Shown in pieces: positions 1-64,000 of a stretch of 64,000 bases of DNA; within the stretch, counting starts at the first letter, position 1, and every line of letters begins with the position of its first letter. The stretch covers positions 1 through 64,000 of the forward strand of contig MNYZ01000049.1 in NCBI GenBank assembly GCA_001873365.1. Direction: 5' to 3'. Origin of the DNA: Oscillatoriales cyanobacterium CG2_30_40_61. GTDB lineage: Bacteria; Cyanobacteriota; Cyanobacteriia; Cyanobacteriales; Microcoleaceae. The notes below the pieces were generated by a model. The model did no database searches. It was given only the letters and a program-made list of their open reading frames with translations, and was not told where the DNA came from. A program made the translations under genes and the position numbers.

Positions 1-81
1 GATGGAGGCGTGAACACCTCACTACCAGATGGAGGCGTGAACACCTCACTACCAGATGGAGGCGTGAACACCTCACTACTA
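1..81. repeat. 27-bp in-frame tandem repeat (3 copies, possibly continuing past the left edge)
   Basis: gatggaggcgtgaacacctcactacca repeated at 1-27, 28-54 and 55-81 (last copy ends ..ctacta); encodes DGGVNTSLP units. Confidence 0.95.
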
Positions 82-3000
82 GCTAAGATACCCCTGCAAA
101 AAAATATGACCATTGGTATTTTTACAACCGATATAAATTTAACCATTCGTTCCTGGGATTCCCGATTAATGGAACTAACGGGAATTGGGGCAGACATTAG
201 TTGTGGTCAACGAATTACCGATCTGATTCCCGATTTAGAACAAAGGGGGTTATTAGAACGATTTGAACGGGTGATTGACCAAGGGGTGGTGGAAACCATG
301 GCCCCCGCCTTCCATCAATACCTGATTCCCTGTCCCCCCTTGATCTCGTCTAAGCACTTTCAATATATGCAGCAGCGGGTGACTATTACCCCGCTACGGG
401 AAAAAAATGTGATTGTCGGAACCATTGTCACCCTAGAAGATGTCACGGTGCGTCGAGAACGAGAGGCTGATCTTAGCCAAAATTCTCAGAGACAGTCAAG
501 TTCAGCCAACCTGGACTCCCCCGATTTAGGGTTAACCAACGAACAACATCAGAATCTACTATTTTCGGTGTCCGAGAACCTGAGTCAAGCTCGCTCCGAC
601 CATACGACCGATTTTATGAATGCTCTCCAAGAAAGTAATTGGCAGAACAGACAGGAGTTAGTACAGCAATTAACCGCGAGTTATAACCCAGAAATTACAA
701 CAGAATTGTTAAGGCTTTTGCGTCAAGAACACCGCAATGCCACTATTGTGAATAGTGTGATTCAGGTTTTGGCTCTGAGTCGGGTGGATTTAATCCCCGC
801 TTTAATCGAGTGTTGCACCGACTCCGACCCCGAACTGAGAATTTATGCCACCCAAGCCCTCGGACAACGGGACGACCCCCGAGCCATTCCCAACCTAATT
901 TTAGCCCTCGCTGATCCGGATTCCAATGTCCGCTATCATGCCGTGGAAGCATTAGGACGTTTGAAAGCCAGAGACGCCATTGACCCCCTACTCGAAATTG
1001 CTCAATCCCAAGACTTTTTCCTGGCGTTTCCGGCTTTAGATGCCCTCATGCAAATTGGAGATCTTTCTATCGCAGGACGTTTAATGCCATTAATTCAAAA
1101 AACTCTGAATTGGCGAGTACGTCGGGAGGCCGTTGATAGCTTGGCTATGCAGGATGATCCGAACTTAACCCAGGATTTGTTACGCTTGCTCCGAGAACAA
1201 CACCGCAATCCCGATATTCTCAATAGTGTACTTCAGGTGTTAGCCCTGAGCCAGATTGATCCGATTCCTTCTTTGGTGGTCTGTTTAAATGACCCTGACC
1301 CGGATTTAAGGATTTATACCGCTTTAGCCTTGGGAGAACGCCACGACCCTAGGGCAATTCCGGCTTTAATTCCATTACTTGATGATCCGAATGTCAATGT
1401 CCGCTATCACACGATTGAATCCCTCGGACATCTGCGGGCTACGGAAGCGGTGGATAAATTAGTAGAAATTACTCAGTCTGGGGATTTCTTTTTGGCTTTC
1501 CCCGCCTTGGAAGCCCTAATCAAAATTGGAGACACCACCATTGGCGCTCGAATTGTTGACCTGTTAAATGATGAACTCTTGGGAAATCAAGTCGCCGAGG
1601 TCTTGGGAGTCTTGGGAGATGCCGATGTTGTTACCCCGATGGCTCAATTTCTAAATCAACCAAATAACCATCAATTCCCTTGTTCGGTGGGGGGGTTGGC
1701 GATCGCCTTAGCTAAAATTTATCACCGCTATCAAAAGGAATTTGGGGAAGGAGAATTTATTGCGGATCTCACCCGGCGGGCGCTGACAGATACCGGATCT
1801 CAGAACTTGCTCGATGGGATTAAAACCGCCAATTCTGAAGAATTACAGTCCCTTGCCCTGATTCTGGGCTGGTTAGAGGGGAAAAATGTCGCCGCCGCCC
1901 TGACGGAACTTTTGAGTAATGCCGAATTGCGAGAACCGATTATTGAGGCTTTAGTTAAATTTGGCAGTGACATTACCCCTTTATTAATTACCCAATTAGA
2001 TGCCCCGGATTTAGAAACCAGGAAGGCGATAATTACTGTTCTGGGTAGGATTGGCAGTAATCAAGCTGTTCAAGCTCTCACCAATTTACTCGGGGAGGAT
2101 GGGGAATTGGTGATGGTGACCACGGCCGCCCTGGCCCAAATTGGGGACGGACGAGCCTTTGAAGCCCTGTTAGGGTTATTAGGACATCCCGACTCGGCGG
2201 TGCGTTTGGGGGCGATCGCCGCCTTGAATTCCCTGGGTCATCCGGCTTTACCCCAACGAGTTCTAAATTTACTTACCGATCCAGATCCGATAATTCGCGA
2301 GTCGGCGGTGAAAATTGCTGGCTATTTTGCCTTTAGTGAATGTGTTGAAGCCCTGTTCAACTGTATCCATGACCCGGAGGAGAAAGTCCGACGGGCGGCG
2401 ATTGAACATTTACCTTACATTGAGGATGAACGGGTTCTATCCTATTTAGTTAGGGCTTTAACGGAGGAAGTCCCCTCGGTGCGGGCGGCGGTGGCCCATG
2501 CTCTGGGGGATTTGGACACTACTTTGGTTCTCCCCCACCTGTTAACGGCTTTACAGGATCAGGATTCCTGGGTACGCTATCAAGCTGCCCGTTCAATTAG
2601 TCGTCTGGATTTGAGTGAGTTACTGACCTCTGAGGATGAAACCCTGGCGGCGGTGTTTGATGTTTTACAACATCTGGCGGTCACGGACTTTGCCTATCCT
2701 GTGCGGGCGGCGGCAACTTCGGCTTTAGGTTACATTGGGGGCGACCGGGCTATTCCTCTATTGACTTCTTTGGTGGGGGTTGAGGTCGGGGATGGGGATG
2801 TGGCCCGGGCTGCGGTGATGGCCTTGGGACGCATTGATAGTACGGAGGCCGTGGCTCCTTTATTAATGGCCTTGAATTCAACAAATCCTGAACGGCGTTT
2901 AGATGCCCTCCATGCCTTTCGAGAACGGGGCGGAGAGGAGGCTGGAGTGGCATTGCAATGGATGGCAGCCGCTGATCCCGAAGAAAAAGTGGTTCAGGCG

Positions 3001-3411
3001 GCAATTGAGTCCCTATCCCGCATGGGAACCCCGGAGGCGATCGCGGCTTTATTGGAGTTATCGGTCGATCCGAGCAGTCGGGAGGCTTGTATTTTGGCTT
3101 TGGCTGGTCGAAATTTGGATAATTCCACCATCAAGGAAGATTATATTGAGGGGATTAGTCAGGGGTTAAACCATATCCATCCGGCGGTACGCTGTGCGGT
3201 GGTGGAAGTTCTCAAACGTCTGAAACATCCTTTTGCCTCGGAAATTTTAATCAGTGCCTTGAATGATTCGGATCAAAATGTCCGTTTATCGGCCGTTAAT
3301 GCTTTGGTCTATCTGGGTAATCGTTCCTGTGCGGAACAGTTGAGTATATTAGCCCGAAATGACGCTTCTGCTGCGGTTCGTCGAGCGGCTCAAAAAGGCA
3401 TACACCAATAA
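10..3411 (+). CDS. PAS-domain + HEAT-repeat (PBS lyase-like) protein; 5' end may lie outside the window or start further in at the MTIGIFTTDINL methionine
   Basis: N-terminal PAS-like segment (IGIFTTDINLTIRSWDSRLMELTGI...TPLREKNVIVGTIVTLEDVT) followed by many HEAT units (DPDPELRIYATQALGQRDDPRAIPNLILAL...). The frame is open to base 1. Confidence 0.85.
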   Translation: MNTSLPDGGVNTSLPDGGVNTSLLAKIPLQKNMTIGIFTTDINLTIRSWDSRLMELTGIGADISCGQRITDLIPDLEQRGLLERFERVIDQGVVETMAPAFHQYLIPCPPLISSKHFQYMQQRVTITPLREKNVIVGTIVTLEDVTVRREREADLSQNSQRQSSSANLDSPDLGLTNEQHQNLLFSVSENLSQARSDHTTDFMNALQESNWQNRQELVQQLTASYNPEITTELLRLLRQEHRNATIVNSVIQVLALSRVDLIPALIECCTDSDPELRIYATQALGQRDDPRAIPNLILALADPDSNVRYHAVEALGRLKARDAIDPLLEIAQSQDFFLAFPALDALMQIGDLSIAGRLMPLIQKTLNWRVRREAVDSLAMQDDPNLTQDLLRLLREQHRNPDILNSVLQVLALSQIDPIPSLVVCLNDPDPDLRIYTALALGERHDPRAIPALIPLLDDPNVNVRYHTIESLGHLRATEAVDKLVEITQSGDFFLAFPALEALIKIGDTTIGARIVDLLNDELLGNQVAEVLGVLGDADVVTPMAQFLNQPNNHQFPCSVGGLAIALAKIYHRYQKEFGEGEFIADLTRRALTDTGSQNLLDGIKTANSEELQSLALILGWLEGKNVAAALTELLSNAELREPIIEALVKFGSDITPLLITQLDAPDLETRKAIITVLGRIGSNQAVQALTNLLGEDGELVMVTTAALAQIGDGRAFEALLGLLGHPDSAVRLGAIAALNSLGHPALPQRVLNLLTDPDPIIRESAVKIAGYFAFSECVEALFNCIHDPEEKVRRAAIEHLPYIEDERVLSYLVRALTEEVPSVRAAVAHALGDLDTTLVLPHLLTALQDQDSWVRYQAARSISRLDLSELLTSEDETLAAVFDVLQHLAVTDFAYPVRAAATSALGYIGGDRAIPLLTSLVGVEVGDGDVARAAVMALGRIDSTEAVAPLLMALNSTNPERRLDALHAFRERGGEEAGVALQWMAAADPEEKVVQAAIESLSRMGTPEAIAALLELSVDPSSREACILALAGRNLDNSTIKEDYIEGISQGLNHIHPAVRCAVVEVLKRLKHPFASEILISALNDSDQNVRLSAVNALVYLGNRSCAEQLSILARNDASAAVRRAAQKGIHQ

Positions 3412-3677
3412 TCAGTTATCAGTTAACAGTTATCAGTTATCAGTTATGAGTCAACAGTTATTAGTTAACAGTTATCGGTGAAATAAATAAAATCATATAT
3501 TGATAACTAATAACTAATAACTAATAACCAAGAACCAAGAACCAAGAACCAAGAACTGATAACTAAAAACTGATAACTAAAAACTGATAACTAATAACTG
3601 AAAACCAAAAACTGATAACTGAAAACTAACAACTGATAACTGATAACTGTTGACTGATAACTGATTACCGCTATCAC
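3412..3677. repeat. Intergenic heptamer-type repeats (cagttat/aactaat/aaccaag) arranged as a loose fold-back
   Basis: Left part is rich in cagttatcagttaacagtt, right part in the reverse complement aactgataactg; contains tandem aaccaag units. Confidence 0.8.
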
Positions 3678-4553
3678 ATGAAATTTTCTTCAGAACCTCT
3701 AGGTTTAAGCGATAATACCTTTGTGATTTTACGAGATCTAATCCATGAACGGACGGGATTATTTTATAGTTCTTCTAAACAGACGATGTTAGCGGATAAG
3801 CTATCAATTAGAGTGAGAGAAAGGGGGTTAGACTCGTTTTTAGACTATTATTATTTGCTGAAATATGATCAGTCAGCCCGTGAAGAATGGCAAGAAGTGA
3901 TTAATGCTTTAACGGTGCAAGAAACCTATTTCTGGCGGGAGTATGATCAAATTAGGGTTTTAGTTGAGGTGTTGTTACCGAAATATTTAGAGCGGTTTTA
4001 TAACCTTGACTATCCTTGTCAACCTTTAAGGATCTGGAGTGCGGCTTGTTCGACCGGAGAAGAACCTTTAAGCATTGCGATCGCCTTAAATGAAGCCGGT
4101 TGGTTTGAACGAATTCCGATTGAAATTTGGGCTAGTGATGCTTCTTCCCGGGCAATTCATAAGGCGGTATCGGGAGTCTATCGAGAATACTCCTTTCGAG
4201 GTTTTCCTCAATCCTTAAAAGCTAAATATTTTTCTGCCCATAAAGAAGGTTGGGAGATCTCGCCTCTAATTCATAATCGAGTGCATTGGTCGGTGAATAA
4301 CTTGTTAGTTGAATCAGATATTCAATATTTAGCCCAAGCTCATTTTGTCTTTTGTCGCAATGTTTTTATCTATTTTTCTGAAGCTGCTATTTTGAAGACG
4401 GTGAATTTTTTCTATCAACGAATGTTTAACCCCAGTTATTTATTTTTGAGTGCTTCAGAATCTTTAATTAAATTAAAAACCAATTTTGATTTAGAGGAAA
4501 TTGATGGAGCTTTTATTTATATGAAACATGAATCCAAACCTAAAAAAATTTAG
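3678..4553 (+). CDS. cheR: CheR-type chemotaxis protein methyltransferase
   Basis: RIWSAACSTGEEPLSIAIAL SAM-binding motif, VFCRNVFIYF motif, CheR N-domain. Confidence 0.93.
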   Translation: MKFSSEPLGLSDNTFVILRDLIHERTGLFYSSSKQTMLADKLSIRVRERGLDSFLDYYYLLKYDQSAREEWQEVINALTVQETYFWREYDQIRVLVEVLLPKYLERFYNLDYPCQPLRIWSAACSTGEEPLSIAIALNEAGWFERIPIEIWASDASSRAIHKAVSGVYREYSFRGFPQSLKAKYFSAHKEGWEISPLIHNRVHWSVNNLLVESDIQYLAQAHFVFCRNVFIYFSEAAILKTVNFFYQRMFNPSYLFLSASESLIKLKTNFDLEEIDGAFIYMKHESKPKKI

Positions 4554-4653
4554 TCATAATTTTTTAAAAAAAACAACTACAAAAAATAGAGTAAAAATGC
4601 TAAATTTAGATTAGGGATAAAACCTAAATGTTATCACCCAGGAGAATAAAAAA

Positions 4654-5709
4654 ATGAATAATAACATTATTCGAGTGTTAGTGGTCGATGACTCAGCTTA
4701 TGTACGTAAAGTCATTAAACAAATGCTGTCTCGTAGTCCCTTTATTGAAGTGGTGGGAACGGCCCACGACGGGGAAGAAGCCCTAGAAAAACTAGAACAG
4801 ATGACCGATCAAGTCGATGTGATTACCTTAGATTTATTAATGCCTAAAATCGATGGGGTGGAGTTTCTGCATCGACAAATGGCGCGACATCCGATCCCGG
4901 TGATTATTGTCAGTATTGCCAATGAAGGCGGGGAAATGGTCTTAGAAGCTTTAGATGCGGGGGCGGTGGATTTTGTTCATAAACCAACGGCCTTAGCCAC
5001 GGAAAAAATGTATGAACTGGCCGAGGAATTAATTGATAAAGTTAAAGCCGCGGCTAATGTTCCCCTGAATCATCTTCCCCTTCATGCTATTGTCAAACCC
5101 AGCCATCCGGTAGGCCCGGTGCAACCCCTCACCCATAAGAGTATTACGGATTTAATTGTGATTGGAATTTCTACGGGGGGCCCCCAAGCCCTAGCGTTTT
5201 TGATTCCTCAATTACCTAGTAATTTTCCCATTCCGATCGCCATTGTTTTACATATGCCTATTGGTTATACCAAAATGTATGCGGAACGATTGGATCAGTT
5301 ATCTGAGTTGAAAGTGGTAGAGGCGGCCGATGGAGATGTGATCTGTCCGGGGATGGTATTTATCGCTCCAGCCGGACGTCATTTAACCTTCAAACTTCAA
5401 GGAGCTAATGTGGTCGCTCGTTTAGCCGCCCAACCCTTTGATATGCCCCATCGTCCCTCCGTTGATGTGATGTTTCAATCGGCGGCCGAGGTTTATGGCA
5501 ATCGGGTTTTGGGAATTGTGATGACCGGAATGGGTTCCGATGGCAAACAGGGTGCGGCCTGGATTAAATCGAACGGTGGTTTGATCTTTACTGAATCAGA
5601 GGAAACTTGTATTGTTTACGGAATGCCTCGGTCGGTGGTGGAGTCGGGGTTAAGCGATCGCGAAATTCCTTTATCTGATATCGCTAAGACCCTGTTAGAA
5701 ATTTTATAG
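4654..5709 (+). CDS. cheB: CheB chemotaxis response regulator / protein-glutamate methylesterase
   Basis: Receiver domain (VLVVDDSAYVRKVI..DVITLDLLMPKIDG) + methylesterase domain (IGISTGGPQAL, MTGMGSDGKQGA). Confidence 0.95.
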   Translation: MNNNIIRVLVVDDSAYVRKVIKQMLSRSPFIEVVGTAHDGEEALEKLEQMTDQVDVITLDLLMPKIDGVEFLHRQMARHPIPVIIVSIANEGGEMVLEALDAGAVDFVHKPTALATEKMYELAEELIDKVKAAANVPLNHLPLHAIVKPSHPVGPVQPLTHKSITDLIVIGISTGGPQALAFLIPQLPSNFPIPIAIVLHMPIGYTKMYAERLDQLSELKVVEAADGDVICPGMVFIAPAGRHLTFKLQGANVVARLAAQPFDMPHRPSVDVMFQSAAEVYGNRVLGIVMTGMGSDGKQGAAWIKSNGGLIFTESEETCIVYGMPRSVVESGLSDREIPLSDIAKTLLEIL

Positions 5710-5762
5710 TAAGAGTAAAGAGGTAATTAAACAATGAAATTATAGTTGAAAAAGGCAGAGAA

Positions 5763-6392
5763 ATGCTACTTACTGAAAAACAAAAAATGGCGTTGTCTGA
5801 GTTTATGAGAATGGTTCTCTCCATGAGGACAGCAACGGCCTTATCAGATTTGATTGGTTCTGATGTAAAGATGACAGTTGCGGGGGTTTCCCTATCTCCT
5901 TTGAGTAAATTAACCCTAGGATTTCCCCAGAATTTTAATGAAGATATTGTTAGCGTTCATCAAGTCTTTAAAGGCTCAATTAGTGGAGATGCTTTATTCC
6001 TTTTAAATTATTCTTGTGCAGTTCAATTAACGAATTTACTTCAAAAAAATAATCAGAATCAGATTGTTTATTTGAATATTTCCTCCTGTGAAGTCTTAAC
6101 CGAAGTGGGTAATATTTTATTAAATTCCTATATTGGTCTATTAGGAAGTTTAATGGGATGTCAATTTACCTTTTCCATGCCCGTTTTTCAAGTTGAACCT
6201 TTACCGGATTTAGTCAAATCTCTAATGTTAGGTAGAAATGAAGTCCGTTATTTCTTAATGGTTGATACGACCTTTGAATTCTGTCATAATTCAGTTAGAG
6301 GTTATTTAGTCTTTGTTTCCGGTGTGATTCCTTTGTCTTGTTTGATTAAAGGGATTGAAGCGTCCATTGACTTTAACCTGATAAATCCTTGA
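5763..6392 (+). CDS. CheC/CheX-like chemotaxis phosphatase family protein
   Basis: CheC-like segment LTEVGNILLNSYIGLLGSLMG; position directly after cheB. Confidence 0.7.
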   Translation: MLLTEKQKMALSEFMRMVLSMRTATALSDLIGSDVKMTVAGVSLSPLSKLTLGFPQNFNEDIVSVHQVFKGSISGDALFLLNYSCAVQLTNLLQKNNQNQIVYLNISSCEVLTEVGNILLNSYIGLLGSLMGCQFTFSMPVFQVEPLPDLVKSLMLGRNEVRYFLMVDTTFEFCHNSVRGYLVFVSGVIPLSCLIKGIEASIDFNLINP

Positions 6393-6411
6393 GATTTTCC
6401 CCATCAAACCC

Positions 6412-9400
6412 ATGAAAATCCTCAGCCAAACACCGTGGAAACAACTATTACCTTTGATATTAGGTGTACTGGCTTCGGTGGCAATTTTTTTTCCTGGCTT
6501 AATTAAACAGGCTAAAACTCCCTTACCTATGGTTATTTTAACCGGAGGATTATTTTTGGTTTGGTTATCTGTATTAATAATTTATTTGGTAAAAATTAGT
6601 CAGTTTCAAATCCAGCAATTGCAGAAAACTAATTACCAATTGCAACGGGAAATACATCAACGTCAACAAACAGAAATAGCCTTAAATCAACTAGCATCAA
6701 TTGTGGAATCTTCCGAAGATGCCATTATTAGCAAAAATTTAGAAGGGGTAATTACAAGCTGGAACCAAGGAGCAGAAATAGTTTTTGGTTATACTGCCTG
6801 GGAAATGCTGGGAAAATCGATCCAAACACTGATTCCCCAACAGAATCACGATCAGGAAAAAGCAATTTTACAAAGAATTATCCAGGGGGAACATATTAAA
6901 CACTACGATACAAAGCGACTCAGAAAAGATGGAACTATGATTGATGTTTCCCTGAGTCTTTCCCCAATTAAAGATAAAGCTGGAAATGTGATTGGGGCTG
7001 CCAAGATTGCCCGGGATATTACTAAACAAAAACAAGCTGAAGCCGCACTACAGAAAAGTGAATCTAGTTATCGAGAACTGATCAATAATTTAAGTATAGG
7101 GTTTGTAATTCATGGGGCAGATACCCGAATTTTAGTCTGTAATTCCATCGCCTGTGAATTATTAGGTCTATCGATGGATCAAATGATGGGAAAAACCGCG
7201 ATTGATCCCGCATGGCATTTTATTCGGGAAGATGGCACCCCCATGCCCTTTGAAGAATATCCGGTCTATCGAGTCCTATCCACTCAACGGCCTTTTAAAG
7301 ATTATATTTTAGGAATTAATAGAGTTAATCTTTCTCGGGTTTGGGTTTTAGTCAATGCTTTTTGTGAATTTGATTCTAACCATCAACTCAAACAAGTGAT
7401 AATTATGTTTGTTGATATTACCCAACTCAAGGAAGCAGAGGATAAAATTAAACAAACTCGTAATTTTTTACAAGCGCTCCTGAATCATTTACCCGTTGCT
7501 GTTTTTGTTAAAAATATTCAGCCGGAAAAATTTGGGGAGTTTCAGTTTTGGAATAAAACCACTGAACATTTATTGGGGATTTCCGCAGAAACAGCTATTG
7601 GTAAAACCGTTTATGACTTTTTTCCCAGAAAACAGGCGGAATTTTTTGATCAAAAAGATCGGGAAGTTTTGCAAACAGGGAGTCCGGTAGATATTACTGA
7701 AGAAATAATTAGTAGCCTCAATTTGGGAAAAATTTGGCTACATACGATCAAAATTCTGGTTTATGATCAACAGAATCAACCTCAATATTTACTCTGTTTT
7801 TCGGAAGATATTACCGAAAAGAAACAAGTTGAAGCCGAGCGCAAAGAACTTAGTGCTGTTATGGAAAATGCCGTATCTGGGATTTCTAAATTAGATGTTC
7901 AAGGTCGTTATGTTTACGTTAACAAAACCTACGCTCAAATTACGGCTTATCAACCGGAAGAAATGATCGGAATGCTTTGGCAAAAAACCGTGCATCCCGA
8001 TGAATTAGAAAAACTGATTGCTGCTTATCACCAAATGGTTAAAGAGGGTAGAGTTGAGGTAGAAACCATTGGTATTCGTAAAGATGGTTCGATTTTTTAT
8101 AAACAATTAGTTATGATTGCGACCTACGACGAACTACATCAACTGTCGGGTCATTATTGCTTTATGAAGGATATTAGTGAAAGGGCAAAACTCGAAACCG
8201 AACGTCGAAAAGCTGAATTACAATTAGAGAAAGAACTGCTGCGAACTAAAACAATTTTTAATACTTCAATGGACGGTATTGTGGTCATAAATCATCAAGG
8301 AGATGTGGTACAAGCCAGTCCTGGTTTTGCTCAGATGCTTGGTTATACCTTAGAAGAAACTTTGAGTCTGAATCTGTTAGATTGGGATGCTCAATGGACA
8401 AAAGCAGAATTACAAGCTATTATGACTAGCAATAGCATGATGCCACTTTTTGAAACCCAACATCGACGCAAAGATGGTTCTAAATATGATGTGGAAATTA
8501 GTTATAGTCGGGTGATTTTAGACGGAGAGATTTTACATTTTTGTATTTGTCGAGATATTAGCGATCGCAAACAAAAAGAAATCGCCCTCAGACGGGCAAT
8601 GGAAGCCGCAGAACAGGCTAATTTAGCTAAAAGTATTTTTCTTGCCAATATGAGTCATGAACTCCGCACGCCTTTAAATGTGATTTTAGGATTTGCCCAG
8701 GTTATGGCCCATGATCCCGCCCTGACCCCCAATTTGCAAGAAGACTTACAAACTATTCGACGCAGTGGCGATCACCTTTTAAGTTTAATTAATGATGTTT
8801 TGGATCTCTCTAAAATTGAATCGGGACACTGTACCTTAGAAGAAACTGAATTTGACTTAATTAATCTGCTAGATTCCTTACGCAATATGTTAGCAGAAAG
8901 AGCCAGTTCCCAAGGACTTGAACTGAGGTTTAATATCAATCCAGATGTTCCCAAATTTATTAAAACCGATCCTCAAAAACTGCGTCAAGTTTTAATTAAT
9001 CTGTTGGGAAATGCGATTAAATTCACCCATCAAGGCGGAATTACCTTACAGGTTCGACATATTATTGGAGAAACTGAACCTCCCCATCAATCTATGATTG
9101 AGTTTGCGGTGATTGATACGGGGGTTGGGATCGCCCCAGAGGAACTCGACTACATCTTTGATGCCTTTATCCAAGCCAAAGCCGGAAAACAAATAGTTAG
9201 CGGTACGGGTTTAGGATTGACTATTAGCCGAAAACTCCTGCAACTGATGGGAGGAGACATTTCCGTTAGGAGTACAATAGGAGAGGGAACTACCTTCAGC
9301 TTCAGGCTGAGAGTCACCCTCAGCGATGATATTGAGGTGATCCCAGAACAGGATGATCGCCTGATTTTGGGGTTGGCTCCTGGTCATACTCATCACCGCA

Positions 9401-10008
9401 TTTTAGTGGTTGATGATCGGGTGGAAAATCGCCTCCTACTGGTGAGGTTATTAACTCAGTTAGGACTGGAGGTAAAAGAAGCCAGCAATGGACTCGAAGC
9501 AGTACAGCTATGGCGGGAATGGCAACCCGATTTGACCTGGATGGATATTCGGATGCCGATTTTGGATGGATACGAAGCCACCAAGCAAATTCGGGCCGTA
9601 GAAACAGGTAAAAGTAGTATTATTATCGCCCTCACCGCCCAGGCTTCTCAAAGCGATCGGAATCTGGCCCTAGCCGCGGGTTGTAACGACTACATGAGCA
9701 AGCCTTTCCGAGAGCAAGTATTGTTTGAGAAAATGGCGCAATATTTGGGTTTGGAATACCGCTATGGGGAATCTGTAACCCCGGAAACTACCCCGAGTGT
9801 TTCTAAAACCCTAACTTCGGCCGACTTGAAAATCATGTCCCCGGACTGGATTAATCAAGTCCATGAAGCGGCTCTTGATCTCAATGATGATCGGATTTGT
9901 CAACTCATTGCTCAAATACCGCCTGAGCATAAATTTTTGATCGAAACTATGACTTCTCTTGTCGATAATTTTCAGCTTGAGGTGATCGCAATTCTGACTC
10001 AGATTTAG
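6412..10008 (+). CDS. Multi-PAS hybrid sensor histidine kinase with C-terminal receiver domain
   Basis: N-terminal TM segments, several PAS/PAC domains, HisKA (FLANMSHELRTPLNVILGFAQ), HATPase (GTGLGLTISRKLLQLMGG), receiver (ILVVDDRVENRLLL..WMDIRMPILDGYEA). Confidence 0.95.
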   Translation: MKILSQTPWKQLLPLILGVLASVAIFFPGLIKQAKTPLPMVILTGGLFLVWLSVLIIYLVKISQFQIQQLQKTNYQLQREIHQRQQTEIALNQLASIVESSEDAIISKNLEGVITSWNQGAEIVFGYTAWEMLGKSIQTLIPQQNHDQEKAILQRIIQGEHIKHYDTKRLRKDGTMIDVSLSLSPIKDKAGNVIGAAKIARDITKQKQAEAALQKSESSYRELINNLSIGFVIHGADTRILVCNSIACELLGLSMDQMMGKTAIDPAWHFIREDGTPMPFEEYPVYRVLSTQRPFKDYILGINRVNLSRVWVLVNAFCEFDSNHQLKQVIIMFVDITQLKEAEDKIKQTRNFLQALLNHLPVAVFVKNIQPEKFGEFQFWNKTTEHLLGISAETAIGKTVYDFFPRKQAEFFDQKDREVLQTGSPVDITEEIISSLNLGKIWLHTIKILVYDQQNQPQYLLCFSEDITEKKQVEAERKELSAVMENAVSGISKLDVQGRYVYVNKTYAQITAYQPEEMIGMLWQKTVHPDELEKLIAAYHQMVKEGRVEVETIGIRKDGSIFYKQLVMIATYDELHQLSGHYCFMKDISERAKLETERRKAELQLEKELLRTKTIFNTSMDGIVVINHQGDVVQASPGFAQMLGYTLEETLSLNLLDWDAQWTKAELQAIMTSNSMMPLFETQHRRKDGSKYDVEISYSRVILDGEILHFCICRDISDRKQKEIALRRAMEAAEQANLAKSIFLANMSHELRTPLNVILGFAQVMAHDPALTPNLQEDLQTIRRSGDHLLSLINDVLDLSKIESGHCTLEETEFDLINLLDSLRNMLAERASSQGLELRFNINPDVPKFIKTDPQKLRQVLINLLGNAIKFTHQGGITLQVRHIIGETEPPHQSMIEFAVIDTGVGIAPEELDYIFDAFIQAKAGKQIVSGTGLGLTISRKLLQLMGGDISVRSTIGEGTTFSFRLRVTLSDDIEVIPEQDDRLILGLAPGHTHHRILVVDDRVENRLLLVRLLTQLGLEVKEASNGLEAVQLWREWQPDLTWMDIRMPILDGYEATKQIRAVETGKSSIIIALTAQASQSDRNLALAAGCNDYMSKPFREQVLFEKMAQYLGLEYRYGESVTPETTPSVSKTLTSADLKIMSPDWINQVHEAALDLNDDRICQLIAQIPPEHKFLIETMTSLVDNFQLEVIAILTQI

Positions 10009-10018
10009 GGTACAAACC

Positions 10019-10996
10019 ATGACTACTCCACTCAAAAATGCAGCTAAAATAAATATTTTGATTGTGGATGATACCCCCGATAACTTGCGATTGCTAACTA
10101 AAATTCTCCAGTCCCAGGGTTATATTGTTCGCAAATCTTTAAATGGTAGAATGGCACTTCAAGGAATTTATCGTGATCCGCCTAATCTGATTTTATTGGA
10201 TATTAATATGCCGGAGATGAATGGTTATGAAATTTGTCAAAAATTAAAAGAGTCGGAAACAACTGCCCAAATTCCTGTGATTTTTATTAGTGCTTTGGAA
10301 AGAATAGAAGATAAATTACGGGCTTTTGATTTGGGTGGGGTAGATTATATTACTAAACCGTTTCAAGAACAGGAAGTTTTAGTCCGGGTAAAAAATCAAT
10401 TATTAATTCAACAACAACACCAAGAATTAATTGAACAAAATCAACGGTTAGAGCAAGAAATTCAAGAACGGTTAAAAGCCGAAGCCGAAGTTAGACAGTT
10501 ATCCTTAACCGATGAATTAACTGGACTCTATAACCGCCGAGGCTTTTTTTTACTCGCTCAACAACAATTAAAAACTGCACAACGGACTCAAACTAACTGC
10601 TCTCTGATATTTGCTGATTTAGATGGTTTGAAAAAAATTAATGATACCCTCGGCCATGAATTGGGAGACAGAACAATTGTTGATGCGGCTAAAATTCTTA
10701 AACAAACTTTTAGAGATGCTGATATTTTAGCCCGATTTGGAGGAGATGAATTTACTATATTTATTTTGGGTGAAGAAACCTATCCTAATGATTTTAAAGC
10801 TCGGTTACAAAGTAATATTGATTTTTTTAATCAAAACTCTAATCGAGTCTATAAACTTTCGATTAGTATGGGCATACAACTCTGTGATATCTATGAAAAT
10901 TGTTCCCTGGAAGAATGGATAGCAAAAGCTGATCAACTCATGTATGAACATAAACAAACTAAATATAGCAAAAATAGCTATAACAATCCTGTTTGA
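10019..10996 (+). CDS. Response regulator with GGDEF diguanylate cyclase domain
   Basis: Receiver (ILIVDDTPDNLRLL..LILLDINMPEMNG), coiled linker, GGDEF motif (ARFGGDEFTIFILG). Confidence 0.95.
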   Translation: MTTPLKNAAKINILIVDDTPDNLRLLTKILQSQGYIVRKSLNGRMALQGIYRDPPNLILLDINMPEMNGYEICQKLKESETTAQIPVIFISALERIEDKLRAFDLGGVDYITKPFQEQEVLVRVKNQLLIQQQHQELIEQNQRLEQEIQERLKAEAEVRQLSLTDELTGLYNRRGFFLLAQQQLKTAQRTQTNCSLIFADLDGLKKINDTLGHELGDRTIVDAAKILKQTFRDADILARFGGDEFTIFILGEETYPNDFKARLQSNIDFFNQNSNRVYKLSISMGIQLCDIYENCSLEEWIAKADQLMYEHKQTKYSKNSYNNPV

Positions 10997-11334
10997 GTTG
11001 TGTTGAATAAGGGAACACCGGAACAGGTAATAGGGAATAGGGGTAATAATTCTGACTGTTTGATATCAGTATTGAAATGTTATAGCAGTCGCCACACCTA
11101 TTAGGACAAAGAGTGATGCTAAAAGCTAGACGGTGAAGTCTTTTCCTCCGGTGTTCCGGTGTTCCGGTGTTCCCTGTTCCGGTGTTCCCTGCTATACCAC
11201 TATTTAGGATTGCTATATTGACCATTATCCATTGCCTGATCTTTAATTTTAACTTGACTTTTGAGCTAAAATTTGATATTTTAAAAGTATTTAGATCAAA
11301 GTATTTCCTCTGAACACACTCAACTCTAAACCCG

Positions 11335-12171
11335 ATGAATATTATTGCTGATTTTCTATCTAAACCGGCTCCAACAAATTCCCCTCAAGTCAAAAAAAGT
11401 GGTCGAGGAATCCATATTAAATCTCCTCAAGAAATAGAAACTATGCGACAAGCAGCAAAAATTGTAGCAACGGTATTAAAAGAAATTTCAGAACGGGTTC
11501 AACCCGGGATGACCACGGCGGATTTAGATGCTTATGCAGAAAAACGGATTCGAGCCATGGGAGCAACCCCAAGTTTTAAAGGATATCATGGATTTCCGGC
11601 TTCTATTTGTGCTTCTATTAATAATGAAGTTGTTCATGGTATTCCTAACCGTAGAAAGGTGATTCGTACCGGGGATGTTTTAAAAGTTGATACCGGGGCT
11701 TATTATCAAGAATTTCATGGGGATTCTTGTATTACTATTGGGGTTGGTGAAGTTTCCCCAGAGGCAAAAAAATTAATCACAGTGGCTGAAGAAGCCTTAT
11801 ATAAAGGTATTGAACAGGTCAAAGCGGGAGCTTATTTACTCGATATTGCCGGAGCAGTTCAAGACTATACAGAAGCCAATGGTTATAAAATTGTAGAGGA
11901 ATTTACAGGTCATGGAGTGGGAAGAAATCTCCACGAAGAACCCTCGGTTTTTAATGCCCGTACCCATTCTTTACCTAATGTTAAATTGAAAGCGGGAATG
12001 ACCTTAGCTATTGAACCGATTCTAAATGCGGGTTCTCGATTTACAAAAATTTTATCCGACCGATGGACAGCCGTAACCATTGATAATGCCCTATCTGCTC
12101 AATTTGAACATACGGTTTTAGTAACAGAAACCGGCTATGAAATTTTAACTGATCGCTCTAATATCAGTTAA
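11335..12171 (+). CDS. map: Type I methionine aminopeptidase
   Basis: [76 protein letters not shown]. Confidence 0.96.
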
Positions 12172-12220
12172 CAGTAATCAGTCATCAGTTAACAGTTAAC
12201 AGTTAATTACCCATTAACCA

Positions 12221-12290
12221 TCACGGATTTAAGAGAATTACAAAGATTAAAATCCGTGAAATCCGTGAAATCCCCTTAAATCTGTGATCC
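12221..12290 (-). repeat. Dispersed 'atttaaggggatttcacggatttcacggatttt' intergenic repeat (reverse orientation relative to the copies at 14235 and 15209)
   Basis: Reverse complement matches the unit found on both sides of minC; also self-complementary ends (tcacggatttaag / cttaaatctgtga). Confidence 0.8.
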
Positions 12291-12315
12291 CCATTACCTA
12301 TTACCCATTTCCCCA

Positions 12316-12756
12316 ATGATTCGGATTCAAACAGTTAACTATTCTGAATATTTAACAGAAATTAAAGCAATTCGATATCAAGTTTTTGAACTTGAACAAG
12401 GAGTTGATCCTGAATTAGAATTTGATGGGGAAGATGAACTAGCCCAACATTTATTAGCCTATTTAGATGATTACCCGATTGGAACCCTGCGTATCCGTTA
12501 TTTAGACCCGGAAAAAGCTAAGATTGAACGGTTAGCTGTTCTGAATTCGGCTAGGGGAATGGGAATTGGTCGGCAATTAATGGAATGTGCTTTAGAAGCG
12601 ATCGCTCAAACTTCGATTAAAATAGTGATTATTAATGCTCAAGTTTATATTAAAAATCTCTATTTAAAATTAGGATTTGAAGCAATAGGAGAACCTTTTC
12701 TAGAAGCCGGAATTGCCCATATTAAAATGATTAAATATTTGGGAAATAGGGAATAG
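12316..12756 (+). CDS. GNAT family N-acetyltransferase
   Basis: EIKAIRYQVFELEQGVDPELEFDGED, ERLAVLNSARGMGIGRQLM acetyl-CoA binding motif. Confidence 0.9.
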   Translation: MIRIQTVNYSEYLTEIKAIRYQVFELEQGVDPELEFDGEDELAQHLLAYLDDYPIGTLRIRYLDPEKAKIERLAVLNSARGMGIGRQLMECALEAIAQTSIKIVIINAQVYIKNLYLKLGFEAIGEPFLEAGIAHIKMIKYLGNRE

Positions 12757-12840
12757 CAACAGTCATAAATCAACCCAAATCAAACGAGGGTTTGAAGACA
12801 AAACCCCTACTATAAAAAATAATAAACACCTCACGAATTT

Positions 12841-13287
12841 CTATGGTTTATCTGGGCTTTTCTCCCGTTGGGTGGGAGGAGCTTTTAACTCAGATTTAAT
12901 AGGAGTTGATTTTTTCGGTTGGGGAGTGGGGGAAGGTTGGGGTTTAGTTTCCTCAATTTTCTCATCTTTGGGAGATTCGGATTCAATTTCCGGGGGAGAA
13001 GACTCAGCCATAACTAATCCCTGTTGTTTCACCCGACGAATCAATAAATTAGCCACTAATGCGGTAGCCCGGTTATCACTTTCTAAATTAAATTCCGAAT
13101 CATCGGTATCTATTTCTACATAACGAGATACCACTTCCATGATTTCTTTTCGCATGGCTTCCACCATTTCCGCCGATAGATCAGCCCGGTCGTGGGCTAA
13201 GACCAACTTCAGGCGACGTTTAGCCTCCTCTCGACTGGTTTGATGAGTTCGAGGAAAAAGTCTTTCTATGAGTTCATTAATTTTCAT
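12841..13287 (-). CDS. minE: Cell division topological specificity factor MinE with Pro/Ser/Lys-rich C-terminal extension
   Basis: [38 protein letters not shown]; immediately downstream of minD. Confidence 0.93.
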
Positions 13288-13343
13288 TGGGGTTTACAGG
13301 ATGAATACAGAAGCGGTCAGAGCAACAATTTCAAGATATATTT

Positions 13344-14150
13344 TTAGCCAACTTTAGGGGAAAGCAAACGACGCAATTTAGCAAAAAACCCTTCTGGACG
13401 GGGGTTAAGGTCAAGGAAAGCCACTTTTTCTCCTTCAATTCGACGCACCACATTTGTGAACGCTTGAGCCGCTTGGGAGGGGGTTTCCGATAACACTAAA
13501 GGTTCCCCTTTATTGGTGGAAATAATCACATTTTCATCATCGGGAACTACCCCAATTAAAGGAATCGCTAAAATTTCTTCCACATCCTGTACCGACATCA
13601 TATCGTTAGTTTCCACCATTAAAGGCTTAATCCGATTAATTAATAACCGAATTTGTTTAACCGAATTAGCCTCTAATAAACCAATAACTCGATCCGCATC
13701 TCTAACGGCTGAAATCTCTGGAGTCGTGACAATAATTGCTTCTTTAGCCGGAGCGATCGCATTTTGAAACCCCTGTTCAATTCCCGCCGGACAATCAATA
13801 ATAATATAGTCATATTTCCCCTCTAACATCGCCACTAATTGTTTCATTTGATCTGGTGTAACAGCTTCTTTCATCCGGTTTTGAGCCGCGGGTAAAAGCA
13901 CTAAACGGGATTCTCGTTTATCTTTAACTAAAGCTTGTTCCAGGCGACATTCCCCCGATAAGACTTCCATTGCCGTATAAACAATCCGATTTTCTAAACC
14001 CAAGAGTAAGTCTAAATTTCTCAAGCCAAAATCCGCATCAATTACTACAACAGAGTGGCCCCGTTTTGCCAAACTCATACCCAAATTAGCGGTACAAGTA
14101 GTTTTTCCCACCCCTCCTTTTCCAGAGGTAATCACAATAACACGACTCAT
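13344..14150 (-). CDS. minD: Septum site-determining ATPase MinD (ORF track start 14174; likely start MSRVIVITSGKGG)
   Basis: Deviant Walker A SGKGGVGKTTCTANLG, C-terminal amphipathic helix FFAKLRRLLS. Confidence 0.96.
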   Translation of the reverse strand: MSRVIVITSGKGGVGKTTCTANLGMSLAKRGHSVVVIDADFGLRNLDLLLGLENRIVYTAMEVLSGECRLEQALVKDKRESRLVLLPAAQNRMKEAVTPDQMKQLVAMLEGKYDYIIIDCPAGIEQGFQNAIAPAKEAIIVTTPEISAVRDADRVIGLLEANSVKQIRLLINRIKPLMVETNDMMSVQDVEEILAIPLIGVVPDDENVIISTNKGEPLVLSETPSQAAQAFTNVVRRIEGEKVAFLDLNPRPEGFFAKLRRLLSPKVG

Positions 14151-14234
14151 ATTTTTAAAATTTGTATTCAGCAATAATCGATCCGGTGTTCAGGATACCT
14201 TATTTCATCCACATTTGGCGCATCACCCATCACC

Positions 14235-14311
14235 GATCACGGATTTAAGAGGATTTCACGGATTTCACAGATTTTAATTTGTCCCCCAATCAAGTCGAGG
14301 GCTGGCTTAAT
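14235..14311 (+). repeat. Dispersed 'atcacggatttaagaggatttcacggatttcacagattttaat..gtcccccaatcaagtcgagggc' repeat
   Basis: Near-identical to the copy at 15209-15310 on the other side of minC. Confidence 0.85.
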
Positions 14312-14359
14312 CCCCATTACCTATTACCCATTACCCTGTTACTGAGCGAAGTCGAAGTA

Positions 14360-15190
14360 TTACCCATTATCCATGGTCAATACTCTAGCCTTGGCCACTT
14401 CCTTCGCCGGACTAATCCGAATTCCTGTAGTATTGACATAGGCGACTTCCGGGTAAAACTGTTCGGGGGAGGTTTCTGGCCCCCGCGCCACCTGATCCGC
14501 AATCCGAATTAACTTAGGTTCCATTTGCAAAGCCATAATTAAACTATTCCGGTTGCCTTTTGCCCCGGCGTGGGCATTTCCCCGCAACCGTCCCCAAATA
14601 ATAATATCTCCATCGGCAATCACCGAACTCCCCGGGTTCACATCCCCGACAATCACAATCGTCCCTGGATGACGAATATCCACCCCAGATCGTACAGTCA
14701 TTTTCAAATATAATGGCTCCGCTAACGGGGCTGTAGCTGTCTCTGGCAGGGGTTGAGCCAAGGTTTCTCGTTCCATATCCTGATCAACGCTATAACCTGC
14801 CATAGCGGCTGCTACTGCGGTTTGGCGACGACTGGTTTTAACCCGTTTAAGTTGGAGTTGGACTTCCGTTAGTGCCTCCGCAATATCTTGGAGTTGACGC
14901 CCATCTAATAACCGATTTTCTGCGATTAGATGAACTTCTGTATAATCTTGTTCTGCGTGTTCACCACCGTTAAGGCGGTGTTTTAACTGTTGCCAGATTT
15001 CTGTCCAGGTATGATTTAGGTTAGTATTAATCTCGGTATCTTCGCGGTTGTTTTCCGGCGGTAAAAATAACAATAACCTTCCCGTTTCAGTTTTGAACCG
15101 AACTTGTAAATTAGGATCAATCTCAGGTGAAATTACGGGAGATTCAGATTCAGTTATGATCGGTTCAGAGGTGGGAGTATCTAAAGACAT
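14360..15190 (-). CDS. minC: Septum site-determining protein MinC
   Basis: C-terminal domain VRSGVDIRHPGTIVIVGDVNPGSSVIADGDIIIWGRLRGNAHAGAKGN. Confidence 0.95.
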   Translation of the reverse strand: MSLDTPTSEPIITESESPVISPEIDPNLQVRFKTETGRLLLFLPPENNREDTEINTNLNHTWTEIWQQLKHRLNGGEHAEQDYTEVHLIAENRLLDGRQLQDIAEALTEVQLQLKRVKTSRRQTAVAAAMAGYSVDQDMERETLAQPLPETATAPLAEPLYLKMTVRSGVDIRHPGTIVIVGDVNPGSSVIADGDIIIWGRLRGNAHAGAKGNRNSLIMALQMEPKLIRIADQVARGPETSPEQFYPEVAYVNTTGIRISPAKEVAKARVLTMDNG

Positions 15191-15208
15191 ATTTAGAAGG
15201 GAATAGGG

Positions 15209-15310
15209 ATCACGGATTTAAGAGGATTTCACGGATTTCACGGATTTTAATCTGTCCCCCAATCAAGTCGAGGGCAGGCCCCCAATCAAGTCAAGGGCTG
15301 GGTTAATCTG
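15209..15310 (+). repeat. Dispersed 'cacggatttaagaggatttcacggatttcacggattttaat' repeat with internally duplicated ccccaatcaagtcragggc unit
   Basis: Direct sequence comparison with the copy at 14235. Confidence 0.85.
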
Positions 15311-15355
15311 CGTAATCATTTAATTATTGTAAGCGATCAGGGACAATCCCTACCC

Positions 15356-15393
15356 CCCCTGTAGAGACGTTGCATGCAACGTCTCTACAGGGG
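15356..15393. repeat. Perfect 38-bp palindrome CCCCTGTAGAGACGTTGCA|TGCAACGTCTCTACAGGGG
   Basis: Arms are exact reverse complements; second copy at 62965-63004. Confidence 0.97.
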
Positions 15394-15430
15394 TGAAGGC
15401 TAAAATATATAATTTTAATTTCCAACAGAA

Positions 15431-16843
15431 TTAAATTTCTTTCACTCTTTTCTGCATATTAATTTTCTTCCATAATTCCTGTTTAATTCGGTTAAGAATT
15501 GAAGCTTCATCTAAGGTTTCTAAAATATGTTGAACTACGGCTTTTGGCCCCTCATCTCCCCAGGATGCACCATTGGCTAAATAGGCTTTTGTTACCTGTC
15601 CAATAGCATAACCAGAAACCCCGGCGATCGCAGCTTGGGGAATAGCCACAGATAGATAGGGAATTAATGATAATCCCCCGGTGGCTGGGGCGGTTAATCC
15701 TAATATACTTTTTAACGAACTTAAACCAAAATTTGCCACTAATTCACTGGCGGTAATTCCTCCCATACTTAAAGCAATTTTTTGTAATAATTCTACCGCC
15801 CCCTGTTGAGTCATGGAAATTCCATATAATTTAGATAGGGTTAAAATTAATGCCACATCGATCATGGCTCCGCTTAATAAATCAATCATCATCATTGGGT
15901 TTAAGGCGATCGCAATTGATTTTGTGATCACCCCATTCCAAATCACCCGGTTAGCACTTTCTTCTCTAATTTCCATTTTTCGCCGGACTAATTTCTCGTT
16001 AATATCTCCGGCATATAACATCGTATTTAAGGCGACTAATGATTTCCCTTCCCGATCTAAAATCTCTAAAATTTTTAACTTTAATTCCTCAATTTGAGGC
16101 TCTCCCCTATTAATTTCGGCGCTGAAAGTTCCATCGGGACGACGAATAGCTTTAGCTACTAAAGGTGAAGCCGCCGCCATCACAATTTCATCAGGAGATA
16201 ATAATTCTTTGACTCTTTCATCCCTAATTTTTTCATAAATCGCCTGTCGATCTGCTTCAGGATATTGATCAATTTTATTAAAGACTAATAATATTGGTTT
16301 TCCCGCCTCTCGCAACTCTCCAAGGGCATCATATTCAACTTGGGTAATATCCCCAGAAATCACAAATAATAATAAATCAACTTGTTGCGCCACCTGACGG
16401 GCAATTTGTTCCCGGGTTTCCCCATCTACTTCGTCAATTCCTGGGGTATCAATTAGTTCAATTTGAGAAATTTTATAGGAAACCGTAGGAATATTAGAGG
16501 TAGAATTTACCGTCATTTCCCAGGGCTGAATTTGAGTAGTTTGGGTGACACCATGAATCGGGCCAGTAATAAATACTTCTTGACCTAATAAAGCATTTAA
16601 AACCGAAGATTTTCCCCTTCCAACCATACCAAATACGGCAATTTGTACACAGGTACGGTCTAATTTATCCATCATTCTTTGCAACCCCCCAATATCGGGT
16701 TCTAAACCTTCCCTTTCTGTGGGAGTTAAGTCAAGATGGTCTACAATCTCCCGTAGGGCGTCTTGGGCGTGACGTAAATTGAGTTCTGCTTGGAGGTCAG
16801 TGAAACTTAGTAGGGTTGTATTAAGTTCGTCATCTAAAGTCAT
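15431..16843 (-). CDS. Era-like/DUF697-type GTP-binding membrane-associated protein
   Basis: G1 GMVGRGKSSVLNAL, G3 IDTPGIDE, G4 FNKID; C-terminal hydrophobic helices. Confidence 0.85.
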   Translation of the reverse strand: MTLDDELNTTLLSFTDLQAELNLRHAQDALREIVDHLDLTPTEREGLEPDIGGLQRMMDKLDRTCVQIAVFGMVGRGKSSVLNALLGQEVFITGPIHGVTQTTQIQPWEMTVNSTSNIPTVSYKISQIELIDTPGIDEVDGETREQIARQVAQQVDLLLFVISGDITQVEYDALGELREAGKPILLVFNKIDQYPEADRQAIYEKIRDERVKELLSPDEIVMAAASPLVAKAIRRPDGTFSAEINRGEPQIEELKLKILEILDREGKSLVALNTMLYAGDINEKLVRRKMEIREESANRVIWNGVITKSIAIALNPMMMIDLLSGAMIDVALILTLSKLYGISMTQQGAVELLQKIALSMGGITASELVANFGLSSLKSILGLTAPATGGLSLIPYLSVAIPQAAIAGVSGYAIGQVTKAYLANGASWGDEGPKAVVQHILETLDEASILNRIKQELWKKINMQKRVKEI

Positions 16844-16860
16844 AAAAACCTCGTTAAATA

Positions 16861-16930
16861 GGGAACAGGGAACAGGGAACAGGGAACAGGGGATAGGGAA
16901 TTACGAATTACGAATTACGAATTACGAATG
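16861..16930. repeat. Tandem heptamers (gggaaca)n followed by (attacga)n
   Basis: gggaacagggaacagggaacagggaaca..attacgaattacgaattacgaattacga. Confidence 0.9.
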
Positions 16931-16982
16931 GGAATTAAATAAAAATCAATTGTAAACAAAGCCTAAATTAGTTTTAACCCTT

Positions 16983-17606
16983 CTATAAATCGAAAATCTG
17001 CTGTGCGGATAAGTTGAACTGGGGAAAGGTTGGGGAAATCAGGGTTGTGTTCTCTCTAAATGGATTCATTTGATATTCCCCATCCTCTAAATTACAAACA
17101 AATAATGTAGGTTGCTTGGGGCTACCAATAAACTTTCTCGGCCCCAATGCTGCGTAATCCAGAATCCAATATTCTTCAATTCCCATTTCTTCATAATCTC
17201 GAAATTTATTATAATAATCATCACGCCAATTCGTTGAAACCACTTCGACAATTAATTTCACTGAATCATAATTTTCGATAATTGATTCCCTTTCCCATCG
17301 GGGTTCAGACCCTAAAACTTCTTGATTTAAAACAATAATATCCGGTTCATAACCAGATTGTCCACGTTTGGGTTTGATAATTGATTCTCTAGGAATAGTC
17401 CAAATGCCACCTTTCCCTATTTGCCTGATTATAATTAATAATTGTTCCATCAGGGAACCGGTTAGATTTGAATGTTTTCCCCTGGGTTTGGGCATTTCAA
17501 CAATTACTCCTTCATGTAGTTCGTAACGAACTTCTGAGTTTTCGGGATACCAGTTGATAAATTCATCAAAGCTGTAAAATTTGGGTTTGGTTTGGGCTGG
17601 AATCAT
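16983..17606 (-). CDS. Uma2 family (DUF820) putative PD-(D/E)XK endonuclease
   Basis: YELHEGVIVEMPKPRGKHSNLTGSL, YEPDIIVL, VKLIVEVVSTNWRDDYYNKFRDYEEMGIEEYWILD. Confidence 0.9.
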   Translation of the reverse strand: MIPAQTKPKFYSFDEFINWYPENSEVRYELHEGVIVEMPKPRGKHSNLTGSLMEQLLIIIRQIGKGGIWTIPRESIIKPKRGQSGYEPDIIVLNQEVLGSEPRWERESIIENYDSVKLIVEVVSTNWRDDYYNKFRDYEEMGIEEYWILDYAALGPRKFIGSPKQPTLFVCNLEDGEYQMNPFRENTTLISPTFPQFNLSAQQIFDL

Positions 17607-17684
17607 AGATTTTTTAGGAAAGTATTAGTGTGCCAAAAAAAGTCAGTTATTGGGTTAATAAAAAAATTTCGCTGTCGGAAGATT

Positions 17685-18977
17685 TTACCTGATGAAAGAC
17701 AAATCAACCCCGCCAAAGTTGGTACTTAAAGCAATATTTAAGTTTTCTAAGACTTTTATTAACCAGAGAACTCCATCTTGAGAACAGGACTCGTAATGAT
17801 TAAATAAAATAGCAAATCGTTTTTCTAGGTAGGGTTTGATTTTTCGACAAATTAAAACTATTTTGAGTAATAAACCTACAGTCATAGTTGGGCCCACATT
17901 AGCAATTAAGTCAATAAACACAAAATGATTAGGTTTTTGGGGACTTTCAACCACCAGAAAGTTTAAGATCTGGTTACAGGTTCTCAGTAGGAGAAATTCA
18001 CTAAAATTTTCCTCATCACTATGGGGAATGATATTCTGTAATTGCTTGTATAATTTATCATTAAATTGATTACGGATATAGGATGAATCAATTGACGTTT
18101 GGCTGATATATTCATACAAACTATTTTTAAAATCTCGGAAAGATTGATTAGGTTTAGTTTGAGATAGAAAACCTTGAGCTAAATCTTTATAGGTTTGTGA
18201 TCCTTCTATTTTACCTACAAATTGTTTCAGGGCGGCAAACAGTTCTCGATTATTTAAAAAGGTGGGATTGGGAACCGGAGAAACAATTTTTCTAGCCGCT
18301 TCTAGGGATGTGCGTCGGGCGATGGTGGCGAGTCGCATTTGATGGGCTACATACTGAGACAAATCAAGTTCAAATTTTCGTTGTTTTTGAACTTGAATTA
18401 GTTGAATCATCTGTTGATGTTCGTAGGAACTATCGTCACTGAGTAAACAATGTTTATAAAGGTAGGGATAGCGAGGAATTAAAATTCTTAGGGGTTCGGA
18501 AGCTTGGGCTTTATAATCTAATTCTTGCCGTTGATTAATCACTTCTGCAAATCGTTTTAGGGCGAGATACTGTTCACTTTTGGTAAATTCATAAACCAAA
18601 TCTCCCAACTGACGAATATTTCGAGCATAGGAATAAACTTTGCGAATTTTAGGAATAGACTCATCAAAAAGCTGAATTAATTTATTAATTGCTGCTTTGC
18701 GTTGGGGAGAAGTATGCCAGCAATTAATTAAAATATAACAACAGCGATTCAGGATATGATTAAAGTCCTGAACCTGTAATTTAGATAGGACTAATTTATT
18801 TAAGGCTTGAGAAACCTCTAAATCTGGATATCCCGCTCCTTCAATTAATAATAAATTTAGCCTTTCTATCAGTTGATCAGGCTCATCTATTTCTACCCTT
18901 TCTAGCAAATGATCATAGATAATTTGTTCTTCTTTGAGGGTGGCGCGATTAAAAGAATTTCCTAGATTGTTGTTCAT
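17685..18977 (-). CDS. Hypothetical protein, helix-rich, unknown function
   Basis: Long intact 430-aa ORF; no family recognised. Confidence 0.75.
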   Translation of the reverse strand: MNNNLGNSFNRATLKEEQIIYDHLLERVEIDEPDQLIERLNLLLIEGAGYPDLEVSQALNKLVLSKLQVQDFNHILNRCCYILINCWHTSPQRKAAINKLIQLFDESIPKIRKVYSYARNIRQLGDLVYEFTKSEQYLALKRFAEVINQRQELDYKAQASEPLRILIPRYPYLYKHCLLSDDSSYEHQQMIQLIQVQKQRKFELDLSQYVAHQMRLATIARRTSLEAARKIVSPVPNPTFLNNRELFAALKQFVGKIEGSQTYKDLAQGFLSQTKPNQSFRDFKNSLYEYISQTSIDSSYIRNQFNDKLYKQLQNIIPHSDEENFSEFLLLRTCNQILNFLVVESPQKPNHFVFIDLIANVGPTMTVGLLLKIVLICRKIKPYLEKRFAILFNHYESCSQDGVLWLIKVLENLNIALSTNFGGVDLSFIR

Positions 18978-19444
18978 TTTTGATTACCCATCTACTCAAT
19001 TTGAGTGTGATTGTCTGGTTAGGTTTTATGATCACAATAAATCTATGATGTTGACCCTGATTAAATTTTAAAATCGACAATAAAATAGCGGTGTGGAGAC
19101 CGGAATATTTGGTCGAGTTACAGATGATAGAACTTAGATTAAAAACCATGAAAAAAGTTATTTAAAATAAGTTCAACCCTTGATATCGCCGACATCTCCT
19201 AGAATGTATCGGTCATCCTGACCCGGAACACTAACACCGCCATTCAGTTGAACAGATTTGATAAAATAACTATTAGGGAGAATAGTTGCAACTAATAATA
19301 TATTTTCTGTGCTTTTTATGCTATTTTCAACAATTAGGGCTGAAATCGCAATCAATCTCAATAAAAATCGCTACAAAACCCGTGATATTTTAGAATATCA
19401 TATCTGGGTAATCAATAATCATCAATTTTCAAGAGTTTCAGAGA

Positions 19445-20827
19445 ATGTCTAATCTCATCACTCTCGGTCAGATTGCTCATATTCTAGCGATTAATTCCCC
19501 ATTTTACAGTAATTACACGGATTCTACAACCGTGATCACGATCACAACCGATACCCGCAGTATTAAACCTGGGGAGGTGTTTTTAGCGCTACAGGGGGAA
19601 CACTTTGATGGCCATAACTTTGTGGAACAGGCAATTAACCAGGGGGCGATTGCTGCGATTGTCACCACGGATTTTGCCCAAAATCACCCGGATTTACCGC
19701 TTTTACCCGTTCCTAGCCCTTTAAAAGCCTATCAACAGATTGCCCGATGGTGGCGGGATCAATTTCAGATTCCGATTATCGGGGTTACCGGGTCGGTAGG
19801 GAAAACCACAACTAAAGAATTAATTGCATCTGTACTCGCAACTCAAGGCAAAGTTTTAAAAACCCAAGCTAACTATAACAATGAAATTGGAGTTCCTAAA
19901 ACCCTATTACAACTCACGGCTGATCATGATTTTGCCGTCATAGAAATGGCCATGCGCGGCGCCGGACAAATTACCGAATTAACCCAAATTGCTCGACCCA
20001 CAATTGGGGTAATTACTAATGTGGGAACAGCTCATATTGGACTGTTGGGGTCAGAAGATGCGATCGCTTTGGCTAAATGTGAACTATTAGCAGAAATGCC
20101 GAAAACCAGTCTGGCGGTGTTAAATTATGATCAAGAACGTTTAATCAATACCGCCGCTAAAGTTTGGTCTGGAAATACTATTACCTATGGGTTAAAAGGG
20201 GGAGATCTGCGAGGAGAATTAATCGACGCCCAAACCTTGCGAGTCGAAGGAATAGATTTACCCTTACCCTTACTTGGGGCCCATAATGCCTCTAATTTCT
20301 TAGCAGCATTGGCCGTATTTCGGGGAATTTATGGCCCGCAAACCTCATACACGCCTTTTCAGCAACCAATGGTGGTACAGCTACCTGAAGGTCGGGCGAA
20401 ACGCTATGAATGGCCAGAAGATATTGTGATTTTAGATGAAACCTATAACGCCGGGTTGGAATCGATGTTGGCGGCCTTGCGGTTATTGGCCCAAACCCCG
20501 GGGAAACGCCGGATTGCGGTATTAGGGACGATGAAAGAGTTGGGAGAGCGATCGCTAGAATTCCATGAACAAGTGGGGCGCACGGTGCGGTCACTGAATT
20601 TGGACGGATTATTGATTTTAGCAGACTTTGACGCCGCCAATGCCTTAGCAACAGGGGCTGGCGGTGTTCCGTTGGTGTCAATAGTTGATGCCCAAACCTC
20701 CGATGCTCATGCTCAAATGGCCAAACAATTAAAAGCCTTAATCGAGTCCGGGGATCGGATTTTATTTAAAGCGTCCCATTCGGTGCAACTAAATCGGGTT
20801 GTAGAATTATTGGGATCGGATTTCTAA
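19445..20827 (+). CDS. murF: UDP-N-acetylmuramoyl-tripeptide--D-alanyl-D-alanine ligase MurF
   Basis: ITTDTRSIKPGEVFLALQGEHFDGHNF, GVTGSVGKTTTKELIA, ILDETYNAGLESMLAAL, VLGTMKELG. Confidence 0.95.
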   Translation: MSNLITLGQIAHILAINSPFYSNYTDSTTVITITTDTRSIKPGEVFLALQGEHFDGHNFVEQAINQGAIAAIVTTDFAQNHPDLPLLPVPSPLKAYQQIARWWRDQFQIPIIGVTGSVGKTTTKELIASVLATQGKVLKTQANYNNEIGVPKTLLQLTADHDFAVIEMAMRGAGQITELTQIARPTIGVITNVGTAHIGLLGSEDAIALAKCELLAEMPKTSLAVLNYDQERLINTAAKVWSGNTITYGLKGGDLRGELIDAQTLRVEGIDLPLPLLGAHNASNFLAALAVFRGIYGPQTSYTPFQQPMVVQLPEGRAKRYEWPEDIVILDETYNAGLESMLAALRLLAQTPGKRRIAVLGTMKELGERSLEFHEQVGRTVRSLNLDGLLILADFDAANALATGAGGVPLVSIVDAQTSDAHAQMAKQLKALIESGDRILFKASHSVQLNRVVELLGSDF

Positions 20828-20940
20828 TAGAATCAAAGGGTAGTCATGATCAGTGATCACGCTTGAGTGATACCCTGAAAGATGGCAATATTAAATTCTT
20901 CTAAAGCTTTCCGAGACAAATCGGAATCAACTTGTATTAA

Positions 20941-22404
<1,464 letters not shown>

Positions 22405-22413
22405 ATTTCACTT

Positions 22414-22451
22414 GTTGTTGGGCTTTAGCCCTCTTACCAAAGCCCAACAAC
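22414..22451 (+). terminator. Intercistronic hairpin between atpD and atpC (13-bp perfect arms, 12-nt loop)
   Basis: GTTGTTGGGCTTT (22414-22426) / AAAGCCCAACAAC (22439-22451), followed by tataattttt. Confidence 0.75.
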
Positions 22452-22493
22452 TATAATTTTTGATCTCGATAATATTTTATTAACTCTTGACAA

Positions 22494-22907
22494 ATGACAT
22501 TAACTGTGCGTGTAATCGCCCCGGATCGGACGGTCTGGGATGAACAAGCTGAAGAAGTGATTCTGCCAAGTATCACAGGTCAACTGGGTATCCTGACGGG
22601 TCACGCTCCCATGTTAACCGCCTTAGATACCGGAGTAATGCGGGTTCGGCTGAAAAATAAATGGACTCCCATTGCTGTAATGGGTGGATTTGCGGAAGTG
22701 GAAGCGAATGAAGTCATCATCTTGGTCAATGGTGCAGAGCGGGGTGACAGCATTAATTTAGAAGCAGCCCGTACCGCCTACGCCCAAGCTAAAGCTGATT
22801 TAGAAGCGACTGAAACCGGTGATTCTAAAAAAGCCAAAATCAAAGCGACCAAAGCTATTAAAAGAGCCAGAGCGCGGTTACAAGCGGCTGGTGGCGTGGT
22901 GGAATAA
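22494..22907 (+). CDS. atpC: F0F1 ATP synthase subunit epsilon
   Basis: [50 protein letters not shown]. Confidence 0.97.
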
Positions 22908-23079
22908 CCCCCAACCAGACAAAAGGCAAGAAGACCAGGGAACAATAGCAGAAATTATTCAGGTTTAATGATTAGTTTCTAATGCTTTGACTTGTGTTTC
23001 TTGTCTTTTATATTTATATCTATATTTTCATTGTTAATGTTAGAAAACCTAAGACTTTTTCCATCATAATTTTATTCCT

Positions 23080-26000
23080 ATGGCAATTTTACATGGCAGT
23101 TGGTGCGTCACGCCGGATCAGTCATTTTTTCTTTGGGGAGAAACCTGGCGACGGCTCACGCCCGCTCTAAGTTCAGAAACAATTCTTTCCTATCCTTTTA
23201 CTTTAAACCATACGGAATTATTAACTCAACCCTTATTAAAAAATATAGGGTTATCGGAGGATTTTCCTAAACTATCCCCACAAATTATAGCGTTACCTAC
23301 GGATATTTCTGAATCTGGAGAAATCACTCCAATTTATTCTACTATAACTAATATTCCTAACTCCTATCTTTATCCTTGGGAAATTACAGGAATTTGTCTT
23401 AATCCTCAACAGGCATTTCAATTTTTACAATCTTTACCCCTAAATACCGCCATCACACCGGAGTCTAACTTAGGGGCAGATTTGCGGTTTTGGTCGCATA
23501 TTACCCGTTGGAGTTTAGATTTATTAGCCCGATCTAAATTTTTACCCGGATTCATTCAGGGATCTGATCAAACCGTTAAATCCCAATGGCAACCCCTACT
23601 TGATAGTGCCATTGATCAAACTCGATTATGGCGTTTTGCTCAACAAATGCCAACGGTTTGCCGCCTGAATCAAGGATTAATAGAAAATCATTACCTATCC
23701 GTGGATTTTCCCCAATCTGCCCAGGATATTATTATTGACTTTTTAACCGTAATCATTGATCAACAAGTTAGGAATATAGCTCAATCAGTTGATCAAAAAG
23801 TGATTGGATCATTTCCTCTTTTGCAAACTTGGTTACAAAGTTTAAGTAGCCAAGAAAATATAATTAAGGCGGAATCAGCCGAGATAGAATCCCTAGAAAC
23901 TATTGTCAAAAATTGGACTTCTCCCCTACAATTTTCCCTATCTGAATTTAATTTATTTTCTACCGCCTTTCGTTTACATCCCCCCACAGAATATCATCCA
24001 AATTGGCAATTAGAATATTGTTTACAAGCGATTGATGAACCTGAATTTATTGTTAATACTAATATTATTTGGAATCATCCCGTAGAGTCATTTTCCTATC
24101 GAGGAAGAACCATTAAACATCCCCAGGAAACCCTATTAAAAGGCCTAGGACTGGCTTCAAAACTCTATCCGGTACTCGAAACCAGTTTACAACAAACTCG
24201 TCCCCAAGGCTGTAGTTTAAATCCCTTACAGGCCTATGAATTTCTGAAAAGCTATGCTTGGCGTTTTACAGATAGTGGTTTAGGGGTAATTTTACCTCCA
24301 AGTTTAGCTAATCGAGAGGGGTGGGCGAGTCGATTAGGATTAAGTATAAAAGCAGAAACTCCTCAATTAAAAACTAATGAACGTTTAGGATTAAAAAGTT
24401 TATTAAACTTTAAATGGCAGTTATCAATTGGGGGTCAAACCATGACCAAAGCAGAATTTGATCGTTTAGTTGCTAAGGAAAGTCCCTTAGTCGAAATTAA
24501 TGGGGAATGGGTGGAGTTACGGGAATCGGATATTAGATCAGCAAAACTATTTTTTAGTCAACGAAAAGATGAAATGACTCTCTCCTTAGAAGATGCGTTA
24601 AGGTTATCAATGGGGGATACTCAAATGATTGAAAAATTACCCGTTGTTAACTTTGAAGCGGGAGGAAAATTACAGGAATTATTAAATACTTTAACTAATA
24701 ATCGTAACTTAGAACCGATTGCCAATCCTAAGAATTTTCAAGGTGAATTACGACCCTATCAGGCTAGGGGTGCAGGTTGGTTATCTTTCTTGGAACAATG
24801 GGGTTTGGGAGCGTGTTTAGCTGATGATATGGGCTTGGGAAAAACCATAGAATTTATTGCTTTTTTATTGCATTTAAAAGAAAACAATAATTTAGAAAAT
24901 CCGGTTTTGTTAGTTTGTCCAACTTCAGTTTTAGGTAATTGGGAACGGGAAGTTAAAAAGTTTAGTCCCACCCTAAAATTTATCGTTCATCATGGGGATA
25001 AACGCGCCAAAGGTAAAAATTTTGCTAAGGCTATTCAAGAGCAAAATTTAGTGATTACCAGCTATCCTTTAACCTTCCGAGATCAGCAAGAATTGCAAGG
25101 AGTAACTTGGCAAGGTTTGGTATTAGATGAAGCTCAAAATATTAAAAACCCCGATGCGAAACAATCCAAAACTATTAGAAATATTAACGCTGCTTTTAAA
25201 ATCGCTTTAACCGGAACTCCTGTGGAAAATCGGTTATCGGAATTGTGGTCTATTATGGATTTTTTGAATCCCGGTTATTTAGGACAACGGCTATTTTTTC
25301 AACGACGGTTTGCAATTCCAATTGAAAAATATGGGGATACGGACTCTTTAAATATTTTGCGATCGCTAGTACAACCTTTTATTTTACGTCGCCTCAAAAC
25401 CGATAAGGATATTATTCAAGATTTACCCGAAAAACAGGAAAATATAGTATTTTGTCCTTTAACAACGGAACAAGCAAGCCTTTATCAAAAAATTGTCGAT
25501 GACTCCTTAGAAAAAATTGATGATGCGGACGGAATTCAACGCCGAGGAATGATTTTAGCTTTATTAGTCAAACTTAAACAGGTTTGTAATCATCCAGTTT
25601 TAATCGAAGCTAAAGTTAAAAATAGTAAAAAATCAGAATTAATTAAAACTCAATATTCTGGTAAATTACAACGTTTAACAGAAATGTTAGATGAGGTTTT
25701 AGCAGAAGGCGATCAGGCTTTAATTTTTACTCAATTCGCCGAATGGGGGAAAGTATTACAACCCTATTTAGAACAGTATTTCAACCGAGAAATATTATTT
25801 TTATATGGGAGTACCTCTAAAAATAAACGAGAAGAAATGATTGACCGGTTTCAAAATGATCCCCAGGCTCCCCCGATTATGATATTATCCTTAAAAGCCG
25901 GAGGAGTCGGTTTAAATTTAACCCGGGCTAATCATGTATTTCACTTCGACCGATGGTGGAACCCCGCAGTGGAAAATCAAGCCACGGATCGAGTATTTAG

Positions 26001-26214
26001 AATTGGTCAAACCCGTAATGTACAAGTGCATAAATTTGTCTGTACGGGAACTTTAGAAGAAAAAATTCATGATTTAATTGAAAGTAAAAAAGCCTTAGCG
26101 GAACAAGTGGTGAGTGCGGGAGAAGATTGGTTAACCAATTTAGATACGGATCAACTCAGAACTCTATTAATATTAGATAGAAACTCAATTATTGACGAAG
26201 AAATCCCGTTGTAG
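23080..26214 (+). CDS. SNF2-family DEAD/DEAH helicase
   Basis: LRPYQARGAGWLSFLEQWGLGACLADDMGLGKTIEFIAFLLHL, LDEAQNIKNP, ILSLKAGGVGLNLTRANHVFHFDRWWNPAVENQATDRVFRIGQ. Confidence 0.97.
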   Translation: MAILHGSWCVTPDQSFFLWGETWRRLTPALSSETILSYPFTLNHTELLTQPLLKNIGLSEDFPKLSPQIIALPTDISESGEITPIYSTITNIPNSYLYPWEITGICLNPQQAFQFLQSLPLNTAITPESNLGADLRFWSHITRWSLDLLARSKFLPGFIQGSDQTVKSQWQPLLDSAIDQTRLWRFAQQMPTVCRLNQGLIENHYLSVDFPQSAQDIIIDFLTVIIDQQVRNIAQSVDQKVIGSFPLLQTWLQSLSSQENIIKAESAEIESLETIVKNWTSPLQFSLSEFNLFSTAFRLHPPTEYHPNWQLEYCLQAIDEPEFIVNTNIIWNHPVESFSYRGRTIKHPQETLLKGLGLASKLYPVLETSLQQTRPQGCSLNPLQAYEFLKSYAWRFTDSGLGVILPPSLANREGWASRLGLSIKAETPQLKTNERLGLKSLLNFKWQLSIGGQTMTKAEFDRLVAKESPLVEINGEWVELRESDIRSAKLFFSQRKDEMTLSLEDALRLSMGDTQMIEKLPVVNFEAGGKLQELLNTLTNNRNLEPIANPKNFQGELRPYQARGAGWLSFLEQWGLGACLADDMGLGKTIEFIAFLLHLKENNNLENPVLLVCPTSVLGNWEREVKKFSPTLKFIVHHGDKRAKGKNFAKAIQEQNLVITSYPLTFRDQQELQGVTWQGLVLDEAQNIKNPDAKQSKTIRNINAAFKIALTGTPVENRLSELWSIMDFLNPGYLGQRLFFQRRFAIPIEKYGDTDSLNILRSLVQPFILRRLKTDKDIIQDLPEKQENIVFCPLTTEQASLYQKIVDDSLEKIDDADGIQRRGMILALLVKLKQVCNHPVLIEAKVKNSKKSELIKTQYSGKLQRLTEMLDEVLAEGDQALIFTQFAEWGKVLQPYLEQYFNREILFLYGSTSKNKREEMIDRFQNDPQAPPIMILSLKAGGVGLNLTRANHVFHFDRWWNPAVENQATDRVFRIGQTRNVQVHKFVCTGTLEEKIHDLIESKKALAEQVVSAGEDWLTNLDTDQLRTLLILDRNSIIDEEIPL

Positions 26215-26266
26215 CGCTTAAGCGCATCTTATCTTATAACAATTATGTGCGTTAAAGCGCAACAAC
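26208..26266. repeat. Imperfect hairpin overlapping the SNF2 stop codon
   Basis: gttgtagcgcttaagcgcat ... atgtgcgttaaagcgcaacaac, imperfectly complementary; resembles the atpD/atpC hairpin outer arms. Confidence 0.65.
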
Positions 26267-26281
26267 TAGAAGGAGGATAAA

Positions 26282-27106
26282 ATGAGTCAGGAATGGTGGT
26301 CACAACAATGGTTAGATTTATTAGACAAATATCGGTTCAAAAAACGCTTGGAACGGGCTAGAAATTACGCTAGAGAAGGGAATGTTTTAAAGATTGAATT
26401 TAAAGATCAAAAAGTTTTAGCTCAGGTGCAGGGGACTCAAATCGAACCTTACAGCATTTCGCTTTGGCTAGATATATTTAGTGATGAAGAATGGAATTAT
26501 ATTATCGCAACCCTGTCGCAACGGGCAATTTTTAGTGCTAAATTATTAGCCGGAGAAATGCCGCCAGATATTGAGGATGTGTTTGCGGCTAATGGGTTAA
26601 GATTATTTCCTTTTTCCTTGGATAATGTTCATTCTGAATGTAGTTGTCCAGATCAAGCTAATCCCTGTAAACATATTGCTGCGGTCTATTATTTGTTAGG
26701 CGATCGCTTTAGTGAAGATCCTTTTGTTTTATTTCAACTCCGGGGAAAAAGTGCCGAACAAATTATTACCGCCTTACGACAACTGCGAGGTCAAAGTGAG
26801 GATAAAATCAATGTTTCTACCCCAGAAGAAATTATGGTAAAATCCAATCCTCATGCTCTGAAACTTGAGCAATTTTGGAATTATACTCAACAGTTAGATT
26901 CGGCTTTAGTCGTGATTATACCGCCGCCAAGTAGTGAAACGGTACTCGATGTTTTAGGGGAAATTCCCTTAGCATCAGTAGGGATTAAATCTACAAATCG
27001 TTCTGTTCTTTCCGACACAGATAATGTGATGAAATATTTAGAAACAGTCTACAAAAATGTCAGTCAGCAAGCCGTTTTAGTTGCCCTGAATCGGGAAGAA
27101 AATTAA
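26282..27106 (+). CDS. SWIM zinc-finger domain protein
   Basis: CSCPDQANPCKHIAAVYYLLG (CxCxnCxH) motif; directly downstream of the SNF2 helicase. Confidence 0.92.
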   Translation: MSQEWWSQQWLDLLDKYRFKKRLERARNYAREGNVLKIEFKDQKVLAQVQGTQIEPYSISLWLDIFSDEEWNYIIATLSQRAIFSAKLLAGEMPPDIEDVFAANGLRLFPFSLDNVHSECSCPDQANPCKHIAAVYYLLGDRFSEDPFVLFQLRGKSAEQIITALRQLRGQSEDKINVSTPEEIMVKSNPHALKLEQFWNYTQQLDSALVVIIPPPSSETVLDVLGEIPLASVGIKSTNRSVLSDTDNVMKYLETVYKNVSQQAVLVALNREEN

Positions 27107-27115
27107 TTAAATAAT

Positions 27116-27778
27116 TCAGAAAATATTATGTTCTATGTTCCGTACCAAAATATTCTCAATAGCATTCATTAGTTCAGAAGGATGAACAATTAAAATATCT
27201 GGTTTCTGTTGGGCTAAAATCTCGGCTGAATTATATCCCCAACTGACCGCAATACTTTTAACATGGGATTGTTGGGCTGCATTAATATCTCTAGTTTCAT
27301 CTCCAATATAAATCGCTTGCTGGGGTTGGATTTTTTCTTTATATAATAATTGATTAATAATTTTATGTTTTCCAAATAGACTAATTCCTGAATATATCCC
27401 TTTAAAACACTTGACTAAATCATAACGGGATAAAATTGTAGTCACATTCATTTTAGAGTTAGAAGTTACAATATAAAGACTATAATTTTGCTGGTGTAAT
27501 TGTCGCAAAGTCTCGGGAATTGTGGGGAATAAATTAATCTGTTGTAAATCATGATTTAATTCATAAATGACTCTTCGGACTAAAAAAGGGAGTTTGAATA
27601 GAGAAATCCCTGATTCTTGAATAATCTCCCAAGAACTTAAATTTTGAATTTGACTCAGGGTTTCCGGGCTAGTCGGAGCATAACCAAACTCATCAGATAA
27701 GCGATTAGAAATTCTGACCACGGCGTTTAAGGTATCGGCCAAAGTCCCGTCAAAGTCGAAAATAATGGTTTTATTCAT
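27116..27778 (-). CDS. HAD-superfamily hydrolase (phosphoglycolate phosphatase-like); ORF track start 27823, likely start MNKTIIFDFDGTLAD
   Basis: FDFDGTLADTLNAV, YIVTSNSKMN, IYIGDETRDINAA. Confidence 0.92.
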   Translation of the reverse strand: MNKTIIFDFDGTLADTLNAVVRISNRLSDEFGYAPTSPETLSQIQNLSSWEIIQESGISLFKLPFLVRRVIYELNHDLQQINLFPTIPETLRQLHQQNYSLYIVTSNSKMNVTTILSRYDLVKCFKGIYSGISLFGKHKIINQLLYKEKIQPQQAIYIGDETRDINAAQQSHVKSIAVSWGYNSAEILAQQKPDILIVHPSELMNAIENILVRNIEHNIF

Positions 27779-28130
27779 GGGAGGGAATGGGGAATGGGGG
27801 AAAATCAACCTCCGTATTTTCAAGGAGATACTCCCAGGACTAGGATCTCAGGAAAAGTGACCTAAAACAGAAAAAATACTCAATTGTCCTGAGCAATATC
27901 GAATTTAGCCCAAGATAATGTCCAAATTTGAGCCGAATTTATTCTGCATAACCTTTATATAATCATGCTTTTAGCTAATCCTCCTGATTGTAGATCAGAC
28001 TTACGGTTTCTGGGTGATATATTGTGGTGCTTGTTTCTAAAATCCGTGATCTTACGGAGATTCAAACTCGATAAAAATAACAATATTATTTTTTAACTAA
28101 ACCCAGATTTTTTATAATTCCTATGGTGGT

Positions 28131-28158
28131 ATATATAGGGTCTTTCCTCCCTATATAT
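28131..28158. promoter_or_regulatory. Hairpin ATATATAGGG-8 nt-CCCTATATAT upstream of the PEP-CTERM gene
   Basis: 10-bp perfect inverted repeat, 28131-28140 / 28149-28158. Confidence 0.55.
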
Positions 28159-28396
28159 GGGGAATTTAGTCAATTCTTTAAATAAAGATACAACTCTATA
28201 AAGGTTATGTAAAACTTTCCTAAATTTTCATCAATGGCGGTGACAAACCAATAAAGTTTGCTATTGTAGTTATTAACAGCTTGTATGTAATCACTCTGGT
28301 TACTGAGACGTCCCACTCTAAGGAGACACTCAAGAAAACAGAGTTATAAGTTCAGGGCCACAGTAACCAGCAGGATATTCACACATAGGAGTCCAA

Positions 28397-29164
28397 ATGA
28401 AAACCAAATTTTTTACAACCTTAATCTCAACCTTAGCTTTGACAGGGATTTGTGCCACATCAGCCCAAGCCTTTACCTTCAAAACTAACTTTTCCACAAC
28501 AGATACCAACAAGTGGAAAAGCGACATCTTTTTAAATTCCGTCGAAATTGGGAGCAAAACCTATACTGATTTCTCCTTGGTTAAAGATGTTAATATCATC
28601 CAGAATGATTTGTGGACTGGTGGCAATACAGGCGGTGCCAGTAGTGATAGAGGGGATAATGCTTCTGGAGTCAAAGCAGAAAAACCCACCGCAAGTAATT
28701 TAGCAGCTTCTCTGGGTAATCTGAATCTCAGCAATATTGTTGATACGGAAGATAACGGCAAATTTACCCTAGACCTGTTTTTTGCTAAACCTGTAGATAG
28801 TTTCCTGTTCTTTGAACGGGGTATGAATAGTAAACTACAAGTTCAAGCTCTACTCGCAGATGGTTCAATGGGGAAATCCCTTTTATTGGATTCGTCTAAA
28901 TCGCAACAAGCGGGCTATAACCTGAATACGACAGAAATTAGTGGCGCTCAAAAAGTTGGGTCTTTAGGAGTCAATTTGTTTGACTTGGGTGTGGAAGATG
29001 CTTCCTTGTTTAAAGGTCTACGGTTAGTCAGCCAATCAAATTATGTTGGCCCTGACTTTAAAGTGGTGGGTGTTAATGTGGCTGTTCCTGAACCTGCGAC
29101 TGTTTTAGGATTAGGTTTAGTCGGTGCTGCTTTAGCTGTTTCTCGCCGCAAAAAAGCTCAATAA
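28397..29164 (+). CDS. Secreted PEP-CTERM sorting domain protein
   Basis: N-terminal signal peptide (MKTKFFTTLISTLALTGICATSAQA) and C-terminal VPEPATVLGLGLVGAALAVSRRKKAQ. Confidence 0.95.
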   Translation: MKTKFFTTLISTLALTGICATSAQAFTFKTNFSTTDTNKWKSDIFLNSVEIGSKTYTDFSLVKDVNIIQNDLWTGGNTGGASSDRGDNASGVKAEKPTASNLAASLGNLNLSNIVDTEDNGKFTLDLFFAKPVDSFLFFERGMNSKLQVQALLADGSMGKSLLLDSSKSQQAGYNLNTTEISGAQKVGSLGVNLFDLGVEDASLFKGLRLVSQSNYVGPDFKVVGVNVAVPEPATVLGLGLVGAALAVSRRKKAQ

Positions 29165-29184
29165 GAGTCTTTCTCTACAACTTT

Positions 29185-29235
29185 AAAATCCTTCCGCCCT
29201 GTGAACGTTAATCATTCATGGGGGGGAAGGATTTT
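29185..29235 (+). terminator. Intrinsic terminator after the PEP-CTERM gene
   Basis: AAAATCCTTCC (29185-29195) / GGAAGGATTTT (29225-29235), followed by attattta. Confidence 0.75.
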
Positions 29236-29240
29236 ATTAT

Positions 29241-29510
29241 TTAATAAACTTGAATCCACGCTTTAACGTCATATTCTGTCCAAATCCCATTTTGCCAATA
29301 GGGGTCAGACTCAATTAACTGACGCACGGTTGCTTCATCCTCCGCTTCATAAATCCCAAATATTTTAGTAACATCCTGAGTCGGCCCAATAGTTAATAAA
29401 ACTCCCGATTCTTTCTGTTGTTTTAATCCTTCTAAATGTTCCGCCCGATAGGGTTCTCGTTTCTCCAGAACGTTCTCACAATAGGTTCCGAACATGACAT
29501 ATTTTGGCAT
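29241..29510 (-). CDS. YciI-like family protein
   Basis: YRAEHLEGLKQQKESGVLLTIGP ... DPYWQNGIWTEYDVKAWIQVY. Confidence 0.85.
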   Translation of the reverse strand: MPKYVMFGTYCENVLEKREPYRAEHLEGLKQQKESGVLLTIGPTQDVTKIFGIYEAEDEATVRQLIESDPYWQNGIWTEYDVKAWIQVY

Positions 29511-29547
29511 AATTGTTACTGATTGATTGTTGATTGTTGACTAATAT

Positions 29548-32043
29548 CTAACTTCTGAGACTGACGTTAAATTGTTTAACTAAAGCATCTCGGACTTTTT
29601 GTTGGAAAGGGTCAATATCGGTATCGGTTAAAGTGCGATCGCTCACCCGATAAACTAAACGAAATGCCAAACTGCGCTGACCTTCAGGTACATTTTTCCC
29701 CCGATATTCGTCGAAAACTTCCACCGACTCTAATAAATTCCCGGCGGCTTTGGTAATACAGCGTTGAATGTCGGCCACAGGGATCTCGACGGGGACGAAA
29801 AAGGCTATATCGCGATCGGAAACTGGGAAAGTCGAAAAAGCTTTGAATTTACGAACTAAATTAGAGGGGCGATTCATCCCTTCTAATAATACCGATAACT
29901 GGAATTCAAAGGCATAAACTTGATTCGGTAAATCCTGTTTTTGGCAGAGTTGCGGATGCAATTGTCCGAAAATTCCTAACCGTTTTCCCTGTAACCATAG
30001 GGAAGCGGTGCGTCCGGGGTGTAACAATTCTATAGTAGATTCTGGTTTATATTCAACGGTTAAATTTAAGCGTTGAAATACCGCTTCTAAAATCCCTTTA
30101 GCTTCAAACCAGGTTAGGGGTTGGTCTTGACCACTTCTAACCCAACGCCCAAAACTGCGATCGCCTCCCATAATACCAGCCACGGCATCTTGTTCTTTGT
30201 ATTCATCCCCTTGTTTCCAGAAAATTCTGCCGATTTCAAAGCCATTTAACGGCCCATTTCCATTTTCTAAATTATAAACAAAGGCATCAATTAATCCGGT
30301 TAACATTTCGGTGCGTAAAGCCGAATATTCCACAAACAAAGGATTATCTAAAACAACTTGATTATCCCCTTGGGTTTTGACTAAGGAATAGTGCATTAAT
30401 TCCGTTAATCCTTCCCCGCGAAATGCTGCCCGAATTTGTCGCGTTGCCACCTGTTCTAATGGTAGATAACCCGATACTCCTTGACGGGGTAAGGTGTCAC
30501 GGAATTGATCATATCCGTAGAGACGAGCTACTTCTTCAATTAAGTCAATTTCTCGTTCTAAATCTCGATAACGATAGGGAGGAACTGTGACTTGCCAAAC
30601 CACAGAATTATTCTGAGAATCCGTAAGGGCGGGTTCTGTTTTATCTTTGCTAATTACCGGAATCTGGATTAACCCGCCCCTACATTTACAACCTAAAGCA
30701 GTGAGAATTTTTTCTACTTCTTCCGGTAATAAATAAGGAGATTCAGTTCGTTTAAGTTGTCCTAAAATGGCATTAATTCGATCTAACCTTAATAGAATTT
30801 CAGGAGTCTGAATTTCTCGGGAACTGCGATCGCTTTCTTGACGAGTTGGAGTGCCGGAAGCCAACTCTTTTAACAATAAAATTGCCCGCCGACAAGCTAA
30901 TTCTAATTCCGCCTGATTTACCCCCCGTTCATAACGGGTAGAAGACTCACTGCGTAGACCTTGCGCCCGGGCAGAACGACGAATATTAATCGGAGAAAAT
31001 AGGGCAGCTTCTAACAATATATTTTGAGTTCCGGCAAAAACTTCTGTTTCTTCACCTCCCATAACTCCAGCTAAAGCCACCGGATAATCATTAGCCGTGA
31101 TTAACAGATTTTGCTCTTGTAATTTCCGAGTTTGACCATCTAAGGTTTTGATCGATTCATCGGATTTAGCAAACCGCACACCTACGGTTAAATCTTGAGA
31201 GGAAGTTACCTGTTTTAGACGATCTAAATCAAAAGCATGAAGCGGTTGTCCCCATTCCAATAAAATATAATTGGTGACATCCACCACATTATTAATTGGA
31301 CGCACTCCCGCCGCCTGTAAACGTCGTTGTAACCAATCGGGAGAAGGGGCAATTTTCACCCCTTTAATAATTGTGCCAATATAGATCGGACAAGCGGTTT
31401 TATCAGCAATTTTAATCCCTAAAGATTCAGATTGATTCGGCTGTTCAATTAACAACTCTGGCGGTTGAGGAATTCTTAAATTTGCCCCGGTCAAAGCCGC
31501 AATTTCCCGGGCAATTCCCACCATACTTAAACCATCGGCGCGGTTAGCCGTTGCGGTGACATCTAAAATGACATCATCTAACCCTAATAGGGGTCTAATA
31601 TCACTGCCTAACGCTGGATTTTCCAGGTTAAAACTGTGGATTCCCGAGGATTCTTTTTCTAATCCCAATTCAGCTAAAGAACAAATCATTCCCTCGGAGG
31701 AAACACCCCGCAATTTAGTTTTTTTCAGGGTTAAATTAATTTTAGGTAGATGGGTTCCCAAAACCGCCACCGCCACCACCATTCCCGATGCCGCATTCGG
31801 TGCGCCACAGACAATATTTAGGGGCTCAGACCCCCCAATATCCACTTGACAAACCCTTAATTTATCCGCATTGGGGTGTGGTTCGGCTTGGACAATTTTT
31901 CCCAGGACAACCCCATCAGCCCAGGAACCTAAATCCTCAATATCTTCTACTTCAAACCCCGCCACTGTTAGGGTTTCCGCCAACTCTTGGGGGGTGATTT
32001 CGATATCTACCAGTTCTCGCAACCAATTTAGAGAAATACGCAT
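29548..32043 (-). CDS. pheT: Phenylalanine--tRNA ligase subunit beta
   Basis: [14 protein letters not shown], tRNA-binding domain, [33 protein letters not shown]-terminal anticodon-binding FDX-ACB domain. Confidence 0.98.
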
Positions 32044-32372
32044 CGTTGTTCGTTTTCAATGTTCCTAATCTATTGTTGCACCAAGTCGGGTGCTAAGTGT
32101 TTGTTGTTGATTGTTGATTAAGGGATTGAAGCTCAAACCCTGAAATTCTAGGGATTTTGTGTTATAATCAAGGCGTCAATGTACTCAAATATTGCTAGAA
32201 AAGCAAGATTAATGATTCTAGCTCCTATAATAATGTTTTACAGAAAACAAGTGCCTATGCTTGGTGGCATGGTTTGTGAAAAGTAGGTAAAAACACAAAT
32301 CAAATGTTATAGAGTCTGTCGTATGGGTGTTGCCAGTTCTCCGTTCAATAGTACAAAGCAATCTCAAACATC

Positions 32373-34058
32373 ATGAGCTACTGTGTCAATCCAGCCTGCC
32401 CTGAACCTGAAAATTTAGATGATGCCATTAAGTGTAAGGCTTGTGGTTCAAAATTGCTACTGAGAAATCGCTATCAAGTGATTCAACCTTTGGGAAAAGG
32501 AGGATTTGGAGCGACGTTTCTGGCGGCTGATATGTCCTTACCCGGAAATCCTAATTGTGTAGTTAAACAACTGCGCCCCACAGCCACATCAGCCCGTATT
32601 TTAGAAATGGCGCGGGAGTTATTTCAACGGGAAGCAAAAACCCTGGGTAAAATTGGTGATCATCCCCAGATTCCTCGCCTGATTGATTATTTTATTGGGG
32701 GAAAACAATTTTATCTAGTACAAGAATATGTTGATGGTTATACATTAAAACAAGAAGTCAAGGGACAAGGAATTTTTGACGAAGCCCAGACAAAAAAATT
32801 TCTGCGGGAAATTCTACCTATATTAGATTATATTCACAGTCAAGAAGTGATTCATAGAGATATTAAACCCGCTAATATTTTACGACGTCGAATAGATCAA
32901 AATTTGGTTTTAATTGACTTTGGAGCGGTTAAAGATCAAGTAAACCAAGCGACGATGATGGGAACTGGACAAACAGCTTTTACTAATTTTGCCATCGGTA
33001 CATCAGGGTTTGCACCCCCGGAGCAAATGGCTTTACGTCCGGTTTATGCTAGTGATATTTATGCGGTTGGGATGACCTGTGTTTATTTGATGACCGGGAA
33101 ATCTCCTAATTCCTTTGAAAGTAACCAAGTCACAGGGGAAATTTTATGGCAACCCCATTTAGATGTGAGTGATTCCTTTGGGAGTATATTGCAACGAATG
33201 TTAGAATTTTCGGTGCAGTATCGCTATCAATCGGCCCAAGATGTTCTGCGAGCCTTAGATTCTGAATTTACCTATAGCGGTCTTTCCGACGGGATGGTGA
33301 TGCAGCAGAAATCTAACCCAAATTCTAATACAAATAATTCAAAATTACCAACTTCTCCGGATGAAGCGACGGTTTTTAATGAAAATACCGGGTTAATGTT
33401 ACCTTCAGAACGAATAGGAGCACAAATCCGAGAAAGAAAGCAACGGTTAGGCCAGAAAAAATCAGGAAAACTAGGAGGAGATCAGGATATTTATGATCAA
33501 ACTTCTCTGATTAGTGGTTTTAGTTCCACTCAAGGTGCTCCGGTGAGCATGATCTCGGATTCCCGTAATAATCGCCCTTTAAATTCTACTTCTGTCCCTG
33601 TAAATTCAGTCCCAAAATGGAATGAAAATACATTAAAAACTGCCTATACAAAAGGTAGACGAGATTTTGCCGACTGTGAATTAACGGGTTTGAATTTAGA
33701 AAATTTTGATGCTTCTGGAGCCAATTTTTATGAATCTCGTTTAAGCAATACCAATTTTCAAGGGGCAGATTTAACCGAAGCCAATTTTGGTCGAGCTAGA
33801 TTAACCAATGTCAATCTCAGAAATGCCAAATTAGTCAAAGCCTACATGAGTAATGCTAATTTAGAAAAAGCTGATCTTCGGGGTGCAAATCTGAGAAATG
33901 CCTGTTTAAATCGGGCTAATTTACGCGGGGTAAATCTATGCGGTGCAAATCTTACCGATGCCATTGTCACCGACGAACAATTAGCCATGGCTAAACTGAA
34001 TGGGCGGACAATTAGACCCAATGGAAAACGCAAAGGCTGGTGGTGGTGGTGGTTTTAA
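32373..34058 (+). CDS. Serine/threonine protein kinase with N-terminal zinc ribbon and C-terminal pentapeptide repeats
   Basis: CVNPACPEP..CKACGSKLLLRNRY; LGKGGFGATFLA, HRDIKPANIL, IDFGAVK; A(D/N)LxxANL pentapeptides; C-terminus KGWWWWWF. Confidence 0.95.
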   Translation: MSYCVNPACPEPENLDDAIKCKACGSKLLLRNRYQVIQPLGKGGFGATFLAADMSLPGNPNCVVKQLRPTATSARILEMARELFQREAKTLGKIGDHPQIPRLIDYFIGGKQFYLVQEYVDGYTLKQEVKGQGIFDEAQTKKFLREILPILDYIHSQEVIHRDIKPANILRRRIDQNLVLIDFGAVKDQVNQATMMGTGQTAFTNFAIGTSGFAPPEQMALRPVYASDIYAVGMTCVYLMTGKSPNSFESNQVTGEILWQPHLDVSDSFGSILQRMLEFSVQYRYQSAQDVLRALDSEFTYSGLSDGMVMQQKSNPNSNTNNSKLPTSPDEATVFNENTGLMLPSERIGAQIRERKQRLGQKKSGKLGGDQDIYDQTSLISGFSSTQGAPVSMISDSRNNRPLNSTSVPVNSVPKWNENTLKTAYTKGRRDFADCELTGLNLENFDASGANFYESRLSNTNFQGADLTEANFGRARLTNVNLRNAKLVKAYMSNANLEKADLRGANLRNACLNRANLRGVNLCGANLTDAIVTDEQLAMAKLNGRTIRPNGKRKGWWWWWF

Positions 34059-34234
34059 AATCGGGTGATCAGACATGGCACAGCAACAGACCGACGGGTT
34101 AGCCGAATAACCGAGAAAATCAGAAAAGACCCACCTTAGTCCGTCCGTACACAGTTGTTTTTACCGAAACAAAACCCTTAAGATGAGAAAAACAGGTTAT
34201 AATTTGTTACGGAAGTTAGCAAAACTTAAGTTTT

Positions 34235-34549
34235 ATGAGTAAACCCGCCGTGAATTCGTTTTTTGTCGGCCGTGCCTTAGCCGAAGGACTGTACGAACAA
34301 CTGGGAAATAGTCTGACCAACGCTCTGAGCGAACTGGGAAAATTTGATGCCGAACAGAAAGAACATCTACGCTCATTTACCCAACAGGTGATGGAGCGCG
34401 CGGCCCAAGAAGTTGCCACCGTTGTCGGCGATAGTAACTTTCCCAGCAACAGTGAACCTGTAGACTTGCAAGCCACTATTGACGAACTGCGGGCCGAAGT
34501 TGCCGAATTGCGCTCCGAATTGCAAAAGTATCGTAATCGTACCGTTTAA
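34235..34549 (+). CDS. Conserved small cyanobacterial hypothetical protein
   Basis: Intact 104-aa ORF with good start context and coiled-coil C-terminus (LQATIDELRAEVAELRSELQKY). Confidence 0.7.
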   Translation: MSKPAVNSFFVGRALAEGLYEQLGNSLTNALSELGKFDAEQKEHLRSFTQQVMERAAQEVATVVGDSNFPSNSEPVDLQATIDELRAEVAELRSELQKYRNRTV

Positions 34550-34593
34550 ACTCTTTTATAGTCAAAATACGCGCTTATTGGGTTAACTTAATT

Positions 34594-36369
34594 GTGGAAA
34601 CGGTTGTGTCAGTTCCTGTTGATCATTCAGTTCGGGGTCGGGTTCACCAACAACGAATTAATCCGCCTTTAGTCCCCCCTCCCGGCAACAATTATGGGGG
34701 AAAAGCCTACCGTTGGAACCGCAAAAATTATTCCAGTCAACGACGTTTTATTGATATTTGGACGTTTGTATTGACCTGGTTAATGTGGTTGTGGATCGAT
34801 GGGAAAAAATGGAGTTACTGGGGCGGTTTTACCGAAGATAAAAAAAATGCTCGTCGTCGAGCACAAGCGATTTGGGTTAGGGAAACCTTTTTAGAGTTAG
34901 GCCCGACTTTCATTAAAGTTGGACAATTATTTTCTACCCGGGCGGATTTGTTCCCGAATGAATATGTCGAAGAACTGTCCAAACTTCAAGATAAAGTTCC
35001 CGCCTTCAGCTATGAACAAAGCGAAGAAATTATCATCGAAGATCTTGGTAAAACCGTTGATGAGTTATTCCAAGATTTTGATCCAATTCCCTTAGCAGCC
35101 GCCAGTTTGGGTCAGGTGCACAAAGCCCAACTGCATTCGGGGGCCGATGTGGTGGTCAAGGTTCAGCGCCCCGGACTAAAAAAATTATTTGAAATTGATT
35201 TAGCAATTTTACGGGGGATTGCCCGTTATTTTCAAAATCATCCCCGTTGGGGAAAAGGTCGAGATTGGGTAGGAATTTATGATGAATGTTGTCGGATTTT
35301 ATGGTTAGAAATTGACTACCTGAATGAAGGTCGCAATGCCGATACCTTTAGGCGTAATTTCCGCAATTGTGATTGGGTGAAAGTACCCAGGGTTTCTTGG
35401 CAATATACTTCCCCCCGAGTTCTGACTTTAGAGTATCTTCCGGGGATTAAAATTAGCAATTATGAAGCCCTAGAAGCCTCGGGACTTGACCGCAAAGAAC
35501 TGGCACAAATGGGAGCCAAGGCCTATTTAGAACAACTGCTTAACCATGGCTTTTTCCATGCTGACCCCCACCCGGGGAATATTGCCGTCAGTCCGGGGGG
35601 AGAATTGATTTTTTATGATTTTGGCATGATGGGACAAATTACGTCCAATCTGCGGGAAAAACTGATGGAAACCCTGTTTGGCATCACTCAAAAAGATGGC
35701 GATCGGGTGGTCAAATCCCTAATTGCCATGGAGGCGATCGCACCTACGGGGGATATAGGCCCGGTGCGTCGGTCGGTTCAGTATATGCTGGATAACTTCA
35801 TGGATCAACCGTTTGAAAATCAATCGATTGCCGCCATTAGTGATGATTTATATGAAATTGCTTATGACCAACCGTTTCGTTTTCCCGCTACCTTTACCTT
35901 TGTGATGCGGGCATTTTCTACCTTAGAAGGAGTAGGAAAAGGACTCGACCCCGAATTCAACTTTATGGAGGTGGCACAGCCGTTTGCCATGCAGCTTATG
36001 TCTAATGGAAATCTTCCCAATACTGCCAATAGTATTTTTAATGAATTCAGCCGCCAAGCGGTTCAAGTTGGTTCCTCGGCCTTTGGATTACCCGGACGCA
36101 TTGAAGATACCCTCGAGAAACTCGAACAGGGGGATATCCGAATGCGGGTGCGTCTGGCCGAAACAGACCGGGCGTTAAGACGGATGAGTAATGTGCAAAT
36201 GGGGACGAATTACACCGTCTTGATCGCTGCCTTGACTCTATCAGCCACACTGTTATTCATTAGTGATAAAGTGGGATTAGCCCTGTTTGTAATATTCTTA
36301 GCTGTTACTCTGGGGATTACTTTCTTGAGACTATTACGACGGATTGATCGTTTGGATCGAATGATGTAA
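34594..36369 (+). CDS. ABC1/UbiB/AarF family atypical kinase (GTG start)
   Basis: LGPTFIKVGQLFSTRADLFPNEYVEELSKLQDKVPAF, AAASLGQVHKAQL, NHGFFHADPHPGNI, FYDFGMMG. Confidence 0.97.
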   Translation: METVVSVPVDHSVRGRVHQQRINPPLVPPPGNNYGGKAYRWNRKNYSSQRRFIDIWTFVLTWLMWLWIDGKKWSYWGGFTEDKKNARRRAQAIWVRETFLELGPTFIKVGQLFSTRADLFPNEYVEELSKLQDKVPAFSYEQSEEIIIEDLGKTVDELFQDFDPIPLAAASLGQVHKAQLHSGADVVVKVQRPGLKKLFEIDLAILRGIARYFQNHPRWGKGRDWVGIYDECCRILWLEIDYLNEGRNADTFRRNFRNCDWVKVPRVSWQYTSPRVLTLEYLPGIKISNYEALEASGLDRKELAQMGAKAYLEQLLNHGFFHADPHPGNIAVSPGGELIFYDFGMMGQITSNLREKLMETLFGITQKDGDRVVKSLIAMEAIAPTGDIGPVRRSVQYMLDNFMDQPFENQSIAAISDDLYEIAYDQPFRFPATFTFVMRAFSTLEGVGKGLDPEFNFMEVAQPFAMQLMSNGNLPNTANSIFNEFSRQAVQVGSSAFGLPGRIEDTLEKLEQGDIRMRVRLAETDRALRRMSNVQMGTNYTVLIAALTLSATLLFISDKVGLALFVIFLAVTLGITFLRLLRRIDRLDRMM

Positions 36370-36486
36370 ATATCTCATCTACTCGTCAACTGTTTTGTCA
36401 TCCGGCTAAGTGATTCTCGTGGGTAAATATAGGGAAATTTGATAACCCAACCCGCTTGGGAGTTAAAGGTCAATCTTTACTTGTTT

Positions 36487-37212
36487 ATGAAACGTTATTT
36501 TGCTGGCATGACGGATACGGGCAATGTTCGTAACGTCAACCAAGATTCTTACTATATTGATCCTGAAGGCCGTTTTTTTATTGTCGCCGATGGTATGGGT
36601 GGACACGCCGGTGGTCAGGAAGCTAGTCTGATTGCCACTAAAACCATTAAAGAACACATCCTGAAACATTGGGATAGTTCTAAAAAATCGGACAGTATTC
36701 TCAAAGAGGCGTTTGTCGCCGCTAACCAGGCACTTTTAGATGATCAAGACAAACATCCTGAACTCAGGGATATGGGAACAACGGGGGTTGTGGCTTTATT
36801 CCGGGATCAGGATAGTCCTTGGTTTGCTAATGTGGGTGATTCCCGTTTATATCGTTTACGCGGACATCAGTTAGAGCAAATTACAGAGGATCAAACTTGG
36901 GTTGCCCAAGCCGTCAAACGGAATGCTTTAACTCAGGATGAAGCTCGCAGCCATCCTTGGCGTCATGTTCTGTCCCAATGTTTGGGACGGGCCGATCTCT
37001 CGGAAATTGCCATTGCTCAGATAGATGTTCAGTCGGGAGATCGCCTATTATTATGTAGTGATGGTCTGACCGAAGAACTATCGGATGGGATTATTGCTTC
37101 CCACCTGAAATCGATTCGAGCCTGCGATACGGCGGCGACAACCCTAATCAAAGCTGCTAAAGATCGGGAGGGCAAGGATAATATTACGGTGATTGTGATC
37201 GCGATTGATTAA
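36487..37212 (+). CDS. PP2C-family (Stp1-like) serine/threonine phosphatase; track ORF starts at TTG 36439
   Basis: MKRYFAGMTDTGNVRNVNQDSYYIDPEGRFFIVADGMGGHAGG, NVGDSRLYRLR, LLLCSDGLTEEL, DNITVIVI. Confidence 0.95.
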   Translation: MKRYFAGMTDTGNVRNVNQDSYYIDPEGRFFIVADGMGGHAGGQEASLIATKTIKEHILKHWDSSKKSDSILKEAFVAANQALLDDQDKHPELRDMGTTGVVALFRDQDSPWFANVGDSRLYRLRGHQLEQITEDQTWVAQAVKRNALTQDEARSHPWRHVLSQCLGRADLSEIAIAQIDVQSGDRLLLCSDGLTEELSDGIIASHLKSIRACDTAATTLIKAAKDREGKDNITVIVIAID

Positions 37213-37228
37213 ATAAATAGTTAATCCC

Positions 37229-38386
37229 ATGCGTGTGATTGGTTTGATTAGTGGGACTTCGGTGGATGGGATTGACGGGGCCATGGTGGAAATTTCAGGT
37301 TCCCAAGAGGATCTGAAACTGGAATTCTTGACAGGAACAACAATTTCTTATCCTTCGGAGTTGCGATCGCAAATTTTGGACGTATGCGCTGGAAAGCCCC
37401 TATCCCTGTCCGAACTTGCGGAATTAGATGATGCGATCGCTACGGTTTTTGCCCATGCTGCTTTAACTCTACAACAGTCCTCTGAACCGGCGGAACTGAT
37501 CGGCTCCCACGGTCAAACGGTGTTTCATCGTCCCCCCCAAGGCAATCAACTCGGTTACAGTCTGCAACTGGGACGGGGAGAGGTGATCGCCCGGTTAACA
37601 GGTTTAACCACCGTCAGTAATTTTCGGGTAGCCGATATCGCCGCCGGAGGTCACGGCGCCCCCCTAGTTCCGATTCTCGATACCTATTTCCTCCGCCATC
37701 CTGACTATAATCGCTGCATTCAAAATTTAGGGGGAATTGGCAATGTTACTTATCTTCCTAAAACCGATCACCCAATCTTGGGCTGGGATACGGGGCCGGG
37801 AAATGCCTTAATAGATTTAGCCGTACAGTATTTTTCTGGAGGCTCTCAAACCTATGACCGGGACGGAGCTTGGGCGGCGACGGGAACCCCCTGTATGGCC
37901 CTAGTCCAACAATGGTTACAGCAGGATTTTTTTCAGCAACCGCCCCCGAAATCAACGGGACGGGAATTATTTGGGGTGGAATATTGGCAACGCTGTTTAA
38001 CCGAAGCTGAACCCTATAATTTAAGTTCTGGGGATATTTTAGCCACCTTAACGGAATTAACCGCCGTTTCGATTTATCGGAGTTATTGTCAATTTTTACC
38101 CCAGTTACCCGATCAGATTCTATTATGTGGGGGTGGTAGCCATAACCATTATTTAACACAGCGTTTACAAACTTTATTCGCCCCAATTCCCGTTTTTTCT
38201 ACTTCCGAACTAGGCTTAAATGCTGATTTTAAAGAAGCGATCGCTTTTGCTGTTTTAGCCTATTGGCGACTATTAGAAATTCCGGGGAATTTACCCTCGG
38301 TAACGGGCGCGGTTTCGGAAGTTTTATTGGGAGAAATTCACCCGGTCTTGACTCCTAACGTGATAAGATCCACATCAATAACTTAA
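37229..38386 (+). CDS. anmK: Anhydro-N-acetylmuramic acid kinase
   Basis: [49 protein letters not shown]. Confidence 0.95.
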
Positions 38387-38430
38387 ATCGATAGGATTTT
38401 TTCGATCTTGGTGCAAATAAGGGTAGCACT

Positions 38431-38880
38431 GTGACTCACACATTTTTGATGGAATCTGGTCAATGGTTAATAGAAGGAAATTGGATTGATCGGAGTCAAA
38501 TGCCAATTTCCCTTCGCGGAAAAACCGTGGTTGCTTGGCATCAAAGCGACTGGTTTAGTATGGTGACAAAATTAGTTTTCCCTAATAGCGATCGCGAAGA
38601 TATTATTTTACAGTATCGGGGACGATTAGATGGTAATGAGAGAGAATATACCTTTGTTTTACAACATAGTCAACTCGGAAAAATTGAAGGCGAAGGTTTA
38701 ATTAACCCCGAATCTATTGTCCAACGTTATCGAGTTTTAGGAGATGAACGTCAACGTCGGAATGGCTTTGAAACCATCAGAAAAGTCGATTCTAACCACT
38801 ACTATTATTGTAGTGGAATTATGGCGGGGCATTCTTTGAATTTAATTAGTGTGATGGAAGCGACCCTAGAACGTAAATAA
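38431..38880 (+). CDS. Conserved hypothetical protein (GTG start)
   Basis: Intact 149-aa ORF; beta-rich; no family confidently recognised. Confidence 0.7.
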   Translation: MTHTFLMESGQWLIEGNWIDRSQMPISLRGKTVVAWHQSDWFSMVTKLVFPNSDREDIILQYRGRLDGNEREYTFVLQHSQLGKIEGEGLINPESIVQRYRVLGDERQRRNGFETIRKVDSNHYYYCSGIMAGHSLNLISVMEATLERK

Positions 38881-38970
38881 TAAATAAATAAGTATTCAGG
38901 GTTGATATTAGATATCAATTTAACCCCCAGTGATTTAACCTCAGCAGTTTGACGCCCCATTACCCCTAAA

Positions 38971-38993
38971 TTGTTTCCGAGGGACGGAAACAA
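38971..38993 (-). terminator. Hairpin 3' of nblA
   Basis: TTGTTTCCG (38971-38979) / CGGAAACAA (38985-38993). Confidence 0.5.
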
Positions 38994-39032
38994 GTTAAGG
39001 GTAGAGGTCGCCGACTGCAATCGTTTCAATGT

Positions 39033-39230
39033 CTACTCCTGGGCAAAATTGGGTTCGAGTCCCCAATGGTGTTTGAGAAAATGTTGATACATATTTTCTC
39101 TGACCATCATGTGTTCATAGAGGTTGATCAGAAACTCTTGAGCCTGTTCTGGACTCATTTGACCGACTTGCATCTTGAAGGAAGTGAGGTTGAATTGTTG
39201 CTCAAGAGATAATTCTGCGGGTTGGTTCAT
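39033..39230 (-). CDS. nblA: Phycobilisome degradation protein NblA
   Basis: LSLEQQFNLTSFKMQVGQMSPEQAQEFLINLYEHMMVRENMYQHFLKHHWGL. Confidence 0.93.
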   Translation of the reverse strand: MNQPAELSLEQQFNLTSFKMQVGQMSPEQAQEFLINLYEHMMVRENMYQHFLKHHWGLEPNFAQE

Positions 39231-39494
39231 GGGTGACTCCTTACGGGTTCTCCAGTATTGTTAACAAGTGTAACAAGTATTTGACAAATTGTCTACTATC
39301 CTCTAGGAAGATAGGTATAATTATGAAGATAGCAAATATTTTTAGAGCTGGTGTAGCATAGGATACGAGTTTTCACCACAATAGCTAGAGATGCTAAGAC
39401 TCAATGATTGCGGAATCCTTCAAGTTGGATGTGTTAAAGTAATATAGGGGATTTAAAAATCTTATTTTGGACTCATAAGGACGCGAAATTTAAT

Positions 39495-39719
39495 ATGACT
39501 CTTGCTAAGACAGATCAGCCTAGACCTTTGTGGAGTCGGTTCCGTTTTCTTCCCTACGGTGTACTGGGTCTGCTGATTTTTTATTTCAATTCGACTTGGG
39601 ATTCTAATATTTTTGTTAAAGGATATTTAACACTCCTAGAAGTACAAACTTCTACGGTTTTGTTATACTTTATGATGGCTAGGCTTTCCAAAAGCCCAAA
39701 CCGCAAAATCGATCTTTAA
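39495..39719 (+). CDS. Small membrane protein, unknown function
   Basis: 74-aa ORF with two hydrophobic segments. Confidence 0.6.
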   Translation: MTLAKTDQPRPLWSRFRFLPYGVLGLLIFYFNSTWDSNIFVKGYLTLLEVQTSTVLLYFMMARLSKSPNRKIDL

Positions 39720-39778
39720 TTCCTACTGATCTAACTTTGATTAGTCTTTTGAATATTTTAAATTCAGGAGAATACCTC

Positions 39779-40126
39779 ATGAAAAATAAATTTTTAGCCG
39801 CCTTACTTGCTTTCTTCTTAGGTGCATTTGGGATTCATAAGTTTTATTTAGGGGAAAATTTTGGCGGAATTCTCTATTTTCTATTTTCGTGGACTTTTGT
39901 TCCCGCTATTCTCGCCTTCTTTGATTTTCTGGGTTTATTATTAATGTCTGAGCAAACCTTTAATGCTAAATTTAATCCCGGTTTTTACAATGCCACTTTA
40001 AACGGGACTAATTCTCGTCAAGACGTGACCATCGCCATTGCTCAATTGAAAAAACTCTATGATCAAGACGCAATTACCGCCGAAGAATACGAAGAAAAAC
40101 GTCGCAAATTATTAAATGAATTGTAA
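39779..40126 (+). CDS. TM2 domain protein with SHOCT-like C-terminus; track ORF starts upstream at 39737
   Basis: MKNKFLAALLAFFLGAFGIHKFYLGENFGGILYFLF; LKKLYDQDAITAEEYEEKRRKLLNEL; AGGAG before ATG 39779. Confidence 0.88.
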   Translation: MKNKFLAALLAFFLGAFGIHKFYLGENFGGILYFLFSWTFVPAILAFFDFLGLLLMSEQTFNAKFNPGFYNATLNGTNSRQDVTIAIAQLKKLYDQDAITAEEYEEKRRKLLNEL

Positions 40127-40138
40127 ATATTAATAGGA

Positions 40139-40852
40139 GTGACATTCAAGGTGTCTAATCTATCCCAATGGTTTCAGAAAACCCCCCAGTGGTTATACTG
40201 GTCTTTATTTCCCGTATTAGGAGGATTAGCCATTGTCTATGCGGGAAATAAAACTAAAACTCAATCCTGGGTTTACACTGGTTTAGGGTTGGTGGCGGCG
40301 GCTTTTATTTTATCTAATAGTTCCTTGGCTGGGATTATTTGGATGGCTCAAATTGCTACGGCGATCGCCATAAAAAAAGAATTTCTAGCCAAAACCTATC
40401 CTAATTCTTTAACTAACTCCCATGAATCCCAACTAATTAAATTAATTGCTAAACATCGAGATAAAATTGATATTAATAATTGTTCTAAACATGACTTAGT
40501 TCATGGCTTAGATTTACCGATTGTTTATGCTAATGAAATTGAAGAAATGAAACGGGAAGGCTATAATTTCACCAGTTTAGAAGAACTCTCAGAATTAATT
40601 GGTATCCCTGAAGCCACCTTAACACGCATTGAACCTCTAGTTTCATTTAGTTTTGATATAAATAAAGAAATTCATCATTCCTGGCGACGATTAAATGTTT
40701 TATCCATAGATGAATTAGTCAGTTTAGGACTACATATCAACGCGGCTAAAATTATTGTTTTAGAACGTCAACAGCGCGGTAGTTATAAATCTTTTCTGGA
40801 TTTCAAAAAACGGGCAAAACTACCGTTACATTTATATCGACATCTTTTATAA
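40139..40852 (+). CDS. Membrane protein with C-terminal helix-hairpin-helix repeats (start 40139 or GTG 40151)
   Basis: N-terminal TM segments; INNCSKHDLVHGLDLPIVYANEIEEMKREG and LNVLSIDELVSLGLHINAAKIIVLERQQRG HhH-like units. Confidence 0.75.
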   Translation: MTFKVSNLSQWFQKTPQWLYWSLFPVLGGLAIVYAGNKTKTQSWVYTGLGLVAAAFILSNSSLAGIIWMAQIATAIAIKKEFLAKTYPNSLTNSHESQLIKLIAKHRDKIDINNCSKHDLVHGLDLPIVYANEIEEMKREGYNFTSLEELSELIGIPEATLTRIEPLVSFSFDINKEIHHSWRRLNVLSIDELVSLGLHINAAKIIVLERQQRGSYKSFLDFKKRAKLPLHLYRHLL

Positions 40853-40871
40853 TTATAGATATAGTATACAA

Positions 40872-41288
40872 ATGCCAGCCAAAGATATTTACCATGATAC
40901 CGTTAAAAATGCACTTGTTAAAGACGGCTGGACTATTATCCATGATCCTCTAAGCCTCAAAATAGGTAATAAAGATATTTTCATTGACTTAGCCGCCGAT
41001 AAGTTATTAATTGCTGAAAAGGAGGAACAAAAAATAGCCGTAGAAGTGAAAAGTTTCATTAGTCCATCTGAAATAGAAGATTTAAAAAATGCCCTAGGTC
41101 AATACATTTTATATGAGAAAGTTTTAAGCCATCTGGGTTCTGAAAGAACACTTTATCTAGCGATTCGTGAACCTGTATTTAATCGTTTATTTACAGAAGA
41201 AATTGGCAAAATATTGTTAGAAGATAACACACTTAAATTACTTATTTTTGAACCAGAACAGGAGGTTGTGATTCAATGGATAAACTAA
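40872..41288 (+). CDS. xisH: XisH family protein
   Basis: MPAKDIYHDTVKNALVKDGWTIIHDPLSLKIGNKDIFIDLAADKLLIAEKEEQKIAVEVKSFI..LGQYILYEKVL. Confidence 0.94.
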   Translation: MPAKDIYHDTVKNALVKDGWTIIHDPLSLKIGNKDIFIDLAADKLLIAEKEEQKIAVEVKSFISPSEIEDLKNALGQYILYEKVLSHLGSERTLYLAIREPVFNRLFTEEIGKILLEDNTLKLLIFEPEQEVVIQWIN

Positions 41289-41611
41289 ACCATTACCGCC
41301 AAATTATTGTCACAGTTCTCGATCCTTATAGTCAGATTTCCTATGTTAATGCGAACATTTGGAATCGCAAAATCTTTGATCTGGTGAATGATCAATACTT
41401 AATTATTTCAGAAGGTTGGGAAAATCAACGCCATATTCATAGTTGTTTAATTCATATTGAAATCCTCAATCATAAAGTATGGATTCAGTGTGATAATACA
41501 GAATATGGGATTACTAACGACCTCTTAAAAGCCGGGATATCTCAAGAGGACATTGTTTTAGGATTTCAGGAACCTGCGGTTAGAAAATATACAGGCTTTG
41601 GCGTTGCTTGA
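41276..41611 (+). CDS. xisI: XisI family protein
   Basis: MDKLNHYRQIIVTVLDPYS..HSCLIHIEILNHKVWIQCDNTEYGITNDLLKAGISQEDIVLGFQEPAVRKYTGFGVA. Confidence 0.94.
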   Translation: MDKLNHYRQIIVTVLDPYSQISYVNANIWNRKIFDLVNDQYLIISEGWENQRHIHSCLIHIEILNHKVWIQCDNTEYGITNDLLKAGISQEDIVLGFQEPAVRKYTGFGVA

Positions 41612-41739
41612 AACCCGAACTCACCAGCTAAAAACCTTTAATATATCCTTGATAATCCTTCTTCCTTCCTTTGTGACAAGAGTGCCTTTGTGGTTCCCTT
41701 TTTACTAAATTAAATCTCCAACATAATAAATTACAAACC

Positions 41740-44355
41740 CTACAAATGCAGAGGATCAATATCTATGGTAATATAAACAGAACCAGAATTAAACTCAGAG
41801 AATTTAGGTAAAATAATAGAAGAATCCTGAGAGGTTTTGAGCAGAATTTGCCAGCGATAACGATTAGCAACCCTGAGAATAGGAGCCGGAGCCGGGCCTA
41901 ATAACTCAAAATCAGAATTAGGATTATTTTCTAATAAAAATTCCGCTAATCTTTGGGCAGTTTGTTCAACATCTTGCTGATTAAAACTACTTAATCGTAA
42001 TAGTATTAAACGACCATAGGGCGGATAATTTAACTCCTGTCGCTGTTGTAATTCCGTAGCCACAAAAGACTCATAATCATGACGTTGTACCGCTTGAATC
42101 ACCGGATGTTCGGGGGTATAGGTTTGTAGAATAACTCGCCCGGGATCATTTCCCCGTCCCGCCCGTCCTGCGACTTGTACTAAGGTTTGAAAAGCCCGTT
42201 CACTAGCTCGATAATCTGATAAATGTAATAACCCATCTGCTGATACAATTCCCACTAAACTAACGGACTCTAAATCTAATCCTTTAGTTAACATTTGAGT
42301 TCCCACTAATAGATCCGCTTCTCCATTCGCAAACTGAGTTAATAGAGTGCGATGGGCATTTTTTCGAGAGGTAGTATCACTATCAAACCGAATACATTTT
42401 AACTCAGGAAATAAGCGATTTAATTCCTCTGTCACCCGTTGAGTTCCACTGCCAAAATGTTTAAAATAAGGAGATTCACACTCAGGACAATGTTGGGGAT
42501 AGAGTTGACTATAATTACAATAATGACATCTTAAAAGTTGGGCGGCGTTTTGATGTTCGTGATGATAGGCTAGGGACACATCACAATGGGGACATTCCAT
42601 CACATAACCACAACTACGACAGGAAACAAAGGTACTATGTCCGCGACGATGAATAAATAATATTCCCTGTTGACCTGTTTCTTTTAATTGATGTAGAGCC
42701 GTTTGTAAATCATAACTAAAAATAGAGCGATTTCCTTGACGTAATTCTTGACGCATATCGACTATTTTTATCGGCGGCATGGGTCGCGCTTGAATGCGTT
42801 CGGGAAGGGATAAATAAAACCGATTTTGTTGATTTTTTTGTTTAATTTCTAACCAACTTTCTAAGGATGGAGTTGCCGATCCTAAAATTAAAGGACAATT
42901 TTCTAATTCCGCCCGCCATTGGGCAACTTTTCGCGCATGATAACAGGGAGAAGGTTGATCTTGTTTGAAACTGCTATCATGTTCTTCATCTAAAATAATT
43001 AATCCTAATTTCGGTAAAGGTGCGAAAATAGCCGAACGAGTTCCGATAATAATTTGGGGTAAACCTAGGGTCATATTCCGCCAAGTATCATAACGTTCTC
43101 CATCGGAAAGAGCGCTATGATAGACAAAAACTTGTTCGCCAAAACGGGCGCGAAATCTGTCAGTTAATTGGGGAGTTAAGCCAATTTCAGGAACTAAAAC
43201 TAAGGCGGATTTTCCTTGATTTAAAATAGGGGCGATCGCTTGTAAATAAACCTCTGTTTTTCCCGAACCCGTAACCCCGTGTAATAATATTTGAGCATAA
43301 CTGGATAAACTGTTAATTGCTTGTAAAGATTCCGTTTGATATTGATTTAATATTTTAGGCTGATCGGAAGTTTGAAAAATACCTTGTTCTTGTCTTAAAA
43401 CTTCCCGTTCAGTGATCACAATACATCCTTTTTCAGCTAAATTTTTTAACAGACTAGAACTGGTGCTACAAATTTTAATTAAATCATTAAACCACAGTTC
43501 TCCCCCCTGTTGTTTGAGAACTTTAATCACCAGAATTAAAACTTCCTGTTGACGAGAGGTTAAATCTAAGGGGATAATATCATCAATTAATGTCACCGCT
43601 TGTTTTAATTTGGGACGGGGAGGACTAGGGGGTTCTAAATAACTTTCAATCCATTTTCTTTGTAATAAATCTTTTAATCCCCGTTGAGGATTAATTACAT
43701 TTTGTTTTAAATATTTCCAAGTACAATCTCCCGTAGCTGAAGATTGCAAGATATTTAAAATAGAAGCCGCCGCCGGATTTAAAAATAATTGAGCATCCTT
43801 TGGGAGCGTTTCAGGAATTAAACGGATACGACGCTGACTTTTGCCTAATAATCCTGGGGGTAAAGCGGTACGAATAACTTGAATTAAAGGAGTTTGATAA
43901 TAATTAGAAACTTGCTGTAATAGTTGCCAATAGGTGGCAGGGAAGAAACCGTTACAAATAATATCTTCAACGGTTTTAACTTTATTTTTAGGTAAATCAG
44001 GAGGTAATTGATCTATGGAGCGGATCACAATTCCACCTAATTGTTGATTACCAAAGGGAACACTAACAATATCTCCAGGTTTAATAATTAAATCTTGAGG
44101 AACGCGATAGGTAAATAGTTTTTGTTGCTCCTGTTCCTCCGAATTAAAACCATAAGGAATATCTACCAATACTTCAATAAATTGTTCTGAAACCCAAGAA
44201 GAATCACCCGAATCATTCTGATAGTAAGATGCACCAGATTCAGCAACAATAAACTTAGATTGATCGCAAGTCAAAGAAGACATCAGCAGTTTTTGTTGAG
44301 TGTTAATATCAAGAAGGGTGGCGGGTAACGGAGCCCGAAAACCGAACACCGACAC
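41740..44355 (-). CDS. priA: Primosomal protein N' (replication factor Y helicase)
   Basis: LLHGVTGSGKTEVYLQAIAP, DEEHDSSFKQ, zinc-binding CRSCGYVMECPHCDVSL..CHYC..CPEC, VLVGTQMLTKGLD, VAGRAGRG. Confidence 0.97.
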   Translation of the reverse strand: MSVFGFRAPLPATLLDINTQQKLLMSSLTCDQSKFIVAESGASYYQNDSGDSSWVSEQFIEVLVDIPYGFNSEEQEQQKLFTYRVPQDLIIKPGDIVSVPFGNQQLGGIVIRSIDQLPPDLPKNKVKTVEDIICNGFFPATYWQLLQQVSNYYQTPLIQVIRTALPPGLLGKSQRRIRLIPETLPKDAQLFLNPAAASILNILQSSATGDCTWKYLKQNVINPQRGLKDLLQRKWIESYLEPPSPPRPKLKQAVTLIDDIIPLDLTSRQQEVLILVIKVLKQQGGELWFNDLIKICSTSSSLLKNLAEKGCIVITEREVLRQEQGIFQTSDQPKILNQYQTESLQAINSLSSYAQILLHGVTGSGKTEVYLQAIAPILNQGKSALVLVPEIGLTPQLTDRFRARFGEQVFVYHSALSDGERYDTWRNMTLGLPQIIIGTRSAIFAPLPKLGLIILDEEHDSSFKQDQPSPCYHARKVAQWRAELENCPLILGSATPSLESWLEIKQKNQQNRFYLSLPERIQARPMPPIKIVDMRQELRQGNRSIFSYDLQTALHQLKETGQQGILFIHRRGHSTFVSCRSCGYVMECPHCDVSLAYHHEHQNAAQLLRCHYCNYSQLYPQHCPECESPYFKHFGSGTQRVTEELNRLFPELKCIRFDSDTTSRKNAHRTLLTQFANGEADLLVGTQMLTKGLDLESVSLVGIVSADGLLHLSDYRASERAFQTLVQVAGRAGRGNDPGRVILQTYTPEHPVIQAVQRHDYESFVATELQQRQELNYPPYGRLILLRLSSFNQQDVEQTAQRLAEFLLENNPNSDFELLGPAPAPILRVANRYRWQILLKTSQDSSIILPKFSEFNSGSVYITIDIDPLHL

Positions 44356-44363
44356 CGCTTAGA

Positions 44364-45527
44364 TTAAGTATTGCCTAATAAATCAACGATCGCTTGTCGT
44401 TCTGAAGATTCATTATTAAAAGCTTGACGGGTATCCGTAATTAACCAATCCAGAGCCGCCGCTTGGACATCAATAGAAGCCCCCAGCTTATCCACACAAT
44501 AGCGCCCAAATACCAATTTATCAACTAAACGCACTCCCGGCCCCAAACGGGAATACTCAAAAATCACGCTATTATCTACATAGGCATCGCTGCAAACCCA
44601 GCAGTTCGGGCCAATCATCGTCGGGCCAATAATTGTCGCCCCGTCCTCAATCCGAGTCATTCCGCCAATATAAACTGGGCCTCGGATATTAACTTTATCC
44701 CAATTCACCGCCACATTCAACCCCGTATATATGCCAGGACGCACCTGTTGGCCAGGGATAGAAACATTTTTAATATATCCTAAGAGCACACTGCGGATGG
44801 CTTGCCAATAGTCAGGGACTTTCCCAATATCCACCCATTGAAAATCCATGGAAATCCCATAAAATGGGGCACCAATTTCAACTAAATGGGGAAATAATTC
44901 GCTCCCAATATCATATTCACACCCGGAAGGAATATATTTAAAAATCTCTGGCTCAAAAATATAAATCCCCGTATTAATATCTGTACTCAGGGCTTCATTC
45001 ACCGAGGGTTTTTCTTGGAAAGCTTTAATCCGACCTGTTTTATCAGTGACCACAACTCCATAACTAGAAACTTGCTCTTTAGGAACAGATTTCATCACAA
45101 TGGTGGCAATTGAGCCTTTTTCTCTATGCCATTTTACGGCCGCGGCTAAATCTAAATCGATTAAGGCATCGCCACATAAAACCACAAAAGTATCATCGAA
45201 AAAGGGATTAAAGTCTTGAATTCTTTTCATCCCTCCCGCCGAACCTAATGCTTCTCCAATTAAATTTCCTTCTTCAATTCGTCCTTCAAAAGAATAGGCA
45301 ATATGAACGCCAAACTTTTGACCATCACGAAAATAGTTTTCAATTTCATTAGCTAAATGACTGACATTAACCATAATTTGGTCAAAACCGTGCATTCGCA
45401 GTAATTCCACCAAAAATTCCATTACCGGTTTTTGCAGAATCGGAATTAAAGGTTTAGGAATGGTATAAGTAATTGGACGGATACGTGTCCCTTTTCCGGC
45501 AGCTAAAATCATGGCTTTCATGTTCAC
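44364..45527 (-). CDS. NDP-sugar pyrophosphorylase / mannose-1-phosphate guanylyltransferase-like protein
   Basis: MKAMILAAGKGTRIRPITYTIPKPLIPILQKPVMEF; left-handed beta-helix hexapeptide C-terminus. Confidence 0.93.
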   Translation of the reverse strand: MNMKAMILAAGKGTRIRPITYTIPKPLIPILQKPVMEFLVELLRMHGFDQIMVNVSHLANEIENYFRDGQKFGVHIAYSFEGRIEEGNLIGEALGSAGGMKRIQDFNPFFDDTFVVLCGDALIDLDLAAAVKWHREKGSIATIVMKSVPKEQVSSYGVVVTDKTGRIKAFQEKPSVNEALSTDINTGIYIFEPEIFKYIPSGCEYDIGSELFPHLVEIGAPFYGISMDFQWVDIGKVPDYWQAIRSVLLGYIKNVSIPGQQVRPGIYTGLNVAVNWDKVNIRGPVYIGGMTRIEDGATIIGPTMIGPNCWVCSDAYVDNSVIFEYSRLGPGVRLVDKLVFGRYCVDKLGASIDVQAAALDWLITDTRQAFNNESSERQAIVDLLGNT

Positions 45528-45728
45528 TTCCTCACAACCCTAAGCTATGTTTAAAATTATTCACTCAGATGCAACTCATTGATCAAAATCACTAATTGCT
45601 TTGTATTCACGAAGCAGTTGCACAGAAGAACTGCTCTATTCTACAATCTGATCTTTGAGTCCGCTAATCAATTAATAGCTTATCAAGGGTGATCATGCTT
45701 AATCACAAGGATCTAAGAAAAGTTAAAA

Positions 45729-46631
45729 TCACTCGATTTCAAGACTTAGCCGCAGCTCAGTCAAAGAGCGAACTTTCAGGTCTTGGTAAAATTCCTCTTG
45801 AGCTAGTTCCACTTTAGATTGGGCCGATAATAATAATAATGCCCAAAACACTCCTACCCGATCATGATTGGGGCTATGCTGAATCGGGTTTTCTTCCGAG
45901 GGCGAGGGCTGTTCTGGTTGCTTCATTTGCAACCACAGGCTTAATAACTGCTCCAAATCAAACCATTCTGGATTTTGTTGTGATCCTGAGTTCAAAAGCT
46001 GTTCGACCTGTGCCGCCATTTCTACTAAATTTTCTTGATGGGCTAATTCCGCGATCGCCTTGGCGGTAGTGGCCCTGCTTTTAGCGTTGTTGGCGCGGGG
46101 ACGGGGACGGGCTTTTTGGGCGGCAATGGTAGCGGCCATCAGTTGCAACTGTTCAATTAGTTCCTGCAACGTCACCTGTCGTTTTTGGGGAATTTTGGCA
46201 ACCGCCCGCCGCCGGATTTGTTTTTCCAGTTGTTGGGGGCGTTGAATCCCATTTTCCTGATCTTCCGGGTCTAGGAACTCCTCCCCCTCCACGGAGCCAG
46301 CATTCGGGTCGAGGGTTTCCGTCGCCATTAAACTATCAGCCTTGAGCAAGACTAACATGGAGGCATACAAAAACGCCTGGCCCGACTGGGACAACTCGGC
46401 AAAATTATTACTAGAACTTGATTCCTCTGGAGGGGTCAGTTTACTCAGATAACGATCAATCACATCAATTACCTGCACATCCCAAGGATCAATTTCCCCC
46501 CGTTGTGCCAAGTCAATTAGGAGCGCAATCCCCTCTGAGAGGGCCGTTAACGCATCTTTAGGGGTGGCAATGGGTGGGGGAATGGATTCGATGGGTTTAG
46601 GGCTATAAATTGCAGAATCGCCTGAAATCAC
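45729..46631 (-). CDS. scpA: Segregation and condensation protein ScpA
   Basis: EGIALLIDLAQRGEIDPWDVQVIDVIDRYL, QAFLYASMLVLLKADSLM; FWALLLLSAQSKVELAQEEFYQDLKV. Confidence 0.93.
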   Translation of the reverse strand: MISGDSAIYSPKPIESIPPPIATPKDALTALSEGIALLIDLAQRGEIDPWDVQVIDVIDRYLSKLTPPEESSSSNNFAELSQSGQAFLYASMLVLLKADSLMATETLDPNAGSVEGEEFLDPEDQENGIQRPQQLEKQIRRRAVAKIPQKRQVTLQELIEQLQLMAATIAAQKARPRPRANNAKSRATTAKAIAELAHQENLVEMAAQVEQLLNSGSQQNPEWFDLEQLLSLWLQMKQPEQPSPSEENPIQHSPNHDRVGVFWALLLLSAQSKVELAQEEFYQDLKVRSLTELRLSLEIE

Positions 46632-46773
46632 TGAAGGTACAAAGCTCAGTAGTTCGCTGAATATCTAAACTATTGTAGATCAAAACCTTGATTAATTACG
46701 AATTACGAATTACGAATGGGTTTTGGGTAATACTTCAACTTCGCTCAGTAACAGTTTCCAAGTATATTGAATG

Positions 46774-46800
46774 GAGAGACGCGCCGTGGCACGTCTCTAC
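46774..46800. repeat. Degenerate member of the (GTA)GAGACG..CGTCTCTAC palindrome family
   Basis: gagagacgcgccgtggcacgtctctac; arms GAGACG/CGTCTC with mismatches inside. Confidence 0.65.
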
Positions 46801-46852
46801 AAGGGATGGATGCTATTTTAATTTTATCGGTTTTTGCAACTTGGAAATGGAG

Positions 46853-47650
46853 TTAAACTCGGTTAGGAATTGGAGATTGTCCGGCTTTGAATTTGGGGAT
46901 AAAAGTATATTTGAGATAAATTCCGAAAGCCGTGATTAGGATAATTATGACTGTCCAAATCCCAATGGGACTGGGAACCAAAAAAATCGCTTCTAATTGA
47001 TTAATTTCTCCGGGTTTAAGTTTCCAGACGACCTGTTTTCCCTGGGATTCAATATTGAATAATAGGGGTTCTCCCCCGCTTTTAGAAATAGTCATAGGAT
47101 TAATCACCCTCGCCCCCCAGGGAGTGGTTAAGACAAATTCTAGTTCTAATAGGTTTCCCGAACTAATTAATACATTTTCTGAGGTGGAAAGTAGGGAAAG
47201 CGATCGCAAATCTAATTCTAAATTCAGATGATTGCATAAGGCAAAAAACCAATTGTTTTGTTTAAGATCTAAATTTGCAGAAAATTGAGGAAGTTCAATA
47301 TCAGATTTTTTCTTGAATTTTTTAGTATTGAATTCAGCAGGATTAAAAAATTGATTGAATTTTGTCTCTAAATCCTTACCATTATTAAAAGGAATGGTAA
47401 CTAATATTTCCTGTTGAGACAGTCGTTTGGTGTTTCCCCTTAACTGTTTAACCCGTCCTTCTAAACTGGATATCCATTCATCAATGACATCATTACTAAA
47501 ATTAGTTAGTTGTTCTCCTAATTGAATCTTTTGAACTATTTCACCATGGGTTTGATCTTGAAATTCTACTCCCACATCATATCGAACACAGCCACTTAAC
47601 AGAAAAATGGCACAAAAAACAATAGTCAATTGTTTAATGATTTTGATCAT
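46853..47650 (-). CDS. DUF3153-like lipoprotein
   Basis: Lipobox FLLSGCVRYDVGVEFQDQTHGEIVQKIQL; C-terminal TM helix. Confidence 0.8.
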   Translation of the reverse strand: MIKIIKQLTIVFCAIFLLSGCVRYDVGVEFQDQTHGEIVQKIQLGEQLTNFSNDVIDEWISSLEGRVKQLRGNTKRLSQQEILVTIPFNNGKDLETKFNQFFNPAEFNTKKFKKKSDIELPQFSANLDLKQNNWFFALCNHLNLELDLRSLSLLSTSENVLISSGNLLELEFVLTTPWGARVINPMTISKSGGEPLLFNIESQGKQVVWKLKPGEINQLEAIFLVPSPIGIWTVIIILITAFGIYLKYTFIPKFKAGQSPIPNRV

Positions 47651-47770
47651 CGTTTTATCCCAAGCAATTATTGAATATTATATAGCGCGTCTTGATCAAT
47701 TGTGTTAGGGTAGGGGGCGATCGCGATAACTTAAAGATTCTTAATCATTGTTGATGGCCGCAGTTGGGTT

Positions 47771-49096
47771 TTAAATACTAACTTCTTCCTCAATTTCTTC
47801 TTCTGATTCTTCTCTAACTTTAAAATACCAATAAAGATTAGCAACGGTTAAATTAGATGATTTTTCTAAATTGGCTAGATTTAATGTTCTATAACCGAAA
47901 TTTTCGGCATTTTCACTAACATAATTTTCGGCTTCTTTCCGTAAATCAGAACGCATTAAAAATTTAAGCTGTTGTTCTAAGGAAGAAGAATGAGATTTTT
48001 CTTTTATATTTTCATAAAAAATCTGTTCGGGTGGTTTCTCAATAGCTTTTAAAGATGATTCTGAATTAGAAACAGAATTTAACTCGCTCTCGTTCAAATC
48101 TATACTTTCTAACAAATTTAAGTCAGAAGGAGGTAAACTGTTAAACCAATCAACTTGATTTTTCCATAGTTCTAAAGCTGCTAGATCATGATTATGAATT
48201 CGGGTAATTTCAGGAAAAATAAAATCTAACTCATCTTGCGTTTGGCAATTTTCAATCACGTTTAAAGCATCTTGACGGATTTTATTTTGAAAATAGGATA
48301 GGCGATCGCTTAATGCTTTAGGTTCTCCTTGTAAATAATAGGTTATAGCGATCGCTTGTTCAATAATCCAAGCACATTCATATCGTCTCAGTTGACCTGC
48401 GGTTGAGGTTTCAGAAAGAATATGAGGACTATTATAAATTGCCAAAGACTCACTTAACGTTTGTCGGGCGTTAGATAACTCGACATTTCTAGCATTAATA
48501 TCTTGAATAGACGTAGCAATTTTTATAAGTTTGGTAGCTTCTAAAAATCGGCTATAAGCTTTAACAAACTCTAAACGGTGTTGATTAAAGGTAATATCTT
48601 GAGCAACTTGATCAATATGTTGAATAACTTCTAATCCTTGATTTCTTAACGCTTGTTTGAGATCAATAAATCCGTCTTTAACTTCTAATCTCAGTTGTTT
48701 AACATCTTCTCGTAATTTTAAAGTTTGCCATAAATTCACCGCCGAAAGAGCAGCAGTAACAGCTACACCCACACCAATAACAGCAGTAGTCGCTTGTAAA
48801 ACACCTAAACTGCTTTGTAAATTATTTAACTGTCCTAAAACCGCTTGAAATCCCTGATTATTCTGATATATATTACCTGCTTTTATCACCATATTTGCCC
48901 ATGCTAGAAGGGGGTTAGCAGCAATAAAAGGCGCAAAAGGTGCATTATCAACCGTTAAACTTTTAGCGACTTCAACAAATTTACCCGTTATCGGATCTCT
49001 TAATATGGGTAAAAGTTGACCTGTATTTGTCGTAGCTTGGATCAGCTTACCCGCAGCCCAAAGAGCTTGATTACCCGCACTAAAGATGTACTCCAT
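47771..49096 (-). CDS. Hypothetical membrane-associated protein with central hydrophobic/coiled segment, unknown function
   Basis: Intact 441-aa ORF; hydrophobic stretch LQATTAVIGVGVAVTAALSAVNLW then coiled LREDVKQLRLEVKDGFIDLKQAL. Confidence 0.75.
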   Translation of the reverse strand: MEYIFSAGNQALWAAGKLIQATTNTGQLLPILRDPITGKFVEVAKSLTVDNAPFAPFIAANPLLAWANMVIKAGNIYQNNQGFQAVLGQLNNLQSSLGVLQATTAVIGVGVAVTAALSAVNLWQTLKLREDVKQLRLEVKDGFIDLKQALRNQGLEVIQHIDQVAQDITFNQHRLEFVKAYSRFLEATKLIKIATSIQDINARNVELSNARQTLSESLAIYNSPHILSETSTAGQLRRYECAWIIEQAIAITYYLQGEPKALSDRLSYFQNKIRQDALNVIENCQTQDELDFIFPEITRIHNHDLAALELWKNQVDWFNSLPPSDLNLLESIDLNESELNSVSNSESSLKAIEKPPEQIFYENIKEKSHSSSLEQQLKFLMRSDLRKEAENYVSENAENFGYRTLNLANLEKSSNLTVANLYWYFKVREESEEEIEEEVSI

Positions 49097-49274
49097 TGCT
49101 TTTCTCCTTTATTTAGTCAGAGTAGAAAGTTAAGAAAATTTAACTTCTGTAAACAATTTATTTTTTTTGCAACCTTTGTTACACTTACTTAACTGTAATT
49201 TAATTTGGAATAGTTTGCTTTTTTATGATACCATAGAATCATTAATAATTTAATAAATTCGATTGAACTGATAT

Positions 49275-51899
49275 ATGGACATCAGCTTAATTAACTCTGA
49301 GTCTCTAGCTTTACTATCACGGATGGCAGGGCAAGATCTCCAGAAAAAAGATGCTACCCCGGCGGTAGTTTTTATGGCATCGTTGCTGTGCGTACTGATG
49401 GGGGTTATTTACCAGGATGGTAAAATTACACCTGAAGAAAGAGAACGTTGGCAAACTAATCTAACTCGCCTGATCCATCCTAACAGTAATTTAAAAAAAT
49501 TAGTCCCTATTTTTACAAAACATATTCTTTTTTTAGGAATTCATAAAAACTTTAAGGACTTATTATTATTAATGTCTACTCTGTCTGATTCCGAGAAACT
49601 GTTATTAATCGGTTTTGGTTATCAAATGTCGGCTTCAGATGGTGAGATAGAACTTAGAGAAAAAGATTATTTAGAAAACCTTGCTGATCAAATTAATATT
49701 GACTCTCGACATATACAAATTTTTGAATCAGCTTTTACCGACCTAGTTATTGAAGATCAAGAAGCTCTTGTTGAAGTTCATAGTTTACTTGATCCGGCGC
49801 AATTTCAATTATTAGATAATATTTTTGTTTTAGCTGCTAAAAATATTGTTGAAGTTTTACCGACTAAACCTAAATTAAAACGAGATAAAATTCGGGTTTT
49901 ACCAAGTTATGATAACCTGAAACAGTTTCAAAATTATCGCCAAGAATTAGATAATATTTGTGATCAATTTTATAAAATTATTGATCAAAATAAGCATCAA
50001 GTCTGGTCTAAAAATTTAATTGATGATATTCAAGAAATTTCCAATAAAAATCAATCAAAACGGTTTCGTGTAACGGTAGTTGGAGAATTTAGTCAAGGAA
50101 AATCAACCTTTTTAAATGCGTTAGTCGGTGAAGAAATCCAACCTGTACGAGAAATTCCTTGTACTGGGGTAGTGAGTGTTTTACGATATGGAGAGCAAAA
50201 ACGGGTCATTTGTTGTTATAAAGATGGACATAAAGAAGATATTCTTATAGAAGATTATCAAGAAAAAGTGAGTATTTCGGAAGAAGCTGCTATTGGAAAT
50301 TTAAGTAATGAACTGGCTGATTGTGAAATTGAGGAAATTATTTTTGAACATCCTGATTTAGACATTTGTAGCAGTGGAGTTGAAATTATTGATTCTCCTG
50401 GGTTGAATGAACATCCTGATAGAGAAGCGATTACTCAAAAAATTCTTAAAGATACGGACGCAGCTATTTTTATCACCAGTGCTTCCCGTTGTTTGGCTAA
50501 ATCGGAACGAGATGTAATAGAAGGATTAAAAGTCACTTTAAATGCAGGATTATCTGATCAACCTGCTAATAATCTTTTTATTTTAGTTAATTTTTGGGAT
50601 TTGGTACAAACTGAGAAGGGACGCACTCAAATTCCTAAACGAATTGAAGAAAATATTCAGGGTAAAAACCCCATTATTTCAGGAGAAAATCGAATTCACT
50701 ATATTTCTGCAAAATTAGCCTTAGATGCTATTGTGAATAATGAGCATAATGAATACATAGAAACTTTTGATTATTTTATTAATTGTATTCAAGACTTTTT
50801 AGTCAATGAGCGAGGTAAAATTGAAGTTACCTCTAATGTAAATCGAATTCAAGCATTAACTGAAATAGCCGATAATGATTTGAAACAGTATGAGAAAATT
50901 TTAGAAGGAAAAATCAAAATTTCTGAATCAGCAAAACTGGAAATTTTCGAGAAAATTGGAGAAGCGAGTGGACTATATCTTAGAATTTCAGATCAGGCAA
51001 AATATAGTGTAGCTGTTTCCCAGGAATACGCAACTGAATCTTGGAATAAATGGGTTCAAGGCTTGGAAGAACGTATAGTTAACAAAGGTGGTAAATTGAC
51101 ATCAGTACATTCACCTTTGGTAGAGCAGGAAAAAGTGTTACAGGATTACTGCGAACAATTTACTCAAGATCTTTCTGACGAAATACAAAATTGGATTAAT
51201 AATTTACAATCAGAAATTTTATCTCAACAAGCAAAAGAGCTAAATAGCGTAATTTATTCCGCATTAGAGGCAATTAGAAGAGATTTACAAAAATTGGGTA
51301 ATCAGCTAGGAACCAATTTAGATGAACAATTTACTAGCAACATCGCGAGTAATATTCGAGCTAATAATTTGGGAATTAACTATTTCATGGCTGGTAGCGA
51401 AAATAATGATGAGGGTGAATTCAATATGTTTGGTGGTTTGGGAGCGGGATTGGGAGCGGGAGCAGTTGGATTAACCGCAGGTGTATTACTTGGCATTTTA
51501 GGCTTAGGATTTATCCCTGCAATCATTGGAGGTCTAGGGGGTCTAGCAACTGCCATTAGTTTTTTATTTGGTAAGCCAGATGAAGATGAGGTTTATAATC
51601 AGTGTAAGTGGCAAGTATATGACTTAGGTTTTAAAAAGTTTTTTGAGTCTGAAGAAGAAACTTTTAATAGAATTGTTGAAAATATTGAATTAGTTTATCA
51701 AGAAAGATATCTTGTAGTTGCTGATTTTATTGAGCAAGCGATCGCACTCTATGAAAATTTGATTGAGCAGCAAGAAGAAGCTCATACTAAAACTTTAGAG
51801 GAAAAAGAAAAAACGATTGTTTGGATTAATCAACAACACCAAAAACTCGAAAAAATTCAAAATGAACTGGAGGCTATTGTTACTCAATTTACCCGTTAA
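49275..51899 (+). CDS. Dynamin-like large GTPase with N-terminal TerB-like domain
   Basis: TerB-like region MASLLCVLMGVIYQDGKITPEERERW..GFGYQMSASDGEIELREKDYL; G1 VVGEFSQGKSTFLNALVGEE; G3 IIDSPGLNEHPD; C-terminal GGLGAGLGAGAVGLTAGVLLGILGLGFIPAIIGGLGG membrane segment. Confidence 0.92.
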   Translation: MDISLINSESLALLSRMAGQDLQKKDATPAVVFMASLLCVLMGVIYQDGKITPEERERWQTNLTRLIHPNSNLKKLVPIFTKHILFLGIHKNFKDLLLLMSTLSDSEKLLLIGFGYQMSASDGEIELREKDYLENLADQINIDSRHIQIFESAFTDLVIEDQEALVEVHSLLDPAQFQLLDNIFVLAAKNIVEVLPTKPKLKRDKIRVLPSYDNLKQFQNYRQELDNICDQFYKIIDQNKHQVWSKNLIDDIQEISNKNQSKRFRVTVVGEFSQGKSTFLNALVGEEIQPVREIPCTGVVSVLRYGEQKRVICCYKDGHKEDILIEDYQEKVSISEEAAIGNLSNELADCEIEEIIFEHPDLDICSSGVEIIDSPGLNEHPDREAITQKILKDTDAAIFITSASRCLAKSERDVIEGLKVTLNAGLSDQPANNLFILVNFWDLVQTEKGRTQIPKRIEENIQGKNPIISGENRIHYISAKLALDAIVNNEHNEYIETFDYFINCIQDFLVNERGKIEVTSNVNRIQALTEIADNDLKQYEKILEGKIKISESAKLEIFEKIGEASGLYLRISDQAKYSVAVSQEYATESWNKWVQGLEERIVNKGGKLTSVHSPLVEQEKVLQDYCEQFTQDLSDEIQNWINNLQSEILSQQAKELNSVIYSALEAIRRDLQKLGNQLGTNLDEQFTSNIASNIRANNLGINYFMAGSENNDEGEFNMFGGLGAGLGAGAVGLTAGVLLGILGLGFIPAIIGGLGGLATAISFLFGKPDEDEVYNQCKWQVYDLGFKKFFESEEETFNRIVENIELVYQERYLVVADFIEQAIALYENLIEQQEEAHTKTLEEKEKTIVWINQQHQKLEKIQNELEAIVTQFTR

Positions 51900-51930
51900 T
51901 TAACTAAGGGACGCAACGATCTATTACTAG

Positions 51931-52000
51931 GCTCAGAAACCGGGTTTCTCATGTTATCTATCGGTTATAACCGAACCTTTTGTTAAGAAACCCGGTTTCT
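51931..52000. repeat. 70-bp TIR-bearing element, copy 1
   Basis: gctcAGAAACCGGGTTTCTcatgttatcta TCGGTTATAACCGA ..tgttaAGAAACCCGGTTTCT; terminal 15-mers are exact reverse complements. Confidence 0.93.
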
Positions 52001-52104
52001 CTTTCCCAAGTTAATTGATAAAAATCATTCTGTCTTCCTTTCTTTCCTAAAAAAAATTAATTGAGTTGATTATTTTTGCTTAAATTTTTACAGAGATTAA
52101 ACCT

Positions 52105-52509
52105 ATGATGACAGCAGAAAAATATATGCAACTCCTCCAAGATTTTCCTCCTCGTCCCATTACCTCTGAAGAAGATTTTGCAGCGACTCAAACTGTGATT
52201 AACAGATTACTAGATAAACCCGAACTCACCCCAGAAGAAGAAGACTATTTAGATGTTTTGGGTGCATTAGTTTCTGAATATGAAAATCAACAAGAAGACC
52301 TGATTCCTGATATTTATGGTGTGGAGCTTTTAAAAGTTTTAATTGTGGAACGAAACCTTAAACAAAAAGACCTTGTTTCTATCTTTAAGACAGAATCTAT
52401 TGTCTCTGATATTCTAAATGAAAAACGCCAACTTACAACTCGCCATATTCAAGAATTATCAGAGTTTTTCCATTTTTCCCCTGCCGTATTTTTTCCAAAT
52501 TTAAAATAG
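52105..52509 (+). CDS. HigA-like antitoxin / HTH protein without an adjacent recognisable toxin
   Basis: ITSEEDFAATQTVINRLLDKPELTPEEEDYLDVLGALVSEYE..LKVLIVERNLKQKDLVSIFKTESIVSDILNEKRQLTTRHIQELSEFFHFSPAVFF. Confidence 0.88.
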   Translation: MMTAEKYMQLLQDFPPRPITSEEDFAATQTVINRLLDKPELTPEEEDYLDVLGALVSEYENQQEDLIPDIYGVELLKVLIVERNLKQKDLVSIFKTESIVSDILNEKRQLTTRHIQELSEFFHFSPAVFFPNLK

Positions 52510-52522
52510 CAATTCGGAATAG

Positions 52523-52592
52523 GCTCAGAAACCGGGTTTCTCATGTTATCTATCGGCGACAATCGAAAGTTTTGTTAAGAAACCCGGTTTCT
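52523..52592. repeat. 70-bp TIR-bearing element, copy 2
   Basis: gctcAGAAACCGGGTTTCTcatgttatctatcggcgacaatcgaaagttttgttaAGAAACCCGGTTTCT. Confidence 0.93.
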
Positions 52593-52635
52593 ATTTCCAA
52601 AGTTAATGGGTGTTATAATCCAAATATTCTAATTG

Positions 52636-52899
52636 CTATAATAATCGATCATAATCTGCATGGGAACCAATCCAAAACCATGCTATCTCACCGTTTTCTT
52701 CGACTGCCAAGGCTCGATAGTGAATTCCAATCCGCACCGACCAGAACGGCCCCACCTTCTTAAAGTGCAGCGAAGGATATCGAGAATCCCCCTTGAGTAA
52801 CTCATAGCATCGATCAGCTAGTTCTTGGATCTCATTCGGTAACTGTCGATAGTGATACCAGAAATCAGGGGTTGCACGATATTTCACAGATCGGTACAA
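52636..52899 (-). CDS. RelE/ParE-superfamily toxin
   Basis: RATPDFWYHYRQLPNEIQELADRCYELLKGDSRYPSLHFKKVGPFWSVRIGIHYRALAVEENGEIAWFWIGSHADYDRLL. Confidence 0.9.
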   Translation of the reverse strand: MYRSVKYRATPDFWYHYRQLPNEIQELADRCYELLKGDSRYPSLHFKKVGPFWSVRIGIHYRALAVEENGEIAWFWIGSHADYDRLL

Positions 52900-53084
52900 C
52901 GTCCTTCCCGTAGATGTTGCAGTGCTTGTTGAGCCAGCCCATCGAGCCGACCTGCTGTAACATCTTCTTCAAATTGCCGATCCCATATTTCTGCATCAAA
53001 TTCTGCAAACCACACCCGGAAAGCGGCTAGTTCTTCTTTCGTTAATTGACTGACAGCACTTTCAATCTCCTGCAAATTACTCAT
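52884..53084 (-). CDS. Cognate antitoxin (overlaps the toxin gene)
   Basis: LQEIESAVSQLTKEELAAFRVWFAEFDAEIWDRQFEEDVTAGRLDGLAQQALQHLREGRCTDL; 16-nt overlap with the downstream toxin ORF. Confidence 0.87.
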   Translation of the reverse strand: MSNLQEIESAVSQLTKEELAAFRVWFAEFDAEIWDRQFEEDVTAGRLDGLAQQALQHLREGRCTDL

Positions 53085-53195
53085 ACACTTACAGTAAATT
53101 CAGCAATTAGAAATATAGCTAATTATACCACTATTCATCCAATTTAATCCTCTGTTATTGGGGGCTATTCCTCCTGATGTTTATAGCTAGAAACT

Positions 53196-53261
53196 AGAAA
53201 CCGGGTTTCTCAGGTTATCTATCGGCGATAACCGAAAGTTTTGTTAAGAAACCCGGTTTCT
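53196..53261. repeat. TIR-bearing element, copy 3 (66 bp)
   Basis: AGAAACCGGGTTTCTcaggttatctatcggcgataaccgaaagttttgttaAGAAACCCGGTTTCT. Confidence 0.93.
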
Positions 53262-53270
53262 ATTTATTCA

Positions 53271-55895
53271 TCACTCTTGAACAGTTAACAATTCCAGGGG
53301 TAAACGTTTAAAAACTAATCGTTCATTTTCGATATCAACAAAAATGGTATCCCCATTCACAAATTCACTGCGAAGAATTGCCTTAGCAATAGGTGTTTCT
53401 AATTCCCGTTGAATTGCCCGTTTTAACGGCCGAGCGCCATAGACTGGATCATAACCCACTTCTGCTAAGAAATCTAAGGCAGAATCCGATAATTTTAACG
53501 CCATTTTTCGTTCCGCTAACCGTTTCGATAAACGTTCAACTTGCAGACTCACAATTTGTCGCAATTCTGATTTTTCTAAGGCATGGAAAATGATCATTTC
53601 ATCAATTCGGTTCAGAAATTCCGGTCGGAAACTTGCCCGCATTGCTTCTAATACCCGACTCCGCATTTCTTCATATTGGGAATCGGAGCCCGACACATCT
53701 AAAATATACTGTGATCCCACATTACTCGTCATAATAATAATGCTATTTTTGAAATCAACAGTATGACCCTGTGCGTCCGTAACCCGCCCATCATCGAGGA
53801 TTTGCAACATAATATTAAATACATCGGGATGGGCTTTTTCGATTTCATCAAACAGAATTACAGCGTAGGGACGGCGACGAATTGCTTCAGTTAATTGCCC
53901 CCCTTCATCATAACCAACATACCCCGGAGGCGCCCCAATTAAACGGGAAACCGCGTGTTTTTCCATGTATTCCGACATATCAATTCGCACCATCGCTTCT
54001 TCCGTATCAAAGAGATAGGAAGCCAAGGCTTTTGCTAACTCCGTTTTCCCGACTCCTGTGGGGCCTAAAAAGATAAAACTAGCGACGGGACGGTTGGGGT
54101 CAGATAACCCCGCTCTTGACCGTTGAATCGCATCAGCAACGGCCGTTACCGCTTGATTTTGACCGATAACTCGGTGGTGTAATTCATCTTCTAAATTTAG
54201 GAGTTTTTGCATTTCCGACTCGACTAATTTACTAATCGGAATTCCTGTCCATTTCGAGATAATTTCCGCAATATCGGCTTCAGTTACTTCCTCCCGTAAT
54301 AGGGTTTTGCCACTGGTTTGAGTATTTTCTAATTGGGCTTCTATGGCTTTCAGTTTTTTCTTGAGTTCTTCCATTTTCCCATATTTTAATTCCGCCGCTC
54401 GGTTTAAATCATAGTTACGTTCTGCTTGCTGAATTTCAATATTAACCCGATCAATTTCTTCTTTGACCGATTGAATATCAGTGATCACATTTTTCTCCGA
54501 TTGCCATTGGGAACTCAGGCTTTGTTGTTCTTGTTTTAATGTTCCTAATTCCGTTTCTATCCGTTCCAAACGTTCTAAAGAGGCAGCATCGCTTTCTTTT
54601 TTGAGCGATAAACGTTCCATTTCTAATTGCAAAATTCGCCGATCAATTTCATCTAATTCTTCCGGTTTAGAAGTAATTTCCATCTTTAATTTAGCCGCCG
54701 ATTCATCGACTAAATCAATGGCTTTATCGGGTAAAAAGCGATCGCTAATATATCGAGTTGATAATACCGCCGCGGCTACTAAGGCACTATCGGAAATTTT
54801 TACCCCATGATGCACTTCATAACGTTCTTTTAATCCGCGTAAAATTGAGATAGTATCTTCAACTGTCGGTTGATCAACATAAACCTGTTGAAAACGCCGT
54901 TCTAAGGCGGGATCTTTTTCAAGATACTTGCGATATTCGTCTAGGGTTGTTGCCCCAATACAACGCAATTCTCCCCGGGCTAACATAGGTTTTAAAAGGT
55001 TCCCGGCATCCATCGCCCCTTGGGTTGCACCCGCCCCAACCACGGTATGAATTTCATCAATAAATAGAATAATTCCACCCTGAGAATCCGTAACTTCTTT
55101 TAATACCGCTTTTAAGCGTTCTTCAAATTCTCCTCGGAATTTTGCCCCGGCAATTAACGCCCCCATATCTAAGGCAATTAACCGTCTTTCTTGCAAAGAT
55201 TGAGGCACATCTCCAGCAATAATTCGCTGGGCAAGACCTTCGGCGATCGCTGTTTTACCAACACCTGGTTCGCCAATTAATACCGGATTATTTTTAGTTC
55301 TGCGGCTTAAAATTTGTATGGTACGGCGAATTTCATCATCTCGTCCAATTACCGGATCAAGTTTACCTTGACGGGCGGCTTCGGTTAAATCTCGACCATA
55401 TTTTTCCAGGGATTCATATTTATTTTCGGGTGTTTGATCAGTCACTTTATTGTTTCCTCTAATTTGAGTAATAATAGATTTGAGTTTGGTTTCATCTAAG
55501 TGAAATTCTTGAAATAAAGCCTTGCCAAAACGATCATCTTTAGGATAAGCTAAAAATAGATGTTCAATGGAAATAAACTCATCTTTGTATTCTTGACGAT
55601 AGACTTCGGCTCGGTCTAAAAGGGTATCTAAACTTCGACCTAAATAAACATTAGCAATTGCCCCAGTTATTTTAGGTTGACGATTAATAAAATCATCGGT
55701 TCTTTCTCTAAATTTAGCAACAGATATTCCCGCTTTAGTAATTATGTTTTTAGTTAATCCGTCTTGTTCGAGCAACGCTTTCATTAAGTGTTCTGTTTCA
55801 ATTTGTTGCTGTTGGGATTGTTTGACAAGTTCGGGAGTCCGGGCTAAGGCTTCCCAGGTTTTTTCTGTAAACTTATTCGGATCAGTTGGCTGCAT
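53271..55895 (-). CDS. clpB: ATP-dependent chaperone ClpB
   Basis: Clp-N repeats, [19 protein letters not shown]-domain coiled coil, [29 protein letters not shown]. Confidence 0.98.
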
Positions 55896-56161
55896 ATTTA
55901 TCCTCTACTTTGATGGTAATTAATTGATCGAAAATTAACAATATTAGGAAGGTTCTAAGTTAGAGATTTCCTATAACACTTTCTTACTATATCTGACTTT
56001 ATTAGGATAGTTTATCTTATTTTCACGACTTTTTGAGTACGGTTCACCGAAAATTAGGTGCTAGGTGTTGGGAAGTCTGACCGGGAGAAAAGAATATAAC
56101 AGTTAATCTTAAAATCTGAAGGTTTAAGGGAAATTAATATAATTAAAGCATTTCGGACAGT

Positions 56162-56236
56162 GACAGGACTTGCGCAAGCATAGTGTGCAGTAAGCCAGCG
56201 AACGCTGCCAAGTGTTCAAGTATTTGCGCCAGCAAT
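56162..56236. repeat. Degenerate acaggacttgcgcaag repeat with internal palindromes
   Basis: acaggACTTGCGCAAGca..ccagcgaacgctg..tttgcgcc; resembles the acaggacttacgca hairpin at 62372. Confidence 0.6.
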
Positions 56237-56428
56237 ATAAAATTTAGACACAAAAATTATACTGATTGACAGATATTTAACAGTCAATTCAATTGAGAAG
56301 TTAAACTGGTCTAATACCGAAGAAAAATCAGGAAAGTTAATCAAAATCAAGAATTTTCCTAAAAATCAAAAAGTCCAATTCCCAGCTATTTATACAACTG
56401 ATTTACACTTGCTATATATTCTCCTAAT

Positions 56429-56962
56429 TTACTCTTTATATTCTACTTTTCTGGGTTCGCCTACTTCACTATTACCAAAGCTCCTAATCATAATTTCTTT
56501 AAAAGCATCAGCACGTTCAATACTGATAAAAGATGCTATTTGTATCGCATTTTTACCATTCGTTATTCTAACCATTGGATAAGCATCTCCACAAAATTTA
56601 GACCTCACAGCTTGTAAATTTATTTCACTGTATTCAATAAAAACTGGATAAAAACTAACTGGATAAGCAGAAGAATTTGTTGGTTTGGTATCGCCACAGC
56701 TTGGTAGAGGAAATGCGACGTTATCAAAAGGATTAGAAGTTGTAAGAGACTGTGTAGAGTTAGATGGCGATCTTGTCACTGATGGAGAATTTGAGGAAGT
56801 AGAATTAGCAGAATTAATATTAACAGTGGATTTAGTAAAATTCTGTTGAATTGTATTCCAGGCAGCTTGACTGCCTAAAATTAGCACAGCACCACCCACC
56901 ATAACACCCATCAAAATGCCATAGATTTTCCAGAGTTTTTGTTTGTTTGTTTGGTCATTCAT
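56429..56962 (-). CDS. Membrane-anchored protein; shares N-terminal anchor with the next gene; C-terminus SPOR-like (tentative)
   Basis: MNDQTNKQKLWKIYGILMGVMVGGAVLILGSQAAWNTIQQNF; C-terminal MVRITNGKNAIQIASFISIERADAFKEIMIRSF. Confidence 0.75.
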   Translation of the reverse strand: MNDQTNKQKLWKIYGILMGVMVGGAVLILGSQAAWNTIQQNFTKSTVNINSANSTSSNSPSVTRSPSNSTQSLTTSNPFDNVAFPLPSCGDTKPTNSSAYPVSFYPVFIEYSEINLQAVRSKFCGDAYPMVRITNGKNAIQIASFISIERADAFKEIMIRSFGNSEVGEPRKVEYKE

Positions 56963-56990
56963 AGTTTTATTTGTATTTTTTTAAGGGACA

Positions 56991-57599
56991 TCATTGATTT
57001 TTTTCAGATCTTTCAGATATTTTCCAATTACCGTTTTCTTGCTTTAGTGTAAAACGATAAATACTGGAATCTGTCGTAGATTTGTTGAGAGTCTCATTGC
57101 TATAAAAATAAACTACCTGTTCAATAGAAACCTCAACTTCTGCTTTATTGTCAGTAGCAGAAAAGTAGCCTGTTCCTTGAACTGAGCGACGGCCGTAGTG
57201 ATAGTAAGCGTTATTTTGCTGTAACCAGTCTATTGAACCACCTGGTTTCACAATATCATTATAGACAGTATCAGTGGTCAAGCTGGCAGCTAGTTGGCGA
57301 TCAAAGGGAGGAGCAAAAATCTTTTCTTTCGCTTGCAGATAGCCCTCAATCAGATTAACAGCTTCTTCTTGAGTTAAAGTATTTGAAGCTGCTGGCTGAG
57401 GTGGTGGGGTAATATTACTAGGTGTAGATGTTAAAGATTCAGTGGCTGAACTAGAAGGGGTATTAGATTTAGCTAAATTCTGTTGAATTGTATTCCAGGC
57501 AGCTTGACCGCCTAGAATCAGTACAGCACCGCCTACCATAAGACCCATTAAGATGCCGTAAATTTTCCATAGTTTAGTTTTTTCCTGTTGGTCATTCAT
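56991..57599 (-). CDS. Membrane-anchored protein with ARC6/IMS-like (DUF4101) C-terminal domain; track ORF starts at 57638
   Basis: MNDQQEKTKLWKIYGILMGLMVGGAVLILGGQAAWNTIQQN; LIEGYLQAKEKIFAPPFDRQLAASLTTDTVY...SIDWLQQNNAYYHYGRRSVQ...YRFTLKQENGNWKI. Confidence 0.78.
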   Translation of the reverse strand: MNDQQEKTKLWKIYGILMGLMVGGAVLILGGQAAWNTIQQNLAKSNTPSSSATESLTSTPSNITPPPQPAASNTLTQEEAVNLIEGYLQAKEKIFAPPFDRQLAASLTTDTVYNDIVKPGGSIDWLQQNNAYYHYGRRSVQGTGYFSATDNKAEVEVSIEQVVYFYSNETLNKSTTDSSIYRFTLKQENGNWKISERSEKNQ

Positions 57600-57676
57600 T
57601 TGCCTTTCCTTAAAATTATAAAGACTTCTAATCATCAAATCAGGCTCATAGTTATATCTTTAAATTTTTCAAATAA

Positions 57677-58564
57677 CTATTCGGCTTTTTTCTTTTTTTT
57701 CTTTCGATCTGGAACCATTTGTGCATCTACCATGTCTGTAAAATTGGAGTTAATCCAGAATTCGTCTTCATTATCATTAGACTGCTTTTGAACATCATTA
57801 GACAGCTTTTGAACGAAGGACAATGAAGAACCTTCAGGTGATTGGATAGTTGCTTTATTATTAAGGTCTAATAACAGCGTACAAACACCGCTAATTGTCA
57901 TAAATGTAGCCACAGAACTTTTAGCGGTATTAATGACAGTTTTTCCAAATTCATCTATCAAGGTGTGAAATCTGTTTCCTAATTCCCTGAAAGCATCTCC
58001 TATTTTGGAAAAAATATTATCAGCTTTGCTCTGTGCATTTGAAATAGCAGCATCAATTTTCTTCAGAATTTCTTCTATTTTAGAATTAGCATCCTCAAGA
58101 TTCTCTTTCTCGTCATTTACAGCATCTTTGGACTCACTTAGGTCAACATCATCGCACTTTCGCTCTGTTTCTTCAAGTTCCGTCAAAGCGTCATCACGGT
58201 TTTTAATTTGTTCTGTAATTTCAGACTGTTTTTGTAGCATATCTTCTTTAATTGTTTCCAGCTTGCCTCTGGATTCATCAATCTCGCTTGCTTTTTGTTC
58301 CATTTTTTGGTTAATTTCCTGGTAAGCAATTTGCAAAGCATCTCCTTCGAGTTCACCGAGTTTCTCCGAGATGGATTCTAAGTTTTGATCAAGATTCTTA
58401 AGTTCTTCCGTCTTAGTTTCAATAATTTGTATCTGCTCATCAACCTCTTGATCGGCTTGCTCAATATCCTCAACTAAAACCTCCAGGCTGTTACTATCAG
58501 AAACATCTCCCTGATTTTTTCGCTTCGAGTCGGCTGCTTTTTTGGATTTTTTGAAGTCACTCAT
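57677..58564 (-). CDS. Long coiled-coil protein with one hydrophobic segment and a Lys-rich C-terminus
   Basis: Extended E/K/Q heptad-like sequence; ATFMTISGVCTLLLDL; C-terminal PDRKKKKKKAE. Confidence 0.75.
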   Translation of the reverse strand: MSDFKKSKKAADSKRKNQGDVSDSNSLEVLVEDIEQADQEVDEQIQIIETKTEELKNLDQNLESISEKLGELEGDALQIAYQEINQKMEQKASEIDESRGKLETIKEDMLQKQSEITEQIKNRDDALTELEETERKCDDVDLSESKDAVNDEKENLEDANSKIEEILKKIDAAISNAQSKADNIFSKIGDAFRELGNRFHTLIDEFGKTVINTAKSSVATFMTISGVCTLLLDLNNKATIQSPEGSSLSFVQKLSNDVQKQSNDNEDEFWINSNFTDMVDAQMVPDRKKKKKKAE

Positions 58565-58569
58565 GGCTA

Positions 58570-61302
58570 CTAATTACCTCCAGTTTTCCTAGATAAGATT
58601 TGAATTTCATACTCAAAGCGTTGCTTTTGCTCTTCTTTTTGTTTGATTTCTTTCTTAATACCCTCTTTAGCTACATCTGGTAGATTACTTTCTAACGGCT
58701 TCTTCAAACTGATGATATCATCATGCAACCGAGAAATCGCAGCCTGAAAAGTTAAAATTAACTGCTCTCTGTCAGGCTCCATAAACTCACACATAGAAGC
58801 AATAACATCATCGTCTGTAAAAAATGTTTCTAGTTGTTCTCTGACTCCCGATTTATTCTTGAAATTCTCTGTCGCTACCCGACGAGCGGTATCCCAACCA
58901 GGGACATAATAGAAAGCTTCACCAGGTGAAAAAATACCTGATAACTGTGCTTCACCTTCGGTTAAACACATTGCCCTACCGAGATATTCTCTATCATCGG
59001 GAGAAGGTAAGCGGTGCATTAGCTTTAAATTTGTAGCATCTACAATCGATTGTGCCAAAGCTGCTGGCGATTGATCGACGACAATTACTCCTTCTCCTGC
59101 TGCACGCATTTCACGCATGATTTGAGCAAACTTATCAACCACTTGAGATTTTGAATTAGCCTCATCTCCAGAAGTTTGGACTTTTCCGAGCATATTATGG
59201 GCTTCTTCAACTAAAATTACATGGCGTAAATCTAAATCTGTTGCTCTTTCACCCGTGCGTTGTGGCTGAAACTGTCCAATTCTGACAGTACGGATATACT
59301 CGAAAACAAAAACTAGCATGAACAGAGAAAATAAAGATTGTTCTTCTTTATTTAACCCACCGAGTTCAAAAATCACGGGTTTGCTAAGAAGTTTCGCAAA
59401 TGGCAGGGGCCTGTTTGCTTGAAGCATTGAACCCTCCCCTCTTTTTGAAACGAGCCGATACAATCTGGCTTTGAGCGCTCCTTTAATGCGATCGCCTACT
59501 TCTTGATCGCTTCCATAATTCTTTTGAGCTAAATCAAGAACTTTGTTATACAGTTCTTGCATTGTAGGAATTTCTAAGGATTTCCCCTCTTGATCAACAT
59601 CTCCGCCCCTGCTGTGAGCTAATTGCCACCCCTTCCTTTCATAATAGTAATCAATGGCTTCTTGAATAAAAGACGGTAGCGGATTTTCTAGTGGCAAGGC
59701 TCCCATGAAGCAGTCAAATATCCTCGAAATATGCTCCTGTAGTGCAATTCCAGGCATCACATCAAAGGGGTTAAAGCGAAAAGGAGTAATTAATTCTTGA
59801 CCTGGGGTAAAAATGAGCAAATCATCTTTAAATTCAGGCAGTCGCTTTAGATAACGATATTCTGGTGTCACCTTGGGATCAAATACCATAAAAGGTATTC
59901 TATGCTTTTCCCATAACTGAGTCAAAATGTTAAAAGTTGTCGTTGTTTTACCACTACCTGAACCCCCGACGACAAGCAGATGAGTTTTTAGCTGCTCAAT
60001 ATCAAATTCACAAACCTGATTAGTTTTAACATTGCGGCAGTAGCTACCGATAGTAATTGTTTTATGTTTTGTATCCTTGGATGTTTCAGAAACAAAAGCT
60101 GAACCTGTATCGTACTCCACACCTGCACAAGACTGATTGATGGGAATGGGCAAACGAAAAAATGCTGCCGCTTCATCCAAATCTACCAAGCGATGCAATC
60201 TTTTGAGCATTCCTGGCCCACCTGGAAATCCAGGCAATATTTTCCCTGATGTATCCCATATTCCAGGCGTACAACTTTGCTCGTTTATATTAACTTGCAA
60301 GGCTGTTTGTACTGCATATTGGCTATCAATAATTTGTACAACTCGCGGATTAATTGTATTTGCTGTACAGGTTGCAGCTAACTGATTAGCAACGCTTTGA
60401 CAAGCATCGCCATCAGGCGAGAAAACCCGGAAACTGTAGAGAAAAACTATCCCTGAATAATACCTTTTCTTGATATCTTCATAAACTGACTTGGCTCTTT
60501 GGGTATTGCTGTCAGGATCTATCTCTTCTTCACGGATACCCTTACTGATTTGATTTAGTGCCTCTAAGTATCGAGATATGATTTTTTTCTCATAGCCTTC
60601 AACCCTGGTCGGCACTAAGGTTAAATCAATACAAACAGGTTCTTCATATCCTTGCAGTTGCTCAAAAAAGGCTACCATATTATTGGCCTTATTAACTTGA
60701 ACGCCACCTGGGGAATAAAAAAAGTTTTGACGTTGTTTATCGTCGGGGTCTAGCCATTGAAAGACTTCTTCTGACTTGATAATTTCATAACAAGAAAGCT
60801 GTTGATTAAACTCAAGCCACGATGGTCGCCAGTCAAATTGATTTTTTGTATTCTCCTCAAATTGGTAGAGAGGCGACCTCAAGCTACTCTTAATATATTG
60901 CGCTTGCTTTTGTTGAAGAATATCTGCTATTTTTTGACTGCTATTGCTTGCCACCCGTGCGAGGAAATATACGTCTGTCGATTTAGATCCTTGTGGTGCT
61001 GGATGATAAACAATTCTCAGACTATACCCGCAAGAAGCGTTAGCACTGGGATCATCAAATTGGGTATAGCTGAAATAAGCTAAACTTTTGAGCAAACTTT
61101 TTTGCCACCCGGCAACAAAACCAACTCTTCCAGACGGATCTAAATGTTCCATAAGCTTAAATCGACCTGATGCAAAGTCAGAAACCCCTTTAAGCTTAAA
61201 GACATTTACAGCATGATAATTGTAAGTATCAACTTCTTGAGGCTGACCTGTTCCGGGTGAAGAACCTCTCCAGTATTTGATTCCAGATGTAGTAGTGATC
61301 AT
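58570..61302 (-). CDS. HerA/VirB4/FtsK-superfamily ATPase (DUF87-like)
   Basis: Walker A LLVVGGSGSGKTTTTFNILTQLW; Walker B DLDLRHVILVEEAHNML; downstream GEGVIVVDQSPAALAQSIVDATNLKLMHRLPSPDDREYL. Confidence 0.88.
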   Translation of the reverse strand: MITTTSGIKYWRGSSPGTGQPQEVDTYNYHAVNVFKLKGVSDFASGRFKLMEHLDPSGRVGFVAGWQKSLLKSLAYFSYTQFDDPSANASCGYSLRIVYHPAPQGSKSTDVYFLARVASNSSQKIADILQQKQAQYIKSSLRSPLYQFEENTKNQFDWRPSWLEFNQQLSCYEIIKSEEVFQWLDPDDKQRQNFFYSPGGVQVNKANNMVAFFEQLQGYEEPVCIDLTLVPTRVEGYEKKIISRYLEALNQISKGIREEEIDPDSNTQRAKSVYEDIKKRYYSGIVFLYSFRVFSPDGDACQSVANQLAATCTANTINPRVVQIIDSQYAVQTALQVNINEQSCTPGIWDTSGKILPGFPGGPGMLKRLHRLVDLDEAAAFFRLPIPINQSCAGVEYDTGSAFVSETSKDTKHKTITIGSYCRNVKTNQVCEFDIEQLKTHLLVVGGSGSGKTTTTFNILTQLWEKHRIPFMVFDPKVTPEYRYLKRLPEFKDDLLIFTPGQELITPFRFNPFDVMPGIALQEHISRIFDCFMGALPLENPLPSFIQEAIDYYYERKGWQLAHSRGGDVDQEGKSLEIPTMQELYNKVLDLAQKNYGSDQEVGDRIKGALKARLYRLVSKRGEGSMLQANRPLPFAKLLSKPVIFELGGLNKEEQSLFSLFMLVFVFEYIRTVRIGQFQPQRTGERATDLDLRHVILVEEAHNMLGKVQTSGDEANSKSQVVDKFAQIMREMRAAGEGVIVVDQSPAALAQSIVDATNLKLMHRLPSPDDREYLGRAMCLTEGEAQLSGIFSPGEAFYYVPGWDTARRVATENFKNKSGVREQLETFFTDDDVIASMCEFMEPDREQLILTFQAAISRLHDDIISLKKPLESNLPDVAKEGIKKEIKQKEEQKQRFEYEIQILSRKTGGN

Positions 61303-61310
61303 GGTGTTTT

Positions 61311-62183
61311 TTACTGAAACTCATCAAGGATATTTTTCTTGCTTTTGGGGATAATCTCTTCGTTTTTAGTCTCATTGATAAATTCTTTAACAACGGCACC
61401 TTTTTGAATCATATTTTCCCAGATAATTCTGTTAGTTAATTGATTCATTATTCTGTGAAAAACTCTCAAATCATCCCACTGAAAACTTCTTGATAGGCGA
61501 TTGCGCTTCAGTTCTTCTTCTTCCAAATTAATTTTTTCTATTTGCCTGTTTCTTTCTACATCCTCCTCCTGATATCTAGCCAGTTGCGAATCATACTTGA
61601 TCTTCGCTTTAGCTACCTCAGAATTTGATTGGATGTAAATTCCTAATGTACCAATTACTCCAAGTATGGCAAGGACTTGTAAACCCCCATTCCCTGAAAA
61701 AAACAGACCAGTAGCGATAAGTCCCAAGACAACTAAAGCTGCATCTGGAATTAAAGGTTGAGTGTTAACTGCTTGAGGTCGTGTTGGTGCAGAAGGCAGT
61801 TCAGGAGGCTTTTCTGGCTGGACAATCATCATCATTTGGACAGCTGCCCAATTGGAATCGCCGAAGTAATCAATACCAGCAATAAACTGCATATTGGTAT
61901 AAATTGAGTTCCGAAGAGTTGCTGCTATCCTATCTCTTCTATCCTGATCAATTTTGAGATTGCCTCTGGCACCTTCTACAATCCAACCCGCTTTGGTACA
62001 AACAATATCGATGGGAACTTGTTGTGCTTCTAGTTCCTCTTCGAGAAGTTTATATAAGCTGCTGGTGTCAAATTTAATCCCGTTTGTTTCGATGATATCA
62101 ACAGACTCCCAAATAACCCAGGATTGTGTTAGAATCGCTGGTGTTGGGGGCTGTACTGTGGTTGTTTTACTAAGATCACTCAT
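61311..62183 (-). CDS. Two-TM membrane protein with cytoplasmic coiled-coil, unknown function
   Basis: PDAALVVLGLIATGLFFSGNGGLQVLAILGVIGTLGIYIQ hydrophobic hairpin followed by charged helices. Confidence 0.75.
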   Translation of the reverse strand: MSDLSKTTTVQPPTPAILTQSWVIWESVDIIETNGIKFDTSSLYKLLEEELEAQQVPIDIVCTKAGWIVEGARGNLKIDQDRRDRIAATLRNSIYTNMQFIAGIDYFGDSNWAAVQMMMIVQPEKPPELPSAPTRPQAVNTQPLIPDAALVVLGLIATGLFFSGNGGLQVLAILGVIGTLGIYIQSNSEVAKAKIKYDSQLARYQEEDVERNRQIEKINLEEEELKRNRLSRSFQWDDLRVFHRIMNQLTNRIIWENMIQKGAVVKEFINETKNEEIIPKSKKNILDEFQ

Positions 62184-62372
62184 GGTCTAACTCCTCTGGG
62201 TGCAGGAAAGAATTGACTCGAAAAACCTTCCGTTCCTTAGACTACAGCTAAATGCTCCGTTAGAAACCAGTAAATTTACTGGTTTTTAACAAGTATCTTT
62301 TAACTCAATAAAATCTTAAACTTCAGTAATTTACTTAGACTTTGATAATTTATTAACACATTGTAATAAGTA

Positions 62373-62415
62373 CAGGACTTACGCAGCTACGCATAGGGTA
62401 GCTGCGTAAGTCCTG
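62373..62415. repeat. Perfect hairpin CAGGACTTACGCAGCTAC-7 nt-GTAGCTGCGTAAGTCCTG
   Basis: 18-bp exact inverted arms, 62373-62390 / 62398-62415. Confidence 0.95.
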
Positions 62416-62559
62416 AGTGATTTATTTTTGATTGATAAAGTGAATATCGGGAACTTGGGACATATTCTCAGCTTATAAAGCTAATTTAGACTTTTTTGGG
62501 CTTCAAATCTATTAAAATCCCATTATTCCCGATTCTCAGCTATAGATTAAGAATACTTC

Positions 62560-62745
62560 CTAATTTTTAATCATGGTAGAACGCTGGGCACGACAGGCTA
62601 GAAAATATTCAACTTCGGAGCTGGTTGTGACCCAGGTTTTTAAGTTTGCATTCCAGGTAAACTCAATGCGATGTCTAAGTCTTAATTGAGAGACCCGTTG
62701 ATGAGAAACTCCTAACATTCGAGCTACATCAGATTGTCTTAACAT
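62560..62745 (-). CDS. Small HTH DNA-binding protein
   Basis: MLRQSDVARMLGVSHQRVSQLRLRHRIEFTWNANLKTWVTTSSEVEYF. Confidence 0.72.
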   Translation of the reverse strand: MLRQSDVARMLGVSHQRVSQLRLRHRIEFTWNANLKTWVTTSSEVEYFLACRAQRSTMIKN

Positions 62746-62964
62746 GGAAATTTTTAACCAAAAATGGGGATATTGATTAACAGTAGGAAATTATTTTATT
62801 AACACTACCGTTGATCTGATTTGGCTTGATTCTATCAGGGTTCTCTTAAAAAAAAAACAGTATTTATTCGGAAAAATAATTCGCTAAAATCGCACTTTTT
62901 CGTTAATTTGCGTAATTCTACTGATGTGATGGAGCAACAAAAAGTTATATAGCACTACACATTC

Positions 62965-63004
62965 CCCCTGTAGAGACGTTGCATGCAACGTCTCTACAGG
63001 GGGG
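62965..63004. repeat. Perfect 40-bp palindrome, second copy of the 15356 element
   Basis: CCCCCTGTAGAGACGTTGCATGCAACGTCTCTACAGGGGG. Confidence 0.97.
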
Positions 63005-63076
63005 GTTAGAAGGATAATCCGTAGCATCTATAAGATGATATAAAGATGAATCACCATGATTAAAATTTAATAAGCG

Positions 63077-64000
63077 CTACTCATCATCCTTGAATTCTTC
63101 ACATAAATCCTGTAAGGTTTGATGTTGAAAACGACGGGAAGAACGACGATATTTCTTACTAGCTAATTTAGGTTCTAATTGTTGTTTACCTCCTAATTTG
63201 GTTTTAGATTTAACATTAGTTTCTATATCCGGTTGTTGTTGAATGGTTTCTTGATAAGCGATCGCAGTTTCTAAAAACTCCAAATAAATCGGATAACGTT
63301 CCCAGTCACCCCGGACAATACAATTTGGTTCATCTCGATGGGAACAATCACTAAATTGACATTTTCCGGTACTTAAACGGCGTTTTGCTTCCGGGAAATA
63401 ATCAATTAATTCTTCTGGATGACATTCTAATTCCGGTTGATTAAATCCCGGTGTATCGGCTAATAATCCCCCAGTTGGTAATTGAAATAATTCCACATGG
63501 CGAGTGGTATGTCTTCCCCGTCCTAACTTTCCTGAAACCGTAGCGACTCTTATATTAAGACTCGGAATTAATTGATTAATTAAACTCGATTTTCCTACAC
63601 CAGAAGGGCCAGAAATTACCGTAGTTTTATCTTTCAGTTGATGAAGCAAAGTATTTTCTTGAAAGGTATTTTCAGCTTGAAAAATAGATTTCTCAAGCAC
63701 TCTACCCTCAGAATCAACCGTATATTCTAAACGACTATTAACACTAATAAATAAAGGATAATATCCACAATTTAATAAGCGATCGCGCCAAAATAATAAG
63801 GCATCGGACGACACTAAATCACACTTATTCAAACACAAACAGACTTCTAAACCCGTTGATTCAGCTTTAACTAAAAACCGACTTAAAGCTGTTATTTCTA
63901 ACTCCGGTTCTGCGATCGCAAAAACCAATAAAATTTGATTAGCATTGGCAATGGGAGGACGACTCAATTCCGTAATTCGAGGAAACACCCGCGCGATCGC
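63077..64000 (-). CDS. rsgA: Ribosome small subunit-dependent GTPase RsgA, truncated by the right window edge
   Basis: PPIANANQILLVFAI, SGPSGVGKSSLINQLIP, ADTPGFNQPEL, CQFSDCSHRDEPNC circularly permuted GTPase with C-terminal Zn motif; frame open past 63988. Confidence 0.95.
   Translation of the reverse strand, partial: AIARVFPRITELSRPPIANANQILLVFAIAEPELEITALSRFLVKAESTGLEVCLCLNKCDLVSSDALLFWRDRLLNCGYYPLFISVNSRLEYTVDSEGRVLEKSIFQAENTFQENTLLHQLKDKTTVISGPSGVGKSSLINQLIPSLNIRVATVSGKLGRGRHTTRHVELFQLPTGGLLADTPGFNQPELECHPEELIDYFPEAKRRLSTGKCQFSDCSHRDEPNCIVRGDWERYPIYLEFLETAIAYQETIQQQPDIETNVKSKTKLGGKQQLEPKLASKKYRRSSRRFQHQTLQDLCEEFKDDE

Follow-up and report, generated by a model that had tools for sequence, protein, structure and literature searches.

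The window, a 64,000-nucleotide stretch of DNA from an Oscillatoriales cyanobacterium, contains a group of small genes lying between a dynamin-like GTPase gene and a clpB-like gene, and three copies of a short inverted repeat are interspersed with these genes (Table 1). A 441-aa ORF without a Pfam match (47771-49096, minus strand) adjoins the dynamin-like gene. The initial annotation placed a HigA-like gene between copies 1 and 2 of the repeat and a RelE/antitoxin pair between copies 2 and 3. An ORF is indeed present in the first interval, but no Pfam or NCBIfam family matches it at E 1e-3. In the second interval, the toxin side of the pair was substantiated by a family match, to ParE_like, whereas its smaller partner matched no family in Pfam or NCBIfam. 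The clpB-like gene, which had been thought to start just after copy 3, is a minus-strand gene whose end is at 53271; copy 3 is therefore located downstream of clpB and not before its start.

Table 1. Genes and repeats at the locus, and related features elsewhere in the same genome. Coordinates are those of the window unless a locus (L) or contig (C) is named; P and Q are the two 15-nt arms of the repeat.
Feature	Coordinates	Strand	Size	Remarks
Dynamin-like GTPase gene	49275..51899	+		Pfam Dynamin_N, 95 bits; left border of the variable region
REPIN-like doublet, copy 1	51935..52000	.		Two inverted 15-nt arms around a 36-nt spacer
134-aa ORF ('HigA-like')	52105..52509	+	134 aa	Antitoxin-like by eye only; absent from congener G007
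REPIN-like doublet, copy 2	52527..52592	.		91% identity with copy 1 over 88 nt, flanks included
ParE-like toxin gene	52636..52899	-	87 aa	ParE_like PF24732, 29.5 bits (cut-off 24.4)
Putative antitoxin ORF	52884..53084	-	66 aa	By position only; overlaps the toxin start
REPIN-like doublet, copy 3	53196..53261	.		About 10 bp past the end of the clpB stop codon
clpB-like gene	53271..55895	-	874 aa	Right border, 3' end facing copy 3; clpB identity taken from the initial annotation and the sequence
RAYT gene, Y1/HuH tyrosine transposase	C68:171-737		189 aa	Doublets on both sides
33-bp unit (P-3nt-Q or Q-3nt-P)	L039:6203-6235 = C1:26203-26235		33 bp	In frame inside a 937-aa ORF
33-bp unit (P-3nt-Q or Q-3nt-P)	L042:12713-12745 = C7:27713-27745		33 bp	In frame inside a 319-aa ORF
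MITE-like element	L042:11024-11138 (C7)		~113 bp	GGACTTACGC ends; degenerate P..Q doublet inside

All three copies in the window are doublets of 66 bp, in which the arm P (AGAAACCGGGTTTCT) is followed, after 36 nt, by the arm Q (AGAAACCCGGTTTCT). P and Q are exact reverse complements of each other over their 15 nt, and each is palindromic except for its central base. The arms thus amount to six 15-mers, forming three inverted pairs. The presence of three copies with exact, near-palindromic inverted arms had been correctly recognized in the initial annotation; the lengths and starts given there have to be corrected, copies 1 and 2 beginning at 51935 and 52527 and not at 51931 and 52523. When up to two mismatches are allowed, the window contains 12 matches of the 15-mer against 0.29 expected, and none of 100 shuffles reached this number. 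The similarity of copies 1 and 2 extends past the arms into the flanks TAGGCTC and TTTCC(C/A)AAGTTAAT; because it includes these flanks, the two copies appear to be products of local duplication and not of two separate insertions. Copy 3 is less alike. The single strands of the copies each fold into one long hairpin, with z values of about -6 (range -5 to -7.5); for copy 1 the DNA fold has an energy of -18.8 kcal/mol and a z of -6.1. No family reached the gathering score in an Rfam scan of the window, and a search of a literature collection with the 15-mer and its inner 13-mers did not find any paper containing them.

The repeat belongs to a large family dispersed in the genome from which the window comes (4.8 Mb, 119 contigs). 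The 15-mer occurs exactly at 275 sites and, with at most one mismatch, at about 390 (388 forward and 393 reverse, each site being counted on both strands because P and Q differ by one base), whereas a reversed control pattern gave no site. The arrangement of the arms was analysed in approximately 434 kb sampled around known sites, where the density is not that of the genome as a whole. Most of the sampled arms are organized as P-then-Q doublets with a start-to-start distance of 49-53 bp, tandem arrays of doublets also being present, and a minor class has a 3-nt loop and a total length of 33 bp. The bias towards intergenic space is strong: 46 of the 51 sampled clusters lie outside ORFs, though 83% of that sequence is coding. 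Lone sites carry on average 2.2 mismatches against 0.6 for grouped sites, a figure partly shaped by the limit of three mismatches at which sites were accepted.

Fourteen loci with the 33-bp form were examined, locus L214, at a contig end, being outside this number. Two of the units are well inside long ORFs (Table 1), one is near the end of a 332-aa ORF, and the rest are without a convincing ORF. At the site in the 937-aa ORF, the number of 15-mers, all in frame, is one or two depending on the congener, and their central base can be either of the two; at the site in the 319-aa ORF, congeners have the whole unit, half of it or none. About 10-15 of the sampled clusters lie inside elements of some 113 bp that end in GGACTTACGC, and the site orthologous to the one listed in Table 1 is empty in congener G007. 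Analysis of target-site duplications and empty sites at six loci gave a clean result for this one GGACTTACGC element, but not for the doublets, the flanks of which differ messily, and no single-copy doublet insertion with a clean empty site was recovered among the six. The copies in the window have neither GGACTTACGC ends nor a consistent target-site duplication. The GGACTTACGC MITE seems either to have a doublet as its passenger or to be derived from a doublet.

The initial annotation rightly stated that no transposase is contained in the element; a cognate one is encoded elsewhere in the same genome. One of the Y1_Tnp genes of this genome, the RAYT gene of contig C68, is embedded in exact copies of the doublet. 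Its product matches Y1_Tnp (PF01797) above the cut-off and scores 76 bits with REP_Tyr_transpos (NF047646), just below the cut-off of 80 bits. The nearest solved structure is that of the Escherichia coli TnpAREP (4er8), although the match is weak (E 0.0018). The catalytic motifs NHYH and YIHLNP are intact, and the FQ and SS motifs are also present.

The link between the repeat and this transposase recurs in other genomes. Among the homologues examined that have 62% identity or more (the RAYT itself being included and a 31-aa piece at 65% identity in G035 left out), 11 of 11 have the 15-mer within approximately 600 bp, against only 9 of the 84 Y1 loci outside this group (Fisher p 2e-9), where the sites are single except for one pair. 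The homologues with 62-89% identity come from ten other genomes and all adjoin the 15-mer; one of them is a fragment, with repeats on its sole remaining side, and another has decayed repeats. Homologues at 54-59% identity have no adjoining 15-mer, and near 30% identity one has a single site. The clade of RAYTs so tightly associated with the repeat has members in several genera and families and forms a monophyletic group within the Y1 proteins sampled (99/98). All RAYT relatives detected in a plasmid search have less than 60% identity.

The flanks of the arms were compared in the arrays that surround RAYT genes. In those of four genomes (G022, G024, G019 and G002), 27 of 28 left arms have GGG at a distance of no more than 10 nt, right arms never have it beside them, and outer bins contain it in 2.7 of 56 cases; the arrays are internally duplicated and these counts are consequently not independent. 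Among dispersed copies of the own genome, GGG was found at 8 of 61 flanks, compared with 3.3. RAYT arrays of three genera display a one-sided GGGG(N)YTC upstream of the left arm (L059-L062). A search for a GTAG foot (the tetranucleotide GT[AG]G at the hairpin base) was negative, the highest information in the flanks being 0.5 bit, at +1/+2 (G, A). In one pairwise alignment with 4er8, the positions W94, Q95, E100, H101 and R104, which are listed for GTAG contact (PMC6006769), correspond to F, Q, A, I and D of the RAYT, respectively.

The exact 15-mer is present in 41 of 60 relatives, with 1 to 647 copies each. Alignment of 22 elements from several genera revealed nearly invariant arms and a spacer that is degenerate but homologous (approximately CCAAATCTCGGTTAnGATGCAAAGATTATCGC). 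The spacers of the window copies best match those of the RAYT arrays in congener G002, with a score reached by 2-5 of 300 shuffled spacers. The median copy number is 80 in genomes with RAYT and 5 in those without (p 0.0009, the statistic ignoring relatedness); within family f1 this link is weak (p 0.02). Several of the counts presented here draw on related sequences and are not independent. Genome G043, from another family, has 647 exact 15-mers, some of them with the same spacer consensus, and no Y1 protein was found in it. The near-complete genomes G001 and G009 (5 contigs each) possess 82 copies each and no close RAYT homologue. In the own genome, the first 200 bases of contigs C8, C29, C34, C37 and C68 are in tandem arrays of the repeat. 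Such arrays therefore probably break assembly, and RAYT genes may be hidden in fragmented genomes. Broken assembly could explain the lack of RAYT in some genomes, but is an unlikely explanation for G001 and G009; the repeats may persist after the loss of the enzyme, or use another one.

Congeners differ in the small genes that separate the dynamin-like gene from clpB, with repeats at the breakpoints. Three of them, G009, G004 and G008, have no copy 1: in G009 other small genes follow copy 2, in G004 about 500 bp of other sequence occupy the place where copy 1 would be, and in G008 copy 2 is missing at the locus as well. In G007 the 134-aa gene is absent and two fused tandem copies are found at the junction, flanked on the left as copy 1 is and on the right as copy 2 is. 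In G001, G004, G006 and G009, the order of the antitoxin segment and the flank to the right of copy 2 is different. The simplest reading of these sequences is that the differences arose by deletion and exchange through homologous recombination between dispersed copies, and they are consistent with such recombination being occasional here.

Could the repeats be a device for the exchange of toxin-antitoxin or other small cassettes, with recombination at the 15-mer as its purpose? The gene content of the congeners does differ with repeats at the junctions, and G007, without the gene that otherwise separates copies 1 and 2, has two fused copies at that place, but passive homologous recombination fits these local junctions. 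A device of this kind would be restricted to, or enriched at, exchanged cassettes and served by a dedicated recombinase. The genome-wide search instead uncovered hundreds of copies in other places, mostly ordinary intergenic spaces, a scatter that essentially matches what the initial annotation had named as refuting its proposal, and RAYT is the sole recombinase linked to them. We consider this explanation very improbable. The initial suggestion of a tiny MITE or cassette-shuffling repeat was right as to the kind of element, small and non-autonomous, but cassette shuffling as its function is not supported, the copies being scattered between genes; a weaker form of the idea holds at this locus, in the differences among congeners.

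A similarly low probability is assigned to the idea of MITEs belonging to a DDE-type insertion sequence whose terminal repeats are GGACTTACGC. The clusters contained in the GGACTTACGC elements, and the absence of one such element from the orthologous site in G007, would be expected from it; nevertheless, the GGACTTACGC ends are missing from the window copies, from the copies flanking RAYT and from most of the sampled doublets. Least probable of all, in our opinion, are immobile hairpins retained because they serve the host, in regulation, as terminators or as sites to which one of its proteins binds. Strong folds, exact arms and a mild excess of convergent gene neighbours (17 seen, 11 expected) are compatible with such a role, but a copy number ranging from 0 to 647 across relatives, the tandem arrays and the tight linkage to one transposase clade argue against it.

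The repeats display the characters by which REPINs are recognized: an inverted doublet at a preferred distance, extragenic location and high copy number, conserved arms with a variable spacer and a hairpin, doublets less decayed than singlets, and a RAYT flanked by them. We are fairly confident that the copies in the window belong to a REPIN family, are non-autonomous and are, most probably, multiplied in trans by the RAYT of contig C68. We infer that this RAYT moves the doublets, and does so by a single-strand route. The doublet would fold as a hairpin out of single-stranded DNA during replication, and the Y1 HuH enzyme would recognize the palindromes of the arms and cut and join single strands, the new copy landing almost always between genes. 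The spacer would then drift while keeping its length, and the arms, being read by the enzyme, would remain exact. Local duplication would account for the tandem arrays and for the copies that lie close together in the window, and recombination between copies could delete or exchange the small genes lying between them.

The family shares with the REPIN-RAYT systems (Bertels and Rainey 2011, PMC3116915; REPtrons, Nunvar 2010, PMC2817692) high-copy intergenic inverted doublets with conserved arms, a spacer constrained mainly in length, tandem clusters adjoining one RAYT gene and more decayed singlets. It differs from them by its arm, which is an almost perfect palindrome of 15 nt and has no GTAG foot, and by RAYT motifs of another subclass. 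The NHYH, FQ, YIHLNP and SS motifs match the row of subclass 2.1 (HuH NH[YF]H, FQ, Y[IV]HLNP and SS; PMC6006769), which is Bertels group 1 and is related to the TIRYTs of TIRtrons (PMC3733652, PMC6006769); the RAYT would be placed in this subclass by motif. Neither automatic nor manual searches detected REP-like sequences near subclass 2.1 genes (PMC6006769), and TIR families, some of which are self-complementary and occur in dimers, are moderately abundant (PMC3733652), whereas here there are hundreds of copies. Furthermore, proteins of subclass 2.1 have a C-terminal HTH-like extension and a median length of 238 aa, whereas in the shorter RAYT a Pfam search gave no second domain and no C-terminal helix-turn-helix. 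The GGGG(N)YTC adjoining one arm resembles the GGGGWSAS often carried by the repeats that flank TIRYTs (PMC3733652). The cyanobacterial GTAG-12, -15 and -16, monitored in Anabaena, Nostoc and Cyanothece (PMC3733652), are also short high-copy palindromes, but are defined by a GTAG tag that is absent here. RR1-7 of the Planktothrix mcy region (43-45 bp; PMC4766695) are likewise REP-like palindromes of a filamentous cyanobacterium; as far as the printed 10-bp direct repeats of RR1-7 are concerned, they do not contain the 15-mer.

A broader proposal is plausible, but we hold it tentatively, as somewhat short of an even chance: a RAYT clade that has the motifs of subclass 2.1, for which REPs are reported to be lacking, would be the driver of a high-copy REPIN family present in several families of cyanobacteria, with nested palindromic arms, a GGGG-type foot instead of GTAG, and a loop-shortened 33-bp form that also inserts into genes in frame and undergoes gain, loss or change between congeners. 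If true, REPIN-RAYT biology would reach a subclass of transposases believed to be REP-free, and the GGGG foot would join REPtrons to TIRtrons. The hundreds of copies, together with many congeneric genomes, would make this family a system in which to test GTAG-free recognition. It would also serve as a warning that toxin-antitoxin genes found between such repeats need not be a dedicated cassette system.

Follow-up and report, generated by a model that had tools for sequence, protein, structure and literature searches.

A mobile operon around a HerA-type ATPase in a cyanobacterium suggests an undescribed protein-export device

Introduction

Motors of the HerA/FtsK superfamily are usually read as DNA pumps. 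The window analysed here, a 64,000-nucleotide stretch of a cyanobacterial genome, encodes such a motor together with four proteins of membrane or coiled-coil type, which raises the question of what a motor in this company would move. The original prediction saw a compact operon around a HerA/VirB4-like ATPase and proposed a membrane-tethered motor serving DNA translocation, defence or a cell-surface function. HerA/FtsK domains have repeatedly been captured by defence systems (PMC10853773), and type VII toxins use FtsK/HerA ATPases (PMC3482391). Herein, we report that this motor has a distinctive front domain in common with the motor of a second gene cluster of this genome, one that carries toxins. 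The kinship suggests that the operon encodes an undescribed machine for protein export and not one of the known systems of defence or DNA transfer.

Results and discussion

Five genes form a rare and conserved operon

Five consecutive open reading frames, named A to E in transcription order, were confirmed by ORF calling on the minus strand at positions 56429-62183. The intergenic gaps are 8, 5, 77 (38 with a TTG start of D) and 28 nt, as first described. In the window, the operon is flanked by the grpE-dnaK-dnaJ-tusA-rsgA and clpB genes. Searches of the five proteins against Pfam, PADLOC and NCBIfam returned no family that names the system and no whole-operon match, in agreement with the proposal that it is not an already named one. 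The same libraries recognised no toxin or immunity domain in A-E and, as anticipated, no nuclease or relaxase beside the ATPase.

The order A-B-C-D is kept in Tychonema bourrellyi (locus L026; B 88% identical), in genome G060 (L031; 69%) and in genome G098 (L032, on the same contig as L028; 67%), so the arrangement exceeds what chance would give; A-E is a genuine, rare and conserved operon. The recurring order in several cyanobacterial loci is A, B, C and then one to three TM-anchored periplasmic proteins. A Planktothrix MAG (L027) has a partial copy broken by frame interruptions (B 98%), another cyanobacterial MAG (L030; 90%) has a partial copy that begins at the end of B and includes three anchor paralogues, and in Phormidesmis (L029; 60%) the copy comprises A-B-C with C apparently split, no D-type gene being seen at that locus. 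Across the loci, orthologue identities ranged from 40 to 99% for A and from 59 to 89% for B (98% for the interrupted L027 copy), and dN/dS values against Tychonema were 0.39, 0.16 and 0.38 for A, B and C, respectively. Close relatives of B were found in 3 of 291 sampled genomes of the order (G000, G060 and G098), and C was found in exactly those three (3/276 sampled genomes). The profile of A, searched against a phylum sample of 386 genomes, matched only this genome apart from one weak match that was judged to be chance. The orthologous operons are flanked mostly by housekeeping genes. A viral origin was set aside, because a pattern scan of IMG/VR viral contigs gave no relatives and phage records gave only two weak matches.

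The operon is a mobile insertion

The related genome G291 (same genus, ~93% nucleotide identity) has an empty site that lacks exactly positions 56164-62415, the 6,252-bp segment that carries A-E. In G291 the clpB-side flank meets the rsgA-side flank at a single AGTGA, whereas in the window AGTGA stands on both sides (56159-56163 and 62416-62420) as a target-site duplication. The outer ends of the segment are CAGGACTTGCGCA and TGCGTAAGTCCTG. The left end is a 13-bp terminal inverted repeat (CAGGACTTGCGCA; 56164-56176, plus strand), and the right end is a 43-nt palindrome of the same terminal repeat (CAGGACTTACGCA...TGCGTAAGTCCTG; 62373-62415). The 13-mer end motif occurs in 108 copies in this genome, versus 0 for the reversed control. 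The exact empty site, the inverted repeats and the target-site duplication indicate that the operon entered inside, or as, a unit with miniature-transposon ends, and at this site it is a mobile insertion. It either moved as one transposon or was recombined into a resident copy.

Such precise insertion with inverted repeats and a 5-bp duplication would also fit the idea that A-E is carried by a transposable element and helps that element to move. We regard this as extremely improbable, considering that the orthologous operons lie at other loci in other genera, that homology in the Planktothrix MAG stops before the right inverted repeat, and that no transposase or recombinase is present inside the 6,252-bp unit. 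Given that the operon was recently inserted here and that its orthologues lie elsewhere, a functional reading of the dnaK/dnaJ/rsgA...clpB neighbourhood was also dropped; that region is simply the insertion site.

At 108 sites the genome harbours members of one abundant family of miniature transposons, which have CAGGACTTRCGCA ends and duplicate 5 bp of their target. Of five short elements (~92-112 bp) with these ends that were examined, three showed the 5-bp duplication, and longer units of 0.8 and 1.5 kb (L100 and L101) have the same ends.

Gene B encodes a HerA-type motor

Gene B (58570-61302, minus strand; 910 aa) carries one motor domain, a 430-aa N-domain ahead of it and a C-terminal coiled coil. 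Both reported motifs were located: Walker A, GGSGSGKTTTT, at residues 446-456 (GGSGSGKT, aa 446-453, at 59944-59967, minus strand) and Walker B, VILVEEAH, at residues 695-702 (59197-59220, minus strand), of which EEAH is invariant in the family. Pfam PF01935 (DUF87/HerA) matched B with 48.5 bits against a cut-off of 23.2 (1.5e-12). The B profile matched essentially HerA structures in the PDB, most of them antiphage or repair HerA, and the only match to a secretion ATPase was a weak P-loop match to DotL/IcmO with a broad profile. On sequence grounds, B is a member of the HerA superfamily, as originally assigned. The AF2 model of B, built from six sequences, was poor (pLDDT 42.6).

Like the HerA/DUF87 family (archaeal HerA-NurA, antiphage HerA-SIR2 and HerA-DUF4297), which provides its best solved-structure matches, B has a RecA-like core, GGSGSGKT, EEAH and a sensor-like DQ.P. 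Unlike that family, B has an N-domain of another class and a C-terminal coiled coil, and its partners are a 2-TM protein and TM-anchored periplasmic proteins rather than a nuclease. PADLOC mad8 (9e-18) and HerA models matched the motor region of B. The PADLOC and NCBIfam matches are motor-level, and all fall far under the curated cut-offs where such exist; the named HerA equivalogs of NCBIfam gave no full-length match (26-29 bits versus cut-offs of 800-970). NCBIfam NF033849, a serine-rich protein of anaerobes, has the motor region in common (2e-18 for B, 1e-45 for the best in the family), but differs in its N-terminal part, and B scores 65 of the 650 bits required. For Mads defence, B is a motor-only match, and A, C, D and E matched no other mad component in PADLOC. 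A Zorya ZorA/ZorB stator pair was not found: PADLOC returned weak matches of the TM anchors to ZorB (0.011 and 0.031) and of a coiled coil to ZorA (0.021).

Since the motor core of B is closest to HerA, the main rival to an export function is a membrane-tethered DNA motor that acts against invading DNA at phage genome entry or conjugation, with B pumping or extruding DNA, C as a clamp and D and E as wall anchors. The structure, mad8 and HerA-model matches agree with it, and the operon is rare, patchy and mobile, like accessory defence genes. However, no NurA, SIR2 or DUF4297 nuclease partner is present in the operon or was seen at the orthologous loci, the named HerA models are far below cut-off (26/800 bits), the orthologous operons have mostly housekeeping flanks, and none occurs among viral contigs. 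We therefore consider a DNA motor of this kind rather unlikely, and the specific tie to defence or DNA translocation that had been envisaged was not found.

The N-domain of B is not VirB4-like

With an N-domain, a superfamily motor and a length of about 900 aa, B resembles VirB4 of type IV secretion. The N-domain (aa 1-437; 59992-61302, minus strand) gave a probability of only 0.1% by hhalign against the N-domains of VirB4 proteins (TrwK/TrbE), the VirB4 profile comprising two sequences only. The CagE_TrbE_VirB N-domain PF03135 was found in 0 of 60 genomes of the order, this one included, with a positive control genome. A VirB4 identity of B was dropped on these two results. Other type IV secretion genes (VirB3, B6, B8-B10, relaxase) were not detected among the operon proteins with Pfam and NCBIfam.

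CedB and CedD of Sulfolobales are HerA-clade motors with VirB4-like N-domains (PMC11868833), and they resemble B in having an N-domain and membrane partners. The NCBIfam CedD model (NF053655) matched all 19 of 19 B-family members (best 1e-22), and a distant relative of B in Rhodococcus sits in a relaxase region, both in favour of a derelict or simplified conjugation or DNA-uptake device of VirB4 or Ced type. Such an origin is nonetheless highly improbable: B scores 51.5 bits against a CedD cut-off of 600, the N-domain tests disfavour VirB4 and conjugation, and no relaxase, VirB6/CedA-like channel or pilin gene was recognised in A-E.

Membrane and coiled-coil partners

Gene A (61311-62183, minus strand; 290 aa) encodes an alpha/beta domain (~aa 20-123), two TM segments (~147-185) and then a long coiled coil, so the two-TM, coiled-coil description of the first gene was correct; the protein is known from no other kind of operon. 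No reliable Pfam match was obtained for A, C or E. The AF2 model of A reached a pLDDT of 72; Foldseek with this model gave nothing at E below 0.001, and VIA-align gave a best Z of 7.4 for KA1-like and other alpha/beta folds, which is within the chance-arrangement range and excludes no family. Equivalence of the A domain with the FHA-type membrane protein of another operon was ruled out (hhalign 4%).

Gene C (57677-58564, minus strand; 295 aa) encodes a coiled coil (~27-175), a weakly hydrophobic segment and a charged tail. The coiled coil and poly-Lys tail noted earlier are both present, the Lys-rich tail being particular to this strain among the orthologues. C had no WXG/LXG match in Pfam or NCBIfam. 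Within C, positions 57773-57814 hold two 21-nt tandem copies (a V-Q-K-x-S-N-D repeat) not seen in the orthologues.

Gene D consists of an N-terminal TM anchor, a Ser/Pro linker and a periplasmic ARC6-like IMS domain (PF13355, 61.2 bits versus a cut-off of 22.8, 1.7e-16). It probably starts at the internal ATG at 57599, because its homologues start there (56991-57599, minus strand; 202 aa), and the C-D gap is therefore 77 nt; the longer TTG reading spans 56991-57638 on the same strand (215 aa). Gene E (56429-56962, minus strand; 177 aa) combines a D-type TM anchor with another periplasmic domain, SPOR-like by eye and without a Pfam hit. The common anchor of the two short proteins was borne out: it spans ~44 aa with 84% amino acid identity and is encoded by a 134-nt repeat (84% identical), after which D and E diverge completely. 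Anchor paralogues carry two other soluble domains in Tychonema and three in L030, and genome G292 has one extra anchor paralogue ahead of its D and E copies. Since these paralogues differ between genomes, D/E-type proteins are exchangeable modules. The membrane- or coiled-coil character assigned to the partners thus held for A, C, D and E.

A cell-envelope or cell-wall maintenance complex, an ATP-driven assembly acting on peptidoglycan or division through the periplasmic domains of D and E, would account for the IMS domain, for the domain differences between genomes and for a TM-anchored VanY-like protein (by eye) that follows the D orthologue of G098 after 2 nt. We judge it decidedly unlikely. 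Only 3 of some 280-290 genomes of the order carry the operon, which argues against a core envelope function, and HerA/FtsK motors are not known to act in wall synthesis.

A second operon links the motor to polymorphic toxins

A search with the periplasmic domain of E led to a second locus, present in the own genome (contig C102; L133:7459-13824) and in genomes G126 (L134) and G239 (L135). There, one gene encodes a HEAT/coiled-coil/TM protein of 682-827 aa (truncated at the contig edge in G239) with an E-like C-terminus (36-38% identity). The next gene encodes a 684-695-aa protein in which a B-class N-domain is fused to an FtsK/SpoIIIE motor (Pfam 5e-15). Behind this motor follow a helical protein of 72 aa, whose last residues are RWG, and another protein in which a homologous helical N-domain of ~75 aa is fused to variable C-terminal regions. 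The fused or downstream domains include CdiA_C (9e-12), EndoU (5e-10) and others, with GIY-YIG just under cut-off (9e-4) and an REase-like domain judged by eye; small genes after the toxin domains are candidate immunity genes by position only. The FtsK-type motor (strong matches) and the helical pair were each found in 16 of 281 genomes, and 15 genomes had both; the second-operon genomes are the own genome, G126, G239 and 13 more.

A constant N-domain, variable toxins and candidate immunity genes are thus seen in the second operon. Judged from its domains, the second operon is a polymorphic-toxin operon with type-VII-like logic. WXG/LXG superfamily membership of its helical proteins is not established, since the LXG model matched only at E 0.017, below cut-off. 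The only literature found on A-E or on cyanobacterial type-VII-like systems was a footnote from 2012 that mentions WXG proteins together with a three-domain ATPase for several lineages, cyanobacteria among them (PMC3482391).

The N-domain of B matched that of the second-operon motors by hhalign with 97.1% probability (E 5.8e-11), and with 98-100% via intermediates, compared with 0.1-9% for unrelated N-domain classes, indicating that the two are homologous. This kinship, the IMS domain of D and the mobile insertion are additions to the original prediction, of which the operon, motor family and partner types stood, and the VirB4 likeness and the defence or DNA tie did not.

A-E as a putative export machine

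Given that the N-domain class of B and the E-type periplasmic domain are common to the toxin system, and that a coiled-coil protein is encoded behind the motor, we propose, with a probability of about 0.4, that A-E is an envelope-anchored, ATP-driven translocation machine with protein cargo, a cousin of the cyanobacterial type-VII-like polymorphic-toxin export system. At the inner face of the cytoplasmic membrane, B, probably a hexameric motor, would use its N-domain to dock to the 2-TM protein A. C, encoded directly behind B, is probably the protein that B moves, or else a cargo adaptor, and the direction would be outward. D and E, each with one TM segment and an exchangeable periplasmic domain, could extend the contacts of the machine to the periplasm or cell wall.

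In favour of export, the E-type domain forms the C-terminus of a TM protein directly upstream of FtsK-type motors, the own genome included, and WHH/colicin-DNase genes, themselves with SMI1/KNR4 or DUF6985 neighbours, lie next to more distant relatives of B. Against it, the operon has no recognised toxin or immunity domain, the motor of B is HerA-like rather than FtsK/EccC-like, and HerA relatives of known function act on DNA. Furthermore, A and C showed no sequence link to the toxin operon, and the E-type domain also occurs in proteins remote from any toxin-operon motor, in unrelated contexts.

Type VII secretion (EssC/EccC FtsK-like ATPase with WXG100/LXG helical substrates) likewise uses a membrane-associated FtsK/HerA-superfamily ATPase, and the related operons resemble it in having helical-hairpin proteins in tandem, of which one is fused to variable toxins. 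In contrast to the tandem FtsK domains of EccC/EssC, B has one motor domain, with no FHA and no TM segment; the window operon has no WXG100 protein, and the host is diderm.

The wider B family

The B family comprises 27 members, from cyanobacterial chromosomes and from plasmids of Priestia, Hymenobacter, Streptomyces, Rhodococcus, Lactococcus and others. By hhalign, one N-domain class (97-100%) unites window B, L033/L034/L041, L042/L043 and the second-operon FtsK-type motors; actinobacterial and Hsp70-associated members form another class, with 0.1-11% between classes. The neighbours include HEAT/coiled-coil TM proteins, FHA or TPR/DnaJ TM proteins, Hsp70, dynamins, WHH/colicin-DNase nucleases with SMI1/KNR4 or DUF6985 genes, and a putative zinc peptidase. 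L033/L034 encode HerA-type motors related to B over most of the length of B, behind a HEAT/coiled-coil TM protein that matches that of the toxin operon (26% over 162 aa, 1e-8). A coiled-coil protein directly behind the motor occurs in several branches and, like the L033/L034 arrangement, speaks for the export reading.

A broader, tentative possibility is that cyanobacteria possess a family of type-VII-like exporters united by one unnamed N-domain in their motors, the FtsK-type members exporting polymorphic nuclease toxins and A-E being a mobile HerA-type branch that exports C and swaps its D/E modules. The operon and its relatives suggest a branch of motors that works with membrane proteins and helical cargo; in the sister operons, nuclease toxins and candidate immunity genes join this set. 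If true, type-VII-like toxin export would extend to diderm cyanobacteria, with a testable gene set in bloom-forming filamentous species.

Three further arrangements were noted among the relatives. On Lactococcus plasmid pB26B (L052) and an Exiguobacterium plasmid (L122), a HerA-type ATPase gene comes first, then a gene for a WHH/colicin-type DNase together with a candidate immunity gene (DUF6985 or SMI1/KNR4); in Lactococcus, two dynamin-family genes precede the ATPase. In the cyanobacterial loci L044-L047 and L053, B-family ATPases stand beside divergent Hsp70-like proteins, GTPases and a putative zinc metallopeptidase; this operon type is distinct and conserved. The operon at L036, L037 and L040 combines an FHA-3TM protein, a 94-aa TM protein, a TPR protein and pseudokinase-like TM proteins with a B-family ATPase, and is reminiscent of the EssC/EssB parts of type VII secretion.
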